A DNA stretch of 64,000 nt from Nisaea sediminum (GTDB lineage: Bacteria > Pseudomonadota > Alphaproteobacteria > Thalassobaculales > Thalassobaculaceae): positions 62,001-126,000 of the forward strand of contig NZ_JACZCQ010000002.1 of assembly GCF_014904705.1 (NCBI RefSeq), given 5' to 3'. A program made the position numbers and the translations under genes. The number at the start of each line of letters is the position of its first letter. Position 1 is the stretch's first letter. Shown here piece by piece: positions 1-64,000 of the stretch. The notes beneath the pieces were generated by a model. It did no database searches. It was not told the DNA's origin and saw nothing but the letters and a program-made list of their open reading frames with translations.

Positions 1-13
1 TCTTAAAGTGAGA

Positions 14-877
14 TCAGGATTTTTCGAACTGCTTGGCGCGCTGCCAGAGCGCTTCCATTTCGTCCAGTTCCGACTCTTCGAGCGTCCGCCCGTGTTCGTC
101 CTGCATCATGGTTTCGACGGCACGGAAGCGACGCTCGAATTTCCGGTTACAGCGTCGGAGCGCGCTTTCCGGATCGACCCCTAGTTTTCGGGCGAGATTG
201 ACGCAGACGAAAAGCAGATCACCGACCTCGTCCTCCAGCCGGTCCATGTCCTGGTCGGCCGGGTCGGGCCTCATCTCGGCCCGGACCTCGGCGATCTCCT
301 CGTCGATCTTGTCCAGCACCCGATCGGCATCCGGCCAGTCGAAACCGACGCGGCTGGCGCGCTTCTGCAGCTTGAGAGCGCGCATCAGGGCGGGGAAGGC
401 GGCGGAGATCCCGTCGAGGGCGCTCGGCCGGATGCCGCTCTCGGCGGCCTTGCGGGCACGCTCCTCGGCCTTCTGGGCTTCCCAGTTCCGGGTCTGGGCG
501 TCGGCATCCGCCACGTTCTCGCCGCCGAAGACATGAGGGTGGCGTCGGATCATCTTCTCGGTGATCCCTTCAGCCACGCTGTCGAAATCGAAATGCCCGG
601 CCTCGCTGCCCATCTGCGTGTAGTAGATCACCTGCAAAAGCAGGTCTCCGAGCTCCTCCTCGAGGTGCGGCATGTCGCCTTGCTCGATCGCATCGGCGAC
701 TTCGTAGGCCTCCTCGATGGTATAGGGGGCAATGGTCTCGAAAGTCTGTTCGATATCCCAGGGGCAGCCTTTCTGCGGATCGCGCAACGCGGCCATGACC
801 TGGCGGAGGCGCTCTATCGGGGAAAGATCGGCTGACGGTGCGGGCAGGGGGGACGGTGTCGGCGTGCGGGTGCTCAT
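14..877 (-). CDS. mazG: Nucleoside triphosphate pyrophosphohydrolase MazG
   Basis: Predicted to hydrolyse NTPs and dNTPs to monophosphates and pyrophosphate, a house-cleaning role in the cytosol. The 287-residue protein has the two tandem MazG domains of the long family form. The first carries GCPWD at residues 37-41, EEAYEVADAIE near 55-65 and EEELGDLLLQ near 73-82, which supply the Mg-binding acidic residues. The second carries DEIAEVRAEM and EDEVGDLLFV around 190-220. It is slightly longer than the E. coli protein because of a Pro/Ser-rich N-terminal tail of about 20 residues. The ATG at 877 is the first start in frame, and the gene stands alone, divergent from the chemoreceptor. Domain pattern and length make the call secure. 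Confidence 0.96.
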   Translation of the reverse strand: MSTRTPTPSPLPAPSADLSPIERLRQVMAALRDPQKGCPWDIEQTFETIAPYTIEEAYEVADAIEQGDMPHLEEELGDLLLQVIYYTQMGSEAGHFDFDSVAEGITEKMIRRHPHVFGGENVADADAQTRNWEAQKAEERARKAAESGIRPSALDGISAAFPALMRALKLQKRASRVGFDWPDADRVLDKIDEEIAEVRAEMRPDPADQDMDRLEDEVGDLLFVCVNLARKLGVDPESALRRCNRKFERRFRAVETMMQDEHGRTLEESELDEMEALWQRAKQFEKS

Positions 878-1250
878 GATGGCCGCACCTTACTGCCGGG
901 GGGAATGGTGCAAAAGACCGAAACGCTCCCAGTGTAGAAATTACCTGTCCGAAAGAGGCTCGTACGAAAAGACTCTGTTCCGGTCCTGCTGGCGGGAGAA
1001 GGCGGATCGTTGAGCGTTTATTCCATGCCGTTAGACTTGGATTGCCGGCCCTGTTGGCGCATATATTTTTACGACAGAGAGGTATGCTCTCCGGCATCGA
1101 TGTGCGTCGTAAAAACAAACTGGTATTTTAACGAAATGTTTATTCCGACGCTGCATCGTTGCGTCCAGATTCGCCATCGGCAGAGCGCGGGACGTCGGCC
1201 AGGCATCGGGGTGGGCAGTACCCGCCGTTTGCGTCAGGAGAGCAGTTGAA
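878..1250. other. Divergent intergenic region, mazG / chemoreceptor
   Basis: This 373-base gap between divergent genes must hold both promoters. It is GC-rich except for an AT-rich patch at about 1060-1155. I could not pick a convincing sigma-70 promoter, and no open frame here looks like a gene. A ribosome binding site AGGAG at 1236-1240 precedes the chemoreceptor ATG by 10 bases. Confidence 0.5.
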
Positions 1251-3632
1251 ATGCGCGATAACGGACCGGTAACCAATCGAGAAGTGACGTTCGGTGCGGA
1301 TGAAGTCTTGGTATCGAGGACCGCACCGGACAGCAGGATCGAATTTGCCAACGACGCGTTCGTGAAGATCAGCGGCTTTACCGAAGAAGAGCTGATGCGC
1401 CAGCCGCACAATCTGGTGCGCCACCGCGACATGCCCAAGGAGGCCTTCGCCGATCTTTGGGCCACGATCAAGGCGGGGAAGTGCTGGGAAGGGTTCGTCA
1501 AGAACCGCACAAAATCCGGCGACCATTACTGGGTCCGCGCGAATGTCACTCCGACGATGGAAGACGGTAACGTCACCGGGTATATCTCGATCAGAACGCG
1601 GCCGACCGAAAGCGAGAAGAAGCATTACGAGGCGCTTTATCGCGATCTCCGCGAAGGCAAGGCCAAGAATGTCGCGGTCGAGGGCGGCGATGTCTTCTCG
1701 ACGACGCCGATGGCCAAGCTGTCGCGCTTCTTCGGCAGCATAAAGGGGGCGATTGGAACCGGTTACGCCATCGTTCTGCTCCTGATGCTGACGCTCTCCG
1801 GAATCGGGTTTTACATCGACAAGACGGCAGTCGGAATTTTCGACGAGATGCGCGAGGAAGTGCTCACCGAAATGGCGATTCTCAAGACAGTCTCGGACGC
1901 CTATGCCGTCCAGATCGTCGACGCGTCTCACAAAATGAGGGGCGGCAGCTTCACGTGGGAGGAGACCGAGGCGTCCGTGAAGGATGCGCTCGCCGTTATT
2001 GACGCGAAGTGGAACATCTACGCGAACAAAGACCATCCCGCAGAAGAGGCCGCGCTTCTGGCAGACGCCAAGGCCAAGAAAAAAGTGACCGATGCCGCCG
2101 CCGCGCGCCTGCTCGAAATCATCCGGGCGCAATCCATGGAGGATCTCGTTGTCTTCATCGAGAAAGACCTCTATCCCTCCGTCGATCCGCTGACGGACCA
2201 GATCTCCGTCATGGCAGCCAAGCTGCAGGAAACGGCGGAGCAGATTACCAGTGACGCCGGGGAGACGCTCACCAGCGCGCTGATCGTCATGATCGTGGCG
2301 ACGATCGTCGCGATTGTCGTGGCCATGCTCTTCGCTGTTCGCATCTTTGCGGTCCTGCGTTCCGGGTTCGGCAAACTGGAGCAGGATTTCGTGGCGATCT
2401 CGAAAGACCCGAAATCGGCCCGTATCCTCTCGCCGAAGGTCTCTGAATTCCGCTCCGTCACGGCGCAGGTCCGCGCCTTGCAGGCCAGGATCAATTATTC
2501 CGAATTCGAACGGCTGGCCAACGAGGCGAAAGCGCAGGAAATCCGGCGCAAGGCCATCCGGGAGATGGCCGATACGGTCGAGCAGGAAGCCCGCAGCGCG
2601 GTTGACGGTGTGGCCCGACTGACGCGGAAGATGGCCGAAGATGCCGCAACGATGGCGAAGTCCGCCGAGTTGGTTTCGGAGAACTCGAGCTCTGTCGCCT
2701 CGGCGGCCACGCAGTCGATGCAGAACGCCCAGTCGGTCGCGTCGGCGACGGAAGAGCTGTCCAGCTCGATCCACGAGATCACCGAGCAGGTCGGCCTCGC
2801 GCGCTCCGCGACCAGCGGTGCCGTGGAAATCGGAAACCGGACCCGGCAGACGATCCAGTCGCTTGCGGAGAGCGTGCAGAAGATCGGCGAGGTCTCGGAA
2901 CTGATCCGCGGGATCGCCGAGCAGACCAATCTCCTTGCGCTGAATGCCACCATCGAGGCGGCGCGCGCGGGCGAGGCGGGCAAGGGTTTTGCCGTCGTGG
3001 CGAGCGAGGTGAAGAGCCTCGCGACCCAGACCGCCAAGGCGACCGAAGAAATCGCCACGCAGATTTCCGCAGTTCAGGCGGTGACGGGCAATGCGGTTTC
3101 CGAGGTCGGGGAAATGAGTGAAAAAATCTCCGACATCGACGCAATTTCCGCCTCCGTTTCCGCTGCAATGGAAGAACAGGCTGCTGCGACGTCCGAGATC
3201 AGCCGCAATGTGGCCGAAACGACGGATGCGACGAACGAAGTTTCTCTGCGCATCACGACCGTCTCGGACGAGGCGGCAAGCACGCGTGAAGCGACGCGAA
3301 GCGTTCGGGCGGCGGCCGGCGATGTCGAAGGGGCGATCGTGGAGCTCAGTTCCGCCATTGTCCGCGCGGTTCGTACAGCGACGCAGGATTCAAACCGCCG
3401 CGAGACCGAGCGTCCGAAATTGAACCTGCCGGCCGAGCTCAGCGTTGGAAACAAGCGGGTGCGGTGCGTCCTGCGCGACGAATCCGGGGGGACGGCCTTC
3501 TTCACCGATACGAAGGACGCGAGACTTGAGGAAGGGGAGCGTGTCCAGATCGTCGTTCAAGGCCGCTCGAACGCCTCGGGTGTCGTGGTGAGCTGCCATC
3601 GCGAGGGTATTCGGATCAGGCTGGCAGCATAA
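1251..3632 (+). CDS. Chemoreceptor with PAS input domain and C-terminal PilZ domain
   Basis: Methyl-accepting chemotaxis protein of 793 residues, expected to signal to CheA/CheW at the inner membrane. Residues about 12-120 form an Aer-like PAS domain ([17 protein letters not shown], then W-containing [10 protein letters not shown]). Transmembrane helices lie near 170-189 and 343-365, enclosing a helical periplasmic segment of about 150 residues. HAMP-like and coiled-coil sequence follows. The conserved signalling tip [19 protein letters not shown] lies near residues 558-576. The last 80 residues look like PilZ: RETER fits the RxxxR motif and DESGG fits the start of D/NxSxxG, the usual c-di-GMP contacts. 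Azospirillum Tlp1 is a known receptor with a C-terminal PilZ domain. The start ATG is supported by AGGAG at 1236. It is followed by a long hairpin and a convergent gene. Confidence 0.93.
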
Positions 3633-3654
3633 CGCGGATTGCTGGAAAACGCGG

Positions 3655-3692
3655 GACGGCCGAGGAATGCCTCGTGGTATTCCTCGGCCGTC
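3655..3692. terminator. Long perfect hairpin between convergent genes
   Basis: Two perfect 14-base arms (GACGGCCGAGGAAT at 3655-3668 and its complement at 3679-3692) enclose a 10-base loop. It sits 23 bases after the chemoreceptor stop and 67 bases from the convergent glycosyltransferase stop. There is no T run on either strand, so it is not a textbook intrinsic terminator, but position and symmetry suggest a bidirectional transcript end or an mRNA 3' stabiliser. Confidence 0.6.
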
Positions 3693-3758
3693 GGTCTTGA
3701 GAGCTCGCTCTTCGGCCCGTGGTGACGGCTACGGCGCGCCGCGGCGGATCGGCGGCGT

Positions 3759-5339
3759 CTATGGCAGGATCTCGTCATAAAGATTTATGAGCCGATGGAT
3801 TTCCTTGTCCATGCCTCGATCTCTGTTGAAGCGCTTGATGTTCTCGAAAGCCGCGGCGCGATCGAAGCTGCGGATCTTTTCACCGGCGTGGGGAATCTCG
3901 TCGTGACTGAGCGTGAGGCCCATTCCTTCACGCTCGAGCAATTCGGCCATGTATTTGTATTCTGAGTTGATGATGACCGGGAGTCCCGCTTCCAGGTACG
4001 AGTAGAGCTTGGTCGACACGCTTGTTTCGAGCTGTTCCTGATAGCTCCAAGTCCCTTCGGATGGCATCAGGGAGAGAATGATGCCGAAATCATTCGTGCA
4101 GATCGTTCTCGAGAGTTCGTTTTGCGGAACGCCTTCGTGCAGCTTCAGACCGGGATAGGTCGCGGCGAGCTCCAGGAAATGCTCAAGACCGCGTTCTCCG
4201 TAACTGCGTAATACACTCAGATAAACGTTGATCTCGAAACCCTGCTCAAGAAGCAGGGCCCAGGTCTCCGGATTGTACTGCTCCGCGAAGAGGCGCCCGG
4301 GATGCGTGTCCGTCCGGGGCATCAGGCCGCCGCAGAATACAAGCTTGATCGGGTCCTCCGGGGCGGCCGGCTCGGTTCTGTAGTGGATGTATTCCGCGCA
4401 GGCGGATTGCTGAATCTCCAGCTGCCGAGGCGTGGTGGCCCCATAGTTCCTGGCGAGCCGGTCAATGAAGGGCGGATAGAAGCGATGGATGACCGCGTCC
4501 GCGTGGTTGAAAATATAACGCTCCATCTCGACATCCAGATCGATGCCGGCGGGCCAGTAAATCTTCTTCAGAATGTCGGTCGGCGCGAAGACCGAGGTGA
4601 TGTCATAGAACTCGCAGACAAGCTTTCCGGTCGTCTTGTTCTCATTGATGAAGCGCGCCATGAAGTACTCGTGCATCAGGCATTGGACATGGAAGATGTC
4701 GGGCTTCAGGAGCGGAAGAAGTTTTCCGAGCGTATGATAGGATCCGATACTGTCGAAGACGATGTGGAACGCTTCGTTGAAGAACGGTTTGAGGCTATCT
4801 CCGATCGGATTGAGGTTCAGCAGCGTGACCTTGTAGCCGTTGCGCCGCAGGTACAATGCTTCGCGCTGTATCACATTGAAACTGTTACGAGCGACAAAGA
4901 CGACGGAACCCTTGAACTGGGTCCCATTTGCGGATTTGTCGACTGACGCCGCAAAAGCCTGAAAAGCATCCTTATAGGCTTTGTCGATAAACCGGTCGAA
5001 GGTCGCCCTGATAAAGGCGATATCGACTTTCGGTTTCACTGCCTCGAAGAGTTCCTGAAGATATGCACCGAGCTGGTCGCCCGCGGGTACGGATTGCGCT
5101 CCGAATTTCTTTGCGTCTTCGGGACTCAAGAGGGTGAGGGCTTGCTCCACGAAGGCCTGCACCTGCAGCTCGTTCTGCAGATAGATTTTCGGTTGGTATT
5201 GCTCATAGGCCGCATCGTTGGTCGGGACGTAGGGGATATTGGACTGGGTCAGATCGAGATAGAGTTTGTCGAGGTCCGCGCGCGGAGTGCTGATTTCCGG
5301 CATCATGACGTCGGACCGGCGTCCGATGAACTCGATCAT
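3759..5339 (-). CDS. Glycosyltransferase-like protein (GT-B type)
   Basis: Predicted cytosolic glycosyltransferase of 526 residues. The middle carries a Rossmann-like block with KVTLLNLNPIGDSLKPFF and the phrase KPDIFHVQCLMHEYFMARF, typical of nucleotide-sugar transferases acting on surface glycans. The C-terminal half begins at KLVFCGGLMPRTD and ends with KLYSYLEAGLPVIINSEY near residue 455, which resembles the donor-binding region of GT4-like enzymes. The first 100 residues do not resemble a known domain. I prefer ATG 5339 to the GTG at 5348 because GGAG sits 8 bases before it. It has no neighbouring polysaccharide genes, so the acceptor is unknown; flagellin or cell-surface sugar are only guesses. 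Confidence 0.72.
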   Translation of the reverse strand: MIEFIGRRSDVMMPEISTPRADLDKLYLDLTQSNIPYVPTNDAAYEQYQPKIYLQNELQVQAFVEQALTLLSPEDAKKFGAQSVPAGDQLGAYLQELFEAVKPKVDIAFIRATFDRFIDKAYKDAFQAFAASVDKSANGTQFKGSVVFVARNSFNVIQREALYLRRNGYKVTLLNLNPIGDSLKPFFNEAFHIVFDSIGSYHTLGKLLPLLKPDIFHVQCLMHEYFMARFINENKTTGKLVCEFYDITSVFAPTDILKKIYWPAGIDLDVEMERYIFNHADAVIHRFYPPFIDRLARNYGATTPRQLEIQQSACAEYIHYRTEPAAPEDPIKLVFCGGLMPRTDTHPGRLFAEQYNPETWALLLEQGFEINVYLSVLRSYGERGLEHFLELAATYPGLKLHEGVPQNELSRTICTNDFGIILSLMPSEGTWSYQEQLETSVSTKLYSYLEAGLPVIINSEYKYMAELLEREGMGLTLSHDEIPHAGEKIRSFDRAAAFENIKRFNRDRGMDKEIHRLINLYDEILP

Positions 5340-5484
5340 AGAATACACTCCGTCCGGATGCGGTGCGGTCCGATTGGATCAGATTGAAATAGCTCTAAGA
5401 ATTTCCCCTTGATGCGTCAAGCCGTGCACGGGGCGCAGAGGGCAGAGCCTTGAGGGATGGCTTCAGGTCCACAAGTAATTATCG

Positions 5485-5500
5485 CATAATGTATATTATG
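5485..5500. promoter_or_regulatory. AT-rich palindrome upstream of glycosyltransferase gene
   Basis: CATAAT-GTAT-ATTATG is a perfect inverted repeat in otherwise GC-rich DNA, about 145 bases upstream of the minus-strand glycosyltransferase start and 26 bases beyond the stop of the next gene. It could be a regulator site or part of a promoter; nothing else ties it to a known motif. Confidence 0.3.
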
Positions 5501-5526
5501 GGAAATATCGTCTATGGCTGAGAACG

Positions 5527-5778
5527 CTATCCCTTGATCGCGATCTTCGCCGCCGGGACGCTTCCCGACTGATCCAGCGCCGCCTTGAACGTGGTGCGGG
5601 TCTCTGAGTTATCGAAACCTTTGGAGAAGCGGATCATTCCGTCAGACGTTCTCAGCAGTACGTTGTGCTTCCGGCAGAGCGCCGCGAGGTCGCCCAGAAA
5701 GGCAGCGGCCTCTTCCTTGTTCAGAAGCAGTTTTTTATGATCTTTCTGCAACTCGCCGATCAGGTTCAGGTCTATCAT
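5527..5778 (-). CDS. Small hypothetical protein
   Basis: An 83-residue protein, likely cytosolic, starting MIDLNLIGELQKDHKKLLLN. The first half is predicted helical with alternating charge, and the second half (RTSDGMIRFSKGFDNSETRTTF) looks like a small beta unit. I do not recognise the family. I chose ATG 5778 over the longer frame from 5832 because the extra residues read as noise and would overlap the divergent gene. The stop lies about 190 bases upstream of the glycosyltransferase start on the same strand, with an AT-rich gap between, so an operon is doubtful. Confidence 0.55.
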   Translation of the reverse strand: MIDLNLIGELQKDHKKLLLNKEEAAAFLGDLAALCRKHNVLLRTSDGMIRFSKGFDNSETRTTFKAALDQSGSVPAAKIAIKG

Positions 5779-5816
5779 GGCTTCTGTCCTTCGGTTGCAG
5801 CGGTCTGGATGGCGAT

Positions 5817-6449
5817 GTGCGCAGGATAGCACTCGAAGAAGCCCTGAAGAAGCCGGGCCGGGTTATTACGTGGCATGCGGGGCAACACAACCGCTCGCAC
5901 AAGACCTCCAGTCGTGAGGATTATATCACTGTGGTTCCGAAGGAACTCGCGGGGATGCTGCACGCAATCGGCTCGACCACGACTCTCTACGAGTTTCTCG
6001 AGTTGTTCATCGAGGAACTGCTCTACGAGCGCCTCGAGGCGGAACGGGCGAATCCCGATGCGGTCCTTCAGGACGCGCCGCCGATCCTGGAATTGCGCGG
6101 CTATTTCGAGCGCTGGATGGAATTCTATGTGCGTGAGGTCATTCCCCCGTTGCCGGATCCGTCCGGGCCTGGCGGCACTGCCGGTTTTGTCGATGCGCTG
6201 CAGCGAAGCCAGCCGCGCTGGCTGATCCTTGCCAATCAGAATGCACGAAGCGAGCCGCTTTGCCTTCAGGGCTTCGAGACGCTGCTGAATGTCGCGGAAA
6301 CCGTGGCCAAAAGATTCGACCTCAGGCTGGATCTGGAAATGGCACGGAACGGCTTCCGGAGTATGCTCCGGCATCGGGCGGAAGCTGAAGGACGCTCACC
6401 GGACTGGGCTCTTCTGGATCTGCAGGATCCACCTTTATGGGGTGGATAA
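5817..6449 (+). CDS. Hypothetical protein, 210 residues
   Basis: No family recognised. The protein is acidic and mostly helical, with a segment TTTLYEFLELFIEELLYERLEAERANPD near residues 54-81 (shown in part: EFLELFIEELLYE) and a Pro/Gly-rich middle (LPDPSGPGG). It has no signal peptide, membrane helix or obvious catalytic motif. The start is GTG 5817; an ATG two bases upstream is in another frame and closes at once. The opposite strand is also open over much of this length, but amino-acid composition favours this strand. It is divergent from the small gene at 5527-5778 with 38 bases between, so the two may share a control region. Confidence 0.6.
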   Translation: MRRIALEEALKKPGRVITWHAGQHNRSHKTSSREDYITVVPKELAGMLHAIGSTTTLYEFLELFIEELLYERLEAERANPDAVLQDAPPILELRGYFERWMEFYVREVIPPLPDPSGPGGTAGFVDALQRSQPRWLILANQNARSEPLCLQGFETLLNVAETVAKRFDLRLDLEMARNGFRSMLRHRAEAEGRSPDWALLDLQDPPLWGG

Positions 6450-6630
6450 GTATCTGGTGAGAGCTCTCTAAATTTCAGCTCGCATCCTTCATCGCCCGGC
6501 GTTCCAGGGCTGAGAATACAATAGTACACAAAAAAATTGTTGCTTCCAACGCGGCGGGCAAGGTGGTTAATTTGCGCTCAACCGGTTTCCGCACCGCCTC
6601 GCTCAAAATCACCATTCCGGGAGTTTACCC

Positions 6631-7707
6631 GTGTCAAATCCTGCAAGCGTTCTTGCCACCCGCATGCGCGGTTTCGGTTATACAGACAAAACCGATCAGG
6701 GCGCGTTCGATGCTTGGCTCAACGAGCGTCCGGCTCGCCGGCTCGAATGGGCCCAGTACCAAGCATATCTCGACAAAGGTCCGCGGCAGTCTCCGTTCGA
6801 CCCGAACAGCATGAACACGCCCTGGGTTCATTCGCCGTTCTTCGGCCGCCTTCTGGCCGAGAAGGCACTTTCCGAAGAACAGGCCGCAATGGTGCGGGCG
6901 TTCCATGAGGACGGTCTGGTGAAGATCGATCTCCGCGATGCGATTTGCGACGGAACCGCCGAGCAGGTCATCGAGGAACTGGCGGACAAGTACACCGATC
7001 CGGTGCGCATCCAGGATGCCTGGCGCAACAACGAGGACGTCAAGCAGATCGCGTTGAATCCGAAAGTGATCGAAACGCTCGAGCTGCTCTATGGCCGCGA
7101 TGTCGTGCCGTTCCAGACGCTGAATTTCCGTGTCGGCACCGAGCAGGCCGGGCACACGGACACGGTGCATTTCGACTCAATGCCCCACCGTTTCATGTGC
7201 GGTGTCTGGGTCGGTCTCGAGGATATCGATGCCAATAACGGCCCCCTCTTCTACTATCCGGGCAGCCAGCTTCTACCGGTGTATGATTTCTTCGATGCAG
7301 GTCTCGAAGGCAGCCGCAAGGAGGAAGAGTTCTCGCCGCGCTACGCGACCTATGTCGATTTTCTCGACCAGCTCATGGAGGCGCACGGTCTCGAGAAGCA
7401 GACATTGACCGTCAACAAGGGCGAGGCCGTCATTTGGTCCGCCAACGTGATCCACGGCGGCAGTCCGATCGTCGAGCCGGGCCGCAGCCGACACAGTCAG
7501 GTAACGCATTATTATTTCAAGGGCTGCAGTTATTACACCCCGCTGCTTTCGAACTGGCACAAGGGCGATGTCTTCTTCCGTGACATCACGGATATCCGGA
7601 CCGGCGAGCTCGTGCCTAATGCCTATCTGTTCGATGATACCCCGGCGCCGCCGCAGCAGCGGATCGGCAAGCGGCGGGCACTGAAGGTACTGCTTGGTCT
7701 CGAATAG
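6631..7707 (+). CDS. Phytanoyl-CoA dioxygenase (PhyH) family protein
   Basis: Predicted Fe(II)/2-oxoglutarate-dependent oxygenase of 358 residues, cytosolic. The double-stranded beta-helix core carries H180 and D182 (VHFD, the HxD pair), the distal H275 (VIHGGSP) and arginines R285/R287 (GRSRHS) suited to binding 2-oxoglutarate. NNGPLFYYPGSQ near 202-213 is the usual PhyH strand before the active site. The start is GTG 6631. Substrate cannot be told: bacterial members hydroxylate ectoine, chlorinated amino acids, small acids and lipids. It stands alone, convergent with the GST gene. Confidence 0.85.
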   Translation: MSNPASVLATRMRGFGYTDKTDQGAFDAWLNERPARRLEWAQYQAYLDKGPRQSPFDPNSMNTPWVHSPFFGRLLAEKALSEEQAAMVRAFHEDGLVKIDLRDAICDGTAEQVIEELADKYTDPVRIQDAWRNNEDVKQIALNPKVIETLELLYGRDVVPFQTLNFRVGTEQAGHTDTVHFDSMPHRFMCGVWVGLEDIDANNGPLFYYPGSQLLPVYDFFDAGLEGSRKEEEFSPRYATYVDFLDQLMEAHGLEKQTLTVNKGEAVIWSANVIHGGSPIVEPGRSRHSQVTHYYFKGCSYYTPLLSNWHKGDVFFRDITDIRTGELVPNAYLFDDTPAPPQQRIGKRRALKVLLGLE

Positions 7708-7731
7708 CTGCCAACAGTCCTTCAGCTTACC

Positions 7732-8379
7732 TCAATAGCTCGTCTTGCCCTTCAGGTCCTGGAACGGGATCATCACATGTTCCCGATAAGCCGGGCGTTC
7801 CTGCAGTCGTTCGTACCAGGCCTCGACATGCGGGAGCGCCGGCCGGTCCAGATCCATGCCGAAATACCGGTATAGGTGCGTACCGGCCGGAATGTCGCCG
7901 AGACCGAGGCGCGTGCCGCCGAGATAGTCCCTGCCCTTCAGAGCCTCGTCGAGCCGCTCGAAGTATTGGTTGCTAAGCTCTTGTTTTTCGCGGATTAGCG
8001 GCCAGTCGCGCTGCGCTTCCGGGGTGCGGAAATAGCCCCAGAAAATGCCATTGAGAAAGGTCGGCTGCAGGCTGCTCTGCGCCCAGTCCATCCACCGGTC
8101 AGCCTCTGACCGCACCGCCGGATCGTCCGGCCAGAGGGCGTCGTCGCCGTAGACGGCAGCCAGGTAGCGGAGGATGGCATGAGATTCCCAGACAATCGTC
8201 CCATTGTCGTCGATCACCGGAACGCGGCCGTGCGGGTTCATTTTCCGGAAGGCCGGATCGTCGAGGCCTCCGGCATCGCCGCCGAGAGTGGTGTGCACGT
8301 GCTCCAGGCCGAGTTCGCCGATGAGCCACATGACTTTCTGGACGTTGAACGCGCTGCGTCTGCCCCAAACCTTCAGCAT
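7732..8379 (-). CDS. Glutathione S-transferase
   Basis: A 215-residue cytosolic GST. The thioredoxin-like N-terminal domain has NPHGRVPVIDDNG with the cis-proline near residue 55, followed by WESHAILRYLA (the ES pair that binds the gamma-glutamyl group near 66-67). An all-helical C-terminal domain fills residues 90-210. The N-terminal catalytic Ser/Tyr is not obvious; RRSAFNVQK suggests S9 or N12. The start lies 19 bases past the stop of the metallohydrolase gene on the same strand, so it may be the last gene of the long minus-strand run beginning with mltB. Substrate is unknown. Confidence 0.9.
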   Translation of the reverse strand: MLKVWGRRSAFNVQKVMWLIGELGLEHVHTTLGGDAGGLDDPAFRKMNPHGRVPVIDDNGTIVWESHAILRYLAAVYGDDALWPDDPAVRSEADRWMDWAQSSLQPTFLNGIFWGYFRTPEAQRDWPLIREKQELSNQYFERLDEALKGRDYLGGTRLGLGDIPAGTHLYRYFGMDLDRPALPHVEAWYERLQERPAYREHVMIPFQDLKGKTSY

Positions 8380-8398
8380 TGCCGGTCCCTTTCCTCCG

Positions 8399-9175
8399 TC
8401 AGATCTCGATCACCAGACCATCATATCCCGGTTCGACGCCCGGTGGACATTTCGCGAGCGTTGTTTCGTAGTCGAGCGAGGCCGCCATATGGGTGAAGTA
8501 GGTCTTCCCGGCTTTCACGTGATTCGCCCATGAAAGCGCCGTCTCAAGGTTCGCATGGCTGCGCGCCGCATCGATACGCAGGCAATCGACGATCCAGACG
8601 TCGATCCCTTTGAGCCGGTCGAGCTCGGCCGTCGTATGGACCGCGACATCGGTCGAATACGCGAACTTGCCATTGAAGAGGAGACCCAGGCTGGTCCCGC
8701 TCGGTCCGTGATCCTGTTCGGAGATCTCGATCGAGAGCGGACCGATCTCCAACGTCTGGCCGGCCGCGATCTCGTGCATGGAGAGCGGCGAACGGAAATG
8801 CGGAGGGCTCTCCGGCGTCTTTTCGAACATGTAGCCGAAGCGCTGGTTGATGTCCTTCCAGGTCTTGGCGTCCATATAGGCCGGGATCTGCTTTCCGGTG
8901 CCCCAGCAAAGCGGGCGGACATCGTCGATCCCGTGCACATGGTCGGCATGGCTGTGGGTGTAGATGATGGCGTCGAGATCGGTGACGCCGGCATCCACGA
9001 GCTGGTCATGCAGGTCCGGTGTGGTGTCGACCAGGACAGAGATGCCGTCCTCCTCGACAAGCACCGACGGCCGGCGCCGCCGGTTCTTCGGATTGCACGG
9101 GTCGCAGGCATCCCAGCCGTCACCGACGACGGGAACACCCGAGGACGGACCGCAGCCGAGCATGGTGATCTTCAT
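8399..9175 (-). CDS. PhnP-like MBL-fold metallohydrolase
   Basis: A 258-residue enzyme of the metallo-beta-lactamase fold. The motif THSHADHVHGIDD near residues 93-105 is the HxHxDH metal site; further ligands are likely in FAYSTDVAVH and the C-terminal FTHMAA. The opening MLGCGPSSGVPV is typical of the PhnP/cyclic phosphodiesterase branch, and CDPCNPKNRRRR near 25-36 recalls the structural zinc site of PhnP. The gene follows tatD by 9 bases on the same strand, a common arrangement in alphaproteobacteria outside phn operons. A phosphodiester substrate is therefore likely but a phosphonate role is not implied. Confidence 0.88.
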   Translation of the reverse strand: MKITMLGCGPSSGVPVVGDGWDACDPCNPKNRRRRPSVLVEEDGISVLVDTTPDLHDQLVDAGVTDLDAIIYTHSHADHVHGIDDVRPLCWGTGKQIPAYMDAKTWKDINQRFGYMFEKTPESPPHFRSPLSMHEIAAGQTLEIGPLSIEISEQDHGPSGTSLGLLFNGKFAYSTDVAVHTTAELDRLKGIDVWIVDCLRIDAARSHANLETALSWANHVKAGKTYFTHMAASLDYETTLAKCPPGVEPGYDGLVIEI

Positions 9176-9184
9176 GTGCGCGCT

Positions 9185-10003
9185 TCAGGCCGCTTTGCCG
9201 AGATCGAGATCCGCCGGCGGCGGAACCTTGGAAAAGAGCCGGAAGAAGTTCCGCGTTGTGGCGGCCGCCATCTCCGCCTCGGAAACGCCGCGAAGCTCCG
9301 CCAGCGCGGCATGGGTATAGGCGACATAGGCCGGCTCGTTCCGCTTGCCGCGCTTCGGCACCGGCGCGAGATAAGGGGCGTCGGTCTCGACCAGCAGACG
9401 CTCCTCTGGAACGTCGCGCACCGTCGCGCGGATATCCTCGGCGTTCCTGAAGGTGATGATGCCGCTCAGCGAGATATAGAACCCGATATCGAGCGCCCGC
9501 ATTGCGAGGCCCCGCCCGCTGCTGAAGCAGTGCAGCACGCCCGTATAGGGCTTGCGGGCATATTCTTCTTCCAGCAGCGCCGCCGTGTCCTCGTCCGCGT
9601 CGCGGGCATGGACGATCAACGGCAGACCGGTTTCCTGGGCCGCCCGGATATGGGTCGTGAAACTGCGGCGCTGGGCGTCGCGCGGGGCGCTGTCGTAGTA
9701 ATAGTCGAAACCGGACTCGCCGATCCCGACGACCTTCGGATGCGCGGCAAGCTCCACCAGTTCCTCGACCGAGACCGGAGCCTCCTCCCCCGCCTGGTGC
9801 GGGTGGATGCCGACCGAGCAGAAGACGTCGTCATACTGCTCCGCGATGGCGCGGATACGGGGAAAGGTCGAGATCCTTGTGCTGATCGTCACCATGCGGC
9901 AGACGCCGGCACGGCGCGCCCGGGCGATCACCTCGTCCCGTTCCTCCTCGAAGGCCTCGAAATCGAGATGACAGTGGGAGTCGACGATCGCCGGAACGCT
10001 CAC
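9185..10003 (-). CDS. tatD: TatD family metal-dependent hydrolase / DNase
   Basis: A 272-residue TIM-barrel hydrolase of the TatD family, thought to act as a 3'-5' exonuclease in DNA quality control. Metal ligands are visible: DSHCHLD near residues 8-14, GIGESGFDYY (the glutamate near 97), VHARDADEDT and HCFSSG in the middle, and VETDAPYLAP near 207-216. The start is GTG 10003, which directly abuts the metG stop (10004-10006), so the two are translationally linked. The metG-tatD-MBL order is widespread in bacteria. Confidence 0.94.
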   Translation of the reverse strand: MSVPAIVDSHCHLDFEAFEEERDEVIARARRAGVCRMVTISTRISTFPRIRAIAEQYDDVFCSVGIHPHQAGEEAPVSVEELVELAAHPKVVGIGESGFDYYYDSAPRDAQRRSFTTHIRAAQETGLPLIVHARDADEDTAALLEEEYARKPYTGVLHCFSSGRGLAMRALDIGFYISLSGIITFRNAEDIRATVRDVPEERLLVETDAPYLAPVPKRGKRNEPAYVAYTHAALAELRGVSEAEMAAATTRNFFRLFSKVPPPADLDLGKAA

Positions 10004-11536
10004 TCAGGCCCCCGCTTCTTCCGGTTCGACATAGCGCGGAAAGACCCCGCTCGGCTTCGGCAGAGGCGTGCCCGGAACCAGGCGGGTGCCGAGCGCGGCG
10101 AAGCTTCGCCCCTCTTCCCCGACGGCGAGCTGGTCCAGCATCTTCGCGGCGCTCTCCGGCACCACGGGCTGCATCAGCACCGCGAGCACGCGGATCACGT
10201 CGGCCAGCACGTAGAGCACCGTCGCCATGCGGTCGGGATCAGTCTTCTTCAGGGCCCACGGCGCCATCTCGTCGACATAGCGGTTCGCGTCGCCGATAAC
10301 CTGCCAGATCTGCTCCAGCGCCTTGTGGAAGGCCTGGGCGTCATAGGAGGTCCGCAGCTCGCCGAGCAGGCCGGCCGCGGCGTCCAGCAGCTTCCGGTCG
10401 GCCTCGGTGAAGTCGCCATGGACCGGCAACGCGGCGCCGCAATTCTTCGCGATCATCGAGAGCACGCGCTGCGACAGGTTGCCGAAATCGTTGGCCAGTT
10501 CGCTGTTCATCCGATTGACCATCGCCTGGTGCGAGAAGTCGCCGTCATTGCCGAACGGCACCTCGCGCAGCAGGAAGTACCGCACCTGGTCGAGGCCGTA
10601 TTTCTCAACGAGTTCCAGCGGATCGATCACGTTGCCGAGCGACTTGGAGATCTTCTGGCCCTCGTTGGTCCACCAGCCATGGGCATAGACGCGCTTCGGC
10701 AGCGGCAGGCCGGCGGCCATCAGGAAGGCCGGCCAGTAGACCGCATGGAAGCGCAGGATGTCCTTGCCGACCATGTGCAGGTCGGCCGGCCAGAAGGCCT
10801 TGTACTCGGGGCTGTCGGTGTCCGGATAGCCGGCGGCGGTGATGTAGTTGGTCAGCGCATCCAGCCAGACATACATGATATGCGCGTCGTCGCCCGGCAC
10901 GGGGATCCCCCATTTGAAGCTGGTCCGGGAGACAGAGAGATCGCGGAGGCCGGATTTCACGAAGCTTATGACCTCGTTGCGCCGCGCCTGGGGCGCGACG
11001 AAGTCGGGGTTTTCCTCGTAATGCTTCAGCAGCGGTTCCTGCCATTTCGAGAGATCGAAGAAATAGCTCGGCTCCTCGACCCATTCGACCGGCGCGCCGG
11101 TCGGCGCCTTGCCGTCGACCACCTCGGTCTCGGTGAAGAAGGCCTCGTCGCGCACCGAATACCAGCCCGCATAAGCGCCGAGATAGATATGTCCCTTCTC
11201 CAGAAGCTTGTTCCAGATCTCCTGGCAAGCCTTCTTGTGACGTTCCTCCGTGGTGCGGATGAAATCGTCGTTCGAATAGTTCATCGCCGTCGCGAGGTCG
11301 CGGAAATTCTGCGAGACGCTGTCGGTGAAGCTCTGCGGATCGACGCCGGCATTGGCGGCCGCGGTCTCGACTTTCTGGCCGTGCTCGTCGGTGCCGGTCA
11401 GGAATTTCACGTCATAGCCGTCCAGCCGCTTGAATCGCGCCAGCGCGTCGCAGGCCAGCGTCGTATAGGCGTGACCGATATGGGGCTTGTCGTTGACGTA
11501 GTAGATCGGCGTCGTCAGGTAGTAATGCGCGCTCAT
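10004..11536 (-). CDS. metG: Methionine-tRNA ligase
   Basis: Charges tRNA-Met in the cytosol. The 510-residue class I synthetase has the HIGH motif exactly at residues 19-22 and the KMSKS loop as KISKS at 295-299; FLTGTDEHGQK near 45-55 is the methionine-site signature. The zinc-knuckle cysteines of the longer form are absent (YAGWYSVRDEAFF near 122-134), and there is no C-terminal EMAP-like tRNA-binding domain, so this is the short type. I chose ATG 11536 over an upstream start at 11614, which adds sequence unlike the family. It lies downstream of holB with 100 bases between. Confidence 0.97.
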   Translation of the reverse strand: MSAHYYLTTPIYYVNDKPHIGHAYTTLACDALARFKRLDGYDVKFLTGTDEHGQKVETAAANAGVDPQSFTDSVSQNFRDLATAMNYSNDDFIRTTEERHKKACQEIWNKLLEKGHIYLGAYAGWYSVRDEAFFTETEVVDGKAPTGAPVEWVEEPSYFFDLSKWQEPLLKHYEENPDFVAPQARRNEVISFVKSGLRDLSVSRTSFKWGIPVPGDDAHIMYVWLDALTNYITAAGYPDTDSPEYKAFWPADLHMVGKDILRFHAVYWPAFLMAAGLPLPKRVYAHGWWTNEGQKISKSLGNVIDPLELVEKYGLDQVRYFLLREVPFGNDGDFSHQAMVNRMNSELANDFGNLSQRVLSMIAKNCGAALPVHGDFTEADRKLLDAAAGLLGELRTSYDAQAFHKALEQIWQVIGDANRYVDEMAPWALKKTDPDRMATVLYVLADVIRVLAVLMQPVVPESAAKMLDQLAVGEEGRSFAALGTRLVPGTPLPKPSGVFPRYVEPEEAGA

Positions 11537-11636
11537 GGAAACTGTCCGATCGGCGGTCGCTGCCCGATCATGCGGGCAGCCTGTGAATTGGGTGTCTTGA
11601 GGTACCTCTCGCACCCCTCAGTTTCAAGACGAAACG

Positions 11637-12758
11637 TCAGGAACCGGCGTGATCCGGGGCGAGCAACTGGAAGGCATCCATCAGCATCTGCCGCTTGTCG
11701 AGGCTGAGACGGCTGCCGCGCCCGAGCATGGCGGAGATGACGGCGCGGCGTTCCGCGATCCCGGCCGGTCCGAGCGCTGCGGCAAGTTTCTCGGCGGCGG
11801 CGCCCATCCCGGGCACTCGGTCGACAGGGCGGTCGCCGGACGCCGCGTCCCGCGCGATCCGGCCGAGCCACCAGTCGAGCAAGGCGGTGCCGGTCTCGAA
11901 CGGGTCCGTTTCCTCGGCCTTCGTCGCCCGGGTCCACTTATCCGCCAGCTCAAGCACGGCAAGGTCTTTGATCTGCGGATAGCTCTCAAGGGCTCGAAAC
12001 AGCTCGCGGAGGGCGTCGATGCCGCCTTCCGCAGCGAGAGACAGGGCCCGACCGATGCTCCCTTCCGAGAGAGCGACCAGGGTTTCGGAGGTTGCTTGAT
12101 CGAGTTCCGGCAGATGCTTCGCCAGCAATTCGGCGACCTGTGCATCCGACAACGGCCCGAGACGCACGGCGCGGCAGCGTGAGCGGATCGTCGGCAACAG
12201 GCGCCCGGGCGCGTGGCTCACCAGTAGCAACAATGCCTGGCGCGGCGGCTCCTCAAGCAGCTTCAGGACGGCGTTGGCCGCATTGCGGTTCATCTCGTCG
12301 GCGCTATCCAGCACGACGACCCGCCAACCGCCAAGCGAGGGCGTCAGACGCAGGAAGCTCCCGATCTGCCGGACGTCGTCGATCACGATCTCGCCGCGCA
12401 TCTTCTTCCGCTTCTCGTCGTAGCCGCGCTCAACGACCAGCATGTCCGGGTGGCTGCCGGCTGCAATCTGAGAGAAGACCGGATTGTCGCGCGGGACGTG
12501 AAGCCCGGCGGGCGTTGCGGGAAGCGCATCGCCGAACAGACCGGGCCCTTCGTCCTCAGCCGCGCCGGCGCCCGAGAGAATATGGCGGGCGAACCGGTAG
12601 GCGAGTGTCGCCTTGCCGATCCCGGACGGGCCCGTAATCAGCCAGGCATGCGGGATCTTGCCGGAGGCGACCGCCTCGGCCATGGCGCTTTCCGCCGCCT
12701 GATGACCGACAAGCTCCCCTGTTTCGCGCGGCAGGGGGATAGTTTGCGCTTCGCTCAT
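11637..12758 (-). CDS. holB: DNA polymerase III subunit delta-prime
   Basis: Clamp-loader subunit, 373 residues. The AAA+ domain shows GPSGIGKAT near 43-51 in place of a canonical P-loop, and SRC (IRSRCRAVRL) near 190, the sensor-1/Arg-finger region that is key for delta-prime. A helical C-terminal collar domain follows. Between the P-loop and the SRC motif, DEMNRNAANAVLKLLEEPP is the standard family signature. The ATG overlaps the tmk stop by four bases (ATGA at 12755-12758), so translation is coupled. The tmk-holB-metG-tatD order is common in alphaproteobacteria. Confidence 0.95.
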   Translation of the reverse strand: MSEAQTIPLPRETGELVGHQAAESAMAEAVASGKIPHAWLITGPSGIGKATLAYRFARHILSGAGAAEDEGPGLFGDALPATPAGLHVPRDNPVFSQIAAGSHPDMLVVERGYDEKRKKMRGEIVIDDVRQIGSFLRLTPSLGGWRVVVLDSADEMNRNAANAVLKLLEEPPRQALLLLVSHAPGRLLPTIRSRCRAVRLGPLSDAQVAELLAKHLPELDQATSETLVALSEGSIGRALSLAAEGGIDALRELFRALESYPQIKDLAVLELADKWTRATKAEETDPFETGTALLDWWLGRIARDAASGDRPVDRVPGMGAAAEKLAAALGPAGIAERRAVISAMLGRGSRLSLDKRQMLMDAFQLLAPDHAGS

Positions 12759-13423
12759 ACCGCTGCTCCGAGGCGTGCACGGACAAGGGACGCTACCTCC
12801 GCTGTCACGGCGTCCGTATCGCGCGCCGCATTCACCAGAGCGACTCGCTCCGGTTCGGCTTTCGCGATCGCATGGAATCCTTCGCGCATGCGTTCGTGAA
12901 ACGCGAGTTCCATCCGCTCGAAACGGTCTTCTCCGCCACGCCGCTCGGCCTCGCCGCCGGCCCGTGTACGGGCAAGGCCGATTTCGGGGGCAAGGTCGAG
13001 CACCAGGGTCAGGTCGGGTTTCAACGCGCCGAGCACAATGCGGTGCAGGTCCCTGATCTTCTCAAGTTCCAGGCCGTGTCCGTAGCCCTGATAGGCCATG
13101 GTGGAATCGGCAAAGCGGTCGCACAGGACCCAGCAGCCGCGCGCCAGAGCGGGTTCGATCAGGCGCTGCACATGGTCGCGGCGCGCCGCGTAAAGCAGCA
13201 GGAGTTCGGTCAGAGCGTCCCAGCGGCCGGTCTCGCCTGTCACAAGCAATTCGCGGATCTGTTCGGCCCCCGGCGAGCCGCCGGGCTCGCGCGTCAGGCA
13301 GACCTCGATACCGGACGCTGCGAGAGCATCCGCTAGCAAGCGGATCTGGGTGCTTTTGCCGGCCCCTTCCCCGCCTTCGAATGTGATGAAACGTCCGCGT
13401 GCGCGGCCCGGCCGGTCAGCCAC
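12755..13423 (-). CDS. tmk: Thymidylate kinase
   Basis: Phosphorylates dTMP to dTDP. At 222 residues it has the normal length once started at GTG 13423. The P-loop GGEGAGKST is at residues 17-25, the DR-x motif appears as DRFADSTMAYQGYG, and TREPGGSPGAEQ near 44-55 binds the phosphate region. The lid is GGEAERRGGEDRFE. The longer frame starting at 13501 adds a serine/arginine-rich stretch that lies inside the upstream gene and is not family-like. GTG 13423 gives an 8-base overlap (GTGGCTGA) with the dac stop. Confidence 0.95.
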   Translation of the reverse strand: MADRPGRARGRFITFEGGEGAGKSTQIRLLADALAASGIEVCLTREPGGSPGAEQIRELLVTGETGRWDALTELLLLYAARRDHVQRLIEPALARGCWVLCDRFADSTMAYQGYGHGLELEKIRDLHRIVLGALKPDLTLVLDLAPEIGLARTRAGGEAERRGGEDRFERMELAFHERMREGFHAIAKAEPERVALVNAARDTDAVTAEVASLVRARLGAAV

Positions 13424-14582
13424 CGCTGCCCCAGACGAGATATTGGACCGCGGCGCCGACCTTGCCGAACACTCCGAGCTGCGCGACATCCGCCGCCGCA
13501 TAAAGCGGTATGTTGACGTCCTCCATCTCGGGCGCCGTCACCTTCAGGGTCGCCAGCTGTGTGCCGGCCGTAATCGGCGCCGGGACCGGGCCTTCATAGA
13601 CCACGCTGACCTTCATTTTCGGACGCGAGGTGCGCGGGATCGTCAGCAGGACGTCGCGATCGGTGGTCAGGGCGACGGTCTTTGCGTTGCCGAGCCAGAC
13701 ATCGGCTTCCGCGACGGTCTGCCCGGCGGCGAAGAGCTGATAATTCTCGAACTCGCGGAAGCCCCAGTCCAGCAGCGCTTCCGACTCGCGCGACCGGTCC
13801 TTGACGCTATCGAGCCCGTTGACCACGAGCACCAGCCGCCGTCCGTTGCGGATCGCGGAGGCCGTCAGGCCGTATCCGGCCGCTTCGGTATGGCCGGTCT
13901 TAAGGCCGTCGGCGCCCATGTTCTTGTAGAGCAGCGGGTTCCGGTTCCCCTGCTTGATGTTGTTGTAGGTAAAAGTGGTCTCGGAATAGATCGGATAGTA
14001 TTCCGGGAACCTTCGGATGATCTCCATCGCCAGAAACGCAAGATCGCGCGCGGTGGAGCGGTGATCCGGATCCGGCCAGCCGGTCGCGTTCTTGAAGGTG
14101 CTGTTGAGCAGACCGATCTCACGCCCGCGCCGGGTCATTTCCTCGGCGAAAGCCTCTTCCGTTCCCGCGAGCGCCTCGGCCAGGGCGATCGAGGCATCGT
14201 TTCCGCTCTGCACGATGATCCCGCGCAGGATCTCCCTGATGGGGACCCGTGTATTCACCTTCACGAACATCTTGGAGCCGCCCTTGCGCCAGGCTTTCTC
14301 ACTGATCGCGATGGTGTCGTCCATCGATAGCCGTCCGTCCTTGAGGCGCTCGAAGGCCATGAACGCCGTCATGATCTTGGTCATGGATGCCGGCGGCATT
14401 GGCTTTTCCGAATCCTTTTCGAACAGCACCGCTCCCGTATCGAAATCGATAAGGAATGCCTCTCGCGCACTGGTATCGAGTGCGTGGGAAACCGAAATCT
14501 GGACCGTCAGCAACAGGAGAGCGGCCGGTAGCACCCGGACCGCGCGTCTGATTGCTGTGTTCAGATTGCTGGCGAAAGTCAT
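13416..14582 (-). CDS. D-alanyl-D-alanine carboxypeptidase (PBP5/6 family)
   Basis: Periplasmic peptidoglycan-trimming enzyme of 388 residues. An N-terminal hydrophobic segment (LPAALLLLTVQISVSHA, residues 18-34) is a signal peptide. The penicillin-binding motifs are in order: SMTK (S66, K69), SGN (VQSGNDAS near 126-133) and KTG (LKTGHTEAAGYG near 230). The C-terminal PBP5-type beta domain follows, ending in a short hydrophobic or amphipathic tail (AAVQYLVWGSGG), as in membrane-anchored members. ATG 14582 is preferred to GTG 14603 because the signal peptide then begins normally. The stop overlaps the tmk start, which links cell-wall and DNA-precursor genes. Confidence 0.94.
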   Translation of the reverse strand: MTFASNLNTAIRRAVRVLPAALLLLTVQISVSHALDTSAREAFLIDFDTGAVLFEKDSEKPMPPASMTKIMTAFMAFERLKDGRLSMDDTIAISEKAWRKGGSKMFVKVNTRVPIREILRGIIVQSGNDASIALAEALAGTEEAFAEEMTRRGREIGLLNSTFKNATGWPDPDHRSTARDLAFLAMEIIRRFPEYYPIYSETTFTYNNIKQGNRNPLLYKNMGADGLKTGHTEAAGYGLTASAIRNGRRLVLVVNGLDSVKDRSRESEALLDWGFREFENYQLFAAGQTVAEADVWLGNAKTVALTTDRDVLLTIPRTSRPKMKVSVVYEGPVPAPITAGTQLATLKVTAPEMEDVNIPLYAAADVAQLGVFGKVGAAVQYLVWGSGG

Positions 14583-14650
14583 AATGATTTCCCTATCCGT
14601 CACTCGTCCGAAAGATAGCTACCCGTGAAACCTGCGGTTTCTATAGCCCC

Positions 14651-14673
14651 GCCCGTTGGGAAAGGTAACGGGC
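14651..14673. other. Intergenic hairpin between rlpA and dac
   Basis: Perfect 7-base arms GCCCGTT (14651-14657) and AACGGGC (14667-14673) enclose 9 bases. It lies between the rlpA stop and the dac start on the minus strand. No T run follows on the minus strand, so partial termination or mRNA processing between the two genes is possible but unproven. Confidence 0.35.
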
Positions 14674-14733
14674 AAATTTGAACTAAATGAGACATACCGA
14701 CCCGGATATCCGCTTTCCTTGTCCCGCGTCGGC

Positions 14734-15735
14734 TCACTCGACTATCACGCGGGCCGCCGGATAACCGCGGTCGATCACCGCCTCGAGAATTCTGTCCGCT
14801 TCCTCGACGGTTTCGAGCGGGCCGAGACGGACGCGGTAAAAGTACTTTCCCTTCACCTCGCGCGGAGAAATCATCACCGGCCCGACGGAGGCCAGAATCT
14901 GGGTCAGCTTGTCCGCATTGGTCGCATTGGTGAACGCGCCGGCCTGAACGAAAATCTCGGTCTGTTCCGGCAAGGTCTGGATCACCGCCGAAATGTCCGT
15001 GGATTTCGCAGCCAGATCGACTGCGCTGCCTTGCGCGGCAGGACTGGTGGACACAGCGGCAGGGCTAACTGGTGCCGGAGGAGGTGTCAACGTCACCGCT
15101 CCCGGGATCGCAGAGACAGAGCCCTTTGAAACCGGAACGCTCGGGGCGGCGTTCGGCGCCGGCACGGGGACCTTTGCGGCCGGAATATTGAGGCTCGCAA
15201 GTTGGATCGGACGTCCGTTGCTGTAGGCCTCGGCCATGATCCGGCTCTCCTCCGGCAGGATCTCGACCCGGACCTTGGCTGTTCCCTGCCGTTCGAAACC
15301 GAGCAGCTGGGCGGATCGCCTGGACATATCGATGATGCGTCCATGCGCGAACGGGCCGCGATCATTGACGCGGACCACCAGCGCGCGGCCATTCTCAAGA
15401 TTGGTCACCCGCACCACGCTCGGCAGCGGAAGGGTCCGGTGCGCGGCCGTGACGTCGTTCTGGTCGAAGATCTCGCCGTTGGCCGTCGTCTTGTTATGGA
15501 AATTGGGGCCGTACCACGAGGCGATGCCGGTTTCCTCGTAGCCGTAATCTACCTGCGGATAATACCAGACGCCGTTGATCTGGTATGGCGAGCCGACCTT
15601 GTAGCGTCCGAGCGGCTGCCCATCCGAGGTGGCGTTGTTGATCTGTTTGGCCGTGTGGACGACGAATTTGGTCTCCGCGCAGGCGGAAAGCAGAACGGCA
15701 AGCATCACCAATGAAAGCGTGGCGAGAGATTTCAT
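14734..15735 (-). CDS. rlpA: Septal ring lytic transglycosylase RlpA, SPOR-domain lipoprotein
   Basis: A 333-residue outer-membrane lipoprotein acting at the septum on denuded glycan. The start MKSLATLSLV gives a signal peptide with lipobox LSAC and the lipidated cysteine at residue 19. The double-psi barrel domain holds GIASWYGPNFHNKTTANGE and VNDRGPF, whose aspartate is the catalytic residue of RlpA. A Pro/Ala/Val-rich linker of about 100 residues leads to a C-terminal SPOR domain (FVQAGAFTNATNADKL ... YRVRLGPLETVEEAD) that targets septal peptidoglycan. ATG 15735 is chosen over the start at 15804, which would precede the signal peptide by 23 residues. It is followed by dac, another wall enzyme. 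Confidence 0.95.
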   Translation of the reverse strand: MKSLATLSLVMLAVLLSACAETKFVVHTAKQINNATSDGQPLGRYKVGSPYQINGVWYYPQVDYGYEETGIASWYGPNFHNKTTANGEIFDQNDVTAAHRTLPLPSVVRVTNLENGRALVVRVNDRGPFAHGRIIDMSRRSAQLLGFERQGTAKVRVEILPEESRIMAEAYSNGRPIQLASLNIPAAKVPVPAPNAAPSVPVSKGSVSAIPGAVTLTPPPAPVSPAAVSTSPAAQGSAVDLAAKSTDISAVIQTLPEQTEIFVQAGAFTNATNADKLTQILASVGPVMISPREVKGKYFYRVRLGPLETVEEADRILEAVIDRGYPAARVIVE

Positions 15736-15841
15736 AAGTGTCCCTTTGATCCGTCCTGGTTGCGGAAGACTACAGATGCCTCGGCTTAAGCTCAACACTA
15801 CCATATTTTGTGGCCATCTGGATCGATAACTGGATCGCTAC

Positions 15842-16816
15842 CTATGGCCGTCCGATCGCGTCCGCCAGCGTGCCGACCGCTGTCGCGAAATAACTCGACC
15901 GGTTCCACTTCAGGATCACGTCATAGTTGGCATAGGCGAGATAGGCCGGTGCGAGTTCCCCGTCCCCGGGCACGACCAGGTGACTGGTCAGATTGCGTTC
16001 GGGCAGTGCGCCCCCGTCGCGCCGGGTGACGCCGAGCGCTTCCCACTCGCGCATCGTTTTGCTGACCTTCGCATCGATCAGCGACTTGTCGAACCCGGCC
16101 GGAAGCGTAATTGCGCGACCCCAGTTGATATCGTTGTTCCAGCCCGAACGGGACAGGTAATTGGCGATCGAGGCGAAGACATCTTCCTTCGTGCCCCAGA
16201 TGTCCTTATGGCCATCGCCGTTATGGTCCACGGCGAAATTATCGAAGCTGGACGGCATGAACTGGCTCTGTCCCATCGCGCCGGCCCAGGAGCCTTTCAT
16301 ATCGCCGGGGGAGATATGCCCCTCGTTCAGGATCTTCAGGGCGAGGAGCAATTCCTTGCGGAAGAACGCGCTGCGGCGGCCGTCATAGGCCAGCGTCGCC
16401 AGGGAGGCGACGACGGGGAAGCCGCCTGTAATGCGGCCAAAATCCGTCTCCACACCCCAGAGAGCGACGATGAAACGCGGCTGCACGCCGTATTTCGCGG
16501 AAACCTCTTCCAGCAGAGCCTTGTTCTCCGCGAGCAGCTGACGGCCCTTCTGGATCCTAGCGTCCGGGACGACGCGGGTCAGGTACTGCTCGAAGGTCAG
16601 CGTGAATTCTGGCTGCTTGCGATCCAGCTCGATCACCCGCGGGATCGGCGCAACGCCGGCAAAAGCCTGATCAAGGATGTCTTGTTTGATCCCCTGTGAC
16701 GCCGCTTCGGCTTTCAGGTCGGCGACCCACGCATCGAAAGGTTGCTCGGAGGCAGAGGCCGGACCGAAGGAAACGGCTGCGAGAAGCCCTGCTGCCAGTA
16801 TTGATCGTCTCATCAT
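15842..16816 (-). CDS. mltB: Lytic murein transglycosylase B
   Basis: Periplasmic lytic transglycosylase of 324 residues. The protein begins MMRRSILAAGLLAAVSFGPASA, a clear signal peptide ending near residue 22 with no lipobox, so it is likely soluble rather than a lipoprotein as in E. coli. The catalytic glutamate lies in ALWGVETDFGRITGGF, and AMGQSQFMPSSF plus NGDGHKDIW are family signatures. The longer frame from 16903 would place 29 hydrophilic residues before the signal peptide, so ATG 16816 is preferred. It is the first gene of the minus-strand run; rlpA starts 106 bases downstream. Confidence 0.93.
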   Translation of the reverse strand: MMRRSILAAGLLAAVSFGPASASEQPFDAWVADLKAEAASQGIKQDILDQAFAGVAPIPRVIELDRKQPEFTLTFEQYLTRVVPDARIQKGRQLLAENKALLEEVSAKYGVQPRFIVALWGVETDFGRITGGFPVVASLATLAYDGRRSAFFRKELLLALKILNEGHISPGDMKGSWAGAMGQSQFMPSSFDNFAVDHNGDGHKDIWGTKEDVFASIANYLSRSGWNNDINWGRAITLPAGFDKSLIDAKVSKTMREWEALGVTRRDGGALPERNLTSHLVVPGDGELAPAYLAYANYDVILKWNRSSYFATAVGTLADAIGRP

Positions 16817-17108
16817 GTTGCGCGCGTCCAATGCCAAGCTCTGTGATTCCTGCCAGTTCATGAAGTTGTGGCACAGGGTCGGAAAGCTCGCAAGATAGGT
16901 CAAAACCAGCTCACAAGTCGTTGATTACAAGGAATCCATGCCAAAGCCGGCACGGCACTACCGGTACGGAATCGGAGAATCCGCCGGGACTCGGAACGCG
17001 CCTCCTCTGCCGACCGGTAGCCGCGGCGGGCGACAAATAATGCTCTGGACAGATAAGTCATATTACGTAAGCTTAATGCATAAATTAATCATATCAATGT
17101 GAGTTTTG

Positions 17109-17933
17109 ATGAGACGTGTTCTGCTGACCGGGGCGGCGGGCGGGATCGGCCGCCGGATGCGCCAAGCACTCGCGAATGTCTATCCGATCCTGCGCGTGAG
17201 CGACATTTCCGACCTCGGCCCGGCAGCCGAGGGAGAGGAGATCGCGATTGGCGATTTCACCGATCCCGACGACCTGAAGCGGCTGGTTGCCGGCGTCGAC
17301 GGGATCATTCATCTCGGCGGACTCTCGGTCGAGCATGAATGGGACGATATCCTGCGCGTCAATATCGACGGCACCTACCGGCTCTACGAGGCGGCCTATG
17401 AGGCCGGCGTGAAGCGCATCGTGTTCGCCAGCTCCAACCATGCGATCGGCTTCTATCCCCGCACCCAGCATCTCGACGGTTCCGAGCGTCCCCGGCCCGA
17501 CTGCCGATACGGTCTCAGCAAGGTGTTCGGCGAGGGGCTGTCACAGTATTTCGCCGATAATTACGGGCTCGGTATCCTGACGATACGGATCGGCTGGTGC
17601 TTCGAAAAACCGAACACACCGCGCACCCTGGCCTCCTGGGTGAGCATCGGAGATCTCACGCGGCTTTGCCGGGTCGGTCTCGAGACGCCGGAGCTGCATC
17701 ACGAGATCGTCTGGGGCGTTTCCGACAATTCGCGCACCCTCTGGGACAACACCACCGCCCGCAGGCTCGGCTTTGTGCCTCAGGACTCATCCGATATCTG
17801 GGCCGCCGAGGTCGATGCCGGCCCGCCGGAACCCGGAAACGACGTCGCCCTCGCGGTCCAGGGCGGTCCTTTCGCCAGTACCGGATACGAGGGCGACCCT
17901 GAACGGGTCACCAGACAGAAACCTCTCGCCTAA
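17109..17933 (+). CDS. udh: Uronate dehydrogenase (NAD-dependent, SDR family)
   Basis: Oxidises D-galacturonate or D-glucuronate to the aldarolactone with NAD. The 274-residue extended-type short-chain dehydrogenase has TGAAGGIG at residues 8-15, the catalytic YxxxK at Y134 and K138 (CRYGLSKVFGE), and FASSNHAIGFYP near 107-117, which closely matches the Agrobacterium enzyme as I remember it (FASSNHTIGYYP). VDGIIHLGGLSVE near 63-75 is also shared. ATG 17109 is used; a TTG three bases upstream is less likely. The next gene, kdgD, begins 17 bases downstream, so the two form an operon in the oxidative uronate pathway. Confidence 0.9.
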   Translation: MRRVLLTGAAGGIGRRMRQALANVYPILRVSDISDLGPAAEGEEIAIGDFTDPDDLKRLVAGVDGIIHLGGLSVEHEWDDILRVNIDGTYRLYEAAYEAGVKRIVFASSNHAIGFYPRTQHLDGSERPRPDCRYGLSKVFGEGLSQYFADNYGLGILTIRIGWCFEKPNTPRTLASWVSIGDLTRLCRVGLETPELHHEIVWGVSDNSRTLWDNTTARRLGFVPQDSSDIWAAEVDAGPPEPGNDVALAVQGGPFASTGYEGDPERVTRQKPLA

Positions 17934-17949
17934 ACCAAGGAGCAGAACA

Positions 17950-18870
17950 GTGCCTCTCTCTCCCCAGGATCTGAAAACAAAGATGGGAAGCGGTCTGCTG
18001 TCGTTCCCCGTAACGCATTTCGACGCCGAGCTGAAATTCGCCCCCGCCCCCTATCAGGAGCATGTCGACTGGCTTTCCTCCTTCGACGCCGCGACCCTGT
18101 TCGCGGCAGGCGGGACCGGCGAGTATTTTTCCATCGGACAGGAGGAATATCCGTCGATCATCCGTGCCGCGGTCGAGGCGGCGGACGGTCGTTGTCCTGT
18201 TGTCGCAGGCTGCGGCGTGAACACTGTCCGGGCGATCGCCGATGCCCGCGCGGCCGAGGCTGCCGGCGCGGATGGACTGCTCCTGTTGCCGAGCTATCTG
18301 ATGGCCGGTACGCAGGATGGTCAGTTCGCTCATGTGAAAGCGGTTTGCGACGCGGTTTCCATCGGTGTGGTGGTCTATAACCGGGGAACCTGCCGGCTTT
18401 CCGCGGGCACCATCGCGCGCCTTGCCGAAGTCTGTCCGAACCTCATCGGCTTCAAGGACGGCATCGGCGAGATCGATCTGATCACCCGGATCCGGGCCGA
18501 GCTCGCCGATCGGCTTGTCTATGTCGGCGGCATGCCGACGCACGAACTCTTCGCCGCCGCCTATGACGGGATCGGTTTCAGCACCTATTCCTCGGCGGTG
18601 TTCAATTTCGTGCCGGAACTGGCGCTGGATTTCTATCGCGCCCTGCGCGCGGGCGACCGCGCCACCACGGACCGGATCCTCAGGGAGTTCTTCTATCCTT
18701 TCGCGGAAATCCGCGACCGGGTGCCGGGATATGCGGTGAGCCTGATCAAGGGCGGCCTGCGTGCTGTCGGCCGCGATCCGGGACCGGTCCGTCCGCCGCT
18801 GAGCACGGCGCGGGACAGCGACGTGGCCGAGCTGCTTAACGTGATCGAGGGAATGCGGAAGGCGGCATGA
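17950..18870 (+). CDS. kdgD: 5-dehydro-4-deoxyglucarate dehydratase
   Basis: Converts 5-dehydro-4-deoxyglucarate to 2-oxoglutarate semialdehyde, water and CO2. The 306-residue protein belongs to the DHDPS/NAL superfamily. The Schiff-base lysine is K169 in LIGFKDGIGEID and the conserved tyrosine is Y143 in VVVYNRG. FAAGGTGEYFSIGQEEY near 51-67 is the KdgD variant of the carboxylate-binding loop. GTG 17950 is preceded by AAGGAG at a good distance; the open frame extends upstream into udh but that part is not family-like. Its place right after udh supports uronate or aldarate catabolism. Confidence 0.93.
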   Translation: MPLSPQDLKTKMGSGLLSFPVTHFDAELKFAPAPYQEHVDWLSSFDAATLFAAGGTGEYFSIGQEEYPSIIRAAVEAADGRCPVVAGCGVNTVRAIADARAAEAAGADGLLLLPSYLMAGTQDGQFAHVKAVCDAVSIGVVVYNRGTCRLSAGTIARLAEVCPNLIGFKDGIGEIDLITRIRAELADRLVYVGGMPTHELFAAAYDGIGFSTYSSAVFNFVPELALDFYRALRAGDRATTDRILREFFYPFAEIRDRVPGYAVSLIKGGLRAVGRDPGPVRPPLSTARDSDVAELLNVIEGMRKAA

Positions 18871-18899
18871 AAAAATAAGTAAGATGTATTGCCCAATAG

Positions 18900-18929
18900 A
18901 TTGACCAATTTGGGAAACAGGGCATACTT
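18900..18929 (+). promoter_or_regulatory. Putative TRAP promoter with overlapping GntR operator
   Basis: TTGACC (18901-18906) and ATACTT (18924-18929) are separated by 17 bases, a plausible sigma-70 promoter about 125 bases before dctP. ATTGACCAAT (18900-18909), overlapping the -35 box, differs in one base from the perfect palindrome ATTGATCAAT upstream of the GntR gene at 23742-23751. A regulator site here is an inference from that match. Confidence 0.4.
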
Positions 18930-19052
18930 CTTTTTAACGAGGAGCGGCGCCACGTACGCCGTTTCCCCGGAACCGGGCACCCAATCAGATAAATCAATAA
19001 AAGGTGCCCCCGCTCCGGCCTACGAGCCGGACCAAAAGGGAGGAAAACCAAA

Positions 19053-20039
19053 ATGTCACTTATTCGGAGTATCGGTTCCGCGGCTATTGCCGTGACCCTG
19101 GCAGTCAGTCTCTCGGGCGCCGTCGACGCGGCCGAATGGAAAGGCTGGAACATCCACAAGCCCGGCTACCCGAACACGGTTGCCATGGACAAGTTCGCCG
19201 AGCTTCTCGCCGCGAAGACCGACGGGCGCTACACGCTCAAGATGTTCCATTCCGGCGTTCTCGGAAACCAGCCGGACGCCATCGAGCAGCTCCGCATTGG
19301 CGCGGTCGAGATCGGCAACTTCAACCTAGGCCCGATCGGACCGATCGCGCCGGAGGCCAACGTCGTGTCGCTGCCCTTCATCTTCAAGGATGAAGGCCAT
19401 ATGCACCGGGCCCTCGATGGGGCGCCGGGAGACCAGATCAGCGCCGGTATGGCGAAGAAGGGCATGATCGCGCTGGCCTGGTACGATGCCGGTGCGCGCT
19501 CCTTCTACAATTCCAAGCGCCCGATCATGAACCCAGATGACGTGAAAGGCATGAAGGTCCGCGTGATGAACAACGACCTTTATTCCGGCATGATTTCCGC
19601 GCTCGGCGGCAACCCGTCGCCGATGGCCTTCTCCGAAGTCTATCAGTCGCTAAAGACCGGCGTGGTCGACGGTGCCGAGAACAACTGGCCGTCCTATGAA
19701 TCGACCGGTCATTTCGAGGTCGCGGGGTACTATTCGGACTCCCAGCACCTGATCATCCCGGAATGCGTCTGCATCAACGCCGATGTCTATAGCGGCCTCT
19801 CGGATGCCGACAAGGCGGCGGTCAAAGCGGCTGCGCGTGAGTCGGCGGATCTGCAGCGCAAGCTCTGGGCGGAACGCGCCGAAGCGAGCCGCGCGATGGT
19901 CATGAAGGCCGGCGTGAAGTTCAATGACGTCGCCGACAAGCAGGCATTCCAGGACGCCATGAAGCCGGTCTATGAGAAATTCCTCGCCAGCAACGAGGAT
20001 CTGAAGCCGCTCGTCGCGGCGATCCAGGCCACTCAGTAA
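19053..20039 (+). CDS. dctP: TRAP transporter solute-binding protein, DctP family
   Basis: Periplasmic binding protein of 328 residues that captures an organic acid for the TRAP permease. An N-terminal signal peptide (AAIAVTLAVSLSGAVDA) is cleaved near residue 27. The DctP fold shows GMKVRVMNNDLYSGMI, with the arginine that salt-bridges the substrate carboxylate, and GGNPSPMAFSEVYQSL followed by VDGAENNW. A strong ribosome binding site (GGGAGG, 19038-19043) precedes the ATG. Between kdgD and this gene an imperfect leader holds GGGCACC/GGTGCCC arms (18975-18981, 19003-19009). The neighbours udh and kdgD suggest a hexuronate or aldarate ligand. Confidence 0.94.
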   Translation: MSLIRSIGSAAIAVTLAVSLSGAVDAAEWKGWNIHKPGYPNTVAMDKFAELLAAKTDGRYTLKMFHSGVLGNQPDAIEQLRIGAVEIGNFNLGPIGPIAPEANVVSLPFIFKDEGHMHRALDGAPGDQISAGMAKKGMIALAWYDAGARSFYNSKRPIMNPDDVKGMKVRVMNNDLYSGMISALGGNPSPMAFSEVYQSLKTGVVDGAENNWPSYESTGHFEVAGYYSDSQHLIIPECVCINADVYSGLSDADKAAVKAAARESADLQRKLWAERAEASRAMVMKAGVKFNDVADKQAFQDAMKPVYEKFLASNEDLKPLVAAIQATQ

Positions 20040-20053
20040 GCTCCTGTCCCGTG

Positions 20054-20098
20054 GCCGCCGGGGTGTCGCTCGTGCGACCGCTCCGGCGGCACCTTTTT
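20054..20098 (+). terminator. Intrinsic terminator / attenuator after dctP
   Basis: Outer arms GCCGCCGG (20054-20061) and CCGGCGGC (20083-20090), an inner stem GTCGC/GCGAC and a five-base T run at 20094-20098 form a good Rho-independent terminator on the plus strand. It lies between the binding protein and its permease genes, so partial read-through would give the usual excess of binding protein. Confidence 0.75.
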
Positions 20099-20152
20099 CT
20101 CGTCTGATCAGTGTGCTGCCGCCTTCGGGCGGCCACGACCCGGGATGTGCAG

Positions 20153-20722
20153 ATGAACTCCATGCATTCGACGCGCGCCGATAGCGGTGCCCATGGCGGC
20201 AGGCGCGGCGCGGCCGACATATTCGGGCTATTCGACCGGCTGCTCGACCGTCTCTCCAGTCTCAGTCTATGGGTGTCGGGAATCGGAATGGTCGTCCTGA
20301 CGGTGATCTTCGGCTGGCTGGTGTTCGGCCGCTACGTCCTGAACGCCACGCCCACCTGGGTGGAGCAGATCGCCTTGCTGCTGGTCTCGCTGATCGGCTT
20401 CGTCGGAGCCTCCTCCGGTGTGCATGAACGCTCTCATCTCGGCGTCTCCTTCTTCCGCGACATAGCGCCCCGACCGGTGCAGCGTTTCATGGAACTGCTC
20501 ACCTATCTCATCATGGGCGTCTTCGGCCTCGTGATGATGGTGCAGACCTACAAGCTCGTGCTCTTCAAGTGGAGCGCCCAGATCCCCCTGATCGACCTTC
20601 CGGAAGGGTTGCGGGCGGTCCCGCTCACCTTCTGCGGCGCGGCCTGTCTGCTCTATTCGATCGGCCATCTGATCAGATTTTTCCGGGAGAAGACCCCGGA
20701 CCCGCGTAACCAGAGCTCATAG
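20153..20722 (+). CDS. dctQ: TRAP transporter small permease, DctQ family
   Basis: Inner-membrane subunit of 189 residues. After a polar N-terminus of about 30 residues, four hydrophobic helices follow: WVSGIGMVVLTVIFGWLVF, IALLLVSLIGFVGASSG, LLTYLIMGVFGLVMMV, and the last near AVPLTFCGAACLLYSIGHLI. This is the DctQ topology, and ATPTWVEQIALLL is the family hallmark. ATG 20153 is chosen over GTG 20111, whose extra residues overlap the tail of the terminator region. dctM follows after 10 bases. The subunit works with DctM and DctP. Confidence 0.92.
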   Translation: MNSMHSTRADSGAHGGRRGAADIFGLFDRLLDRLSSLSLWVSGIGMVVLTVIFGWLVFGRYVLNATPTWVEQIALLLVSLIGFVGASSGVHERSHLGVSFFRDIAPRPVQRFMELLTYLIMGVFGLVMMVQTYKLVLFKWSAQIPLIDLPEGLRAVPLTFCGAACLLYSIGHLIRFFREKTPDPRNQSS

Positions 20723-20732
20723 GGGCGCCGTC

Positions 20733-22016
20733 ATGGGTCTTCTCATTCTGCTCGGCGTCTTCGCCGTCTGCGTCGTCATCGGCGTGCCCGTCGCCTTCGC
20801 GCTGGCCGTTGCAGCTGTAACCGCCTTTTTCGTCGAGGGACTGCCGCTGGTCGTCGCCTTCCAGCGTATCATTTCCGGGATCAACGTTTTCTCGCTGATG
20901 GCGATCCCCTTCTTCATCTTCGCCGGCGAGCTCATGTTCCATGGCGGCATTGCGATCCGGCTGGTGCGCTTCGCCTCGGCGGCGGTCGGCAAGGTTCGCG
21001 GCGGGCTCGGCGTGGTGAACGTGCTCTCCTCGATGCTGTTCGGCGGCATCTCCGGCTCGGCGGTCGCGGACATCTCCGCGCTCGGCTCGATCCTGATCCC
21101 GGTGATGAAGGAGAAAGGCTATGACGACGATTACGCGGTCAACGTGACCGTGACCTCGTCGATCGCCGGCATCCTGGTGCCGCCGAGCCATAACATGATC
21201 CTGTTCGCCATCGCCGCGGGCGGCGGGATCTCGATCTCGCAGCTCTTCCTGGCCGGCGTCGTGCCTGGCGTGCTGATGTGCATCTGTCTCGCTGTCGCGG
21301 CCTATCTGATCGCCGTCCGCCGCAACTATCCGGTCGAGGTCTTCCCCGGCTTCACTGCCCTCTTCCTCAGCTTCGTGGCCGCCCTGCCGGGGCTCTTCAC
21401 GGCCGTGATCATCGTCGGCGGCGTGCTCTCCGGCATCTTCACGGTGACCGAGTCCGGCGCCTTCGGCACGCTCTATGCTTTTCTCGTGACCCTCATCGTC
21501 TATCGCTCGCTCAGCTGGGAGGCGTTCAGAACCGCGGTGGTCAACTCGGTCCGGACGACCTCGATGGTTCTGATCCTGGTCGCCTCGGCGACGGCATTCG
21601 CCTACATGCTGACCTTCTACCAGGTGCCGTCTCGGATGATCGATTTCATGACCGGCGTGACGGAAAACCCGATCGGCATGCTGCTGATGATCAACGCCAT
21701 GCTGCTGATCCTCGGCATGATCATGGACATGGCGGCACTGATCCTGATCTGCACGCCGATCTTTCTGCCGGTCGTCATTTCCATCGGAATGGATCCCGTG
21801 CAGTTCGGCATGATCCTGATGATGAATCTCGGGCTCGGGCTTTGCACGCCGCCGGTCGGGGCATGCCTCTTCCTCGGCTGCGCGGTCGGAAAAGTACCGA
21901 TCGAGCGGGCGGTGAAGACGATCTGGCCGTTCTATGCGGCGATCCTTGTCGCGCTGATGCTGACGACCTTCATTCCGGAGATATCGCTGACCCTGCCGCG
22001 CCTGATTGAAGGATAA
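20733..22016 (+). CDS. dctM: TRAP transporter large permease, DctM family
   Basis: Inner-membrane transporter subunit of 427 residues with about 12 hydrophobic helices. Family features include SLMAIPFFIFAGELMFHGG near 50-68, FGGISGSAVADISALGSILIP (in part) near 102-120, and LGLGLCTPPVGACLFLGCAVG near 368-388. It moves the solute captured by DctP using an ion gradient. Its stop and that of the convergent SMP-30 gene are three bases apart. Substrate is inferred from udh and kdgD to be a sugar acid. Confidence 0.95.
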   Translation: MGLLILLGVFAVCVVIGVPVAFALAVAAVTAFFVEGLPLVVAFQRIISGINVFSLMAIPFFIFAGELMFHGGIAIRLVRFASAAVGKVRGGLGVVNVLSSMLFGGISGSAVADISALGSILIPVMKEKGYDDDYAVNVTVTSSIAGILVPPSHNMILFAIAAGGGISISQLFLAGVVPGVLMCICLAVAAYLIAVRRNYPVEVFPGFTALFLSFVAALPGLFTAVIIVGGVLSGIFTVTESGAFGTLYAFLVTLIVYRSLSWEAFRTAVVNSVRTTSMVLILVASATAFAYMLTFYQVPSRMIDFMTGVTENPIGMLLMINAMLLILGMIMDMAALILICTPIFLPVVISIGMDPVQFGMILMMNLGLGLCTPPVGACLFLGCAVGKVPIERAVKTIWPFYAAILVALMLTTFIPEISLTLPRLIEG

Positions 22017-22019
22017 GCG

Positions 22020-22925
22020 TCAGGCAGCAGCAGCCGGCGGCGCATAGCCGTCGATCCCCGGACGGCAGACGAAGAGGCAGCCCGCCTTTGGCTGGCGCTC
22101 TTCGGTGCCGGGAGTGATCAGTCCGGGGCCCATGCAGGTGATGTAGAGGTCCTTGAGATCCTTGCCGCCGAACGCGAGACAGGTCGGCTTTTCAACCGGA
22201 ACGGCGATGGTGCGGTCGACCTTGCCTTGCGGCGTGATGCGGAGGATCTGCCAGCCCTCGATGCCGGCCATCCAGTAGCAGCCGTCGGCATCCATCGTCG
22301 CGCCGTCGGGGCGCCCCGCGACCTCTCTCGTGTCGAAGAAGAGGCGCCGGTTCGTGGGGGTGCCGCTCTTCAGCTCGTAGTCGAATTGCCAGATCGTGCG
22401 CACGGCGGGATGGCTGTCGGAGAGATACATGCGCGTGCCATCGGGCGAAAACGCGAGACCGTTTTGGGTGTAGAGCCCGTCGATCACCATGCGGCAGGAA
22501 CCGTCGGCTTCGAGGCAAAAGAGCTCTCCGTCACCCTCCTCGCCCGCCGCCGCGTTCCGCGGGCCGGCTTTCGGCATTGTCCCCGCCCAGAAGCGTCCGG
22601 CCGGATCGACGGAGCCGTCATTGAAACGGTGACCGGGGCGGGCTGGCGCCCGATCATTGATCATAGAAATTGCGCCGTTCGACGGATCGAACCCGGACCA
22701 GCCCTGCTCGAGCCCGAGAATGGCGCCGCCGGAACGGCGCGGGGCGACGCAGCCGATCGCCGACGGCATCGCCCATTGCTCCACGCGGCCGGTGCCGGGC
22801 GTGTAGCGATGGAGCGCCGGTGCCGCGATATCGACCCACCAGAGCGCGCCCGTGCCGCCGTCCCAGACCGCGCCCTCACCCAGCGTCGCGTGGACGTCCA
22901 GCGCGCAGTCTACCGTCACGTTCAT
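22020..22925 (-). CDS. SMP-30/gluconolactonase family lactonase
   Basis: Six-bladed beta-propeller hydrolase of 301 residues, likely a sugar-acid lactonase. Metal-binding residues can be placed as E17 (ATLGEGAVWD), the asparagine of HRFNDGSVDPAGRFWAGT, the asparagine of TQNGLAFSPDG and the aspartate of YLSDSHPAVRT. Family length is normal and no signal peptide is seen, so it is cytosolic. In this cluster the obvious job is to open the galactaro- or glucaro-lactone made by Udh. It follows the gntR gene by 34 bases on the same strand, so both are probably one transcript. Confidence 0.88.
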   Translation of the reverse strand: MNVTVDCALDVHATLGEGAVWDGGTGALWWVDIAAPALHRYTPGTGRVEQWAMPSAIGCVAPRRSGGAILGLEQGWSGFDPSNGAISMINDRAPARPGHRFNDGSVDPAGRFWAGTMPKAGPRNAAAGEEGDGELFCLEADGSCRMVIDGLYTQNGLAFSPDGTRMYLSDSHPAVRTIWQFDYELKSGTPTNRRLFFDTREVAGRPDGATMDADGCYWMAGIEGWQILRITPQGKVDRTIAVPVEKPTCLAFGGKDLKDLYITCMGPGLITPGTEERQPKAGCLFVCRPGIDGYAPPAAAA

Positions 22926-22959
22926 GAATGGGCTCTCCTCAGCTCTCGGCGCGTCCGCG

Positions 22960-23682
22960 TCAGGCGGAAAGAGATGTCCGGTAGCGTGTGATGCTGCCGC
23001 TCAAATGGTCGCGCATCGCGACGCGCGCGCCGTCCGCATCTCCGGCGGAGATGGCATCGACGATCGCACGATGCTCTTTGTTGACCCGTTCGAGATAGGA
23101 ACGGTCGATCAGCCGGGCGCGGTCCTCGTCGGAGAGGGACCTGCGCGGAATGGCGTTGCTTCCGAGCGACTCTAGAAAGGAGGTGAAGAGACTGTTGTTC
23201 GTGCCCTGGGCTATGGCGAGATGAAATGCCGCATCCCGCTCGACCGCCGAGGCACCGGCATCGATGTCGCGTTCGAACAGCGCCTGGCATTCGCGGATCC
23301 GGGCGTCCTGGGACAGGCTCCGCCGCGTGGCCGCAAGTCCGGCCGCCTCGATCTCGACCGCCATCCTCAGTTCAAGCAGGTCGAGCGCTTCGTGTACCCC
23401 CGACGGCACGAAGGTCGGCAGGTTCTTGCGTCTGGTGCCCTCGGGATCGCGTACGAAAATTCCCGCACCGCGCCGCGGCTCCACCAGTCCGTCGGCCTTG
23501 AGCACGGCAACGGCCTCGCGGATCACGGTCCGGCTGACACCGAATTCGGCTTCCAGTTCCTTCTCGGTCGGGAGCCGGTCGCCGGCCTTCATTGGGCCCG
23601 CGGCGATCTTGGCGCGCAGGGCATCGGTGGTTTCCTGGGTTAGATTCCGGCCGGCGGCCGCTGTTGGGGACTTTCGGATCAC
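22960..23682 (-). CDS. FadR-type (FCD) GntR transcriptional regulator
   Basis: DNA-binding regulator of 240 residues. The winged helix spans about 18-85 with LPTEKELEAEFGVSRTVIREAV and GLVEPRRGAGIFV (shown in part), the standard GntR recognition and wing. The C-terminal helical FCD domain has the expected metal or ligand histidines in DAAFHLAIAQGT, EHRAIVDAI and DHLSGS. The start is GTG 23682. Its position beside lactonase, TRAP, kdgD and udh suggests it senses a uronate or aldarate intermediate and controls these genes, most likely as a repressor. Confidence 0.92.
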   Translation of the reverse strand: MIRKSPTAAAGRNLTQETTDALRAKIAAGPMKAGDRLPTEKELEAEFGVSRTVIREAVAVLKADGLVEPRRGAGIFVRDPEGTRRKNLPTFVPSGVHEALDLLELRMAVEIEAAGLAATRRSLSQDARIRECQALFERDIDAGASAVERDAAFHLAIAQGTNNSLFTSFLESLGSNAIPRRSLSDEDRARLIDRSYLERVNKEHRAIVDAISAGDADGARVAMRDHLSGSITRYRTSLSA

Positions 23683-23696
23683 AGGAAGTACAATCC

Positions 23697-23751
23697 TTCA
23701 GGTATGATTATTCAGGTTCATATGTAGTACTAATTCTGCAAATTGATCAAT
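23697..23751 (-). promoter_or_regulatory. Putative control region of the gntR gene
   Basis: Contains the perfect 10-base palindrome ATTGATCAAT (23742-23751), nearly identical to a site at the dctP promoter, and two direct copies of TTCAGGT at 23697-23703 and 23711-23717 spaced 14 bases. TATGATTA (23703-23710) between them recurs on the opposite strand upstream of udh (about 17089-17096). Autoregulation is the simplest reading, but no protein-DNA evidence exists. Confidence 0.38.
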
Positions 23752-23829
23752 GCCCTTCCGGCTCTCTTGGCGGTTGCGGGAAGCACCGTCGTTGCGTATA
23801 GACACCCGGCTTCGTCTCTTGCGGCGAAC

Positions 23830-23919
23830 GGATGGGTGGCCGAGTGGTTGAAGGCACCGGTCTTGAAAACCGGCAGGCGGGTGACCGTCTCGTGGGTTCG
23901 AATCCCACCCCATCCGCCA
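23830..23919 (+). tRNA. tRNA-Ser (TGA)
   Basis: A 90-base type II tRNA. The acceptor arm pairs GGATGGG (23830-23836) with CCCATCC (23909-23915), followed by the discriminator G and an encoded CCA. The anticodon stem CCGGT/ACCGG encloses the loop CTTGAAA with anticodon TGA at 23864-23866. A long variable arm is present and the T arm is GTGGG-TTCGAAT-CCCAC. It reads UCA-type serine codons. It lies between the GntR gene and a PAS protein gene. Confidence 0.97.
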
Positions 23920-24097
23920 CAACTCCTCTGCTGCACCTGATTGCGTCGACATCAGGCGATATCAGACGGAGTGAGAAATTTGCCGCGGTTATTCGCTGCC
24001 GTTTCTCATTTGTTTAGGTCTCTCTGATAAGAGTCGGTTTGAATCACCTGCGGCTCATGCGGTGGACACCCTGCACGATACGGACTTCAGCTAGGCT

Positions 24098-24697
24098 ATG
24101 AACTTCAACGAAGAGGAACGGGTTCCGATCGCGGAGCTCGCCCCACACGACGGAGCACGTCTCCACCTCAGATTTCTCGACTACTGGCTCAGGCTGCGCG
24201 GGAGGCATGCGATGCCGTCCTACGCAGACCTCGATCCCGTCGACTTTCCGTGGGCGCTGCCGAATATCTTCGTCGTCGAGATCCTGCCTGGCGGGGATTT
24301 CGTCTATCGGATCGCCGGTGAGGAACACACCCAGCGCTACCGCCGCAACCTCAAGGGCTTGCGGCTGTCGGATATCATGCAGTCCGATGCTGCGGAGGCG
24401 ATCACGGAACGCTGGCGGCTGATCCTGGACATGCCTGCGGCCTTCTTCATCCTGACCGACCACCATTCGGAACAGGGGGCGAGCGTGCTCGGCGAGCGCC
24501 TTGTTCTTCCGCTCGGAAATGACAGAGCCACCCCGACGCATCTGGTCGGAATCACGAATTTCCTGAGCACGTCCAGCTTTGCCGGGTCGCTGACCGGAGA
24601 TCAGAAGGTCAAATATTTCCGCTGGAGCCGCGTGGAACCGGATGCGGCCTTCGCCGAGCCGGACTTGACCGCGGGTGCGCAGGCGCCGTTAAGTTGA
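24098..24697 (+). CDS. PAS domain protein (PAS_5 type)
   Basis: A 199-residue single-domain protein resembling the PAS_5 family, common in alphaproteobacteria. The opening HLRFLDYWLRLRGRHAMPSY leads to DFPWALPNIFVVEIL, the family hallmark, then FVYRIAGEEHTQRYRRNLKG and LVLPLGND. There is no output domain, no signal peptide and no membrane helix, so partners must act in trans. Ligand and role are unknown. It starts 178 bases after tRNA-Ser and is followed 51 bases later by the class V aminotransferase. A relative lies at 55413-55943, also beside a tRNA. Confidence 0.8.
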   Translation: MNFNEEERVPIAELAPHDGARLHLRFLDYWLRLRGRHAMPSYADLDPVDFPWALPNIFVVEILPGGDFVYRIAGEEHTQRYRRNLKGLRLSDIMQSDAAEAITERWRLILDMPAAFFILTDHHSEQGASVLGERLVLPLGNDRATPTHLVGITNFLSTSSFAGSLTGDQKVKYFRWSRVEPDAAFAEPDLTAGAQAPLS

Positions 24698-24748
24698 TGG
24701 TCCGGGGCGATCGTCTCCGGAACACTTCTTCCTGCGGAGCCCGTTTCC

Positions 24749-25888
24749 ATGCCCCTCGCCTGCCAGCGCGACAAGTTCGACCTGCCCGATGGCGTTTCCT
24801 ATCTCAACACGGCCAGCCAGTCGCCGTGCCTCAGGAGCAGCTTCGAGGCGGGTGAGCGAGGATTGCGGCGAAAGCTGCATCCCTGGACACCGGAGCGGGG
24901 CAATCTCGGCCCGGAGATGGAGCGCTGCCGTACCCTCTTCGGCGGGCTCATCGGCGCAGGCTCCGACGATATCGCTATCTGCTTCACCACCAGCTACGGC
25001 ATCGCGACCGCGGCCGCCAATCTCCGCCTCGAGCCGGGCAAGGACGTGCTGATGCTCGGCGGCCAGTTTCCGTCAAACGTCTATGCCTGGATACGTCTCG
25101 CGCGTATCGCCGGCGGCGACGTGCGTCTGGTGCGGCGCGGGGAGGATTTTGATTGGACCGGACCGGTGCTGGAATCGCTCGACGACGGGGTCGGGATCGT
25201 CGCCCTGCCGAACTGTCACTGGTCCGACGGTGCGCTGGTCGATCTGGAGGCGGTCAGCGCCGAATGCCGCCGACGCGGCATCCCGCTGGTGGTCGACGCG
25301 ACCCAGTCTATCGCGGCGCGGCCCTTCGATCTGAAGACGGTGCAGGCGGATTTCGTCATCGCCTCCGGCTATAAGTGGCTGCTCTGCCCCGATACGATGG
25401 GCTTCATGTATGTCGCGCCGAAACACCAGCGCGGCATGCCTCTGGAACTGAACCAGCAGGCCCGCACCGGCGCGCCCTCGATGGAGACCGGCGACGGCCT
25501 CGGCGGAGAGCTGAAACCGAGCGCGCGGCGCTACGACATGGGCGCCGCCGACAGCATGGTGCACATGCCGATGTCGCTCACGGCGCTGGAGCAGATCGAG
25601 GAATGGACGCCGGCGGCGATCCACGAGTATCTGACGCGGCTGGTCGATGCGGTTGCGGACAAGGCGGCAGAGCGCGGGCTGAAGCATCCGCCGAAGGAGC
25701 GCCGGATCGGGCATTTCATCGGCCTCTACCGCGATACCCCTTGGCCGGACGGTCTGGAGCAGAAGATGGCCGCGCGTGGCGTCCATATCTGCTTCCGGAA
25801 CAATGCGTTGCGGATAAGTCCTTACCTTTTCAACGACATGGGCGACATCGATCGCCTGTTCGCGGCGCTGGACGCTGAGCTCGCCTAG
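24749..25888 (+). CDS. Class V aminotransferase (kynureninase / cysteine desulfurase fold)
   Basis: PLP enzyme of 379 residues. The PLP lysine is K209 in IASGYKWLLCPD, the PLP-pyridine aspartate is D183 in LVVDATQS, and SYLNTASQSP near 17-26 is the N-terminal substrate region typical of class V. The active-site histidine and the cysteine expected of true desulfurases are not seen, so it could be a transaminase, lyase or racemase-type enzyme. Its stop shares CTAG (25885-25888) with the convergent codA-like gene. No pathway neighbour fixes the substrate. Confidence 0.85.
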   Translation: MPLACQRDKFDLPDGVSYLNTASQSPCLRSSFEAGERGLRRKLHPWTPERGNLGPEMERCRTLFGGLIGAGSDDIAICFTTSYGIATAAANLRLEPGKDVLMLGGQFPSNVYAWIRLARIAGGDVRLVRRGEDFDWTGPVLESLDDGVGIVALPNCHWSDGALVDLEAVSAECRRRGIPLVVDATQSIAARPFDLKTVQADFVIASGYKWLLCPDTMGFMYVAPKHQRGMPLELNQQARTGAPSMETGDGLGGELKPSARRYDMGAADSMVHMPMSLTALEQIEEWTPAAIHEYLTRLVDAVADKAAERGLKHPPKERRIGHFIGLYRDTPWPDGLEQKMAARGVHICFRNNALRISPYLFNDMGDIDRLFAALDAELA

Positions 25889-27159
25889 CCGCGCCGGAAA
25901 TCAACCTTGTGGCTTTCGCCGCCGATTGAGACGGTACTCATCTGCGGCGGCGCCTCGGCGATTACCTTGCCGCGGCGGAGGACGAAGAGGCGGTTGGGCT
26001 TCAGGCGGATCGCCTCCATCGGGTCGCCGGCCTGGAGAATGACGAGATCGGCGTTGCAGCCCTTGGCGATGCCGTAGCCTTCGAGGCCCATCGCCCTCGC
26101 GGAATTTTCCGTGACGGCGGCGAACATCGCCTTCATTTCCTCGACACCGGTCATCTGCCCGACATGGACCGCCATATGCGCGACCTCCAGCATGTCGTGG
26201 CTGCCGAGGCTGTACCAGGGATCCATGACGCAGTCGTGCCCGAGGGCGACATTGATGCCCTCTGCCGTCATTTCCTTCACCCGGGTCATGCCGCGGCGCT
26301 TCGGGTAGGTGTCGTGGCGGCCCTGCAGGGTGATGTTGATGAGCGGGTTCGGGATCGCGTGGATCCGGCTCTCCGCCATCAGCGGCAGGAGCTTGGAGAC
26401 GTAGTAATTGTCCATGGAATGCATCGAGGTCAGGTGCGAGCCGGCCACCCTGCCCTCGAGCCCGAGGCGCTTGGTCTCCGCCGTCAGGGTCTCGATATGG
26501 CGCGACATCGGATCGTCGGTCTCGTCGCAATGCATGTCGACCCTGAGGCCGCGCTCCGCCGCAAGCTCGCAGAGCGCGCGCACCGAGCGGGCGCCGTCTT
26601 CCATCGTGCGTTCGAAATGCGGGATGCCGCCGACCACGTCGACGCCCTTGTCCAGCGCTCGCGCGACGTTCTCGACATTCCCTGCGGAGCGGAAATAGCC
26701 GTCCTGCGGAAAGGCGACGAGCTGAATATCTATGTATGGCTTCAGCTCCTCGCGCACCTCGATCAGCGCGTCGACATTGATCATCCGCGGATCGGAGGTG
26801 TCGACATGGCTGCGGATCGCGAGCGTGCCCTTGGCGACGGACCAGCGGGCGAGCTCGCGCACGCGGTTCTTGATCGCGTCACCGGTCAGATGCGGCTTCA
26901 GTTCGCTCCAGAGCTGGATGCCCTCGAGCAGCGTGCCTGACTGGTTGAGGCGCGGTTCCCCGAGACTGAGGGTGGAATCGAGATGAAAATGCGGGTCGAT
27001 GAAGGGCGGCGTCACGAGGCAGCCGCCCGCATCGATGGTCCGCCCCGCCTCGCCGGTCACGTTCGGGCCGACATCAAGGATCTTCCCGCCCTCGATGGCG
27101 ATGGATTGGCCCGTGCGGCCGTCGGGAAGCGTCGCGTTGGAGATCAGGATATCGAGCAT
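25885..27159 (-). CDS. codA: Cytosine deaminase-like amidohydrolase
   Basis: Predicted to deaminate cytosine or a related base. The 424-residue TIM-barrel amidohydrolase shows FIDPHFHLDSTL with H57 and H59 (HxH), HCDETDD with the third histidine and the glutamate, HLTSMHSMD, and GHDCVMDPW with the metal aspartate, matching E. coli CodA in order. ATG 27159 is used; the frame extends upstream inside the permease gene but that part is not family-like. It is the last gene of the ABC operon, 16 bases past the permease stop, so imported base is probably deaminated at once. Other cyclic-amidine substrates are possible. Confidence 0.87.
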   Translation of the reverse strand: MLDILISNATLPDGRTGQSIAIEGGKILDVGPNVTGEAGRTIDAGGCLVTPPFIDPHFHLDSTLSLGEPRLNQSGTLLEGIQLWSELKPHLTGDAIKNRVRELARWSVAKGTLAIRSHVDTSDPRMINVDALIEVREELKPYIDIQLVAFPQDGYFRSAGNVENVARALDKGVDVVGGIPHFERTMEDGARSVRALCELAAERGLRVDMHCDETDDPMSRHIETLTAETKRLGLEGRVAGSHLTSMHSMDNYYVSKLLPLMAESRIHAIPNPLINITLQGRHDTYPKRRGMTRVKEMTAEGINVALGHDCVMDPWYSLGSHDMLEVAHMAVHVGQMTGVEEMKAMFAAVTENSARAMGLEGYGIAKGCNADLVILQAGDPMEAIRLKPNRLFVLRRGKVIAEAPPQMSTVSIGGESHKVDFRRG

Positions 27160-27175
27160 CGTTGAAACCTTTTGA

Positions 27176-28126
27176 TCAGACCCGGTCGCCGCGCCGGAAC
27201 GGCACCAGCAACGCCTTCGGATAACGAGCCCGCCGCGCCATGACCACCATGGCGGCGATGGAGAGCAGATAGGGGGCCATGAGGAAGAACTGGTAGGGGA
27301 TCTGCGCGCCCGCAAGCTGCTGCGCGCGGACCTGCAGGGCGTCGAGCCCGGCGAAGAGTAGTGCCCCGAGAAGTGCCTTGCCCGGACGCCAGGAGGCGAA
27401 GATCACCAGCGCGACGCAGATCCAGCCGCGGCCGTTGATCATCCCGAAATAGAAGGCGTCGAAGGCACTCATGGTGATGAAAGCTCCGCCCACGGCCATG
27501 AAGGCGCTGCCGACCATCACGGCGCCGGTGCGGACCGCCAGCACGTCGATGCCCTGACTCTCGACCGCGACCGGGTTCTCCCCCGCCATGCGGACAGCGA
27601 GGCCGAGCGGCGTGCGCTCCAGCACGTACCAGACGGCGGGAACGGAGAGCAGAGCCAGGTAGGTCAGCGGCGTCTGGGTGAAGAGCGCCTCCCCGATCAC
27701 AGGGATGTCGGAGAGGATGGGAACGGCGAAGGGCTGGAAGGGCGTGATCTTCGGCGGGGTCGTCGCATTCGGCAGCAGCATGCGGAAGACATAGTAGCTG
27801 AGCGAGGAGGCGAAGAGCGTGATCCCGATGCCGGTCACATGCTGGGAGAGGCCGAGATAGACCGTGAAACCCGCGTGAAACATGCCGAACAGCGCACCGA
27901 TGAAGGCAGCGAAGACAATCCCGCCCCAGAGATCTCCACCTTGGTAGACCCACATCCATCCGGCCATCGCGCCCATCGTCATGATGCCCTCGATGCCGAG
28001 ATTGAGCACCCCTGCCCGCTCGCAGATCAGCTCCCCGAGGGTGCCGAGGATGAGCGGGCTGACGATGCGGATGGTCGCGGCCCAGAAGCCGGCGGTGAGG
28101 AGGATTTCGAGCAGGTCGCCGATCAT
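27176..28126 (-). CDS. ABC transporter permease, nucleoside/base type (second permease)
   Basis: Inner-membrane permease of 316 residues in the BPD_transp_2 class, with 8-10 hydrophobic helices. The family pattern ERAGVLNLGIEGIMTMGAM near 34-52 is diagnostic for the NupQ/YufQ-like permeases of BMP-type importers, and GENPVAVESQGIDV near 181-194 is the cytoplasmic coupling segment. The start lies 4 bases after the stop of the first permease, so it is in the same operon. It pairs with the 349-residue permease. Confidence 0.93.
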   Translation of the reverse strand: MIGDLLEILLTAGFWAATIRIVSPLILGTLGELICERAGVLNLGIEGIMTMGAMAGWMWVYQGGDLWGGIVFAAFIGALFGMFHAGFTVYLGLSQHVTGIGITLFASSLSYYVFRMLLPNATTPPKITPFQPFAVPILSDIPVIGEALFTQTPLTYLALLSVPAVWYVLERTPLGLAVRMAGENPVAVESQGIDVLAVRTGAVMVGSAFMAVGGAFITMSAFDAFYFGMINGRGWICVALVIFASWRPGKALLGALLFAGLDALQVRAQQLAGAQIPYQFFLMAPYLLSIAAMVVMARRARYPKALLVPFRRGDRV

Positions 28127-28130
28127 CGCC

Positions 28131-29180
28131 TCAGCTCCAGCGGATGCGGTAGCGGGTCAGCATGACGCTGACCAGGATGGTCAGGACCGAGAGGCCGACC
28201 AGCACGTCCGCGATATAGGTCGGGATGTCCGTCGTCCGGCTCATCGCGTCGGCGCCAACATAGACCGCCGAGATGAAGAAGGCCGAGAGGATGACGCCGA
28301 GCGGATGGAGCTGCGCCAGCATGGCGACGGCAATGCCCGCATAGCCGAAGCCGGGCGACAGATCGAGCGTGAGATACCCCTTCAGCCCCGCCACCTCGCT
28401 GACGCCTGCGATCCCGGCGAGACCGCCGGAGATCAGCGCGGTGCGGATCACCGTCGCATTGACGCCGATGCCGGCGAACCCGGCGGCGGAGGCATTGAGA
28501 CCTACGGCGCGGATCTCGTAGCCCCAGACGGTGAAGCGCATCAGTGCCCAAGCGAGAACCGCAGCGACCAGCGCGAAGATGAAACCGAGATGCAGACGCC
28601 CCTTGGCCAGCAGCGGCGGCCAGACCCCCTCGTCCACGATCGGCGCGGCCTGCGGCCAGCCGAGAGACATCGGATCCTTCCACGGACCTTCGAGAAGGTA
28701 GCCGACCAGCAGCAGGATGACGAAGTTCAGCAGCAGCGTCGTCACCACCTCGTCGACCTTCATGTGGGTCTTCAGCAGCACCGGCACGATCAGGATCGCG
28801 CCGCCCGCGATGGCGCCGACCAGCATCAGGAAGGGGATCATCAGGAAAGGCGGCAGGCCGACCAGGCCTGTGCCGAAGAAGGTGGCGGCGAGCGCGCCGC
28901 AATAGAGCTGCCCTTCGGCGCCGATATTGTAGAACTTCGCCCGGAAAGCGACGGCGGCGGCGAGGCCGGTGAAGATCAGTGGCGTGGTGCGGGTAAGAGT
29001 TTCGTTGATCGCAAAGGCGGAGCCGAGGGCGCCTCTCAACAACGCCCAGTAAGAGGCGAGCACCGCCTCACCCGCCCAGAGAATCAGTCCGGCACCGAGT
29101 ACCAGGGCCGCCAGGACAGCGAGAACGGGCGCCAGAATGACGCGCCAGACCTCGACCTGTTGACGTGCCTCGATACGCAT
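28131..29180 (-). CDS. ABC transporter permease, nucleoside/base type (first permease)
   Basis: Inner-membrane permease of 349 residues, the NupP/YufP-like partner. It shows AFRAKFYNIGAEGQLYCGAL near 79-98, the family signature, and YEIRAVGLNASAAGFAGIG near 222-240 as the coupling helix region. About nine hydrophobic helices are predicted. Its ATG overlaps the ATPase stop by one base (TGATG), so translation is coupled. With the second permease it forms the heterodimeric channel. Confidence 0.93.
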   Translation of the reverse strand: MRIEARQQVEVWRVILAPVLAVLAALVLGAGLILWAGEAVLASYWALLRGALGSAFAINETLTRTTPLIFTGLAAAVAFRAKFYNIGAEGQLYCGALAATFFGTGLVGLPPFLMIPFLMLVGAIAGGAILIVPVLLKTHMKVDEVVTTLLLNFVILLLVGYLLEGPWKDPMSLGWPQAAPIVDEGVWPPLLAKGRLHLGFIFALVAAVLAWALMRFTVWGYEIRAVGLNASAAGFAGIGVNATVIRTALISGGLAGIAGVSEVAGLKGYLTLDLSPGFGYAGIAVAMLAQLHPLGVILSAFFISAVYVGADAMSRTTDIPTYIADVLVGLSVLTILVSVMLTRYRIRWS

Positions 29181-30715
29181 CAGGCGGCCTCCGCGCCGTG
29201 TCCGGACATCATCAGGCCGACCTCACCCACTGTAAGCTCCGAAACCGGCCGCGCCGGCGTCAGGTGACCGTGATACATGACGGCGATGCGGTCGCTGAGC
29301 GCGAAGAGCTCATCCAGGTCCTCGGAGATCAGCAGGATGCCGGCGCCATCTTTGCGGGCCTCAAGCAGGCGGCGCTGCACATAAGCGATCGCACCCTCGT
29401 CGAGGCCGCGCACCGGCTGGTTCGCGAGAATAAAGCGCGGTCCGCGCGACAGCACCCGGGCAAGGATGAGCTTCTGCATGTTACCGCCTGAAAGCAAACG
29501 GGTTTCAGCTTCCGGGCCTTCGCAGCGGATGTCGAATTCCTGGATCAACTCGCGGGTGCGTTCAAGTGCCTTTCCCTTGTCGATGACGATCCCGGCGCGG
29601 GCGATCTCCCGACTGCGACGCTCCTCGCTGATGATGTTTTCCCAGAGCGGCATCTCGCCGACCACGCCCGTCGCATGACGATCCTCCGGGATGCGGGCAA
29701 CGCCGCGCGCCACCAGTTCCGTCGGATCGTCTGTTCCGGGGGCGCCGAGAATTTGGACATCGCCGCTGTTGGCGAGGGCAAGACCGGAGAGCAGGCTGGC
29801 GAGCGTGCGCTGGCCGTTGCCGGCAACCCCGGCGAGGCCGACGATCTCGTGGGCCCGGATATCCAAGCTGACGGATTTGAGGCTTTGCGCCTCGGAGACT
29901 GCCTTGCAGGAGACGCCGGCGAGCCGCACGACGGGTGCGCCCGGCGCCATCGCCTCGGCGGTCGGTCGCCTCACCTCCTCGCCCACCATCATGCGCGCCA
30001 GGCCGGCGCGGTCTGCCTCGAAGGTCTTCACGGTCCCGGCGACAGCGCCTCGGCGAAGTACCACGACACGGTCTGTATGGTTCAGGATCTCGTTCAGCTT
30101 GTGGGAAATGAAGATCACCGCGAGGCCGCGCGCGGTCAGCTTCTTCAGGGTCTGGAAGAGACTGTCGGATTCCTGCGGCGTCAGCACCGCGGTCGGCTCG
30201 TCCAGAATCAGGATGCGGGCATCGCGATAGAGCGCCTTCAGGATCTCGACCCGCTGGCGCTCGCCGACGGAAAGCTCGCCGACCGGTTTGTCCGGATCCG
30301 CATCAAGACCGTACTCGACGGCCATGGAGGCGATCTTCTTGCGTGCCGATCGGATGTTCCGGCGCCAGGCGAAAAGCGGTTCGGTCCCGAGCGTGATGTT
30401 CTCCAGGACCGTCAGGTTCTCGGCCAGCGTGAAATGCTGGTGCACCATGCCGATCCCGGCATGGATCGCGGCATCGGTCGAGCCCGGCGGCAGCGGCGCG
30501 CCGTCGATCAGGATCTCCCCCTCGTCCGCCACATAATGGCCGAAGAGGATGTTCATCAGCGTGGTCTTGCCGGCGCCGTTTTCGCCGAGCAGCGCCAGGA
30601 CCTCGCCCGCCCTCAGGTCGAGCGAGATCGCATCGTTCGCCGTCAGCGGGCCGAAGCGCTTGGTGACGCCCCTGAAGGAAAGCAGGGGCGTCACGGTTTC
30701 AGATGTTCGCGTCAC
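29180..30715 (-). CDS. ABC transporter ATP-binding protein, two-domain (sugar/nucleoside type)
   Basis: Cytoplasmic ATPase of 511 residues with two nucleotide-binding domains. The first is canonical: LLGENGAGKTTLM (Walker A), LSVGERQRVEI (signature) and ILILDEPTAVLTPQE (Walker B). The second has a degenerate Walker A (VAGNGQRTLASL), an intact signature LLSGGNMQKLILARVL and ANQPVRGLDEGA, as in the RbsA/NupO class. The start is GTG 30715, 20 bases after the binding-protein stop. It energises both permeases. Confidence 0.94.
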   Translation of the reverse strand: MTRTSETVTPLLSFRGVTKRFGPLTANDAISLDLRAGEVLALLGENGAGKTTLMNILFGHYVADEGEILIDGAPLPPGSTDAAIHAGIGMVHQHFTLAENLTVLENITLGTEPLFAWRRNIRSARKKIASMAVEYGLDADPDKPVGELSVGERQRVEILKALYRDARILILDEPTAVLTPQESDSLFQTLKKLTARGLAVIFISHKLNEILNHTDRVVVLRRGAVAGTVKTFEADRAGLARMMVGEEVRRPTAEAMAPGAPVVRLAGVSCKAVSEAQSLKSVSLDIRAHEIVGLAGVAGNGQRTLASLLSGLALANSGDVQILGAPGTDDPTELVARGVARIPEDRHATGVVGEMPLWENIISEERRSREIARAGIVIDKGKALERTRELIQEFDIRCEGPEAETRLLSGGNMQKLILARVLSRGPRFILANQPVRGLDEGAIAYVQRRLLEARKDGAGILLISEDLDELFALSDRIAVMYHGHLTPARPVSELTVGEVGLMMSGHGAEAA

Positions 30716-30735
30716 GGGGAATGCCCCGGTCCGGA

Positions 30736-31740
30736 TCAGAAGGTGGATTTCGGCTCTTCGTCGTTGATCTCGACCACGAATTCGCCGGAAAGGATCTTCG
30801 CCTTCAGATCCTCGACCTTGGCCTTCGCTTCCGCCGGGATCTTGTCCTCGAACTCATAATACGGGGCAAGGCTGGCGCCGCCCTTCTGCATCATGGTCCA
30901 TTCCTTGTAGTCCTCGGCCTTGAAGTTGCCGGCCTTCACAAGGTCGATCGCATGGGCGATGGCCGCTTCCATGTGCCAGAGCGCGGAGGTCACCACGACA
31001 TTGGTGCCGTTCTCTTCCTTGTTCATGTCGTTCACGTTGCCGAAGGCGATGATGCCCTTCTCGCGCGCCGCATCGACCACGCCGGCGCGCTCCGCATAAA
31101 GCACGTCGACGCCGGCCTCGATCTGCGCGAAGGCGGCTTCCTTGGCTTTCGGCGGGTCGTACCAGGAACCGATGAAGGTCACCTTGAACTGAATGTCCGG
31201 ATCGACCGAGCGGGCGCCGTTCATGAATGCGTGGAACAGCCGGTTCACCTCGCCGATCGGATAGCCGCCGACCATGCCGATCTTCTTGGACTTGGTCATG
31301 TGACCGGCGATGATGCCCATCAGGTAGCAGGGCTCGTGGATATAGTTGTCGAAGACCGAGAAGTTGCTGCCGTGCGGCTTGAACGGATCGCCCATCAGGA
31401 AGGCGACATTCGGATACTCGTCCGCAACCTTGCGCGCCTCGCGGCTGATGCCGAAAGCCTCGCCGACAATGAGTTGGACACCGCTCTCGGCATACTCGCG
31501 CAGCACACGGATATAGTCGGTGTTGGAGACCTTCTCCGAATAGGAATACTCGATCTTGCCTGCGGCCTTGGCGGCCTCGAGGCCCTGGTGCAGCCGCGCA
31601 TCCCACTTCTGCTGGATCGGCTGGGTGTAGATACCCGCGACCTTGATCTTGTCGGCAGCGTTGGCGGCCACCGGCAGCATGGAAACGGCGCTGAGAGCGG
31701 CCAGCGTGGTTAGTGCCTGGCGGCGCGAAATGAAAGTCAT
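30736..31740 (-). CDS. BMP family ABC transporter substrate-binding protein
   Basis: Periplasmic binding protein of 334 residues in the Med/BMP class, which binds nucleosides, purines or riboflavin. ATG 31740 gives a twin-arginine-like or Sec signal (SRRQALTTLAALSAVSMLPVAANA, shown in part as RRQALTTLAALSA), with RR near residues 5-6. DKIKVAGIYTQPIQQKWD and GIIAGHMTKSKKIGMVGGYP are typical of the family. It heads the operon bmp-ATPase-permease-permease-codA. The deaminase makes a pyrimidine or related base the best guess for the ligand. Confidence 0.93.
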   Translation of the reverse strand: MTFISRRQALTTLAALSAVSMLPVAANAADKIKVAGIYTQPIQQKWDARLHQGLEAAKAAGKIEYSYSEKVSNTDYIRVLREYAESGVQLIVGEAFGISREARKVADEYPNVAFLMGDPFKPHGSNFSVFDNYIHEPCYLMGIIAGHMTKSKKIGMVGGYPIGEVNRLFHAFMNGARSVDPDIQFKVTFIGSWYDPPKAKEAAFAQIEAGVDVLYAERAGVVDAAREKGIIAFGNVNDMNKEENGTNVVVTSALWHMEAAIAHAIDLVKAGNFKAEDYKEWTMMQKGGASLAPYYEFEDKIPAEAKAKVEDLKAKILSGEFVVEINDEEPKSTF

Positions 31741-31741
31741 A

Positions 31742-32431
31742 TCAGTCCCCCGAAAAGCGAAACGGCCTGTGCTCCGGACCCCTCCGGACACATTGAGCTC
31801 GATTTCTTTTTGCCAAATCCTCCCGCCGCACCCGTGGCATTCTTCTGCGCATTGCCCCTTTCTGCGGGGAGCCCGGACCGGGCCGGGCCAGCGATGCCAT
31901 CGTGTGTGACAGTTCGATTTCAGCTTTTTGACTTTGGATTGTCAATGGAACCCGGAGAGGCGCTGAGCCTCCGCCGAGGACATTTGTTACGGCATTGTAG
32001 GAGATGTGCAGCCCCAGTCCCGTTCCGCCCTGACCCAACTTCGTGGTGAAGAACGGGTTGAAGATCTGATCGACGATGCCTTGCGTCATGCCGATTCCGT
32101 CGTCCTCGATAGTGATGGATATCGACGTCGCATCCGGCTCGGATATTGTCAGACGAACGGTTCCGGTTCCTTCCGGAAAAGCATGCTTTACCGCGTTGTC
32201 GACGAGGTTTGTTATGACCTGTCCGATTTCGCCCGGATAGCTGTCCAGCTGGATCTCTGCCGGAATCTCTCCGACAACGACGTTAATGGACCTGCTTATC
32301 GACGGCTGCAGGGTGAGCACGATACCGCCGATCAGGTCGTTGAGCTTGAAGACACGTCTGTAGGAGGCCGTGCGGTCCACAGCGACCTGCTTGAAATTGC
32401 TCACGAGATTGCAGGCACGCTCGACATTCAT
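31742..32431 (-). pseudogene. Remnant of a sensor histidine kinase (C-terminal part)
   Basis: About 150 residues are recognisably the kinase end: NLVSNFKQVAVDRTASYRR, an N box VITNLVDNAVKHAF, a G1 box EDDGIGM, an F box FNPFFTTK and a G2 box GGTGLGLHISYN. The phospho-accepting histidine and any sensor domain are absent, because a stop codon lies a few codons upstream of 32431. After VTNVLGG (near 31970) this frame drifts into arginine/proline-rich noise, while another frame reads RRLSASPGS, close to the family's usual GGRLSxxSxPG. So the gene has lost its N-terminus and has a frameshift near its end. It lies between ytoQ and the ABC operon and probably contains the operon's promoter. Confidence 0.75.
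31772..31789 (-). repeat. Tandem CTCCGGAC pair in the leader of the ABC operon
   Basis: CTCCGGAC occurs twice (31772-31779 and 31782-31789), offset by 10 bases, one helical turn, about 32-50 bases upstream of the binding-protein ATG. Because TCCGGA is itself a palindrome, the RNA could also fold TCCGGA-GGGG-TCCGGA. An operator or leader hairpin is possible. Confidence 0.35.
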
Positions 32432-32670
32432 CTCGGCGACGGATGTCCCTCATCGCATCCGGTAAGCGAAAACAGGCTGACAAGGATCGCAAAGCCGGAT
32501 TTCACAGGCCGCATGGGGATCTCCGCCAAGGTTGAGCGGCAAATTTTTCTCACTTTTGAGATAATGACTCGTAAACGCGTGACTCGGGCATGCCCCGATC
32601 TTTCCCGCGAGGCACTGCACTGACGATCCGAATCAGGTATCAAGGGCCGATCATTTAGGAGGAGGAAGCA

Positions 32671-33135
32671 ATGGCGGAGTTGGAAGTTTATCTGTCGGGC
32701 GAGATCCATACCGATTGGCGCAAGGAGATCGAGGACGCGGCGAAGAGCGCTTCTCTCGATATCGCCTTCACCGCTCCCGTGACGGTGCACGAGAACAGCG
32801 ACGATTGCGGCGTGACGATCCTCGGCGCCGAGGAGAACAATTTCTGGGCCGATCACAAGGGGGCCAAGATCAATGCGATCCGGACACGCACCCTGATCGA
32901 GCGCGCCGACGTGGTCGTGGTCCGCTTCGGCGACAAATACAAGCAATGGAACGCGGCGTTCGATGCCGGTTATGCGGCGGCGCTCGGCAAGCCCTTGATC
33001 GTGCAGCACGACCCCTCGCTGACCCACCCTCTGAAAGAGGTCGACGGTGCGGCCCTTGCCGTCGCCGAAACGCCGGCGCAGGTCGCGGCGATCCTGCGCT
33101 ACGTGATGACGGGCGAACTCCAGTCGGCGGTATAA
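32671..33135 (+). CDS. ytoQ: YtoQ family protein
   Basis: A 154-residue cytosolic protein matching the YtoQ family, which has a nucleoside 2-deoxyribosyltransferase-like fold. Family phrases include YLSGEIHTDWRKEI near 7-20, TAPVTVHENSDDCG near 34-47, GAKINAIRTRTLIERADVVV near 63-82 and KYKQWNAAFDAGYAAALGKP (part) near 89-108. Biochemical function is not established. A strong AGGAGGAGG ribosome site precedes the ATG. The racemase gene starts 4 bases after the stop, so both form a two-gene operon. Confidence 0.9.
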   Translation: MAELEVYLSGEIHTDWRKEIEDAAKSASLDIAFTAPVTVHENSDDCGVTILGAEENNFWADHKGAKINAIRTRTLIERADVVVVRFGDKYKQWNAAFDAGYAAALGKPLIVQHDPSLTHPLKEVDGAALAVAETPAQVAAILRYVMTGELQSAV

Positions 33136-33139
33136 GCAG

Positions 33140-33826
33140 ATGAAGCATATCGGCATCGTCGGGTGTTCGGCCGAGGGCGCGGCCTTGTGCTACCGCACGA
33201 TCTGTTCGGAGGGTGCGGAGCGACTCGGCGCACACGTCCATCCGGATATCTCGATGCATACGCCCTCGCTGTCGCGCTATGTCGCCTGCCTGGAAGCCGG
33301 TGACATCAACGGCGTGGCCGATCTCATGCTGGATTCGGCCAGGCGGCTGGAGCATGCCGGAGCCGATTTCCTGATCTGCCCCGACAATACGATTCACCAG
33401 GCTTTTCCGCTCCTTACGGGGCGATCTCCGCTTCCCTGGGTGCATATCGCGGAAGCGGTGACAGCCGCGGCGGTCGAGAGCGGTTACACAAAGCTCGGCA
33501 TCACAGGGACACGCTGGCTGGTGGAAAGCGACGTTTATCCGGAAAAGCTGGAGGCAGAGGGTATCGCCTGGCAGCGCCCCTCGCCCGAGGAGATCGAGGA
33601 AGCGGCAAGAATCATCATGGACGAGCTTGTCCCGGGGATTATCCGCCCCTCTTCCGTGGCCTACTTCCGGAACGTCATAGAGGGTTTGAAGGGCGCTGGA
33701 TGCGACGCCGTCATTCTCGGGTGTACGGAAATTCCACTGATCGTCAATGACGCGAACAGCGCGCTGCCGGTTCTGGATTCGACCCGGCTGCTGGCGCGCG
33801 CTGCTCTCGACGCCGCTTGCGCATAA
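33140..33826 (+). CDS. Aspartate/glutamate racemase family protein
   Basis: Cofactor-independent racemase-type enzyme of 228 residues. Both catalytic cysteines can be placed: the first in LICPDNTIHQAF near residue 80, the second in LGCTEIPLIV near 194. The first motif is CPDNT, one residue longer than the usual CxNT. GIVGCSAEGAALCYRTI near 5-21 is the N-terminal phosphate or carboxylate loop seen in this family. It is cytosolic and translated right after ytoQ. An amino-acid racemase role is likely; hydantoin racemase or maleate isomerase roles are less likely. Confidence 0.88.
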   Translation: MKHIGIVGCSAEGAALCYRTICSEGAERLGAHVHPDISMHTPSLSRYVACLEAGDINGVADLMLDSARRLEHAGADFLICPDNTIHQAFPLLTGRSPLPWVHIAEAVTAAAVESGYTKLGITGTRWLVESDVYPEKLEAEGIAWQRPSPEEIEEAARIIMDELVPGIIRPSSVAYFRNVIEGLKGAGCDAVILGCTEIPLIVNDANSALPVLDSTRLLARAALDAACA

Positions 33827-33850
33827 AAAACGCGCCGCAGAAGCGGCGCG
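33825..33850 (-). terminator. Intrinsic terminator of the ldtR-like gene
   Basis: On the minus strand, CGCGCCGC and GCGGCGCG arms (33831-33838, 33843-33850) with a 4-base loop are followed by six T (the A run at 33825-33830). The T run touches the stop codon of the convergent racemase gene. Confidence 0.8.
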
Positions 33851-33874
33851 CTTAGGGAGCCTCGGGGGTGGGGC

Positions 33875-34402
33875 TTAGCCGAAAGTTATGTATTCGGCCC
33901 AGATTTGATCGAGCTGACGCAAGGTCGCGGTCGCGGCTTCCATCTCTTTCGCGAGATCGGCACGGCCGTTGGTGAATTCCATATGGCGCTGTTCGAGATC
34001 CCGAAGCCGGGCAACGACATCGCGCCCTTTGGGAGACAGCCGCAGGCGCACCGACCGGCGGTCATGCGCGGCCCGCTCCTGCTCGAGATAGCCGTATTCG
34101 GACAGCTTCTTGACGTTATAGGAGACCGTCGAAGCCTGGTACCCCTTGCGGTGGATCAGGTCGCGGACAGGAATGTCCTCGTCGCCGATCCCGACCAGCA
34201 TGAGTGCCTGGGACGGATTGATGTTGTTGATGCCCATGCTTTCCAGCTCGACGCGAACCACGTCGAGATAGCGCCGGTGGAGCCGGTCGAGCATGGCTGT
34301 CAGCTCCATGTAGCTCGCCCGCACGTCCTCTGCGTTTCCGCCGACAGCAATATCGGCCGTATCGATCTTGAGAGCAGAGCGTCGAAGTGTCTGGACGGTC
34401 AT
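33875..34402 (-). CDS. ldtR: MarR/LdtR-type winged-helix transcriptional regulator
   Basis: Dimeric DNA-binding regulator of 175 residues. The segment VGGNAEDVRASYMELTAMLD followed by RLHRRYLDVVRVELES is the opening of the LdtR branch known from Rhizobiales and Liberibacter, where the protein controls an L,D-transpeptidase and stress tolerance. The recognition helix region is GYQASTVSYNVKKLSEYGYL and the wing is AHDRRSVRLRLSPKG. GGAGG precedes ATG 34402. A hairpin terminator follows. No L,D-transpeptidase gene lies in the window, so its targets are elsewhere or differ. Gene symbol is by resemblance. Confidence 0.85.
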   Translation of the reverse strand: MTVQTLRRSALKIDTADIAVGGNAEDVRASYMELTAMLDRLHRRYLDVVRVELESMGINNINPSQALMLVGIGDEDIPVRDLIHRKGYQASTVSYNVKKLSEYGYLEQERAAHDRRSVRLRLSPKGRDVVARLRDLEQRHMEFTNGRADLAKEMEAATATLRQLDQIWAEYITFG

Positions 34403-34444
34403 AGGAGGCCTCCGCGTCGGATGTTCCGTTGCTTACGAACTAAT

Positions 34445-34463
34445 ACCATTCCATCAAAATGGT
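34445..34463. promoter_or_regulatory. Palindrome upstream of ldtR-like gene
   Basis: ACCATT (34445-34450) and AATGGT (34458-34463) form a 19-base inverted repeat about 42 bases before the regulator's start codon. A MarR dimer usually binds such a site in its own promoter, so autoregulation is a fair inference. Confidence 0.4.
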
Positions 34464-34650
34464 TTCGAATTGTAAAGTTTAAAGAGCGATCGACATTACG
34501 AACGGTTGTCAGTGCATGGTATGTATCTATTTCCATAGGCTAATCCCCTGTTTTCTAAATAAAAATTTAGATGAAATTCGTGGAGAAAATCTTAATCGGG
34601 GGCCCAAACCGGGTCGCCGTTGCAGGATCTTACCGCTTGCGCCCGACAGC

Positions 34651-34670
34651 ACTGTGAGACTCCTCACAGT
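34651..34670. promoter_or_regulatory. CRP-type binding site
   Basis: ACTGTGAG-ACTC-CTCACAGT is a perfect 20-base palindrome containing TGTGA-N6-TCACA, the core CRP/cAMP receptor consensus (34653-34657 and 34664-34668). It ends directly before a -35 box, giving a centre about 47 bases before the predicted transcript start. Confidence 0.62.
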
Positions 34671-34701
34671 TTGACCTCTCCCTCCCCGAACCGGCTATAA
34701 G
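34671..34701 (+). promoter_or_regulatory. Sigma-70 promoter of the FAD oxidoreductase gene
   Basis: TTGACC at 34671-34676 is followed by CTATAA at 34695-34700 after 18 bases (or TATAAG after 19). The transcript would start near 34707, leaving a short leader before ATG 34737. It abuts the CRP-type box. Confidence 0.55.
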
Positions 34702-34736
34702 CCAACACCGGATCTCGCAGCAGAATGGAGCCGACA

Positions 34737-36038
34737 ATGAACCCAGCGACGGACAGCGGCGCGCGCTATGTCGACAGTTACTATAGCCGTAGCGTCAAGG
34801 CACCCGAGGCGCGCCCGGTCCTGGAGGCGGATACGGACTGCGATATCTGTGTCGTCGGCGGCGGGATGGCGGGCCTCGCCACGGCGCTCGGACTGGCCGA
34901 ACGCGGGCGCGACGTCGTCCTGCTCGAAGCGAACCGGATCGGCTGGGGTGCTTCCGGCCGCAATGGCGGCTTTGTCAGCGGCGGATACAGCCTTGGCCTT
35001 GGCGATATAGAAGCCAGGGTCGGGCGGACGGATGCGGACGCGCTCTTCCGGCTCACCCTCGACGCGATGGACCTCATCAAGAAACGTATTGAACTCTACG
35101 GAATCGATGCTGGCCCGATGCGGTCCGGTATCATGAAGGCTTCCTGGTTCGCCAACGCCGACGGTATGAAGGCGAATGCGGACATGATGAACGAGAAGTA
35201 CGGCCTGGGTCTCGAGTTTCAAAGCCGCGAGCAGATGCGGGAGCTCTATCGCACGACGCGCTATCATGAAGGGGTGTTGAACCCGACGGCGTTCCAGTTC
35301 CACTCGCTCAATTTCACCAACGGCATTGCCGACGCGGCCAAGTCACACGGCACGCGGATCTTCGAGAATTCCGCCGTCACCCATATGGATCTGACGGACG
35401 ACCGGAAGCGGATCGATACGGCGCGAGGCAGCGTCTTTGCCAATCAGGTCGTGATCTGCTGCTCCGGCTATATCGGCTATCTGCATCCGAAACTGTCGCG
35501 CGCGACCTTGCCGGTCGGCACCTACGTGGTTCTGACCGAGCCGCTCGGGGATCGACTGCAGGACGCGATCCGCGCGCCTTACGGCACCTCCGACAGCCGG
35601 ATCGCGAACGACTATTACCGGGTTCTGCCGGATACCCGCCTGCTCTGGGGCGGCCGTGTCAGCTCAAATCTTTCTCCGCGCGATCTCGACAGAAAGATGA
35701 TCGGCGACATCCTGCGTATCTATCCCCAGCTCGAGGGGATCAGGGCGGAAGTCGCCTGGCCGGGAACCATGGGCTATTCGGTACACAAGATGCCCCAGAT
35801 CGGGCGGCTTTCGGACGGCGTCTGGTTCAACCAGGGTTACGGCGGCCACGGCATGTGCGCGACCACGGCCGGCGGAGAGGTCGTGGCGAAGGCGATCGCT
35901 GACGGCGACGAGACCTACAAACTGTTCGCGCCGTTCGGGCTCAATTTCGCCGGAGGTCAGCTGGGTCCGCTGATTGCGCAATGCGCCTATTGGGGATTTC
36001 AGCTCCAGGACCTCTGGCAAGCCTGGCGCTCGAAATAG
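34737..36038 (+). CDS. FAD-dependent oxidoreductase, OrdL/PuuB-DadA type
   Basis: Amine or amino-acid oxidase of 433 residues. The N-terminal dinucleotide fold is CVVGGGMAGLATALGLAERG near 37-56 with the acidic residue in VVLLEANRIG, followed by GWGASGRNGGFVSGG, a hallmark of gamma-glutamylputrescine oxidase and OrdL relatives. The C-terminal FAD-contact block is GYGGHGMCATTAGGEVVAKA. ATG 34737 has GGAG at 34727-34730; ATG 34725 is possible but has a poorer ribosome site. The CRP-type box suggests control by carbon state. Likely substrates are polyamine conjugates or small amines. Confidence 0.88.
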   Translation: MNPATDSGARYVDSYYSRSVKAPEARPVLEADTDCDICVVGGGMAGLATALGLAERGRDVVLLEANRIGWGASGRNGGFVSGGYSLGLGDIEARVGRTDADALFRLTLDAMDLIKKRIELYGIDAGPMRSGIMKASWFANADGMKANADMMNEKYGLGLEFQSREQMRELYRTTRYHEGVLNPTAFQFHSLNFTNGIADAAKSHGTRIFENSAVTHMDLTDDRKRIDTARGSVFANQVVICCSGYIGYLHPKLSRATLPVGTYVVLTEPLGDRLQDAIRAPYGTSDSRIANDYYRVLPDTRLLWGGRVSSNLSPRDLDRKMIGDILRIYPQLEGIRAEVAWPGTMGYSVHKMPQIGRLSDGVWFNQGYGGHGMCATTAGGEVVAKAIADGDETYKLFAPFGLNFAGGQLGPLIAQCAYWGFQLQDLWQAWRSK

Positions 36039-36122
36039 AAATAGGGCGCAAGGGACGGATATCGCCGCGTTGTCCGCTCATCGAGGATCGGCTCCATCAG
36101 ACACTCGAAACGGAACCGAACC

Positions 36123-36599
36123 ATGAACGACAAACGCTATATCGCACTCCCGACCGATGTCGCCCGGCACTATCAGGCGGGCGGCGCGGACGCCAATGGG
36201 CAGATACCCGAACGGAAAATCTCCGAGGGTGGTTCAATGCCGTGCCGGCACTGCCTGTCGGAAATCGCCGCGGGTGACGAATATCTCGTTCTCGCCCACC
36301 GCCCCTTTCCTGCTGCACAGCCTTATGCGGAACTTGGCCCGATCTTCCTGCACGCGAAGGACTGCGCGCGCTATGCGGAAGAACAATCGGTCCCCGCGAT
36401 GTTCCGGGGATGGGACAATATCATGCTGCGTGGCTACGGAGCCGACGACCGGATCGTCTACGGCACCGGCACGGTGATCGGAACCGGGGAAATCGAGGCG
36501 GCTGCGGATGCGATCCTCGCCAACCCGGACGTGCGCTACGTCCATGCACGCTCGGCGAAGAACAATTGCTACCAGTGCCGGATCGAACGTGCGGGCTGA
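36123..36599 (+). CDS. DUF1203 domain protein
   Basis: A 158-residue cytosolic protein matching DUF1203. MPCRHCLSEIAAGDEYLVLA near 39-58 contains a CxxC pair, PIFLHAKDCARY near 73-84 adds a histidine and a cysteine, and NCYQCRIERAG at the end adds a further CxxC. The conserved cysteines and histidine suggest metal binding or redox use, but no function is established. It starts 84 bases after the oxidoreductase on the same strand and could share its transcript. A hairpin begins at its stop codon. Confidence 0.85.
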   Translation: MNDKRYIALPTDVARHYQAGGADANGQIPERKISEGGSMPCRHCLSEIAAGDEYLVLAHRPFPAAQPYAELGPIFLHAKDCARYAEEQSVPAMFRGWDNIMLRGYGADDRIVYGTGTVIGTGEIEAAADAILANPDVRYVHARSAKNNCYQCRIERAG

Positions 36600-36627
36600 G
36601 GAACAACCGTAACGGTCGGCGTTCCTC
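36598..36627. terminator. Hairpin at the end of the DUF1203 gene
   Basis: Arms GAGGAAC (36598-36604) and GTTCCTC (36621-36627) flank a 16-base centre that can pair further (ACCG/CGGT). It overlaps the stop codon and lies between convergent genes. There is no T run, so termination is only likely by position. Confidence 0.38.
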
Positions 36628-36674
36628 CGGCGCGAGAGCGCGCTTCACGACATCTGGTTGGACAGATGGCCCGC

Positions 36675-38264
36675 TCAGGCCATCTGCTCCTTCACCTTGA
36701 GGAACTTCACCTTCGGCCAGTTCTCGGCGGTGTGCTGAAGGTGCCAGCCGTTGCGGGCCATGAAGACCGGCATGTCGTCATGGTCGTCGGCGAGATCGCC
36801 CTGATTGGCGTCCATGAACTTCTTCAGCTCCGCCGGGTCGTCCGCCTCGAGCCAGCGTGCCGTGTGAAGCGCCGCAGGTTCGAAAGTGACGGGAACGTCG
36901 TATTCCGTGCGGATGCGGTCCGCCAGAACGTCGAACTGAAGGGCGCCGACGACACCGACGATCCAGCTTCCGCCGATCCGGGTTTTGAAGGCCTTCGCCG
37001 CGCCTTCTTCCGCAAGCTGGACGATCGCCTTCTCGAGATGCTTGGCGCGGAGCGGGTCGGTCGGCCGGACCCGCTGCAGCAGTTCCGGCGCGAAGCTCGG
37101 GATGCCGTTGAACTGCAGATCCTCGCCCTCGGTCAGCGCATCGCCGATCCGCAGGTTGCCATGGTTCGGAATGCCGATGATGTCGCCGGGCCAGGCCTCG
37201 TCGGCGATTTCGCGATCCTGCGCCAGGAACATCACCGGATTGTGGATGTTCATGATCTTGCCGCTGCGGACATGCTTCAGCTTGGCGCCGCGCTTGAAAT
37301 GTCCGGAGCAGATTCGCGCGAAGGCGATACGGTCCCGGTGCTTCGGATCCATATTCGCCTGGATCTTGAAGACGAAGGCCGCGACCTTCTTCTCGTCCGG
37401 ATTGACCTTGCGGGTCTTGGTCGGGTGCGGGCGCGGCGACGGCGCATAGCGTGCGACACCGTCGAGCAACTCGCGGACGCCGAAATTGTTCACCGCGCTG
37501 CCGAAATAGACCGGGGTCATGTGGCCGCCGAGAAAGGCCTCCGGATCGAATTCCGGACAGAGCCCGCGCGCCATCTCGACTTCCTCGCGCAGCTGGTTGA
37601 CGGCGGAGGCCGGCAGCAGCTGATCCAGCTTCGGATCGTCGAGACCCTTGCAGGTCTGACCCTCATCCGGTGCGTCGTGGCTGCCGCGCTCCATCAGGAT
37701 CAGCTTGTCGTTCAGGAGATCGTAGCAGCCGCGGAAGCTCTTCCCCATGCCGATCGGCCAACTCGCCGGCGTCACGTCGAGCGCGAGGCTCTGCTCGATC
37801 TCGTCGATCAGCTCGAAACTGTCGCGCGCCTCTCGGTCCATCTTGTTGACGAAGGTGATGATCGGCACGTCGCGCAGGCGGCAGACCTCGAACAGCTTCA
37901 GGGTCTGTTCCTCGATGCCTTTCGCGCCATCGATCACCATGATCGCACTGTCGACCGCGGTCAGCGTCCGGTAGGTGTCCTCGGAAAAGTCCTCGTGGCC
38001 CGGCGTGTCGAGCAGGTTGAAGGTGTTGTTCCCGTAGTCGAAGGTCATGACCGACGAGGCGACCGAAATGCCGCGCTCGCGTTCGACCTTCATCCAGTCG
38101 GAATGCGCACGCCGCTGCTGACCGCGCGCCTTGACCGCGCCCGCCATCTGGATGGCGCCGCCGAACAGCAGCAGTTTTTCCGTGAGCGTGGTCTTACCGG
38201 CGTCCGGGTGCGCGATGATCGCGAAGGTGCGCCGGCGCTCGACCGCTTGGTGCAGGGAACTCAT
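36675..38264 (-). CDS. prfC: Peptide chain release factor 3
   Basis: Translational GTPase of 529 residues that recycles RF1/RF2 from the ribosome. The G1 loop AHPDAGKTTLTEK is near 18-30, the switch region RERGISVASSVMTF near 62-75, G3 DTPGHEDFSEDTYR near 86-99, and G4 NKMD in FVNKMDREARD. RF3-type domains 2 and 3 follow, including GALQFDVLADRIRTEY near the C-terminus. ATG 38264 is used rather than the TTG one codon upstream. It is a single-gene unit between convergent DUF1203 and divergent P1 peptidase. Confidence 0.97.
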   Translation of the reverse strand: MSSLHQAVERRRTFAIIAHPDAGKTTLTEKLLLFGGAIQMAGAVKARGQQRRAHSDWMKVERERGISVASSVMTFDYGNNTFNLLDTPGHEDFSEDTYRTLTAVDSAIMVIDGAKGIEEQTLKLFEVCRLRDVPIITFVNKMDREARDSFELIDEIEQSLALDVTPASWPIGMGKSFRGCYDLLNDKLILMERGSHDAPDEGQTCKGLDDPKLDQLLPASAVNQLREEVEMARGLCPEFDPEAFLGGHMTPVYFGSAVNNFGVRELLDGVARYAPSPRPHPTKTRKVNPDEKKVAAFVFKIQANMDPKHRDRIAFARICSGHFKRGAKLKHVRSGKIMNIHNPVMFLAQDREIADEAWPGDIIGIPNHGNLRIGDALTEGEDLQFNGIPSFAPELLQRVRPTDPLRAKHLEKAIVQLAEEGAAKAFKTRIGGSWIVGVVGALQFDVLADRIRTEYDVPVTFEPAALHTARWLEADDPAELKKFMDANQGDLADDHDDMPVFMARNGWHLQHTAENWPKVKFLKVKEQMA

Positions 38265-38365
38265 CAAACCGTCCTTGTTGGAGAACGCCGTGTATATAAA
38301 GATTTTGTGCGATCAGTCCAATAGACGATCCTTAGAGGCGGGTATGCCTCGTTTGGGGAGGAAAG

Positions 38366-39370
38366 ATGCAGCCGCGGCAGGGCGAAATGAACCTGATCAC
38401 CGACGTACCGGGATTGCTGGTCGGCAACGCACATGACGAGCGGGTCCGAAGCGGGGTCACGGTGCTCATACCGGAAAGCGGAGAGATGGTCGCCTCGGTC
38501 GATGCACGGGGTGGAGGTACCGGCAGCCGGGAGCTCGACCTGCTGCGCCCGGAAGCGACTGTGGCCGCGGTCAATGCACTGGTCCTGAGCGGCGGCTCCG
38601 CCTTCGGGCTCGATGCAGCAGGCGGGGTGATGGCCCATCTCCGCGCCAGGGAGATCGGATTCAAGGTCGGGCCTTCCGTCGTCCCCATCGTGCCGGAAGC
38701 GATTCTCTTCGACCTGAACAATGGCGGCGACAAGGACTGGGGTGAGGAAAGCCCCTACCCTGCGCTCGGACGTGCTGCGGCGGAAAGCGCGGCGGCGGAT
38801 TTCGCACTCGGAAACTCAGGCGCTGGCTTCGGTGCACAGGCGAGCGGTTTCAAGGGCGGGCTCGGGAGCGCCTCGATCAGGTTCGAGAATGGTACGACGG
38901 TCGGTGCGCTGGTTGCGGTGAACGCGGTCGGGGCCGCGACCTTTCCGGTCTCCGGCGCGTTCTTCGCCTGGGATTTAGAGATCGACGGAGAATTCGGCGG
39001 TAGGACGCCTGTGCCGGAAGACAGGGCAAGCGGCATCCGTCTGCCGAAACTCGCCCGCGCGGGAGAGAACACCACGATCGCCATCGTTGCGACGGACGCG
39101 CGGCTTTCGAAGGCGGAGTGCCGGCAGTTCGCGCTCATGGCCCAGCAGGGCCTGACGCATGCGATCCGCCCCGCCCACACGCCGTTCGACGGCGATACGG
39201 TGTTCGGCGTTTCGACCGGACGAAGAGCGCTCGCCGATCCGGCCTTAGACCTTGCACGATTGGGGGCTTATGCGGCCAACTGTCTTGCACGGGCGATTGC
39301 CCGCGGGATCTATGAGGCTGAAAGTCTGGGAGATGCGACAGGCTACCGCGCGCATTTCGGAATGACATGA
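38366..39370 (+). CDS. P1 family (DmpA-like) aminopeptidase
   Basis: Self-processing N-terminal nucleophile peptidase of 334 residues. ITDVPGLLVGNAHDE near 11-25 and ALVLSGGSAFGLDAAGGV near 71-88 are family signatures; FKGGLGSAS near 162-170 precedes the processing region. The nucleophile is T236 or T237 in GENTTIAIVATDA, where cleavage would make the N-terminus of the mature beta chain. No signal peptide is seen. A good AGGAGG-like ribosome site precedes the ATG. The stop overlaps the start of the cyclase gene (ATGA at 39367-39370), an unexpected partner. Confidence 0.9.
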   Translation: MQPRQGEMNLITDVPGLLVGNAHDERVRSGVTVLIPESGEMVASVDARGGGTGSRELDLLRPEATVAAVNALVLSGGSAFGLDAAGGVMAHLRAREIGFKVGPSVVPIVPEAILFDLNNGGDKDWGEESPYPALGRAAAESAAADFALGNSGAGFGAQASGFKGGLGSASIRFENGTTVGALVAVNAVGAATFPVSGAFFAWDLEIDGEFGGRTPVPEDRASGIRLPKLARAGENTTIAIVATDARLSKAECRQFALMAQQGLTHAIRPAHTPFDGDTVFGVSTGRRALADPALDLARLGAYAANCLARAIARGIYEAESLGDATGYRAHFGMT

Positions 39371-41196
39371 AGATCGACATGAACAGCCTCACACCGGAAA
39401 GCAGGATCACCATCCGTACCCTGCTGTTGCGCGATATCGGCGGGTTGTTTCTGGTCGCCCTTGCCGCCCTTATGGCGGTCACGATGTATTTCGGGACCCA
39501 GGGGGCGCTTGTCATACTGCGTGAGAATGCCGGAAACGTGATCCACACCACGGTCCGGTTTCTCTCCACGCATATGGAACCGGCGATCAGAACGGCCGAG
39601 GTCATCGGACGAAAGGTCCTTCCCGAGGGCCCCAACGTCAGTCCCACTAACATCGAAATGGCCCGGACCGCCATGCAGCTCGATCCGCAGATCCGGGGAA
39701 TGGCGTTCTTCTGGACCGATGGAAGATATGAGACCGTGCAGGCGGACGGCACGGCCAGATTGCACAATTATGCGCCGGGTTCGGAGGCGGATCGGGCGGT
39801 CAAGGAAGCCCGTCTGGTGGCCGAACCCTATGTCGCCGAACCGATCTTCTCCCGGCTGGTCGGCCGGACTCTCGTGACAGCGCGAAATCCGATCTTCGAC
39901 GATTCCGGCACCTATCTCGGGTTCGCCGCCAGTGCGATTTCGCTCTACGACCTGTCCGTCTTCGCCAGTCAGGTCGACCTGGTCGGCGGTCTGGTCTTCG
40001 TCGTGGACAATGACGGTTATGTCATCGCGCATCCAACCCTCACCGATCCAGAGATCGCGAAACGCATGACGGCCGAGAAACCGCTGCTGCACGGATCGGA
40101 AATAGGTGACCCGGTGCTCGCCGCCTTTCTCGATCCTGCGCAGCACAAGGTGGACGACCTCGAGGATGGTGACGGCATCAAGATTCGAAGAGCGAGGATC
40201 AATGACAAACGCTATTTTTCCCTGACGCTCGATGTGCCGGTGAGCCAGGACGGAGCTTTCACCGTCGGAATATATGTCGACGAGGATTCCTCCAGCTACA
40301 CGGACATGATTCGTTATTTGGCTTATGGCGCCCTTGCGGGCCTAGGGGTGATGGCACTCGCCATGCTGCGCCTCTGGCAGCTTGCGGAACGGATCCGACA
40401 GCCGGTCAGCGAACTGGCGACGGCGTCCAATGCCGTTGCCAAGTTCGATCTCGACCACGTTGTTCCCATCGGCGGAAACTCGGTGCAGGAATTCAACGAC
40501 GCGGCGATGGCCTTCAACCGGATGGTGAAGGGGCTCGCCCAGTTCGGCATCTATGTGCCACGCTCGCTCGTGCGGGCTATTCTGGACAAGTCGGAGCCGA
40601 CCGGCATTTCCTCCGTTGATCGTGAAGTCACGGTGCTGTTCTCCGACATCGTCGGCTTCACCACCCTCTCGCAGAGCGCTCCCGCGGAAGAAATCGTCGC
40701 GCTGCTGAACGATCACTTCACTTTGATGAACGAGGCGATCGAGGCCGAAGGCGGCAATATCGATAAATATGTCGGCGACAGCGTGATGGCATTCTGGGGC
40801 GCGCCCGCGGAACGCGAGGATCACGCCGCGGCCTGTCTGCGCTCTGTCCGGCGGATCGCGGATTTGCTGCGCGCGGATAATGAGCGCCGAGAACGGACCG
40901 GGCAGCGGGTCCTGCATATCCGCCTCGGCATCGCGACCGGGCGGGCGGTTGTCGGAAATATCGGTGCGCCGGGGCGTATCAACTACACCATGATCGGCGA
41001 CACGGTGAATGTCGCGAACCGGCTGGAGCAGCTCGGCAAGCAGGTCGCCCCCGGAACGGATCTCTGCGTCCTCGTGTCAGAGGAAACAGCCGTTGCGGCC
41101 GGAAATCCCCCCGATCTCGAGGATGTCGGAGAATTCGAGCTGCGCGGGCGCAGCGGTGCGGTCAAGGTCTACCGTCTCAATCTCGACCGGAAATAA
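39367..41196 (+). CDS. Cache-HAMP adenylate/guanylate cyclase (class III)
   Basis: Inner-membrane receptor cyclase of 609 residues. Transmembrane helices near 25-45 and 315-336 enclose a Cache-type periplasmic sensor (GFAASAISLYDLSVFASQVD and FVVDNDGYVIAHPTL, residues 55-310). HAMP lies near 337-390. The class III catalytic domain (about 418-580) has metal aspartates D427 (LFSDIVGFT) and D471 (YVGDSVMAFWG), substrate-selecting K467, and transition-state N548 and R552 (GDTVNVANRL). K467 argues for cAMP rather than cGMP. The gene is translationally coupled to the P1 peptidase and may affect the CRP-type promoter 4.6 kb upstream, an inference only. Confidence 0.93.
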   Translation: MKIDMNSLTPESRITIRTLLLRDIGGLFLVALAALMAVTMYFGTQGALVILRENAGNVIHTTVRFLSTHMEPAIRTAEVIGRKVLPEGPNVSPTNIEMARTAMQLDPQIRGMAFFWTDGRYETVQADGTARLHNYAPGSEADRAVKEARLVAEPYVAEPIFSRLVGRTLVTARNPIFDDSGTYLGFAASAISLYDLSVFASQVDLVGGLVFVVDNDGYVIAHPTLTDPEIAKRMTAEKPLLHGSEIGDPVLAAFLDPAQHKVDDLEDGDGIKIRRARINDKRYFSLTLDVPVSQDGAFTVGIYVDEDSSSYTDMIRYLAYGALAGLGVMALAMLRLWQLAERIRQPVSELATASNAVAKFDLDHVVPIGGNSVQEFNDAAMAFNRMVKGLAQFGIYVPRSLVRAILDKSEPTGISSVDREVTVLFSDIVGFTTLSQSAPAEEIVALLNDHFTLMNEAIEAEGGNIDKYVGDSVMAFWGAPAEREDHAAACLRSVRRIADLLRADNERRERTGQRVLHIRLGIATGRAVVGNIGAPGRINYTMIGDTVNVANRLEQLGKQVAPGTDLCVLVSEETAVAAGNPPDLEDVGEFELRGRSGAVKVYRLNLDRK

Positions 41197-41242
41197 GAAA
41201 CAAACGAGGGCACGCCGGAACGTGCCTGGAGGAAGCAATCAC

Positions 41243-42328
41243 ATGAAGATCAAGAGCGTCGACGTCATCCCCCTGCAGATCCCGTTCGAGGACGGAAGTC
41301 CCGGCGTCGGGCTGATGCCGACGAAATGGACCAAGCTCGACATAGCGCTGGTGCGGATCGAGACCGAGGACGGCCTCGTCGGTTGGGGCGACGGATTCGC
41401 CTATTCCTGCCGCAGGGCCACGGTCGCGGCCATCGAGGACATGGTCGCTCCGCTGCTCATCGGGCGCGAGATCAACGATCTCGCAGCTCTCAATCTAGAG
41501 CTCCAGCAACGTCTGCATCTGCACGGGCGCTATGGCATCACCATCTTCGCCATCTCCGCCGTCGATATCGCGCTCTGGGATCTGAAGGCGAAGACGGAAG
41601 GTGTTTCCCTGGCAAAGCTGCTCGCGGACAAGCCGAAGACTTCCCTGCCCGCCTATGCGAGCCTGGTGCGCTACGGGGAGCCGGATCTGGTCCGCTCTTT
41701 CAGCGCAAAGGTCGTGGATGAGGGGTACAGCACCGTCAAGCTGCACGAGATCGCGCTTGAGGCCATCGAGGCCGGACGCGACGGCGCCGGTGCGGCGACG
41801 AAGATCTCCACCGACGTGAACTGCAACTGGTCGCTGGAATTCGCACGAAAGATCATGCCGGAGATGAAACGGCTCGATCTCTACTGGGTCGAGGAGCCGG
41901 TCTTTCCGCCGGACGACGCCGAGGTTTTGGGGGCGCTGCAGACGGAATACGGCGTGCCGATCGCGAGTGGAGAAAATGCCTGCACTTCGGTCGAATTCGC
42001 CCGCACGGCGCCGGCCATCCATTACCTGCAGCCGAGCGTGACCAAGGTCGGCGGCGTCACCGAGTTCCTCAAGGTCTGCGATCTCGCGGAACGGCACGGC
42101 GCGAAGATCATGCCGCACGCGCCCTATTTCGGTCCCGGCTACTGGGCGACGCTCCAGCTCATGGCCGCCCGCGGGATCTGCGAGCAGTTCGAGCATCTTT
42201 ATGTCACGCCGGACGCCTATCTGGATCCTTCAATCCCGTTGCCGGAAAAAGGCGTGGTGGCCGTGCCGGACCGCCCCGGGATCGGTTTCGAACCGAATCC
42301 GTCGACGTTGGATCGCTACCGGATCTGA
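41243..42328 (+). CDS. Mandelate racemase/muconate lactonizing enzyme family protein
   Basis: Enolase-superfamily enzyme of 361 residues. The capping domain covers residues 1-120 and the barrel the rest. Metal ligands are D191 (STDVNCNW), E217 or E218 (WVEEPV) and E244 (ASGENA). The catalytic base pair is K166-x-H168 (STVKLHEI) instead of KxK, and H292 (MPHAPYF) remains. The aspartate of the usual Asp-His dyad is replaced by S265 (LQPSVTKVGG). ATG 41243 with GGAGG upstream is the start; the longer frame lies inside the cyclase gene. It may be an acid-sugar dehydratase, which would fill a gap in the uronate pathway, but the altered dyad leaves this open. Confidence 0.88.
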   Translation: MKIKSVDVIPLQIPFEDGSPGVGLMPTKWTKLDIALVRIETEDGLVGWGDGFAYSCRRATVAAIEDMVAPLLIGREINDLAALNLELQQRLHLHGRYGITIFAISAVDIALWDLKAKTEGVSLAKLLADKPKTSLPAYASLVRYGEPDLVRSFSAKVVDEGYSTVKLHEIALEAIEAGRDGAGAATKISTDVNCNWSLEFARKIMPEMKRLDLYWVEEPVFPPDDAEVLGALQTEYGVPIASGENACTSVEFARTAPAIHYLQPSVTKVGGVTEFLKVCDLAERHGAKIMPHAPYFGPGYWATLQLMAARGICEQFEHLYVTPDAYLDPSIPLPEKGVVAVPDRPGIGFEPNPSTLDRYRI

Positions 42329-42337
42329 CCCGGCGCC

Positions 42338-43960
42338 CTACAGTTCCTTTGCGCGTTCCCTGAGCACGAATTTCTGGATCTTGCCGGTTGAGGTCTTGGG
42401 CAGTTCGCCGAAGACGATGGTGCGCGGGGTCTTGAAGGTGGCCATGTGCTGTCGGCACCAGGCAGTGATCTCCTCGGCATCGATCTCGCCGGCGCCGGGC
42501 GCAGCGGTGACGAAGGCGCAGGGCGTCTCGCCCCACTTTTCGTCAGGCTTGGCGACCACGGCGGCTTCCATGATCTTCGGATGCTTGTAGAGCACCTCCT
42601 CGATCTCCAGCGAGGAGATGTTCTCGCCGCCGGAGATGATGATGTCCTTGGACCGGTCCTTCACCTCGGCATAGCCGTCCGGATGCAGAACCGCGAGGTC
42701 GCCTGTGCGGAACCAGCCGTCGCCGAGCGCTTCGGCGGTCGCCTTCGGGTTCTTGAGGTACCCTTTCATGATCGTGTTGCCACGCAGGCAAAGCTCGCCG
42801 ATGGTCGTGCCATCGCGCGGCACCTCCTGTCCGGTCTCCGGATCGGCGACCTTCATGCCTTCCAGCGTCGGATACCAGACGCCCTGCCGCGCCATCCGCT
42901 CCGCCTTCGTCTCCAGATCGAGCTCGTCCCATTCCGGCGGCCAGGCGCAGATCGTCGAGGGGCCATAGGTCTCCGTCAGGCCGTAGAGATGCGTAACGGC
43001 GAATCCCATCTTTCCCATGGCGGAAATGACCGCGCTCGGCGGCGCCGCGCCGCCTGTCGCGATGTTCACCGTCTGCGGAAACGCGGTCTTCTGATCCGCC
43101 GGGGCGTGAATCAGCATGGTGAGGACGATCGGCGCGCCGCACATATGGGTGACGCCGTGGCGGGCGATCAGATCAAAGATCTGCGTGGGATCGACCTTGC
43201 GCAGGCAGACATGGGTCCCGCCGACGGCGGTCACGCCCCAGGTATAGGTCCAGCCGTTGCAATGGAACATCGGCAGGGTCCAGAGATAACGGCAGGAAGA
43301 GGTCAGTCCGAAGGCGATGGCGTTGCCCATTGCGTTCACGTATGCGCCGCGATGGTGATAGACGACGCCTTTCGGATTGCCCGTGGTGCCGGACGTGTAG
43401 TTGAGCGACATCGACTGCCACTCATCGGTCGGCCGCGGCCAGTCAGGCGACGGCTCGCCCTCGGCCAGAAAATCCTCGTATTCCTTTTCGCCGAGAGGCT
43501 TGCCGCCCTCGGCCAGCGGGTCGTCGATCCAGATCACCGGCGGCTTATTGGAGGTTTGGCCAAGCGCTTCTTCCATCAGGGGCGCGAGTTCGCGGTCGAC
43601 AAGGACCAGTTTCGACTCGGCGTGATCGATGATGAAGGCGATGGTCGCCGCATCGAGTCGTGTATTGATCGCGTTCAGCACTGCTCCCGCCATGGGAATT
43701 CCGTAATGCGCTTCCAGCATCGCCGGTGTATTCGGGGCGAGGATGGACACGGCGTCTCCAGGACCGATATTCCGTTTCCGGAGGGCGTCCGCTAAACGAC
43801 GGCTGCGGCTCAGAAAATCGCCGTATGTACGGGTCAACTCACCGTGAATAATGGCGACCTTGTCCGGAAAGGTTGAACCGGCCCGCTCCAAGAAATCGGA
43901 TGGAGTGAGCGGCGCGTAGTTGGCCGCATTTCTCTCCAGGCCCGTTTCAAATATCGACAT
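42338..43960 (-). CDS. Acyl-CoA synthetase (AMP-forming)
   Basis: Activates a carboxylic acid to its CoA ester, cytosolic, 540 residues. The AMP-binding motif YTSGTTGNPKGV spans residues 188-199, YGLTETYGPS near 335-344 binds adenine, GWFRTGDLAVLHPDGY holds the ribose-binding aspartate, and the catalytic lysine is in KTSTGKIQK near 527. The N-terminus MSIFETGLERNAANYAPLTP is typical of a large alphaproteobacterial group that includes 3-methylmercaptopropionyl-CoA ligase (DmdB), so medium- or short-chain acids are likely. It is convergent with the mandelate-racemase gene. Confidence 0.92.
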   Translation of the reverse strand: MSIFETGLERNAANYAPLTPSDFLERAGSTFPDKVAIIHGELTRTYGDFLSRSRRLADALRKRNIGPGDAVSILAPNTPAMLEAHYGIPMAGAVLNAINTRLDAATIAFIIDHAESKLVLVDRELAPLMEEALGQTSNKPPVIWIDDPLAEGGKPLGEKEYEDFLAEGEPSPDWPRPTDEWQSMSLNYTSGTTGNPKGVVYHHRGAYVNAMGNAIAFGLTSSCRYLWTLPMFHCNGWTYTWGVTAVGGTHVCLRKVDPTQIFDLIARHGVTHMCGAPIVLTMLIHAPADQKTAFPQTVNIATGGAAPPSAVISAMGKMGFAVTHLYGLTETYGPSTICAWPPEWDELDLETKAERMARQGVWYPTLEGMKVADPETGQEVPRDGTTIGELCLRGNTIMKGYLKNPKATAEALGDGWFRTGDLAVLHPDGYAEVKDRSKDIIISGGENISSLEIEEVLYKHPKIMEAAVVAKPDEKWGETPCAFVTAAPGAGEIDAEEITAWCRQHMATFKTPRTIVFGELPKTSTGKIQKFVLRERAKEL

Positions 43961-44095
43961 CTCCGTCCCCAGATGTTTCCCTGTGCTGATTGCGGGACAT
44001 CGTTTCTTCGTTTTAAGAAAGCGTCAAGCGCGCCAGACGGTTGTTGCGCACGTACCGCAAGCCGACACAATAACGGCCCAGGGAGCCGGACCTGA

Positions 44096-44749
44096 ATGAC
44101 CCAGATCGACATTTTCTCAGACGTAATCTGCCCCTGGTGTTTCATCGGCAAGCGTCGCCTCGAGCGGGCGCTGAAGTTGCGGCCGGTGCCCGACCTGACG
44201 ATCCAGTGGCGTGCTTTCCAGCTCAATCCGGACATGCCGGTCGAGGGAATGTCGCGGCAGGCCTATCTGGAGAACAAGTTCGGCGGTCCTGAGCGCGCGA
44301 GCCAGATTTACGACAATATTCGCCGCATGGGCGATGGCGAGGGCATCGACTTCCGCTTCGACCTGATCCAGCGCACCCCGAACACCGTGCTCGCGCACCG
44401 CACGATCAATCTTGCAACAGCAAAGGGCACCTCGGACGCCCTGGTGGAAAATCTGTTCAACGCCTATTTCATCGAAGGCGTGGATATCGGGGATCTCGAC
44501 AACCTCGTCACGCTTGCCGAGGCCTCCGGCATGGACGCGGAAGAGACCCGCACCTGGCTCGAAGGCAAGGGCGGCGCGACCGAGGTGATGGCGGAGACCC
44601 GCTTCGCCTACGAGAACGGCATCAACGGCGTGCCCTGCTTCATCTTCAACCGGCAATACGCGGTCTCGGGCGCCCAGGAGCCGGAAGCCTTCTTCCCGCT
44701 CTTCGATCTAGATGCCTCGCAGAAATCGCCGGTCGCCAATCAGGCCTGA
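44096..44749 (+). CDS. DsbA family oxidoreductase (FrnE-like)
   Basis: Thioredoxin-fold protein of 217 residues without a signal peptide, so likely cytosolic. The redox motif is CPWC at residues 12-15 (SDVICPWCFIGKRRL), the cis-proline region is NGINGVPCFIFNRQY, and WRAFQLNPDMP near 39-49 is shared with FrnE and 2-hydroxychromene carboxylate isomerases. The CxxC favours a disulfide or thiol-redox role over the isomerase. DUF1272 follows after 8 bases. Confidence 0.9.
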   Translation: MTQIDIFSDVICPWCFIGKRRLERALKLRPVPDLTIQWRAFQLNPDMPVEGMSRQAYLENKFGGPERASQIYDNIRRMGDGEGIDFRFDLIQRTPNTVLAHRTINLATAKGTSDALVENLFNAYFIEGVDIGDLDNLVTLAEASGMDAEETRTWLEGKGGATEVMAETRFAYENGINGVPCFIFNRQYAVSGAQEPEAFFPLFDLDASQKSPVANQA

Positions 44750-44757
44750 CCGCCCAG

Positions 44758-45078
44758 ATGGTCGCCCTCGAACTCAGGCCGAACTGCGAACTCTGCGACC
44801 GCGATCTGCCGGCGGAGTCCCGCGACGCCCGTATCTGTTCCTATGAATGCACCTACTGCGCGGAGTGCGTCGAGACAGTGCTGCTCGGCGTCTGCCCGAC
44901 CTGCGGCGGCAATTTCGTGCCGCGGCCCATCCGGCCGCTCCGATCGTGGCGACCGGAGAAGAAACTCGGACGCGATCATCGGCCGCCGTCGGAGGTCAGG
45001 GTCCATTCGCCCTATAGCCGCGAGGATATCGACGCGCACGTCGCGAGGATCAAGGACATCGCCCCGGAAGACCGCTAG
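44758..45078 (+). CDS. DUF1272 domain protein (zinc-ribbon-like)
   Basis: A 106-residue protein with the DUF1272 pattern: ELRPNCELCDRDLP, CSYECTYCAECVE and GVCPTCGGNFVPRP. Nine cysteines in the first 62 residues, mostly as CxxC pairs, imply one or two structural zinc sites. The rest is basic (RSWRPEKKLGRDHR). No function is established. It is probably co-transcribed with the DsbA-like gene. Its stop shares CTAG (45075-45078) with convergent mfd. Confidence 0.88.
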   Translation: MVALELRPNCELCDRDLPAESRDARICSYECTYCAECVETVLLGVCPTCGGNFVPRPIRPLRSWRPEKKLGRDHRPPSEVRVHSPYSREDIDAHVARIKDIAPEDR

Positions 45079-48000
45079 GTCGCAATCGCCACCAACTCCT
45101 GCATCAGGCTCGTCAGACCACGCACGCGGACATCCTGCTTCTCCCAGGCGCGCCGGTAGACCAGCTTGTGGTCCGGGCGGAGCTGCACGCTGCCGGCCTG
45201 TTTGGCAATGAAACCGACGAGGCCGCGTGGATTGACGAAATCGTTGTTCCGGAAACTGATGACCGCGCCCTTAGGCCCGGCATCGACCCGCTCCACACCG
45301 GCAAGCTTACAGAGTTGCTTGATGGCGATGACCTTCAGCAGGTTTTCGACCTCAGCCGGCAACGTGCCGAACCGATCAGCCAGCTCGGCCGCGAAACTGT
45401 CGATCTCGGCCTCATCGACCAGATTGGCGATGCGGCGATAGAGGCTGAGGCGCACGGTCAGATCCTGAACGTAGTTTTCCGGAATCAATACCGGCGTGCC
45501 GAGAGAGATCTGCGGCGTCCACTGCTCTTCCGGCTCATGATCCTCGGCGAATCCGCCGTCCCGCGCTGCCTGGACGGCTTCCTGCAGCAGGGTCTGGTAG
45601 AGCTCGATGCCGACCTCCCTCACCTGGCCCGACTGCTCCTCGCCCAAGAGGTTGCCGGCGCCGCGGATATCCATGTCGTGGCTGGCGAGGCTGAAGCCCG
45701 CGCCGAGACTGTCCAGCGTCTGCATCACTTCGAGCCGGCGTTTTGCGTCCGCCGTCAGGATCTTGGTCGGATGGGTTGTCAGGTACGCATAGGCCCGGGT
45801 CTTCGAGCGTCCGACGCGGCCGCGCAGCTGGTAGAGCTGCGCTAGGCCAAACATGTCCGCCCTGTGGATGACGATCGTGTTCGCGTTCGGAATGTCGAGG
45901 CCGGACTCGACGATATTGGTGCTGAGCAGGATGTCGTAATGCCCGTCGCAGAACTGGGTCATGACCTTCTCCAGCTCTGCCGGGCTCATCCGCCCGTGCG
46001 CCGTCGCAACACGGACTTCCGGTACCAGCTGGGTCAGGCGGTCATGCACGCGCGGCAGATCCTCCAGGCGCGGACAGACATAGAAGGTCTGACCGCCGCG
46101 ATAATGCTCGCGCATGATCGCCTCGCGGATAACGAGGCCGTCATAAGGCATGACGAATGTACGGACGGCCAGCCGGTCGACCGGCGGCGTGGTGATCAGG
46201 CTCATCTGCCGAACGCCGCTCAGCGCCATCTGCAGCGTGCGCGGAATCGGCGTGGCGGTCAGGGTCAGCACGTGGATCGAGGATCGCAGTTCCTTCAGGC
46301 GCTCCTTTTGGGCGACGCCGAAATGCTGTTCTTCGTCGACGATCACCATTCCGAGGTTCGAGAAGCGGATGTTCTTCGCCAGCACGGCGTGGGTCCCGAT
46401 GACGATGCCGCAATCGCCGCTCGCCAGTTCCTCCTTCACCGCCGTCTGCTCCTTCGCGGGAACCATGCGGGAAAGCTGACGGACCTTCACCGGCAGGCCC
46501 TTGAAGCGCTCGACGAACTGGTTGTAGTGCTGGCGCGCAAGCAGCGTGGTGGGCACCACGACGGCGACCTGGAAGCCCTGCATGGCAACGACGAGCGCGG
46601 CGCGCAGCGCGACTTCGGTCTTCCCGAACCCGACATCGCCGCAAACCAGGCGGTCCATCGGACGGCCACGATTGAGATCGTCCAGCGTGTCCTCGATTGC
46701 CTTCAGCTGGTCGTCCGTTTCCGTATAGGGGAAACGGGCACAGAACTCGTCGAACACGCCCGGCGGCGGAGCGACAGGCTCTGCCTCGCGGATTTCGCGC
46801 TCTGCGGCCAGCCGAATTAGCTGCTCCGCCATGTCACGCAGGCGCTTCTTGACTCGCGCCTTGCGCGCCTGCCAGGCGGCCCCGCCGAGCTTGTCGAGCT
46901 GAGCCCCGCTTTCCGCCGAACCGTAGCGCGACAGGACCTCGATATTCTCGACCGGGACGAACAGTTTATCGCCGCCGAGATAGATCAGCCGCAGGCAGTC
47001 ATGCGGCGCGGCGCCGATCTCAAGTGTCTCGAGGCCGTCATATTGCCCGATCCCGTGCTCCACATGGACGACATAGTCGCCTTCGTGCAGAGCGGAGACT
47101 TCCTGCAGGAATTCCTCGCCGCGCCGTTTGCGCCGCACCGTCGGACGCGCAAGGCGTTCGCCGAGAATGTCCTGTTCGGCAACGCAGAGCAGATCGTCGC
47201 TGGCGAAGCCCTGCTCCAGCGGCAGAATGACGCCGGCGGCTGTCCCCTCAGGGAGAGCGTCCGCCTCTTTCCACGAGGTAACCGGTTCAAGTCGTTCGAG
47301 GCCATGTTCGTGCAGCAGTGTGACCAGCCGGTCGCGCGAGCCGGAGGTATATCCGGCGATCAGCACGCGGCGGGTGTTCGCCTCTTTCAGGACCGTGTCC
47401 CGAACCACGCCATAAAGATCGGTATCGGGCATGGCGCGGGCCTCGGCAAAGCCGGTGCCGCCGTGGCCGCCGCAATCGACGACCGTCTGCCCGGCTCCGC
47501 CCTCCGGCAGTGCAAATGGCGTGAAGCGCCCGACCGGATGACTGGCGAGCAGGCTCTCCAGGTCCCTTGGCGTCAGATAGAGGCTGTCCGGCGGCAAGGG
47601 CCGGTAGATCACGCCGCCGTCCGGCGTGCCCCGGTCGTGGAAGCTCTTGCGGGCTTCGTAATACTCCTCGATCAGCTCGAATCGCCCGGCGATGGCCGCG
47701 TCGTCCTGATGATCGAAAGTGAGCGGCGCGGCGCCGGTATAATCCAGCAGGGTCTCGAGATCGTCGTGGAAGAGCGGCAGCCAGTGCTCCATGCCGACAT
47801 GGCGGCGCCCTTCGCTGACCGCGTCATAGAGAGGATCCTTCGAAATCTCCCCGCCGAAGTGGGTTCGGTAACCGGCCCGGAAGCGCCGGATGCTCTCCTC
47901 GTCGAGGCGAAATTCTCCGACCGGGAAGATCTCGAAGGCATCGAGCTTGCCCGAGGTGCGCTGGCTGACCGGATCGAAGGAGCGGATGGTCTCAAGCTCG

Positions 48001-48560
48001 TCACCGAAGAAATCCAGCCGCAGCGGCTCTTCCGCACCGGGCGGATAGACATCGACGATACCGCCGCGCATCGCATATTCGCCCGCCTCGCGCACAGTGG
48101 CGGCACGGTGGTAGCCGTTGGCCTCGAAGAAAGCGGCCAGTTCCTCGACGGGCCTGCTGGCGCCGGGCGTCAGGGACAGTCCCACATCGGTGAAAAAGCG
48201 TCTCGGCGGAACGCGTTGCAGCAAGGCGTTCACGGTCGTCAGCAGAACAGTCCCGCCCCGCAATCCGGATGAAGCAATGCGGGCAAGTGCCTCAACGCGC
48301 TGGCTGATCAGGTCTCCATGCGGGGAGACGCGGTCATAGGGCAGGCAGTCCCATGCGGGAAGCGTGATAACCGGTCGTTCCGGCGCGAAAAAGCCGAGCG
48401 ACTGGCGCAGTACGGCAAGACGCGAATCGTCGCGCGCGATATGTACGACGCCGCCATGGCTCGCGGCGATCTGCAGCAGAATTCTGGAATCATGGCCTTC
48501 CGGCGCCGCGGAGAAAGCGACCTTGGCGGAACCATCGAGGAGAGTTTTGTCGTATTTCAA
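45075..48560 (-). CDS. mfd: Transcription-repair coupling factor Mfd
   Basis: DNA translocase of 1161 residues that removes stalled RNA polymerase and recruits UvrA. The UvrB-like N-terminal part is followed by the RNA polymerase-interacting domain (DYVVHVEHGIGQYDGLETLE, shown to 20 residues) near 485-505. The motor domains show VCGDVGFGKTEVALRAAL, DEEQHFG, TATPIPRTLQMAL and QLRGRVGRSKTRAYAYL. A TRCF C-terminal domain ends the protein. The start is TTG 48560; no nearby ATG fits the family start. sdhE ends 4 bases upstream. uvrA lies in the same window. Confidence 0.97.
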   Translation of the reverse strand: MKYDKTLLDGSAKVAFSAAPEGHDSRILLQIAASHGGVVHIARDDSRLAVLRQSLGFFAPERPVITLPAWDCLPYDRVSPHGDLISQRVEALARIASSGLRGGTVLLTTVNALLQRVPPRRFFTDVGLSLTPGASRPVEELAAFFEANGYHRAATVREAGEYAMRGGIVDVYPPGAEEPLRLDFFGDELETIRSFDPVSQRTSGKLDAFEIFPVGEFRLDEESIRRFRAGYRTHFGGEISKDPLYDAVSEGRRHVGMEHWLPLFHDDLETLLDYTGAAPLTFDHQDDAAIAGRFELIEEYYEARKSFHDRGTPDGGVIYRPLPPDSLYLTPRDLESLLASHPVGRFTPFALPEGGAGQTVVDCGGHGGTGFAEARAMPDTDLYGVVRDTVLKEANTRRVLIAGYTSGSRDRLVTLLHEHGLERLEPVTSWKEADALPEGTAAGVILPLEQGFASDDLLCVAEQDILGERLARPTVRRKRRGEEFLQEVSALHEGDYVVHVEHGIGQYDGLETLEIGAAPHDCLRLIYLGGDKLFVPVENIEVLSRYGSAESGAQLDKLGGAAWQARKARVKKRLRDMAEQLIRLAAEREIREAEPVAPPPGVFDEFCARFPYTETDDQLKAIEDTLDDLNRGRPMDRLVCGDVGFGKTEVALRAALVVAMQGFQVAVVVPTTLLARQHYNQFVERFKGLPVKVRQLSRMVPAKEQTAVKEELASGDCGIVIGTHAVLAKNIRFSNLGMVIVDEEQHFGVAQKERLKELRSSIHVLTLTATPIPRTLQMALSGVRQMSLITTPPVDRLAVRTFVMPYDGLVIREAIMREHYRGGQTFYVCPRLEDLPRVHDRLTQLVPEVRVATAHGRMSPAELEKVMTQFCDGHYDILLSTNIVESGLDIPNANTIVIHRADMFGLAQLYQLRGRVGRSKTRAYAYLTTHPTKILTADAKRRLEVMQTLDSLGAGFSLASHDMDIRGAGNLLGEEQSGQVREVGIELYQTLLQEAVQAARDGGFAEDHEPEEQWTPQISLGTPVLIPENYVQDLTVRLSLYRRIANLVDEAEIDSFAAELADRFGTLPAEVENLLKVIAIKQLCKLAGVERVDAGPKGAVISFRNNDFVNPRGLVGFIAKQAGSVQLRPDHKLVYRRAWEKQDVRVRGLTSLMQELVAIAT

Positions 48561-48564
48561 TAGA

Positions 48565-48825
48565 CTAGTCGACGAGTTTGAAGTTGCGGATCATGTCCAG
48601 GATCGGGGTTTCGTATTCCTCCGGCGCTTCTTCCTGGCCGGTGATCCACTTGTAGAGCCGTGGATCGGGAATTTCGAGCAGCGCTTCGTAGGTGTCGAGG
48701 CCTTCTTCATCAAGCTCAGCAATATGCGCGCGTGCGAAAGCCCCGAGCAGCAGGTCGGTTTCTTTGGTGCCCGTATAGGCGCTTCGGTAAATCAGTTTCT
48801 TGCGGCGATCGTCGAGCCCGCTCAT
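48565..48825 (-). CDS. sdhE: FAD assembly factor SdhE
   Basis: An 86-residue all-helical protein that helps attach FAD to succinate dehydrogenase. The family signature RRKKLIYRSAYTGTKETDLLLG is present (KETDLLLGAFA near 25-35), where the usual RGxxE is RSAYTGTKE, and PDPRLYKWITGQEEAP near 56-71 closes the domain. ATG 48825 gives the normal family length; the longer frame to 48873 is unneeded. It sits directly upstream of mfd, divergent from recG, an order conserved across alphaproteobacteria. Confidence 0.92.
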   Translation of the reverse strand: MSGLDDRRKKLIYRSAYTGTKETDLLLGAFARAHIAELDEEGLDTYEALLEIPDPRLYKWITGQEEAPEEYETPILDMIRNFKLVD

Positions 48826-48939
48826 CGGTCTCACTCCCGGTTTGTCTGAAGCATCGGCTAGGATATAAATCAAAGCCTTGGCGTGTCAGCCCTCGGCCCG
48901 CGTCCTGGAGCCGCGCACTTAATAGCATCGGCGGATAAC

Positions 48940-51021
48940 TTGCGACCGGAAATTCTCTATTCCCTCTTTGCCGATACGACGCGCCTTCCCGGCGTCGGTC
49001 CGCGCATAGCCAAGCTGCTGGAGACTCTCGCCGGCCGTTCCGTGATCGACCTGCTCTGGCACCTGCCGAGCGGGATCATCGACCGGCGATTCAATCCGAA
49101 GATCGCGGATGCGCCGGACGATACGATTGCGACACTCGTCGTCACCGTCGGCGAACACCGGCCGGGACGCAGCCGCAAGCAGCCGTATCGGGTCAGCGCC
49201 TGGGACGAGACCGGTGAGATGGAGATCGTCTTCTTCAACGCCAAGGCGGACTATATCGGCCAGATGCTGCCGACCGGCACGCGCTGCGCGATCAGCGGCA
49301 AGGTCGAACATTTCAACGGCCGCCTGCAGATGACCCATCCGGACCACATGGTCCCGGAAGCGAAGATCAAGGAGATCATGCAGGTCGAGCCGACCTATCC
49401 GCTGACCCACGGGCTGACGCAGAAGACCCTGCGCAAGGCGATCGGCGCCGCCCTGCCCGAGGTGCCGGAACTGCCCGAATGGGGCAACAAACCGTTCCTC
49501 GCCATGCGGCATTTCCCGGATTGGCGCACCGCTTTGCTGGCCGCGCACGCGCCCGGATCGATGGAGGATATCGATCCGTCGGCCCTGCCGCGGCAGAGGC
49601 TGGCCTATGACGAGCTTCTGGCGAATCAGCTCGCGCTCGCCCTCGTTCGCGCGCACCAGAAGCGCCGGAAAGGACGCGTTTTCAAGGGGGACGGCAGGCT
49701 GCGGAAGAAGGCCGAAGACGCCCTTCCCTTCAAGCTCACCAACGCCCAGGCCGTGGCGCTCGCCGATATTTACGGCGACATGGCGGCGCCGGAGCGGATG
49801 CTGCGGATGATCCAGGGCGATGTCGGTAGCGGCAAGACGGTCGTCGCCCTGCTCGCCATGCTGAACGCGGTCGAATGCGGCGCGCAGGCGGCCATGATGG
49901 CGCCGACCGAAATCCTGGCGCGCCAGCATCTCGCCTCCATGCAGCCGCTGGCAGACGCCGCCGGTGTACGCATGGCGGTGCTGACCGGACGCGACAAGGG
50001 CAAGAGCCGCGCGGAGATTCAGGAGCGCATCGCCGCCGGCGAGGTCGATATCGTCGTCGGAACGCATGCGCTCTTCCAGGAGAGCGTTGCCTTCAAGGAC
50101 CTCGCACTCGCGGTGATCGACGAGCAGCACCGCTTCGGCGTGCATCAGCGGATGAGCCTTGGCGAAAAAGGCGCTGCCGTCGATACCCTGGTGATGACCG
50201 CGACGCCGATCCCGCGCACTCTCACCATGACCGCATACGGCGACCTCGACGTCTCGCGCCTGACCGAGAAGCCGCCAGGACGCCAGCCGATCGACACCCG
50301 CACGATCCCGCTCGGCCGTCTCTCGGAAGTAGCCGAGGCGATCGGTCGTTCGGCAGCATCGGGAAACAAGGCCTATTGGGTCTGTCCGCTGGTCGAGGAA
50401 TCCGAGAAGATCGACGTCGCCGCTGCCGAAGAGCGCTTCCAGCATCTGCGCCGGCTCTATCCGGACCGGGTCGGCCTCGTGCATGGCAGGATGAAGGCGG
50501 CGGAGAAGGACGCAGTCATGGACCGCTTCAAGAACGGTCCGCTCGATATCCTCGTCGCCACCACGGTGATCGAGGTCGGGGTCGACGTACCCGACGCGAC
50601 GGTCATCGTGATCGAGCATGCCGAACGCTTCGGTCTCGCCCAGCTGCACCAGCTTCGCGGCCGCGTCGGGCGCGGAAGCAAGGCCTCGACCTGCTTGCTG
50701 CTCTACAACACGCCGCTCTCGGAAACAGGCCACGCCCGGCTCGCAGTGATGCGGGAGACCGAGGATGGTTTCAGGATCGCCGAGGAGGATCTGAAGTTGC
50801 GCGGCGCGGGGGAAATCCTCGGCACCAAGCAGAGCGGCCTGCCGACGTTCCGGCTTGCCGATCTCGCGGTGCATGACGATCTTCTGGCAGCGGCCCGGGA
50901 CGATGCGCGCCTCGTGCTGAACAACGACCCGGAGCTGAAGGGCGAGCGCGGCGCGGCCTTGCGCACCCTGCTCTATCTCTTCGAGCGCGACGCCGCGATC
51001 CGCTATCTGCGGGGCGGCTAG
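48940..51021 (+). CDS. recG: ATP-dependent DNA helicase RecG
   Basis: Branch-migration helicase of 693 residues for stalled forks and recombination. The wedge domain is in the first 250 residues (ARLPGVGPR-like RLPGVGPRIAKLLE near 13-26). The motor has QGDVGSGKTVVALLAML, APTEILARQH, DEQHRFGVHQR, TATPIPRTLTMT and QLRGRVGRGSKASTCLL. I chose TTG 48940, giving the family-like start (L/M)RPEILYSLF; the frame is also open from GTG 48883, which would add 19 residues. Its stop shares CTAG with the ridA stop. Confidence 0.95.
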   Translation: MRPEILYSLFADTTRLPGVGPRIAKLLETLAGRSVIDLLWHLPSGIIDRRFNPKIADAPDDTIATLVVTVGEHRPGRSRKQPYRVSAWDETGEMEIVFFNAKADYIGQMLPTGTRCAISGKVEHFNGRLQMTHPDHMVPEAKIKEIMQVEPTYPLTHGLTQKTLRKAIGAALPEVPELPEWGNKPFLAMRHFPDWRTALLAAHAPGSMEDIDPSALPRQRLAYDELLANQLALALVRAHQKRRKGRVFKGDGRLRKKAEDALPFKLTNAQAVALADIYGDMAAPERMLRMIQGDVGSGKTVVALLAMLNAVECGAQAAMMAPTEILARQHLASMQPLADAAGVRMAVLTGRDKGKSRAEIQERIAAGEVDIVVGTHALFQESVAFKDLALAVIDEQHRFGVHQRMSLGEKGAAVDTLVMTATPIPRTLTMTAYGDLDVSRLTEKPPGRQPIDTRTIPLGRLSEVAEAIGRSAASGNKAYWVCPLVEESEKIDVAAAEERFQHLRRLYPDRVGLVHGRMKAAEKDAVMDRFKNGPLDILVATTVIEVGVDVPDATVIVIEHAERFGLAQLHQLRGRVGRGSKASTCLLLYNTPLSETGHARLAVMRETEDGFRIAEEDLKLRGAGEILGTKQSGLPTFRLADLAVHDDLLAAARDDARLVLNNDPELKGERGAALRTLLYLFERDAAIRYLRGG

Positions 51022-51413
51022 CCTTTCGGCTGACAGACCGCGTCGACCTCGAGCTCGACCAGCCAGTCCGGATCGACAAAGCCGGTAACCTCGACCACGG
51101 TGGTCACAGGGCGGATGTCTGCGAATACCTCTCCATGGGCGCGCGCCGCCTCTTTCCAGGTCTTGGCATCGGTCAACATGATGCGGGTGCGGACGACATC
51201 CTCCATCGCCCCGCCGGCATCCTCGAGCGCCTTCCGGATGATTTCGAGGCAGCGGACGGTCTGACGGTAGACGTCACCTATGCCGTCGGTCTTGCCGTCG
51301 CGCCCGATCGGAGCCGTTCCGGCGACGGCGATGAAATCTCCGGAGCGGACGGCACGGCTGAACCCGATCTGCGGCTCAAGATAGGAGCCGGATGAGACGA
51401 GAGTACGCGGCAT
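51018..51413 (-). CDS. RidA family protein (enamine/imine deaminase)
   Basis: A 131-residue trimer-forming protein of the YjgF/RidA family, which hydrolyses reactive enamines. GDFIAVAGTAPIGRDGK near 23-39 and QTVRCLEIIRKALEDAGG near 51-68 are typical. The catalytic arginine of active RidA is likely the one in VVRTRIMLTDA near 74. The C-terminal VELEVDAVC matches the family's usual ending. It is a single gene, convergent with recG. Confidence 0.92.
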   Translation of the reverse strand: MPRTLVSSGSYLEPQIGFSRAVRSGDFIAVAGTAPIGRDGKTDGIGDVYRQTVRCLEIIRKALEDAGGAMEDVVRTRIMLTDAKTWKEAARAHGEVFADIRPVTTVVEVTGFVDPDWLVELEVDAVCQPKG

Positions 51414-51463
51414 GTCGAATCCTGTTGGTCATGTGAGTTATTCCGGCGCGTCGGCGCCGGGCT

Positions 51464-52171
51464 TTATTCGTCGGGCGAGGCGATCGCTTCAACATGAATC
51501 ACCGGCTTCTTCCGTTCGGACTCCGGACGCCGGTCGGGGGGCGTTACGATGCCCGCCGAGATCACCATCTTGATGCCTTCCTCGACCGTCATATTGAGGC
51601 GGTAGAGATCGCGGTCCGGAATGAACAGCAGGAACCCGGAGGTCGGGTTCGGCGTGGTCGGCAGGAAAACGTTGATCATCGTGTCGTCGGTCACGTTCTG
51701 GACCTCGCCGACGGTGCCGCCGGTGATGAAGCCGACCGCCCAGATCCCGCGCCGCGGATACTCCACCAGCACGACCTCGCGAAACGCGTTGGACTGCTGC
51801 GCCATCACGGTTTCCATGATCTGCTTGATGGCGCTGTAGACGTTGCGCACCACCGGCATCCGGGCGAGCAGGTGCTCGCTCAGCCGGATCATCCAACGCC
51901 CGAGAATACCCGCCGTCAGCCAGCCGATCAGGGTCAGCGTGGTCAGCATCACGATCAGACCGATGCCGGGCACGGAGAACGGCAGGAAGTTCTCAGGATG
52001 ATATTTTGCCGGCAGCAGCGGCATGATCTTGCCGTCGATGAAGTCGATAAAGACCCAAGTCAGATAGAGCGTGATGCCGAGCGGGGCTGTGACAAGGATG
52101 CCGGCAAAAAGATAGGCCCGCAGCCGCCCGAAGAATGTCGGCCGGACGATGCCGGAATTGTCCTTGGTCAT
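51464..52171 (-). CDS. DUF502 membrane protein
   Basis: A 235-residue inner-membrane protein of the DUF502 family. The first helix is LFAGILVTAPLGITLYLTWV near 17-36 and the second is IGLIVMLTTLTLIGWLTAGI near 71-90, followed by the conserved RIPVVR-like segment ARMPVVRNVYSAIKQIMET. The soluble part has VLVEYPRRGIWAVGFITGG and NVFLPTTPNPTSGFLL. No function is established; relatives in plants and bacteria have been linked to membrane trafficking and stress. It is a single gene here. Confidence 0.93.
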   Translation of the reverse strand: MTKDNSGIVRPTFFGRLRAYLFAGILVTAPLGITLYLTWVFIDFIDGKIMPLLPAKYHPENFLPFSVPGIGLIVMLTTLTLIGWLTAGILGRWMIRLSEHLLARMPVVRNVYSAIKQIMETVMAQQSNAFREVVLVEYPRRGIWAVGFITGGTVGEVQNVTDDTMINVFLPTTPNPTSGFLLFIPDRDLYRLNMTVEEGIKMVISAGIVTPPDRRPESERKKPVIHVEAIASPDE

Positions 52172-52238
52172 GTATGGTGCTCCCTGTCCCGAGCCTGACC
52201 ATATAGGGATGCCGGGCGCGGAAGCAATCGGTTCCCCG

Positions 52239-53111
52239 TCAGGTCGGGAGGAAGCCTCCGAGTTCGTCCAGAAGCCGCTCCGGCGCCTCTTCCGGAATGT
52301 AGTGCCCGGACGGCACGGAGCCGCCGGTCACCGGCGCGGTCGTATATCCCCGCCAGACCTCGAGCGGCCGGTAGAGCTTGCCGATGATCCCTTCGGCGCC
52401 CCAGAGTGCCAGAACGGGGATGTCGAGACGTTCGCCGCGATCGGCACGGTCATGTTCCAGATCGATTGTGGCGCCGGCACGATAATCCTCGCAGCTGGCG
52501 TGGATCGTGGCCGGATCGCGGAAACAGCGGAGATATTCCGCCATCGCCACTTCAGTGATGGCGGAGCCGTCGGCGAGGAATTTCATCTTCTTCGAGAGAT
52601 AGAAATCCGGATCGGCCCCGATCATCCGTTCGGGATAGTCCGCCGGCTGGATCAGGAAGAACCAGTGATAATAGGCCGAGGCGAAAGCCATGTCGGTGGT
52701 CTCGTACATGTCGAGCGTCGGGCAGATATCGAGCACGGCGAGCCGCTCGACCCGGTCCCGGTTGTCCCGCGCCAGCCTGTGGGCGACCCGTCCGCCCCGG
52801 TCATGCCCCACGACGGAAAACCGCTCGAAGCCCAGCGCAGACATCACTTCGGCCTGGTCCCGTGCCATCTCGCGCTTGGAATAAGGCATGTGCGCCGGAT
52901 CGGTCGGCGGCTTGCCGCTGTCGCCGTAGCCGCGGAGATCGGTCGCCACAACGGTGAAGCGTTCAGCGAGCTTCGGCGCAACCTTGTGCCAGATCGCGTG
53001 GGTCTGCGGATAGCCGTGCAGGAGCAGCAAGCCGGGCCCGCTTCCGCCGGTGACGAGGTTGATCTCCGTCCCGGAGGTCCTGATTCTTTTCCGCTCGAAA
53101 CCCTCGAACAT
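52239..53111 (-). CDS. Alpha/beta hydrolase resembling fluoroacetate dehalogenase
   Basis: A 290-residue hydrolase with an aspartate nucleophile. GHDRGGR at 102-108 supplies D104 as nucleophile plus R105 and R108; D128 (VLDICP), H149-W150 (YYHWFFL), Y210 (EDYRAG) and H270 (SGHYIPEE) complete a set that matches Burkholderia FAc-DEX (D104, R105, R108, D128, H149, W150, Y212, H271) in kind and almost in number. LLHGYPQTHAIWH is the oxyanion-hole region. ATG 53111 is used; the frame extends 15 residues upstream without family sequence. Haloacetate dehalogenase activity is likely. An epoxide hydrolase is the main alternative, but the HW pair argues against it. Confidence 0.85.
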   Translation of the reverse strand: MFEGFERKRIRTSGTEINLVTGGSGPGLLLLHGYPQTHAIWHKVAPKLAERFTVVATDLRGYGDSGKPPTDPAHMPYSKREMARDQAEVMSALGFERFSVVGHDRGGRVAHRLARDNRDRVERLAVLDICPTLDMYETTDMAFASAYYHWFFLIQPADYPERMIGADPDFYLSKKMKFLADGSAITEVAMAEYLRCFRDPATIHASCEDYRAGATIDLEHDRADRGERLDIPVLALWGAEGIIGKLYRPLEVWRGYTTAPVTGGSVPSGHYIPEEAPERLLDELGGFLPT

Positions 53112-53170
53112 TCTGCTGCGCTCCCATCCGCCGCCGTGGCACTCTCGCTGGGCCACATTCGGAGATCACC

Positions 53171-54352
53171 ATGCAGCGTCCTGCCTCTCTCAGCAACTCG
53201 TCCCCGTCCTTCGGCGCGTCCGTCCGCGGGGCCTTCTCTCTTCAGCGGGACTACACCCATCTCAATCATGGATCCTACGGCGCGACTCCCGTCTCGGTGA
53301 TGGCCGCGCAGCGGATATGGCAGGACAAGCTGGAGCTGGAGCCGAGCCGCTTCATGCGGCGGGACTACAAACCGGGCATGCGTGCCGCCATCGCGGCACT
53401 GGCGCCGCGTCTCGGTGTCGGAACGGAGGGGCTGGCCCTGGTCGAGAACGCCACGCAGGCTGTCAATGCCGTGCTCCGCGAACTGGATCTGCCGGCAGGG
53501 TCTGACGTCCTCGTCACCGACCAGACTTATGGCGCGGTTAAGAACGCCGCACGCCACATGAGCGCGCGCAACGGCTGGAACTTGCGCAGCGTGACCCTGC
53601 CCTTCCCGGCTGCGTCGGCAGAGGAAATCATTGCTGCCTACAGTGCCGCCCTGGATCCGGCGCCCGCTCTTGTGATCCTCGACCACATCACCTCACCGAC
53701 GGCTCTCGTGCTGCCGCTGAGCGAAATGGCGGAGGCCGCCCGGGCAAGGGGCGCACTGGTGCTCGTCGACGGCGCCCACGCGCCGGGCATGCTGGATCTC
53801 GATCTCGGCACCATTCCCTGCGACTGGTACACCGGGAACCTGCATAAATGGATGTTCACACCGAAAGGCTGCGGCTTTCTCTGGACCACGGAGGCGCAAC
53901 GCGCCACGACGCATCCGCTGGCGATTTCCCATTGGTACCAGGAAGGCTACGGCGCCGAGTTCGAATATGTCGGAACGCGCGACGCCTCCAGCCAGCTCTG
54001 CCTGCCGAGTGCGCTGGACTTCATCGACGCACACGGCCAGGCCGCGATCCGCGCCTACAACAATGCGCTGGTCAACGAAGCGGCCGACATGTTGGCCGCG
54101 CGCTGGGGCACGGAACGTGGCGCGGGGCCTGCGCTGACCGGGCACATGGCGATGGTGCGCCTGCCAGATGGTTTCGGAAGCGCGCGAGAGGACGCCGAGG
54201 CGCTGCGCGATCGGCTGGTGGATGATTTCAGGATCCAGATTCCCATCAATCCGCTGACAGGCACGCTCTGGTGCCGGCTCTCGGCGCAGATCTACAATGA
54301 GATGGCGGATTACGAGCGGTTGGCGGAAGCCGTGGAAAGATTGGCCGGCTGA
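53171..54352 (+). CDS. Class V aminotransferase (isopenicillin N epimerase-like)
   Basis: PLP enzyme of 393 residues. The PLP lysine is K226 in GNLHKWMFTPKG, the pyridine-binding aspartate is D200 in LVLVDGAHAPGMLDLD, and YTHLNHGSYGATP near 28-40 forms the N-terminal substrate region. The GNLHKW motif places it with isopenicillin-N-epimerase-like and related racemases or C-S lyases rather than IscS. It starts 59 bases from the divergent dehalogenase-like gene, so the two may share a promoter region. Substrate is unknown. Confidence 0.87.
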   Translation: MQRPASLSNSSPSFGASVRGAFSLQRDYTHLNHGSYGATPVSVMAAQRIWQDKLELEPSRFMRRDYKPGMRAAIAALAPRLGVGTEGLALVENATQAVNAVLRELDLPAGSDVLVTDQTYGAVKNAARHMSARNGWNLRSVTLPFPAASAEEIIAAYSAALDPAPALVILDHITSPTALVLPLSEMAEAARARGALVLVDGAHAPGMLDLDLGTIPCDWYTGNLHKWMFTPKGCGFLWTTEAQRATTHPLAISHWYQEGYGAEFEYVGTRDASSQLCLPSALDFIDAHGQAAIRAYNNALVNEAADMLAARWGTERGAGPALTGHMAMVRLPDGFGSAREDAEALRDRLVDDFRIQIPINPLTGTLWCRLSAQIYNEMADYERLAEAVERLAG

Positions 54353-54357
54353 AGATT

Positions 54358-54591
54358 TCAGTTCAGCTTGTTGCGGAACTTCTTCTCTAGGAAGGCGAGC
54401 ACCTCGCTCTTGCGGGCGCCATCGTTGGCGCGTGCGAGCTTAAACAGCCGGGAGGCTTCATTCTCCTGCATCGGAGCCGGTTTCTCGCCCATCTGGATCA
54501 AGGCTGCCTGATGCGCGCGTTCGAGGACCTTCGGGTCGATCTTCTTGCGGATTTCCCGCATCATCAGCAGCAGTTTCTTGCGTTCATCCAC
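54358..54591 (-). CDS. Small helical hypothetical protein
   Basis: A 77-residue, strongly charged protein (VDERKKLLLMMREIRKKIDP, then RLFKLARANDG and FLEKKFRNKLN). It is predicted to be mostly alpha-helical with amphipathic repeats. No known family. The start GTG 54591 has AAGGAG about 7-8 bases upstream, while longer frames to 54627 lack one. The stop is 5 bases from the convergent aminotransferase stop. Codon use resembles true genes, so it is probably real. Confidence 0.62.
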   Translation of the reverse strand: MDERKKLLLMMREIRKKIDPKVLERAHQAALIQMGEKPAPMQENEASRLFKLARANDGARKSEVLAFLEKKFRNKLN

Positions 54592-54685
54592 GACGGATCT
54601 CCTTGCCGGTGGAAGCATCCCGATCAAGGGCCACCTCTCTCAACCATGCTAGCAAGAAAGATACCAGAAACCGGAGGTCGGCGCC

Positions 54686-55030
54686 TCAGTGTTCGTACGG
54701 CTTGATCGTGAAGGCGGCGGCGAGCGCGTTCTGGGTCACCTTGGTAACCACAGCCTCGGCCGAGCCCTTCATCTTGTGCTGCCCCTTCGAGACATCGATC
54801 TCGAAGCGGAACCGTTGACTCTTGATCAGTAAGTCTTTGTCGTAGGGCTCAATGATGAAGCCCTTGAGATTGTAGTCCTTCACGTTGAAGGTGAAGCTGT
54901 CGATCTTCACGATACCGCAGGAATCCAGCTTGCCCTTGGCTTTGACACTCTTGATGCCCTGAGCCTTGGTCGGCCTCGCCGCCTTCTTCTTTGAATCCGC
55001 GGTGATTTTGAGGAAGTCAAGAAGCCCCAC
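54686..55030 (-). CDS. Small PilZ-like protein
   Basis: A 114-residue protein. After MGLLDFLKITADSKKK, lysine-rich sequence leads to a beta-rich unit: VKIDSFTFNVKDYNLKGFII, then RFRFEIDVSKGQ and AEAVVTKVTQNALAAAFTI. The order resembles a PilZ barrel, with DYNLKGF standing where DxSxxG is expected, but no RxxxR motif is present, so c-di-GMP binding is doubtful. No signal peptide. It could be a degenerate PilZ adaptor. It is separated by 94 bases from the helical small gene downstream. Confidence 0.58.
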   Translation of the reverse strand: MGLLDFLKITADSKKKAARPTKAQGIKSVKAKGKLDSCGIVKIDSFTFNVKDYNLKGFIIEPYDKDLLIKSQRFRFEIDVSKGQHKMKGSAEAVVTKVTQNALAAAFTIKPYEH

Positions 55031-55412
55031 GCCCGATTCCCTTTCGCCGTTCGCGCCGCTTCAGCGTCATTGGTTTCAGAAGGATGCCGAATGCACACCG
55101 TTTTCCAGAGGCAGAGCGGGCCCGAGGCAACGTGTATTTCGGTCAGGGCCAAGGCCCAAATCAGACTATCGTCAAAATGGGCGTAATTTTCAAGTAACAA
55201 GGTATTGCACTTAAATAATCGCTCTAAAGGTAGGGATTAAACCTCTGCCGAAGCGAGAAAAGTAGACGCTGCAAGGGCAGGTGTGATCTCCCCGGCATGC
55301 ACGAACTTTAACGCCATTCAGGGAATGTCAGAATAATAAACAAATATTGACGATAAAATTACAGAAAGTTTTATGCTATTTTCTTGGGATGACGTTTTCT
55401 AGGGAGACCGGC
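55031..55412. other. Intergenic region upstream of second PAS gene
   Basis: This 382-base gap between divergent genes contains no convincing gene. The right half (about 55170-55400) is AT-rich and holds a plausible promoter for the PAS gene at 55347-55377. I see no RNA gene or repeat in it. Confidence 0.5.
55347..55377 (+). promoter_or_regulatory. Putative promoter of second PAS gene
   Basis: TTGACG at 55347-55352 followed by TTTATG (55370-55375, spacer 17) or TATGCT (55372-55377, spacer 19). It explains why the open frame beginning at 55347 should not be used as the coding start. Confidence 0.42.
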
Positions 55413-55943
55413 ATGGATGCCCGTCCAGTTCTCGGCGAAACCTTAACGGCGACGGAAGCTTACGATGTGGAAATCATCCAATGGGAATTTGAAGAGGAAC
55501 GGATGACACCGCGACAGCGCCAGCTCTATGGCTACTGGTCTTCCAGATCCGGCGCCGGGAAACGCCTGTCTGTCGGAGAGTTTGATCCACTGGAGATCCG
55601 CGCATCCATCGGATACCTCCATCTCGTCCAGTACGATGCCGATCGGAACGATTTTTTCTATCGCATCTACGGGGAAATGGCCGCCAGGTCGGCGAAAGCA
55701 GGCATGCACCGGAAATGGGTGGGGAACCACCCGGGTCGCGCAGGGGCCAAGTTCCTGGCCCATTACATGGAACTCATGGCCGAACGTGCCCCGTGGCTGG
55801 GTGAGGTCTATACGAAAGATTCTATAAAAGTCGCGCCTTACTGGCGGCGCATGGTTCTGCCACTTGAGATTGCGGGTCACCCGGACGGCTTTGCGTGCGC
55901 CACGCTGGCCGAGCCAAGAGACTCACCTGATCCGAGAGGATGA
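55413..55943 (+). CDS. PAS domain protein (PAS_5 type), second copy
   Basis: A 176-residue protein of the same general type as the one at 24098-24697. Segments RQRQLYGYWSSRSGAGKRLS, FDPLEIRASIGYLHLVQYD, NDFFYRIYGEMAARSA and MVLPLEIAGHPDGFACATL follow the PAS_5 order. The two copies are distant. No output domain is present. ATG 55413 has AGGGAG at 55401-55406. The gene ends 18 bases before the convergent tRNA-Lys gene. Confidence 0.76.
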   Translation: MDARPVLGETLTATEAYDVEIIQWEFEEERMTPRQRQLYGYWSSRSGAGKRLSVGEFDPLEIRASIGYLHLVQYDADRNDFFYRIYGEMAARSAKAGMHRKWVGNHPGRAGAKFLAHYMELMAERAPWLGEVYTKDSIKVAPYWRRMVLPLEIAGHPDGFACATLAEPRDSPDPRG

Positions 55944-55960
55944 CCGGGTACGGGAGAGAA

Positions 55961-56036
55961 TGGTGAGCGCGACAGGGTTCGAACCTGTGACCGTCTGATT
56001 AAAAGTCAGATGCTCTACCAGCTGAGCTACGCGCCC
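55961..56036 (-). tRNA. tRNA-Lys (TTT)
   Basis: A 76-base tRNA. The acceptor arm GGGCGCG pairs with CGCGCTC (one G-U pair), followed by A and an encoded CCA (TGG at 55961-55963). The anticodon loop CTTTTAA has anticodon TTT at 56001-56003 with stem TCTGA/TCAGA. D loop and T arm (ACAGG-TTCGAAC-CTGT) are standard. Confidence 0.97.
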
Positions 56037-56107
56037 CCGAAAGGAAGCCGGAACCTATGCAAACAGGGCCCGGCGGTCAACCTCTTCCGAGAAGTTTTTT
56101 TCCGCGC

Positions 56108-56614
56108 CTAGCGGAACTTGTCCTCGACCCGCTCGACCACGCGGTTCGGGACGAACTGGTCGATGTTACCGCCCATATGCGCGATCTCCTTCACCAGGCG
56201 AGAGGAGATGAACTGGTTGCGGTCCGACGCCATCAGGAAGACGGTCTCGACACTCGCGTTCAGGCGGGCGTTCATGCCCACCATCTGGAATTCGTATTCG
56301 AAGTCCGAGACGGCGCGCAGACCGCGAATGATCGTCGCGGCACCGTTTTCCTCGACGAAATGCATCAGCAGATTGCCGAAGGACATCACCACGATCTCGC
56401 CGTGGATGCCGTTTTCGGCATGCGCCTTGTTGATCAGGTCGATCTCGTCCTGCACCATCTCGACACGCTCGTCGAGACTGAATAGCGGACCTTTTCCGGC
56501 ATTGCGCGCGACGGCGACAATCAGCTTGTCCACCAGCTTGCTGCCACGCCGGATGATGTCCAGGTGCCCGTTCGTGATCGGGTCGAACGTGCCCGGATAA
56601 ACACCTACTCTCAT
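56108..56614 (-). CDS. coaD: Phosphopantetheine adenylyltransferase
   Basis: Makes dephospho-CoA from 4'-phosphopantetheine and ATP. The 168-residue protein has YPGTFDPITNGHLDII at 6-21 (T9 and H17 of the TxGH site), SFGNLLMHFVEENGA, RGLRAVSDFEYEFQM and ISSRLVKEIA with the SSxxV/SR motif. ATG 56614 gives the standard start MRVGVYPG; the longer frame lies inside the gyrA tail. It begins 16 bases after the gyrA stop, so the two may be one transcript. Confidence 0.97.
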   Translation of the reverse strand: MRVGVYPGTFDPITNGHLDIIRRGSKLVDKLIVAVARNAGKGPLFSLDERVEMVQDEIDLINKAHAENGIHGEIVVMSFGNLLMHFVEENGAATIIRGLRAVSDFEYEFQMVGMNARLNASVETVFLMASDRNQFISSRLVKEIAHMGGNIDQFVPNRVVERVEDKFR

Positions 56615-56630
56615 GTTCCCTAGTCCCCTG

Positions 56631-59381
<2,751 letters not shown>

Positions 59382-59474
59382 TTCACGCTTTTTCCGGTTG
59401 GTTACGTCCCTGTGCAGGCGGTAGCGGCCATATGATCGTCGACCCTCCGCCGGGACCTCAGGAAGACCCTGTTT

Positions 59475-59503
59475 TTATAACAGAACCGTCATCTTCGGAC
59501 AAT
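59475..59503 (-). promoter_or_regulatory. Sigma-70 promoter of gyrA
   Basis: On the minus strand, TTGTCC (59498-59503) and TATAAA (59475-59480) are spaced 17 bases. The transcript would start near 59468, leaving a leader of about 87 bases before the TTG start. Confidence 0.58.
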
Positions 59504-59540
59504 CTTTACAGCGATTTTTTCGGCCCGATTAATCAAGCGA

Positions 59541-60368
59541 TTACAGAGCCTTACGAGCCGATATTGAATAGCTCAACGGAAGCCGGGGCATTCCTTCCGG
59601 CAAACGGTACAATCCGCCCTCGCAAGGCTCCATGAATGCCAGCGCCTTCCAGGCAACCGTGTCAAACTCATGCAGGTATTCGATGGCCAGTCCGGCGTCG
59701 ATCAGCGCGGTTACGACCTCGCCGACGGGATGGGTCCATTCATAGCTTCGTTTGGTCTGCAAAACCGCGGATTCGTCGGCATAGGCCTCCGTTCCGTCGA
59801 AGGCGATCGGCTCCGGTTTATGAAAGTAATCGTAGACCGGCGCGTGCGGTTTCGGCGCGAGATCGTCGAAGCTCATCAGCACCGGATGCGCATCCAGGAA
59901 ATAGAATCGGCCGCCCGGCTTGAGGAAATGCGCAACCACCCGTGCCCAGCCCTCGATATCCGGCAGCCAGCAAATCGTGCCCCAGGTGACGTAAACCAGA
60001 TCGTAGGTCCCGTCGATGAGCTGCGGCGTGTCGTAGAGATTGCCTTCGACGAAGCGGGCTTCGATCCCCGTTTTTTCCGCGAGGTCCCGGGCCTGCCGGA
60101 TGGCCACGGGAGAAAAGTCGAGACCGGTCACGCTTTTCGCGCCCTTGCGGGCGAGCAGAAGCGTGTCCATGCCGAAATGACATTGCAGATGCAGGATGTC
60201 GAGCCCTTCGACGGAGCCGAGTTCCTCCAGCTCCGTCCTGTGCAGGTCTCGCGCGCCCTCGGGACCGTTCAGGAACGCGTCGACACCGTAGTCGCTGCTG
60301 GCCGAGCTGTAATTGACCTCGGCCAGTTCGTTCCATTTCCGCTCGTTGGATCTGAAAAACTCATCCAT
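59541..60368 (-). CDS. Class I SAM-dependent methyltransferase
   Basis: Cytosolic methyltransferase of 275 residues. Motif I is LDILHLQCHFGMDTLLLARKG near 54-74 (shown in part as HLQCHFGMD), motif II GLDFSPVAIRQARDLA, and GTYDLVYVTWGTICWL is the motif IV region. The N-terminus (FFRSNERKWNELAEVNY) is common to small-molecule methyltransferases of this group. The acceptor is not known. It lies 39 bases downstream of ssb on the same strand and upstream of gyrA. Confidence 0.88.
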   Translation of the reverse strand: MDEFFRSNERKWNELAEVNYSSASSDYGVDAFLNGPEGARDLHRTELEELGSVEGLDILHLQCHFGMDTLLLARKGAKSVTGLDFSPVAIRQARDLAEKTGIEARFVEGNLYDTPQLIDGTYDLVYVTWGTICWLPDIEGWARVVAHFLKPGGRFYFLDAHPVLMSFDDLAPKPHAPVYDYFHKPEPIAFDGTEAYADESAVLQTKRSYEWTHPVGEVVTALIDAGLAIEYLHEFDTVAWKALAFMEPCEGGLYRLPEGMPRLPLSYSISARKAL

Positions 60369-60407
60369 CGCCCTGCTCCCGGTCCAGAGCCTGTCGCGAC
60401 GCCGTCC

Positions 60408-60923
60408 CTAGAACGGGATTTCGTCGTCGAGATCGCCCGGGCCGCCGACCGGGGGCTGACCGCCGCCGCCGCCGCCATATCCACCACCGGAGCCGCCGCC
60501 ATAACCGCCGCCCTGGTTGTAGCCGTCGTCCCCGCCATAACCGCCGCCCTGGCCGCCGCCGCCGCCCTCACCGCGTCCGTCGAGCATCTGGAGCTCGCCG
60601 CGGAAGCGCTGGAGAACGACTTCGGTGCTGTATTTCTCCTGGCCCGACTGGTCGGTCCATTTGCGGGTCTGGAGCTGGCCCTCGACATAGACCTTCGACC
60701 CCTTGCGCAGGAACTGCTCGGCCACCTTCGCCAGGTTCTCGTTGAAGATCACGACCCGGTGCCATTCGGTGCGCTCCTTGCGCTCGCCGCTGTTGCGGTC
60801 ACGCCAGCTTTCCGAGGTCGCGACGGAAAGGTTCACAACCTTGTTTCCGTCCTGCATCGTGCGAATATCCGGATCGCGTCCGAGATTGCCGACGAGAATG
60901 ACCTTGTTGACGCTGCCTGCCAT
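60408..60923 (-). CDS. ssb: Single-stranded DNA-binding protein
   Basis: A 171-residue tetramer-forming protein. The OB fold fills residues 1-113 ([20 protein letters not shown] and [20 protein letters not shown]). The linker (about 117-158) is very glycine-rich, with repeated GGGYGG units. The tip ends DLDDEIPF, the partner-binding tail. It is divergent from uvrA across 199 bases, the common ssb/uvrA arrangement. Confidence 0.97.
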
Positions 60924-61081
60924 GGTTCTATTTCCACTCTGCGAATTTGCCAGTCTGCAATTTGTTGCCGGACTGTCCCATATCCGGAGGCGCTAATCCA
61001 GTCGCGATGCCTCCATCCGGCGGCATGTCCCGGATTTGCTGCACCCGCAAAAACCGGGTGGCAAAGCCGCGCCATGCCGCT

Positions 61082-61103
61082 TATAAATGTTTCTGTTTCG
61101 TTC
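61082..61103 (+). promoter_or_regulatory. Putative uvrA promoter with LexA box
   Basis: TATAAA at 61082-61087 is a likely -10 element; a clear -35 box is not seen. GTTT-N7-GTTC (61089-61103) differs by one base from the alphaproteobacterial LexA box GTTC-N7-GTTC and would lie across the transcript start. SOS control of uvrA is common. Confidence 0.45.
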
Positions 61104-61122
61104 TTACTCGGGATCCCCGCCG

Positions 61123-63987
61123 ATGTCAGCCTCTTCCGAACCGAAGGATATCCGCGTCCAGGGTGCGCGCGAGCATAACCTGAAGAGCGTCGATGTCGCG
61201 ATCCCGAGAAACTCCCTGACGGTCCTGACGGGGCTCAGCGGCTCCGGCAAATCCTCGCTCGCCTTCGACACGATCTATGCCGAGGGCCAGCGCCGCTACG
61301 TGGAAAGCCTCTCGGCCTATGCGCGCCAGTTCCTGGAGCTGATGCAGAAGCCGGACGTCGATCTGATCGAGGGCCTCTCGCCGGCGATCTCGATCGAGCA
61401 AAAGACCACCTCGCGCAACCCGCGCTCCACGGTAGGCACCGTGACCGAGGTCTACGACTATCTCCGTCTGCTCTATGCCCGGATCGGGATCCCCTACTCG
61501 CCCGCGACCGGTCTTCCGATCGAGAGCCAGACGGTGAGCCAGATGGTCGACCGGATCCTGGAGATGGAGGACGGCACACGGCTCTATCTGCTGGCGCCGA
61601 TCGTCCGCGGCCGCAAGGGCGAGTACCGCAAGGAAATGGCGGAACTGCGCAAGCAGGGCTTCCAGCGCCTCAAGGTCGACGGCGAGATGTACGAGATCGA
61701 CGAGGTGCCGGCCCTCAACAAGAAGCTGAAGCACGATATCGAGGTCGTGGTCGACCGGCTGGTTGTGCGCGAGGGCATCGCGACGCGTCTCGCGGATTCG
61801 GTCGAGACCGCGCTCGATCTCTCTGACGGGCTGCTGATCGCCGAGGATGCGACGAGCGGCGAACGGACAACCTTCTCGGCCAAGTTCGCCTGCCCGGTCT
61901 CCGGCTTCACCATCGACGAGATCGAGCCGCGGCTGTTCTCCTTCAACAATCCGTTTGGCGCCTGCCCGAGCTGCGACGGCCTCGGCAGCAGCATGTATTT
62001 CGACCCGGATCTGATCGTCCCGGAGGCATCGAAGAGCCTGCGCAAGGGAGCGATCGCGCCCTGGGCCAATTCCTCCTCAAAATATTACATGCAGTCCCTG
62101 GAGAGCCTGGCGAAGCATCTCGGCATCTCGCTCGACACCGCCTTCGAGGATCTGCCGGAAGCGGCGCAGAAGGCCCTGCTTTACGGCACCGGCAGCGAGC
62201 GCGTCGTCATGACCTTTGACGACGGGCTCCGGAGCTACCAGACCAACAAGCCCTTCGAAGGCGTCGTGACGAACATGGAGCGGCGCTTCCGGGAGACCGA
62301 ATCCGCCTGGAGCCGCGAGGAGCTTTCCAAATACCAATCCGTCGCCCCGTGCGAGGCCTGTCTCGGGCAGCGCCTGAAGCCGGAAGCGCTGGCGGTGAAG
62401 ATCGCCGGGCTCAACATCTCCGAGGTCACGGAGATGTCGATCTCCGAAGCGGTGAAATGGTTCACCGCCCTGACCGAAAACCTGACCGGCAAGCAGGCGG
62501 AGATCGCCGAACGGATCCTGAAGGAAATCAACGAGCGGCTCGGCTTCCTGAACAATGTCGGGCTCGACTACCTGACCATGTCCCGCGCCTCCGGCACCCT
62601 TTCCGGCGGCGAGAGCCAGCGCATCCGCCTCGCCTCGCAGATCGGCTCCGGCCTGACCGGCGTGCTCTATGTGCTGGACGAGCCTTCCATAGGTCTGCAC
62701 CAGCGCGACAACGACCGGCTGCTGGCGACCCTTGTTCGGCTACGCGACCTGGGCAATACCGTGCTCGTGGTCGAGCATGACGAGGACGCGATCCGGTCCG
62801 CCGATTATGTCGTCGACATGGGACCGGGCGCCGGAGTCCATGGCGGCACCGTGGTCGCCTCCGGCACGCCTGAGGAGATCATGCGTGCGCCGCAGAGCCT
62901 GACCGGCCAGTACCTGACCGGCTTCCGCCAGGTACCGATCCCGGCCGAAAGGCGCAAGGCGAAGAAAGGCAAACACATCACGCTCCGCGGCGCCACGGCG
63001 AACAATCTCGACGATGTCACCGTCTCCCTGCCGCTCGGCACCCTCACCTGCGTCACCGGCGTCTCCGGCGGCGGCAAGTCCTCGCTGATCATCGAGACAC
63101 TCTGGAAGGCCATCGCCAAGAAGCTGCATGGCGCGAGGGAACATCCGGGACCGTTCGACAGCATCGAGGGGCTCGAGTTCCTCGACAAAGTGGTCGATAT
63201 CGACCAGTCGCCGATCGGCCGCACGCCGCGCTCCAACCCGGCGACCTATACCGGCGCCTTCACCCCGATCCGGGACTGGTTCGCAGGCCTGCCGGAAGCC
63301 AAGACCCGCGGCTACAAGGCCGGCCGGTTCTCCTTCAACGTCAAGGGCGGGCGCTGCGAGGCCTGCCAGGGCGACGGCGTGATCAAGATCGAGATGCATT
63401 TTCTCCCGGACGTTTATGTCCAGTGCGACGTCTGCAAGGGCAAGCGCTACAACCGCGAGACGCTCGAAATCACCTATAAGGACAAGTCCATCGCCGAGGT
63501 GCTGGAGCTGACGGTCGAGGAAGGCGCCGAGTTCTTCAAGGCTGTGCCGTCCATCCGCGACAAGCTGGAGACCCTGGAACGGGTCGGCCTCGGTTACATC
63601 CAGATCGGCCAGGCGGCGACCACGCTCTCCGGCGGCGAGGCGCAACGCGTGAAGCTGTCCAAGGAACTCTCCCGGCGGGCAACCGGCAAGACGCTCTATA
63701 TCCTCGACGAGCCGACGACGGGCCTGCATTTCGAGGATGTCCGCAAGCTTCTGGAAGTCCTGCAGGCGCTGGTCGATCAGGGCAATACCGTGATCGTCAT
63801 CGAGCACAATCTCGAAGTCATCAAGACAGCGGACTGGATTGTCGATCTCGGGCCCGAGGGCGGCTCGGGCGGCGGCAAGATCGTGGCGGAAGGCACACCG
63901 GAGGATGTCGCGGGGACGGCCGGAAGCTATACCGGCAAATATCTGGCGCCTTATCTTGATGCGGCGCGCGCGAAAAGGACGGCCTAG
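61123..63987 (+). CDS. uvrA: Excinuclease ABC subunit A
   Basis: DNA damage recognition ATPase of 954 residues. The first Walker A is [17 protein letters not shown] near residue 42-58, and the signatures are [13 protein letters not shown] and [13 protein letters not shown]. The second half has [10 protein letters not shown]. The C-terminal zinc module is intact (C745, C748, C768, C771). The first zinc module reads CPVS (C257, S260) with CPSC (C281, C284), so one of four cysteines is replaced by serine. ATG 61123 is preferred to the frame opening at 61087. It works with UvrB/UvrC and Mfd. Confidence 0.97.
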
Positions 63988-64000
63988 GCGACGCTGAAGA

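Follow-up and report, generated by a model that had tools for sequence, protein, structure and literature searches.

The catalytic machinery of the fluoroacetate dehalogenases (FAcDs) has been described for FA1, in which Asp104 serves as the nucleophile and acts together with His271, Asp128 and the arginine pair Arg105/Arg108, and in which His149, Trp150 and Tyr212 make up the halide pocket (PMC11022551). The same paper, in its Table 2, reports activity on both fluoroacetate and difluoroacetate for NOS0089, which is Alr0039 of Nostoc sp. (3QYJ). According to PMC7429986, the motif DRxxRxxxR is a feature of the FAcDs as against the alpha/beta epoxide hydrolases. The genetic setting of such enzymes can be seen at two loci: on pUO1 the neighbours of dehH1 comprise a methyltransferase, a thioesterase, crcB and a LysR regulator, and a similar fluoroacetate locus on replicon g of Caballeronia S22 likewise contains a methyltransferase, a thioesterase and crcB (PMC11812338).

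Here we consider a gene from Nisaea sediminum, whose genome (5.02 Mb, 22 contigs) carries it within a stretch of 64,000 nucleotides that was analysed as a whole, henceforth the window. By sequence and by predicted fold its product is a new member of the known FAcD family, the closest named protein relatives being found at 93% in a Nisaea MAG and at 80% in N. denitrificans. Its ATG start coincides, in the phmmer alignment, with residue 1 of Alr0039.

Family membership and active-site residues

The original prediction held that the protein reproduces the catalytic and halide-binding residues of an FAcD nearly position for position, and a script locates D104, R105, R108, D128, H149, W150, Y210 and H270 at exactly the positions claimed. 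On alignment, this octet is identical in FA1 (1Y37), RPA1163 of Rhodopseudomonas palustris (3R3U), DehH1 of pUO1 (H1), Alr0039 and Daro3835, and also in D4B of Delftia acidovorans (9C9F, titled fluoroacetate dehalogenase). The Asp-His-Asp catalytic triad aligns with those of FA1 and RPA1163, and the His-Trp-Tyr halide pocket of the FAcDs is likewise present. To judge from the phmmer E-values, the agreement of the octet with the characterised FAcDs is far above chance.

Searched with phmmer against the PDB, the protein matches 3QYJ (Alr0039) at E=1.2e-112, 9C9F at 3.8e-97, 4NVR, which its depositors label 'putative acyltransferase', at 5.5e-90, RPA1163 at 2.1e-87 and FA1 at 1.4e-83. A further match, 4BAT (3e-81), bears the depositor label 'probable epoxide hydrolase', but we count it in the FAcD group because Alr0039 itself matches it at 1.3e-80. 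A second group starts at 7AC0 ('soluble epoxide hydrolase', 5e-47), and Cif, together with others carrying an epoxide hydrolase label, lies at about 1e-23 to 1e-28. Pairwise identities to the window protein in our own alignment amount to 59.2% for Alr0039 (287 positions), the nearest solved relative, 55.3% for 9C9F, 48.4% for RPA1163, 48.1% for FA1, 44.8% for Daro3835 and 44.3% for DehH1. The FAcD motif takes the form DRGGRVAHR (R105, R108, R112) and is common to 115 of the 121 family matches examined. The AlphaFold model (pLDDT 95.3) gives 3QYJ as its top Foldseek match (TM 0.98, rmsd 0.9), with RPA1163 at TM 0.96; the query-normalised TM ranges from 0.93 to 0.98 among the 50 chains listed, of which two belong to 4NVR and the rest to Alr0039 or FAcDs, bar a few time-resolved entries whose titles carry no enzyme name. 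The predicted activity, that of a dehalogenase of the FAcD type in both family and catalytic mechanism, is thus supported by sequence, motif and fold alike.

As regards curated families, Pfam places the protein among the alpha/beta hydrolases (Abhydrolase_1), and no NCBIfam family scores above its cut-off. Two other kinds of dehalogenase were considered and rejected, namely a haloalkane dehalogenase (PRK03592, 75.2 bits against a cut-off of 241) and a HAD-type L-2-haloacid dehalogenase, the protein matching Abhydrolase_1 and not TIGR01428. Three haloacid-dehalogenase-type-II genes (TIGR01428) score above the NCBIfam cut-off elsewhere in the genome.

The octet is meaningful but common, and on the sequences compared it is a feature of the family, not a peculiarity of this gene. 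Family matches at E<=1e-50 occur in 99 of 397 Pseudomonadota genomes, or about one quarter, with 125 matches in total. Leaving aside two matches of the N. sediminum genome, one same-genus orthologue and one sequence with an internal stop, a script finds the full octet in 87 of the remaining 121, and the 34 deviants differ chiefly at H149 (10 Pro, 9 Trp), D128 (8 Glu) and R108 (4 Tyr). It is near-invariant in an alignment of 114 sequences, a set that was partly pattern-selected. Because most members of so common a family share the octet, it does not single out C-F cleavage as the specific function of this gene. At nine of our loci, and in PDB 4NVR, the halide-pocket His149 is replaced by Trp. 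On plasmids, relatives occur in 363 records at E<=1e-30, none of which reaches 60% identity.

A maximum-likelihood tree of 114 rows, built by a quick method, pairs the window protein with the 93% relative, L009 (SH-aLRT 96), inside five same-genus sequences (99) and, more broadly, within a family clade of 10 rows (99). FA1 groups with DehH1 (100), and RPA1163 falls in a 13-row group together with a second FAcD-like gene of the N. sediminum genome (89, long branches).

The chromosomal setting of the gene

Table 1. Positions of the FAcD-family gene and its neighbours in the window, with residue roles of the protein predicted by homology
Feature	Position	Strand	Evidence or arrangement
recG	48883..51021	plus	NCBIfam RecG 1107.7 bits, cut-off 785
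RidA/RutC-like (Ribonuc_L-PSP) gene	51018..51413	minus	Pfam PF01042, E=4.3e-23; 50 bp after DUF502
DUF502 gene	51464..52171	minus	Pfam PF04367, E=3.4e-37; 67 bp downstream of the FAcD gene, same strand
FAcD-family alpha/beta-hydrolase gene	52239..53111	minus	ORF with ATG start, 290 aa
Class V aminotransferase-like gene	53171..54352	plus	Pfam PF00266, E=2.2e-20; divergent from the FAcD gene
Predicted nucleophile, base and acid	D104, H270, D128		By homology
Predicted carboxylate-binding residues	R105, R108		By homology
Predicted halide pocket	H149, W150, Y210		By homology

The FAcD gene is set among chromosomal housekeeping genes, in the order mfd-recG-RidA-DUF502-FAcD, and not in a fluoroacetate cluster. 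The recG gene is convergent with the FAcD-DUF502-RidA run and is followed on its far side by mfd, and genes of the gyrase-A type and for uvrA are found further along the window. The matches of the RidA-like gene to the NCBIfam families RutC and TIGR00004 fall below cut-off. An Rfam scan of the window listed two tRNAs and nothing else. The earlier remark that no pollutant-degradation context is obvious here holds among the 25 other annotated proteins of the window. A second class V aminotransferase-like gene occupies 24749-25888, and three long ORFs at 1140-2774, 3759-5348 and 36666-38324 (544, 529 and 552 aa) give no Pfam match at E<=1e-8.

The FAcD-DUF502 arrangement is chromosomal and common to Rhodospirillales-like lineages, and is not a catabolic island. 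In 61 related genomes, many of them fragmented assemblies whose coordinates were compared by eye, an FAcD match (E<=1e-40) occurs in 36 and DUF502 in 47; the best FAcD match adjoins DUF502 in 11, that of N. sediminum among them, and the remaining 25 genomes with FAcD matches have none beside DUF502. Among 80 named loci, which are the best matches of the scan and 76 of which have at least 700 bp downstream, DUF502 lies directly downstream on the same strand in 18, and in 11 of these recG is found beyond it on the opposite strand. The RidA gene (at least 80%) is present at five loci, representing four same-genus genomes including that of the window, since L012 and L039 are apparently one locus, and it was not detected at the locus of the closest relative (93%, L009/L038). 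For DUF502 itself the structure prediction is of low confidence (pLDDT 67, pTM 0.35), and our literature search found no title on its bacterial function.

Unlike the loci of pUO1 and S22, the gene has no crcB, thioesterase or methyltransferase among its annotated neighbours, and the reading of this locus as a fluoroacetate-utilisation cluster was therefore dropped. The single CrcB match of the genome is on contig C13, the window gene being on C2, and a search of the genome for a fluoride riboswitch found none in the 150 candidates scored, out of 732 at first look. The GlcD-like genes of the genome score below the curated cut-off. On an Acetobacter plasmid, the genes around a copy named 'haloacetate dehalogenase H-1' include an MFS transporter and a TetR regulator, neither of which points clearly to a substrate.

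The pocket cap and the predicted chemistry

Where the window protein departs from most of its described relatives is in the loop capping the pocket. A Trp (W185 of RPA1163, W180 of H1) occupies this position in five of seven references, RPA1163, FA1, H1, Daro3835 and Alr0039, and the other two have Arg (9C9F) and Gln (4NVR). In the window protein the loop is shorter and the cap position is taken by Leu179 or Phe178, the alignment being uncertain here by one residue and the confidence of the model at its lowest (pLDDT 81-84). Thus Alr0039, alike in octet and fold, and FA1, H1 and RPA1163 all keep a Trp that the window protein lacks. D4B is likewise without it, so that the cap Trp is not universal in the FAcDs, but has an Arg in its place, as do most of the tartrate-dehydrogenase-linked proteins considered below. 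The nine orthologues of the same clade as the window protein (L009-L017) show Leu, Ile or a gap at the cap, and Trp is kept in all 14 of the other DUF502-linked relatives aligned. The second FAcD-like gene of the genome (G000:C1:249078-249959; L002:1501-2394), 52-53% identical to the window protein, has the complete octet as well as the cap Trp.

From its family and modelled fold, the gene product is very likely an FAcD-type 2-haloacid dehalogenase acting by hydrolysis, with a mechanism predicted by homology. A 2-halo acid would be held at its carboxylate by R105 and R108 and attacked at its alpha-carbon by D104 in an SN2 step, the leaving halide being stabilised by H149, W150 and Y210; water activated by H270, with help from D128, would then hydrolyse the aspartyl ester, leaving a 2-hydroxy acid and halide as products. 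In the absence of the Trp that closes off the alpha-substituent side in the five references, the pocket may be widened, and the everyday substrate is probably a 2-halocarboxylate larger than haloacetate, with fluoro- and chloroacetate also accepted as small substrates. The role of the enzyme could be the scavenging or detoxification of natural halo acids in a marine setting, the genus Nisaea being marine.

Variants of RPA1163 at Trp185 have been crystallised with bulky 2-fluoro acids, as the titles of PDB entries state, and smaller residues at this position are described as allowing the turnover of bulky alpha-fluoro acids (PMC12955510). The same source reports that growth selections of H1 on 2-fluoropropionate retained Trp180 almost exclusively, and for this reason efficiency of the window protein on fluoroacetate should not be assumed. 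By analogy, the absence of the cap Trp might mean no more than a lower activity on small acids.

A plainer account would have the protein be a fluoroacetate dehalogenase in the strict sense, its real job being the detoxification or use of fluoroacetate. Octet and fold are the same as in FA1, H1 and RPA1163, and FAcDs have been argued likely to have evolved to react with natural fluoroacetate (PMC12350541), but the missing cap Trp, annotated neighbours so different from those at pUO1 and S22, the location of the sole crcB match on another contig and the lack of a fluoride riboswitch among the candidates scored all speak against this account, which we consider unlikely. In addition, a family present in a quarter of the Pseudomonadota genomes seems too common to answer a rare toxin.

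Tartrate dehydrogenase linkage and alternative substrates

At least 14 of the 99 FAcD-bearing Pseudomonadota genomes have a tartrate-dehydrogenase-like gene on the strand of the FAcD gene and 22-69 bp from it, where a crude uniform random placement would lead one to expect about 0.003 genomes; the count compares 125 FAcD rows with 88 tartrate-dehydrogenase rows, the best listed down to about E=1e-140. These genomes span nine genera and five families, and all four representatives of the tartrate-dehydrogenase genes that were tested (from L064, L103, L108 and L133) pass the cut-off of NCBIfam TIGR02089. Directly downstream of the FAcD gene, such a gene is found at seven of the 80 named loci (L064, L065, L067, L086, L103, L108, L113), which add the Bacteroidota (L067, L108) and the Dormibacterota (L064), and at the Aquimarina locus (L108) a gene for a DASS anion symporter precedes those for the FAcD and the tartrate dehydrogenase. 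The cap residue in the 121-sequence sample is Arg in 11, Gln in two, Gly in one and Trp in none of the 14 linked proteins, whereas 50 of the 107 unlinked ones have Trp and 18 have Arg, unlinked meaning here that no strong tartrate-dehydrogenase match lay nearby among the matches listed. The corresponding Fisher P values, 3.5e-4 for Trp and 6e-6 for Arg, are inflated by shared ancestry, and the linked members from the Bacteroidota keep the cap Trp, which counts against a strict rule. For these relatives the linkage hints at C4 hydroxy-diacid products.

Applied to the window protein, the same idea would make it an epoxy- or halo-dicarboxylate hydrolase, forming, for example, meso-tartrate from trans-epoxysuccinate or D-malate from L-2-halosuccinate at an FAcD site with a wider pocket. 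Cif-type enzymes open their epoxide with a His/Tyr pair, and the pair H149/Y210 could do likewise; the linkage in at least 14 genomes and the gene order in Aquimarina also favour such a substrate. However, the window gene adjoins DUF502, the two tartrate-dehydrogenase-like matches of its own genome (one on C1, the other on C2, 44 kb away) lie beside neither FAcD-like gene, and the Arg that caps most of the linked group is not present. Literature searches on tartrate dehydrogenase together with FAcD or halosuccinate, on epoxysuccinate hydrolase and on trans-epoxysuccinate found nothing decisive, passages of PMC6429283 included; among the papers listed, none was seen to link tartrate dehydrogenase with an FAcD or to propose C4 halo- or epoxy-diacids as substrates of the linked branch, and searches on natural FAcD substrates and on 9C9F were similarly indecisive. 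For the window protein, we regard a dicarboxylate substrate of this kind as distinctly improbable.

In epoxide hydrolases, according to PMC7429986, the nucleophile is followed by an aromatic residue, and the X of the sequence HGXP is aromatic too. In the window protein the residue directly after D104 is Arg and not aromatic; X is aromatic (Tyr34), an epoxide-hydrolase-like point, but it is also aromatic in FA1, H1 and RPA1163 (Phe) and in Alr0039 (Tyr), and thus does not discriminate here. An ordinary epoxide hydrolase or esterase with FAcD-like residues, to which the labels of 4BAT, 7AC0, Cif and others, Tyr34, and a Serratia serine hydrolase with mixed esterase and dehalogenase activity (PMC13230308) might point, is very improbable in view of R105 and the DRxxRxxxR motif, a nucleophile that is Asp and not Ser, and the position of 7AC0 at least 35 orders of magnitude below the FAcDs, with 4BAT inside their group.

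A wider reading of the family is possible though on balance doubtful: that the family was not shaped by fluoroacetate; that in the tartrate-dehydrogenase-linked branch the change of the cap Trp to an Arg binding a second carboxylate serves the hydrolysis of C4 epoxy- or halo-dicarboxylates to tartrate or D-malate; and that the Nisaea enzyme represents another branch, in which the cap Trp was given up to accommodate a larger natural substrate, a 2-halo or an epoxy acid, activity on fluoroacetate being a by-product. FAcD relatives are found in about a quarter of the sampled Pseudomonadota (99/397) despite the scarcity of C-F natural products (PMC11812338). The octet in a housekeeping locus, the loss of the cap Trp and the tartrate-dehydrogenase linkage would direct attention to 2-halosuccinate, epoxysuccinate and longer 2-halo acids as alternatives. 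Were this reading true, the origin of biology's C-F-cleaving enzymes would be partly explained, and defluorination efforts could start from naturally wide-pocketed enzymes.

The second FAcD-like gene of the genome adjoins another alpha/beta hydrolase gene, and near it lies a gene of the isocitrate/isopropylmalate-dehydrogenase type (L007:143-1216, minus strand) that scores below the tartrate-dehydrogenase cut-off. Within the window, a gene for a TRAP-type DctM transporter, a possible carboxylate importer, occupies 20733-22016, about 30 kb from the dehalogenase gene.
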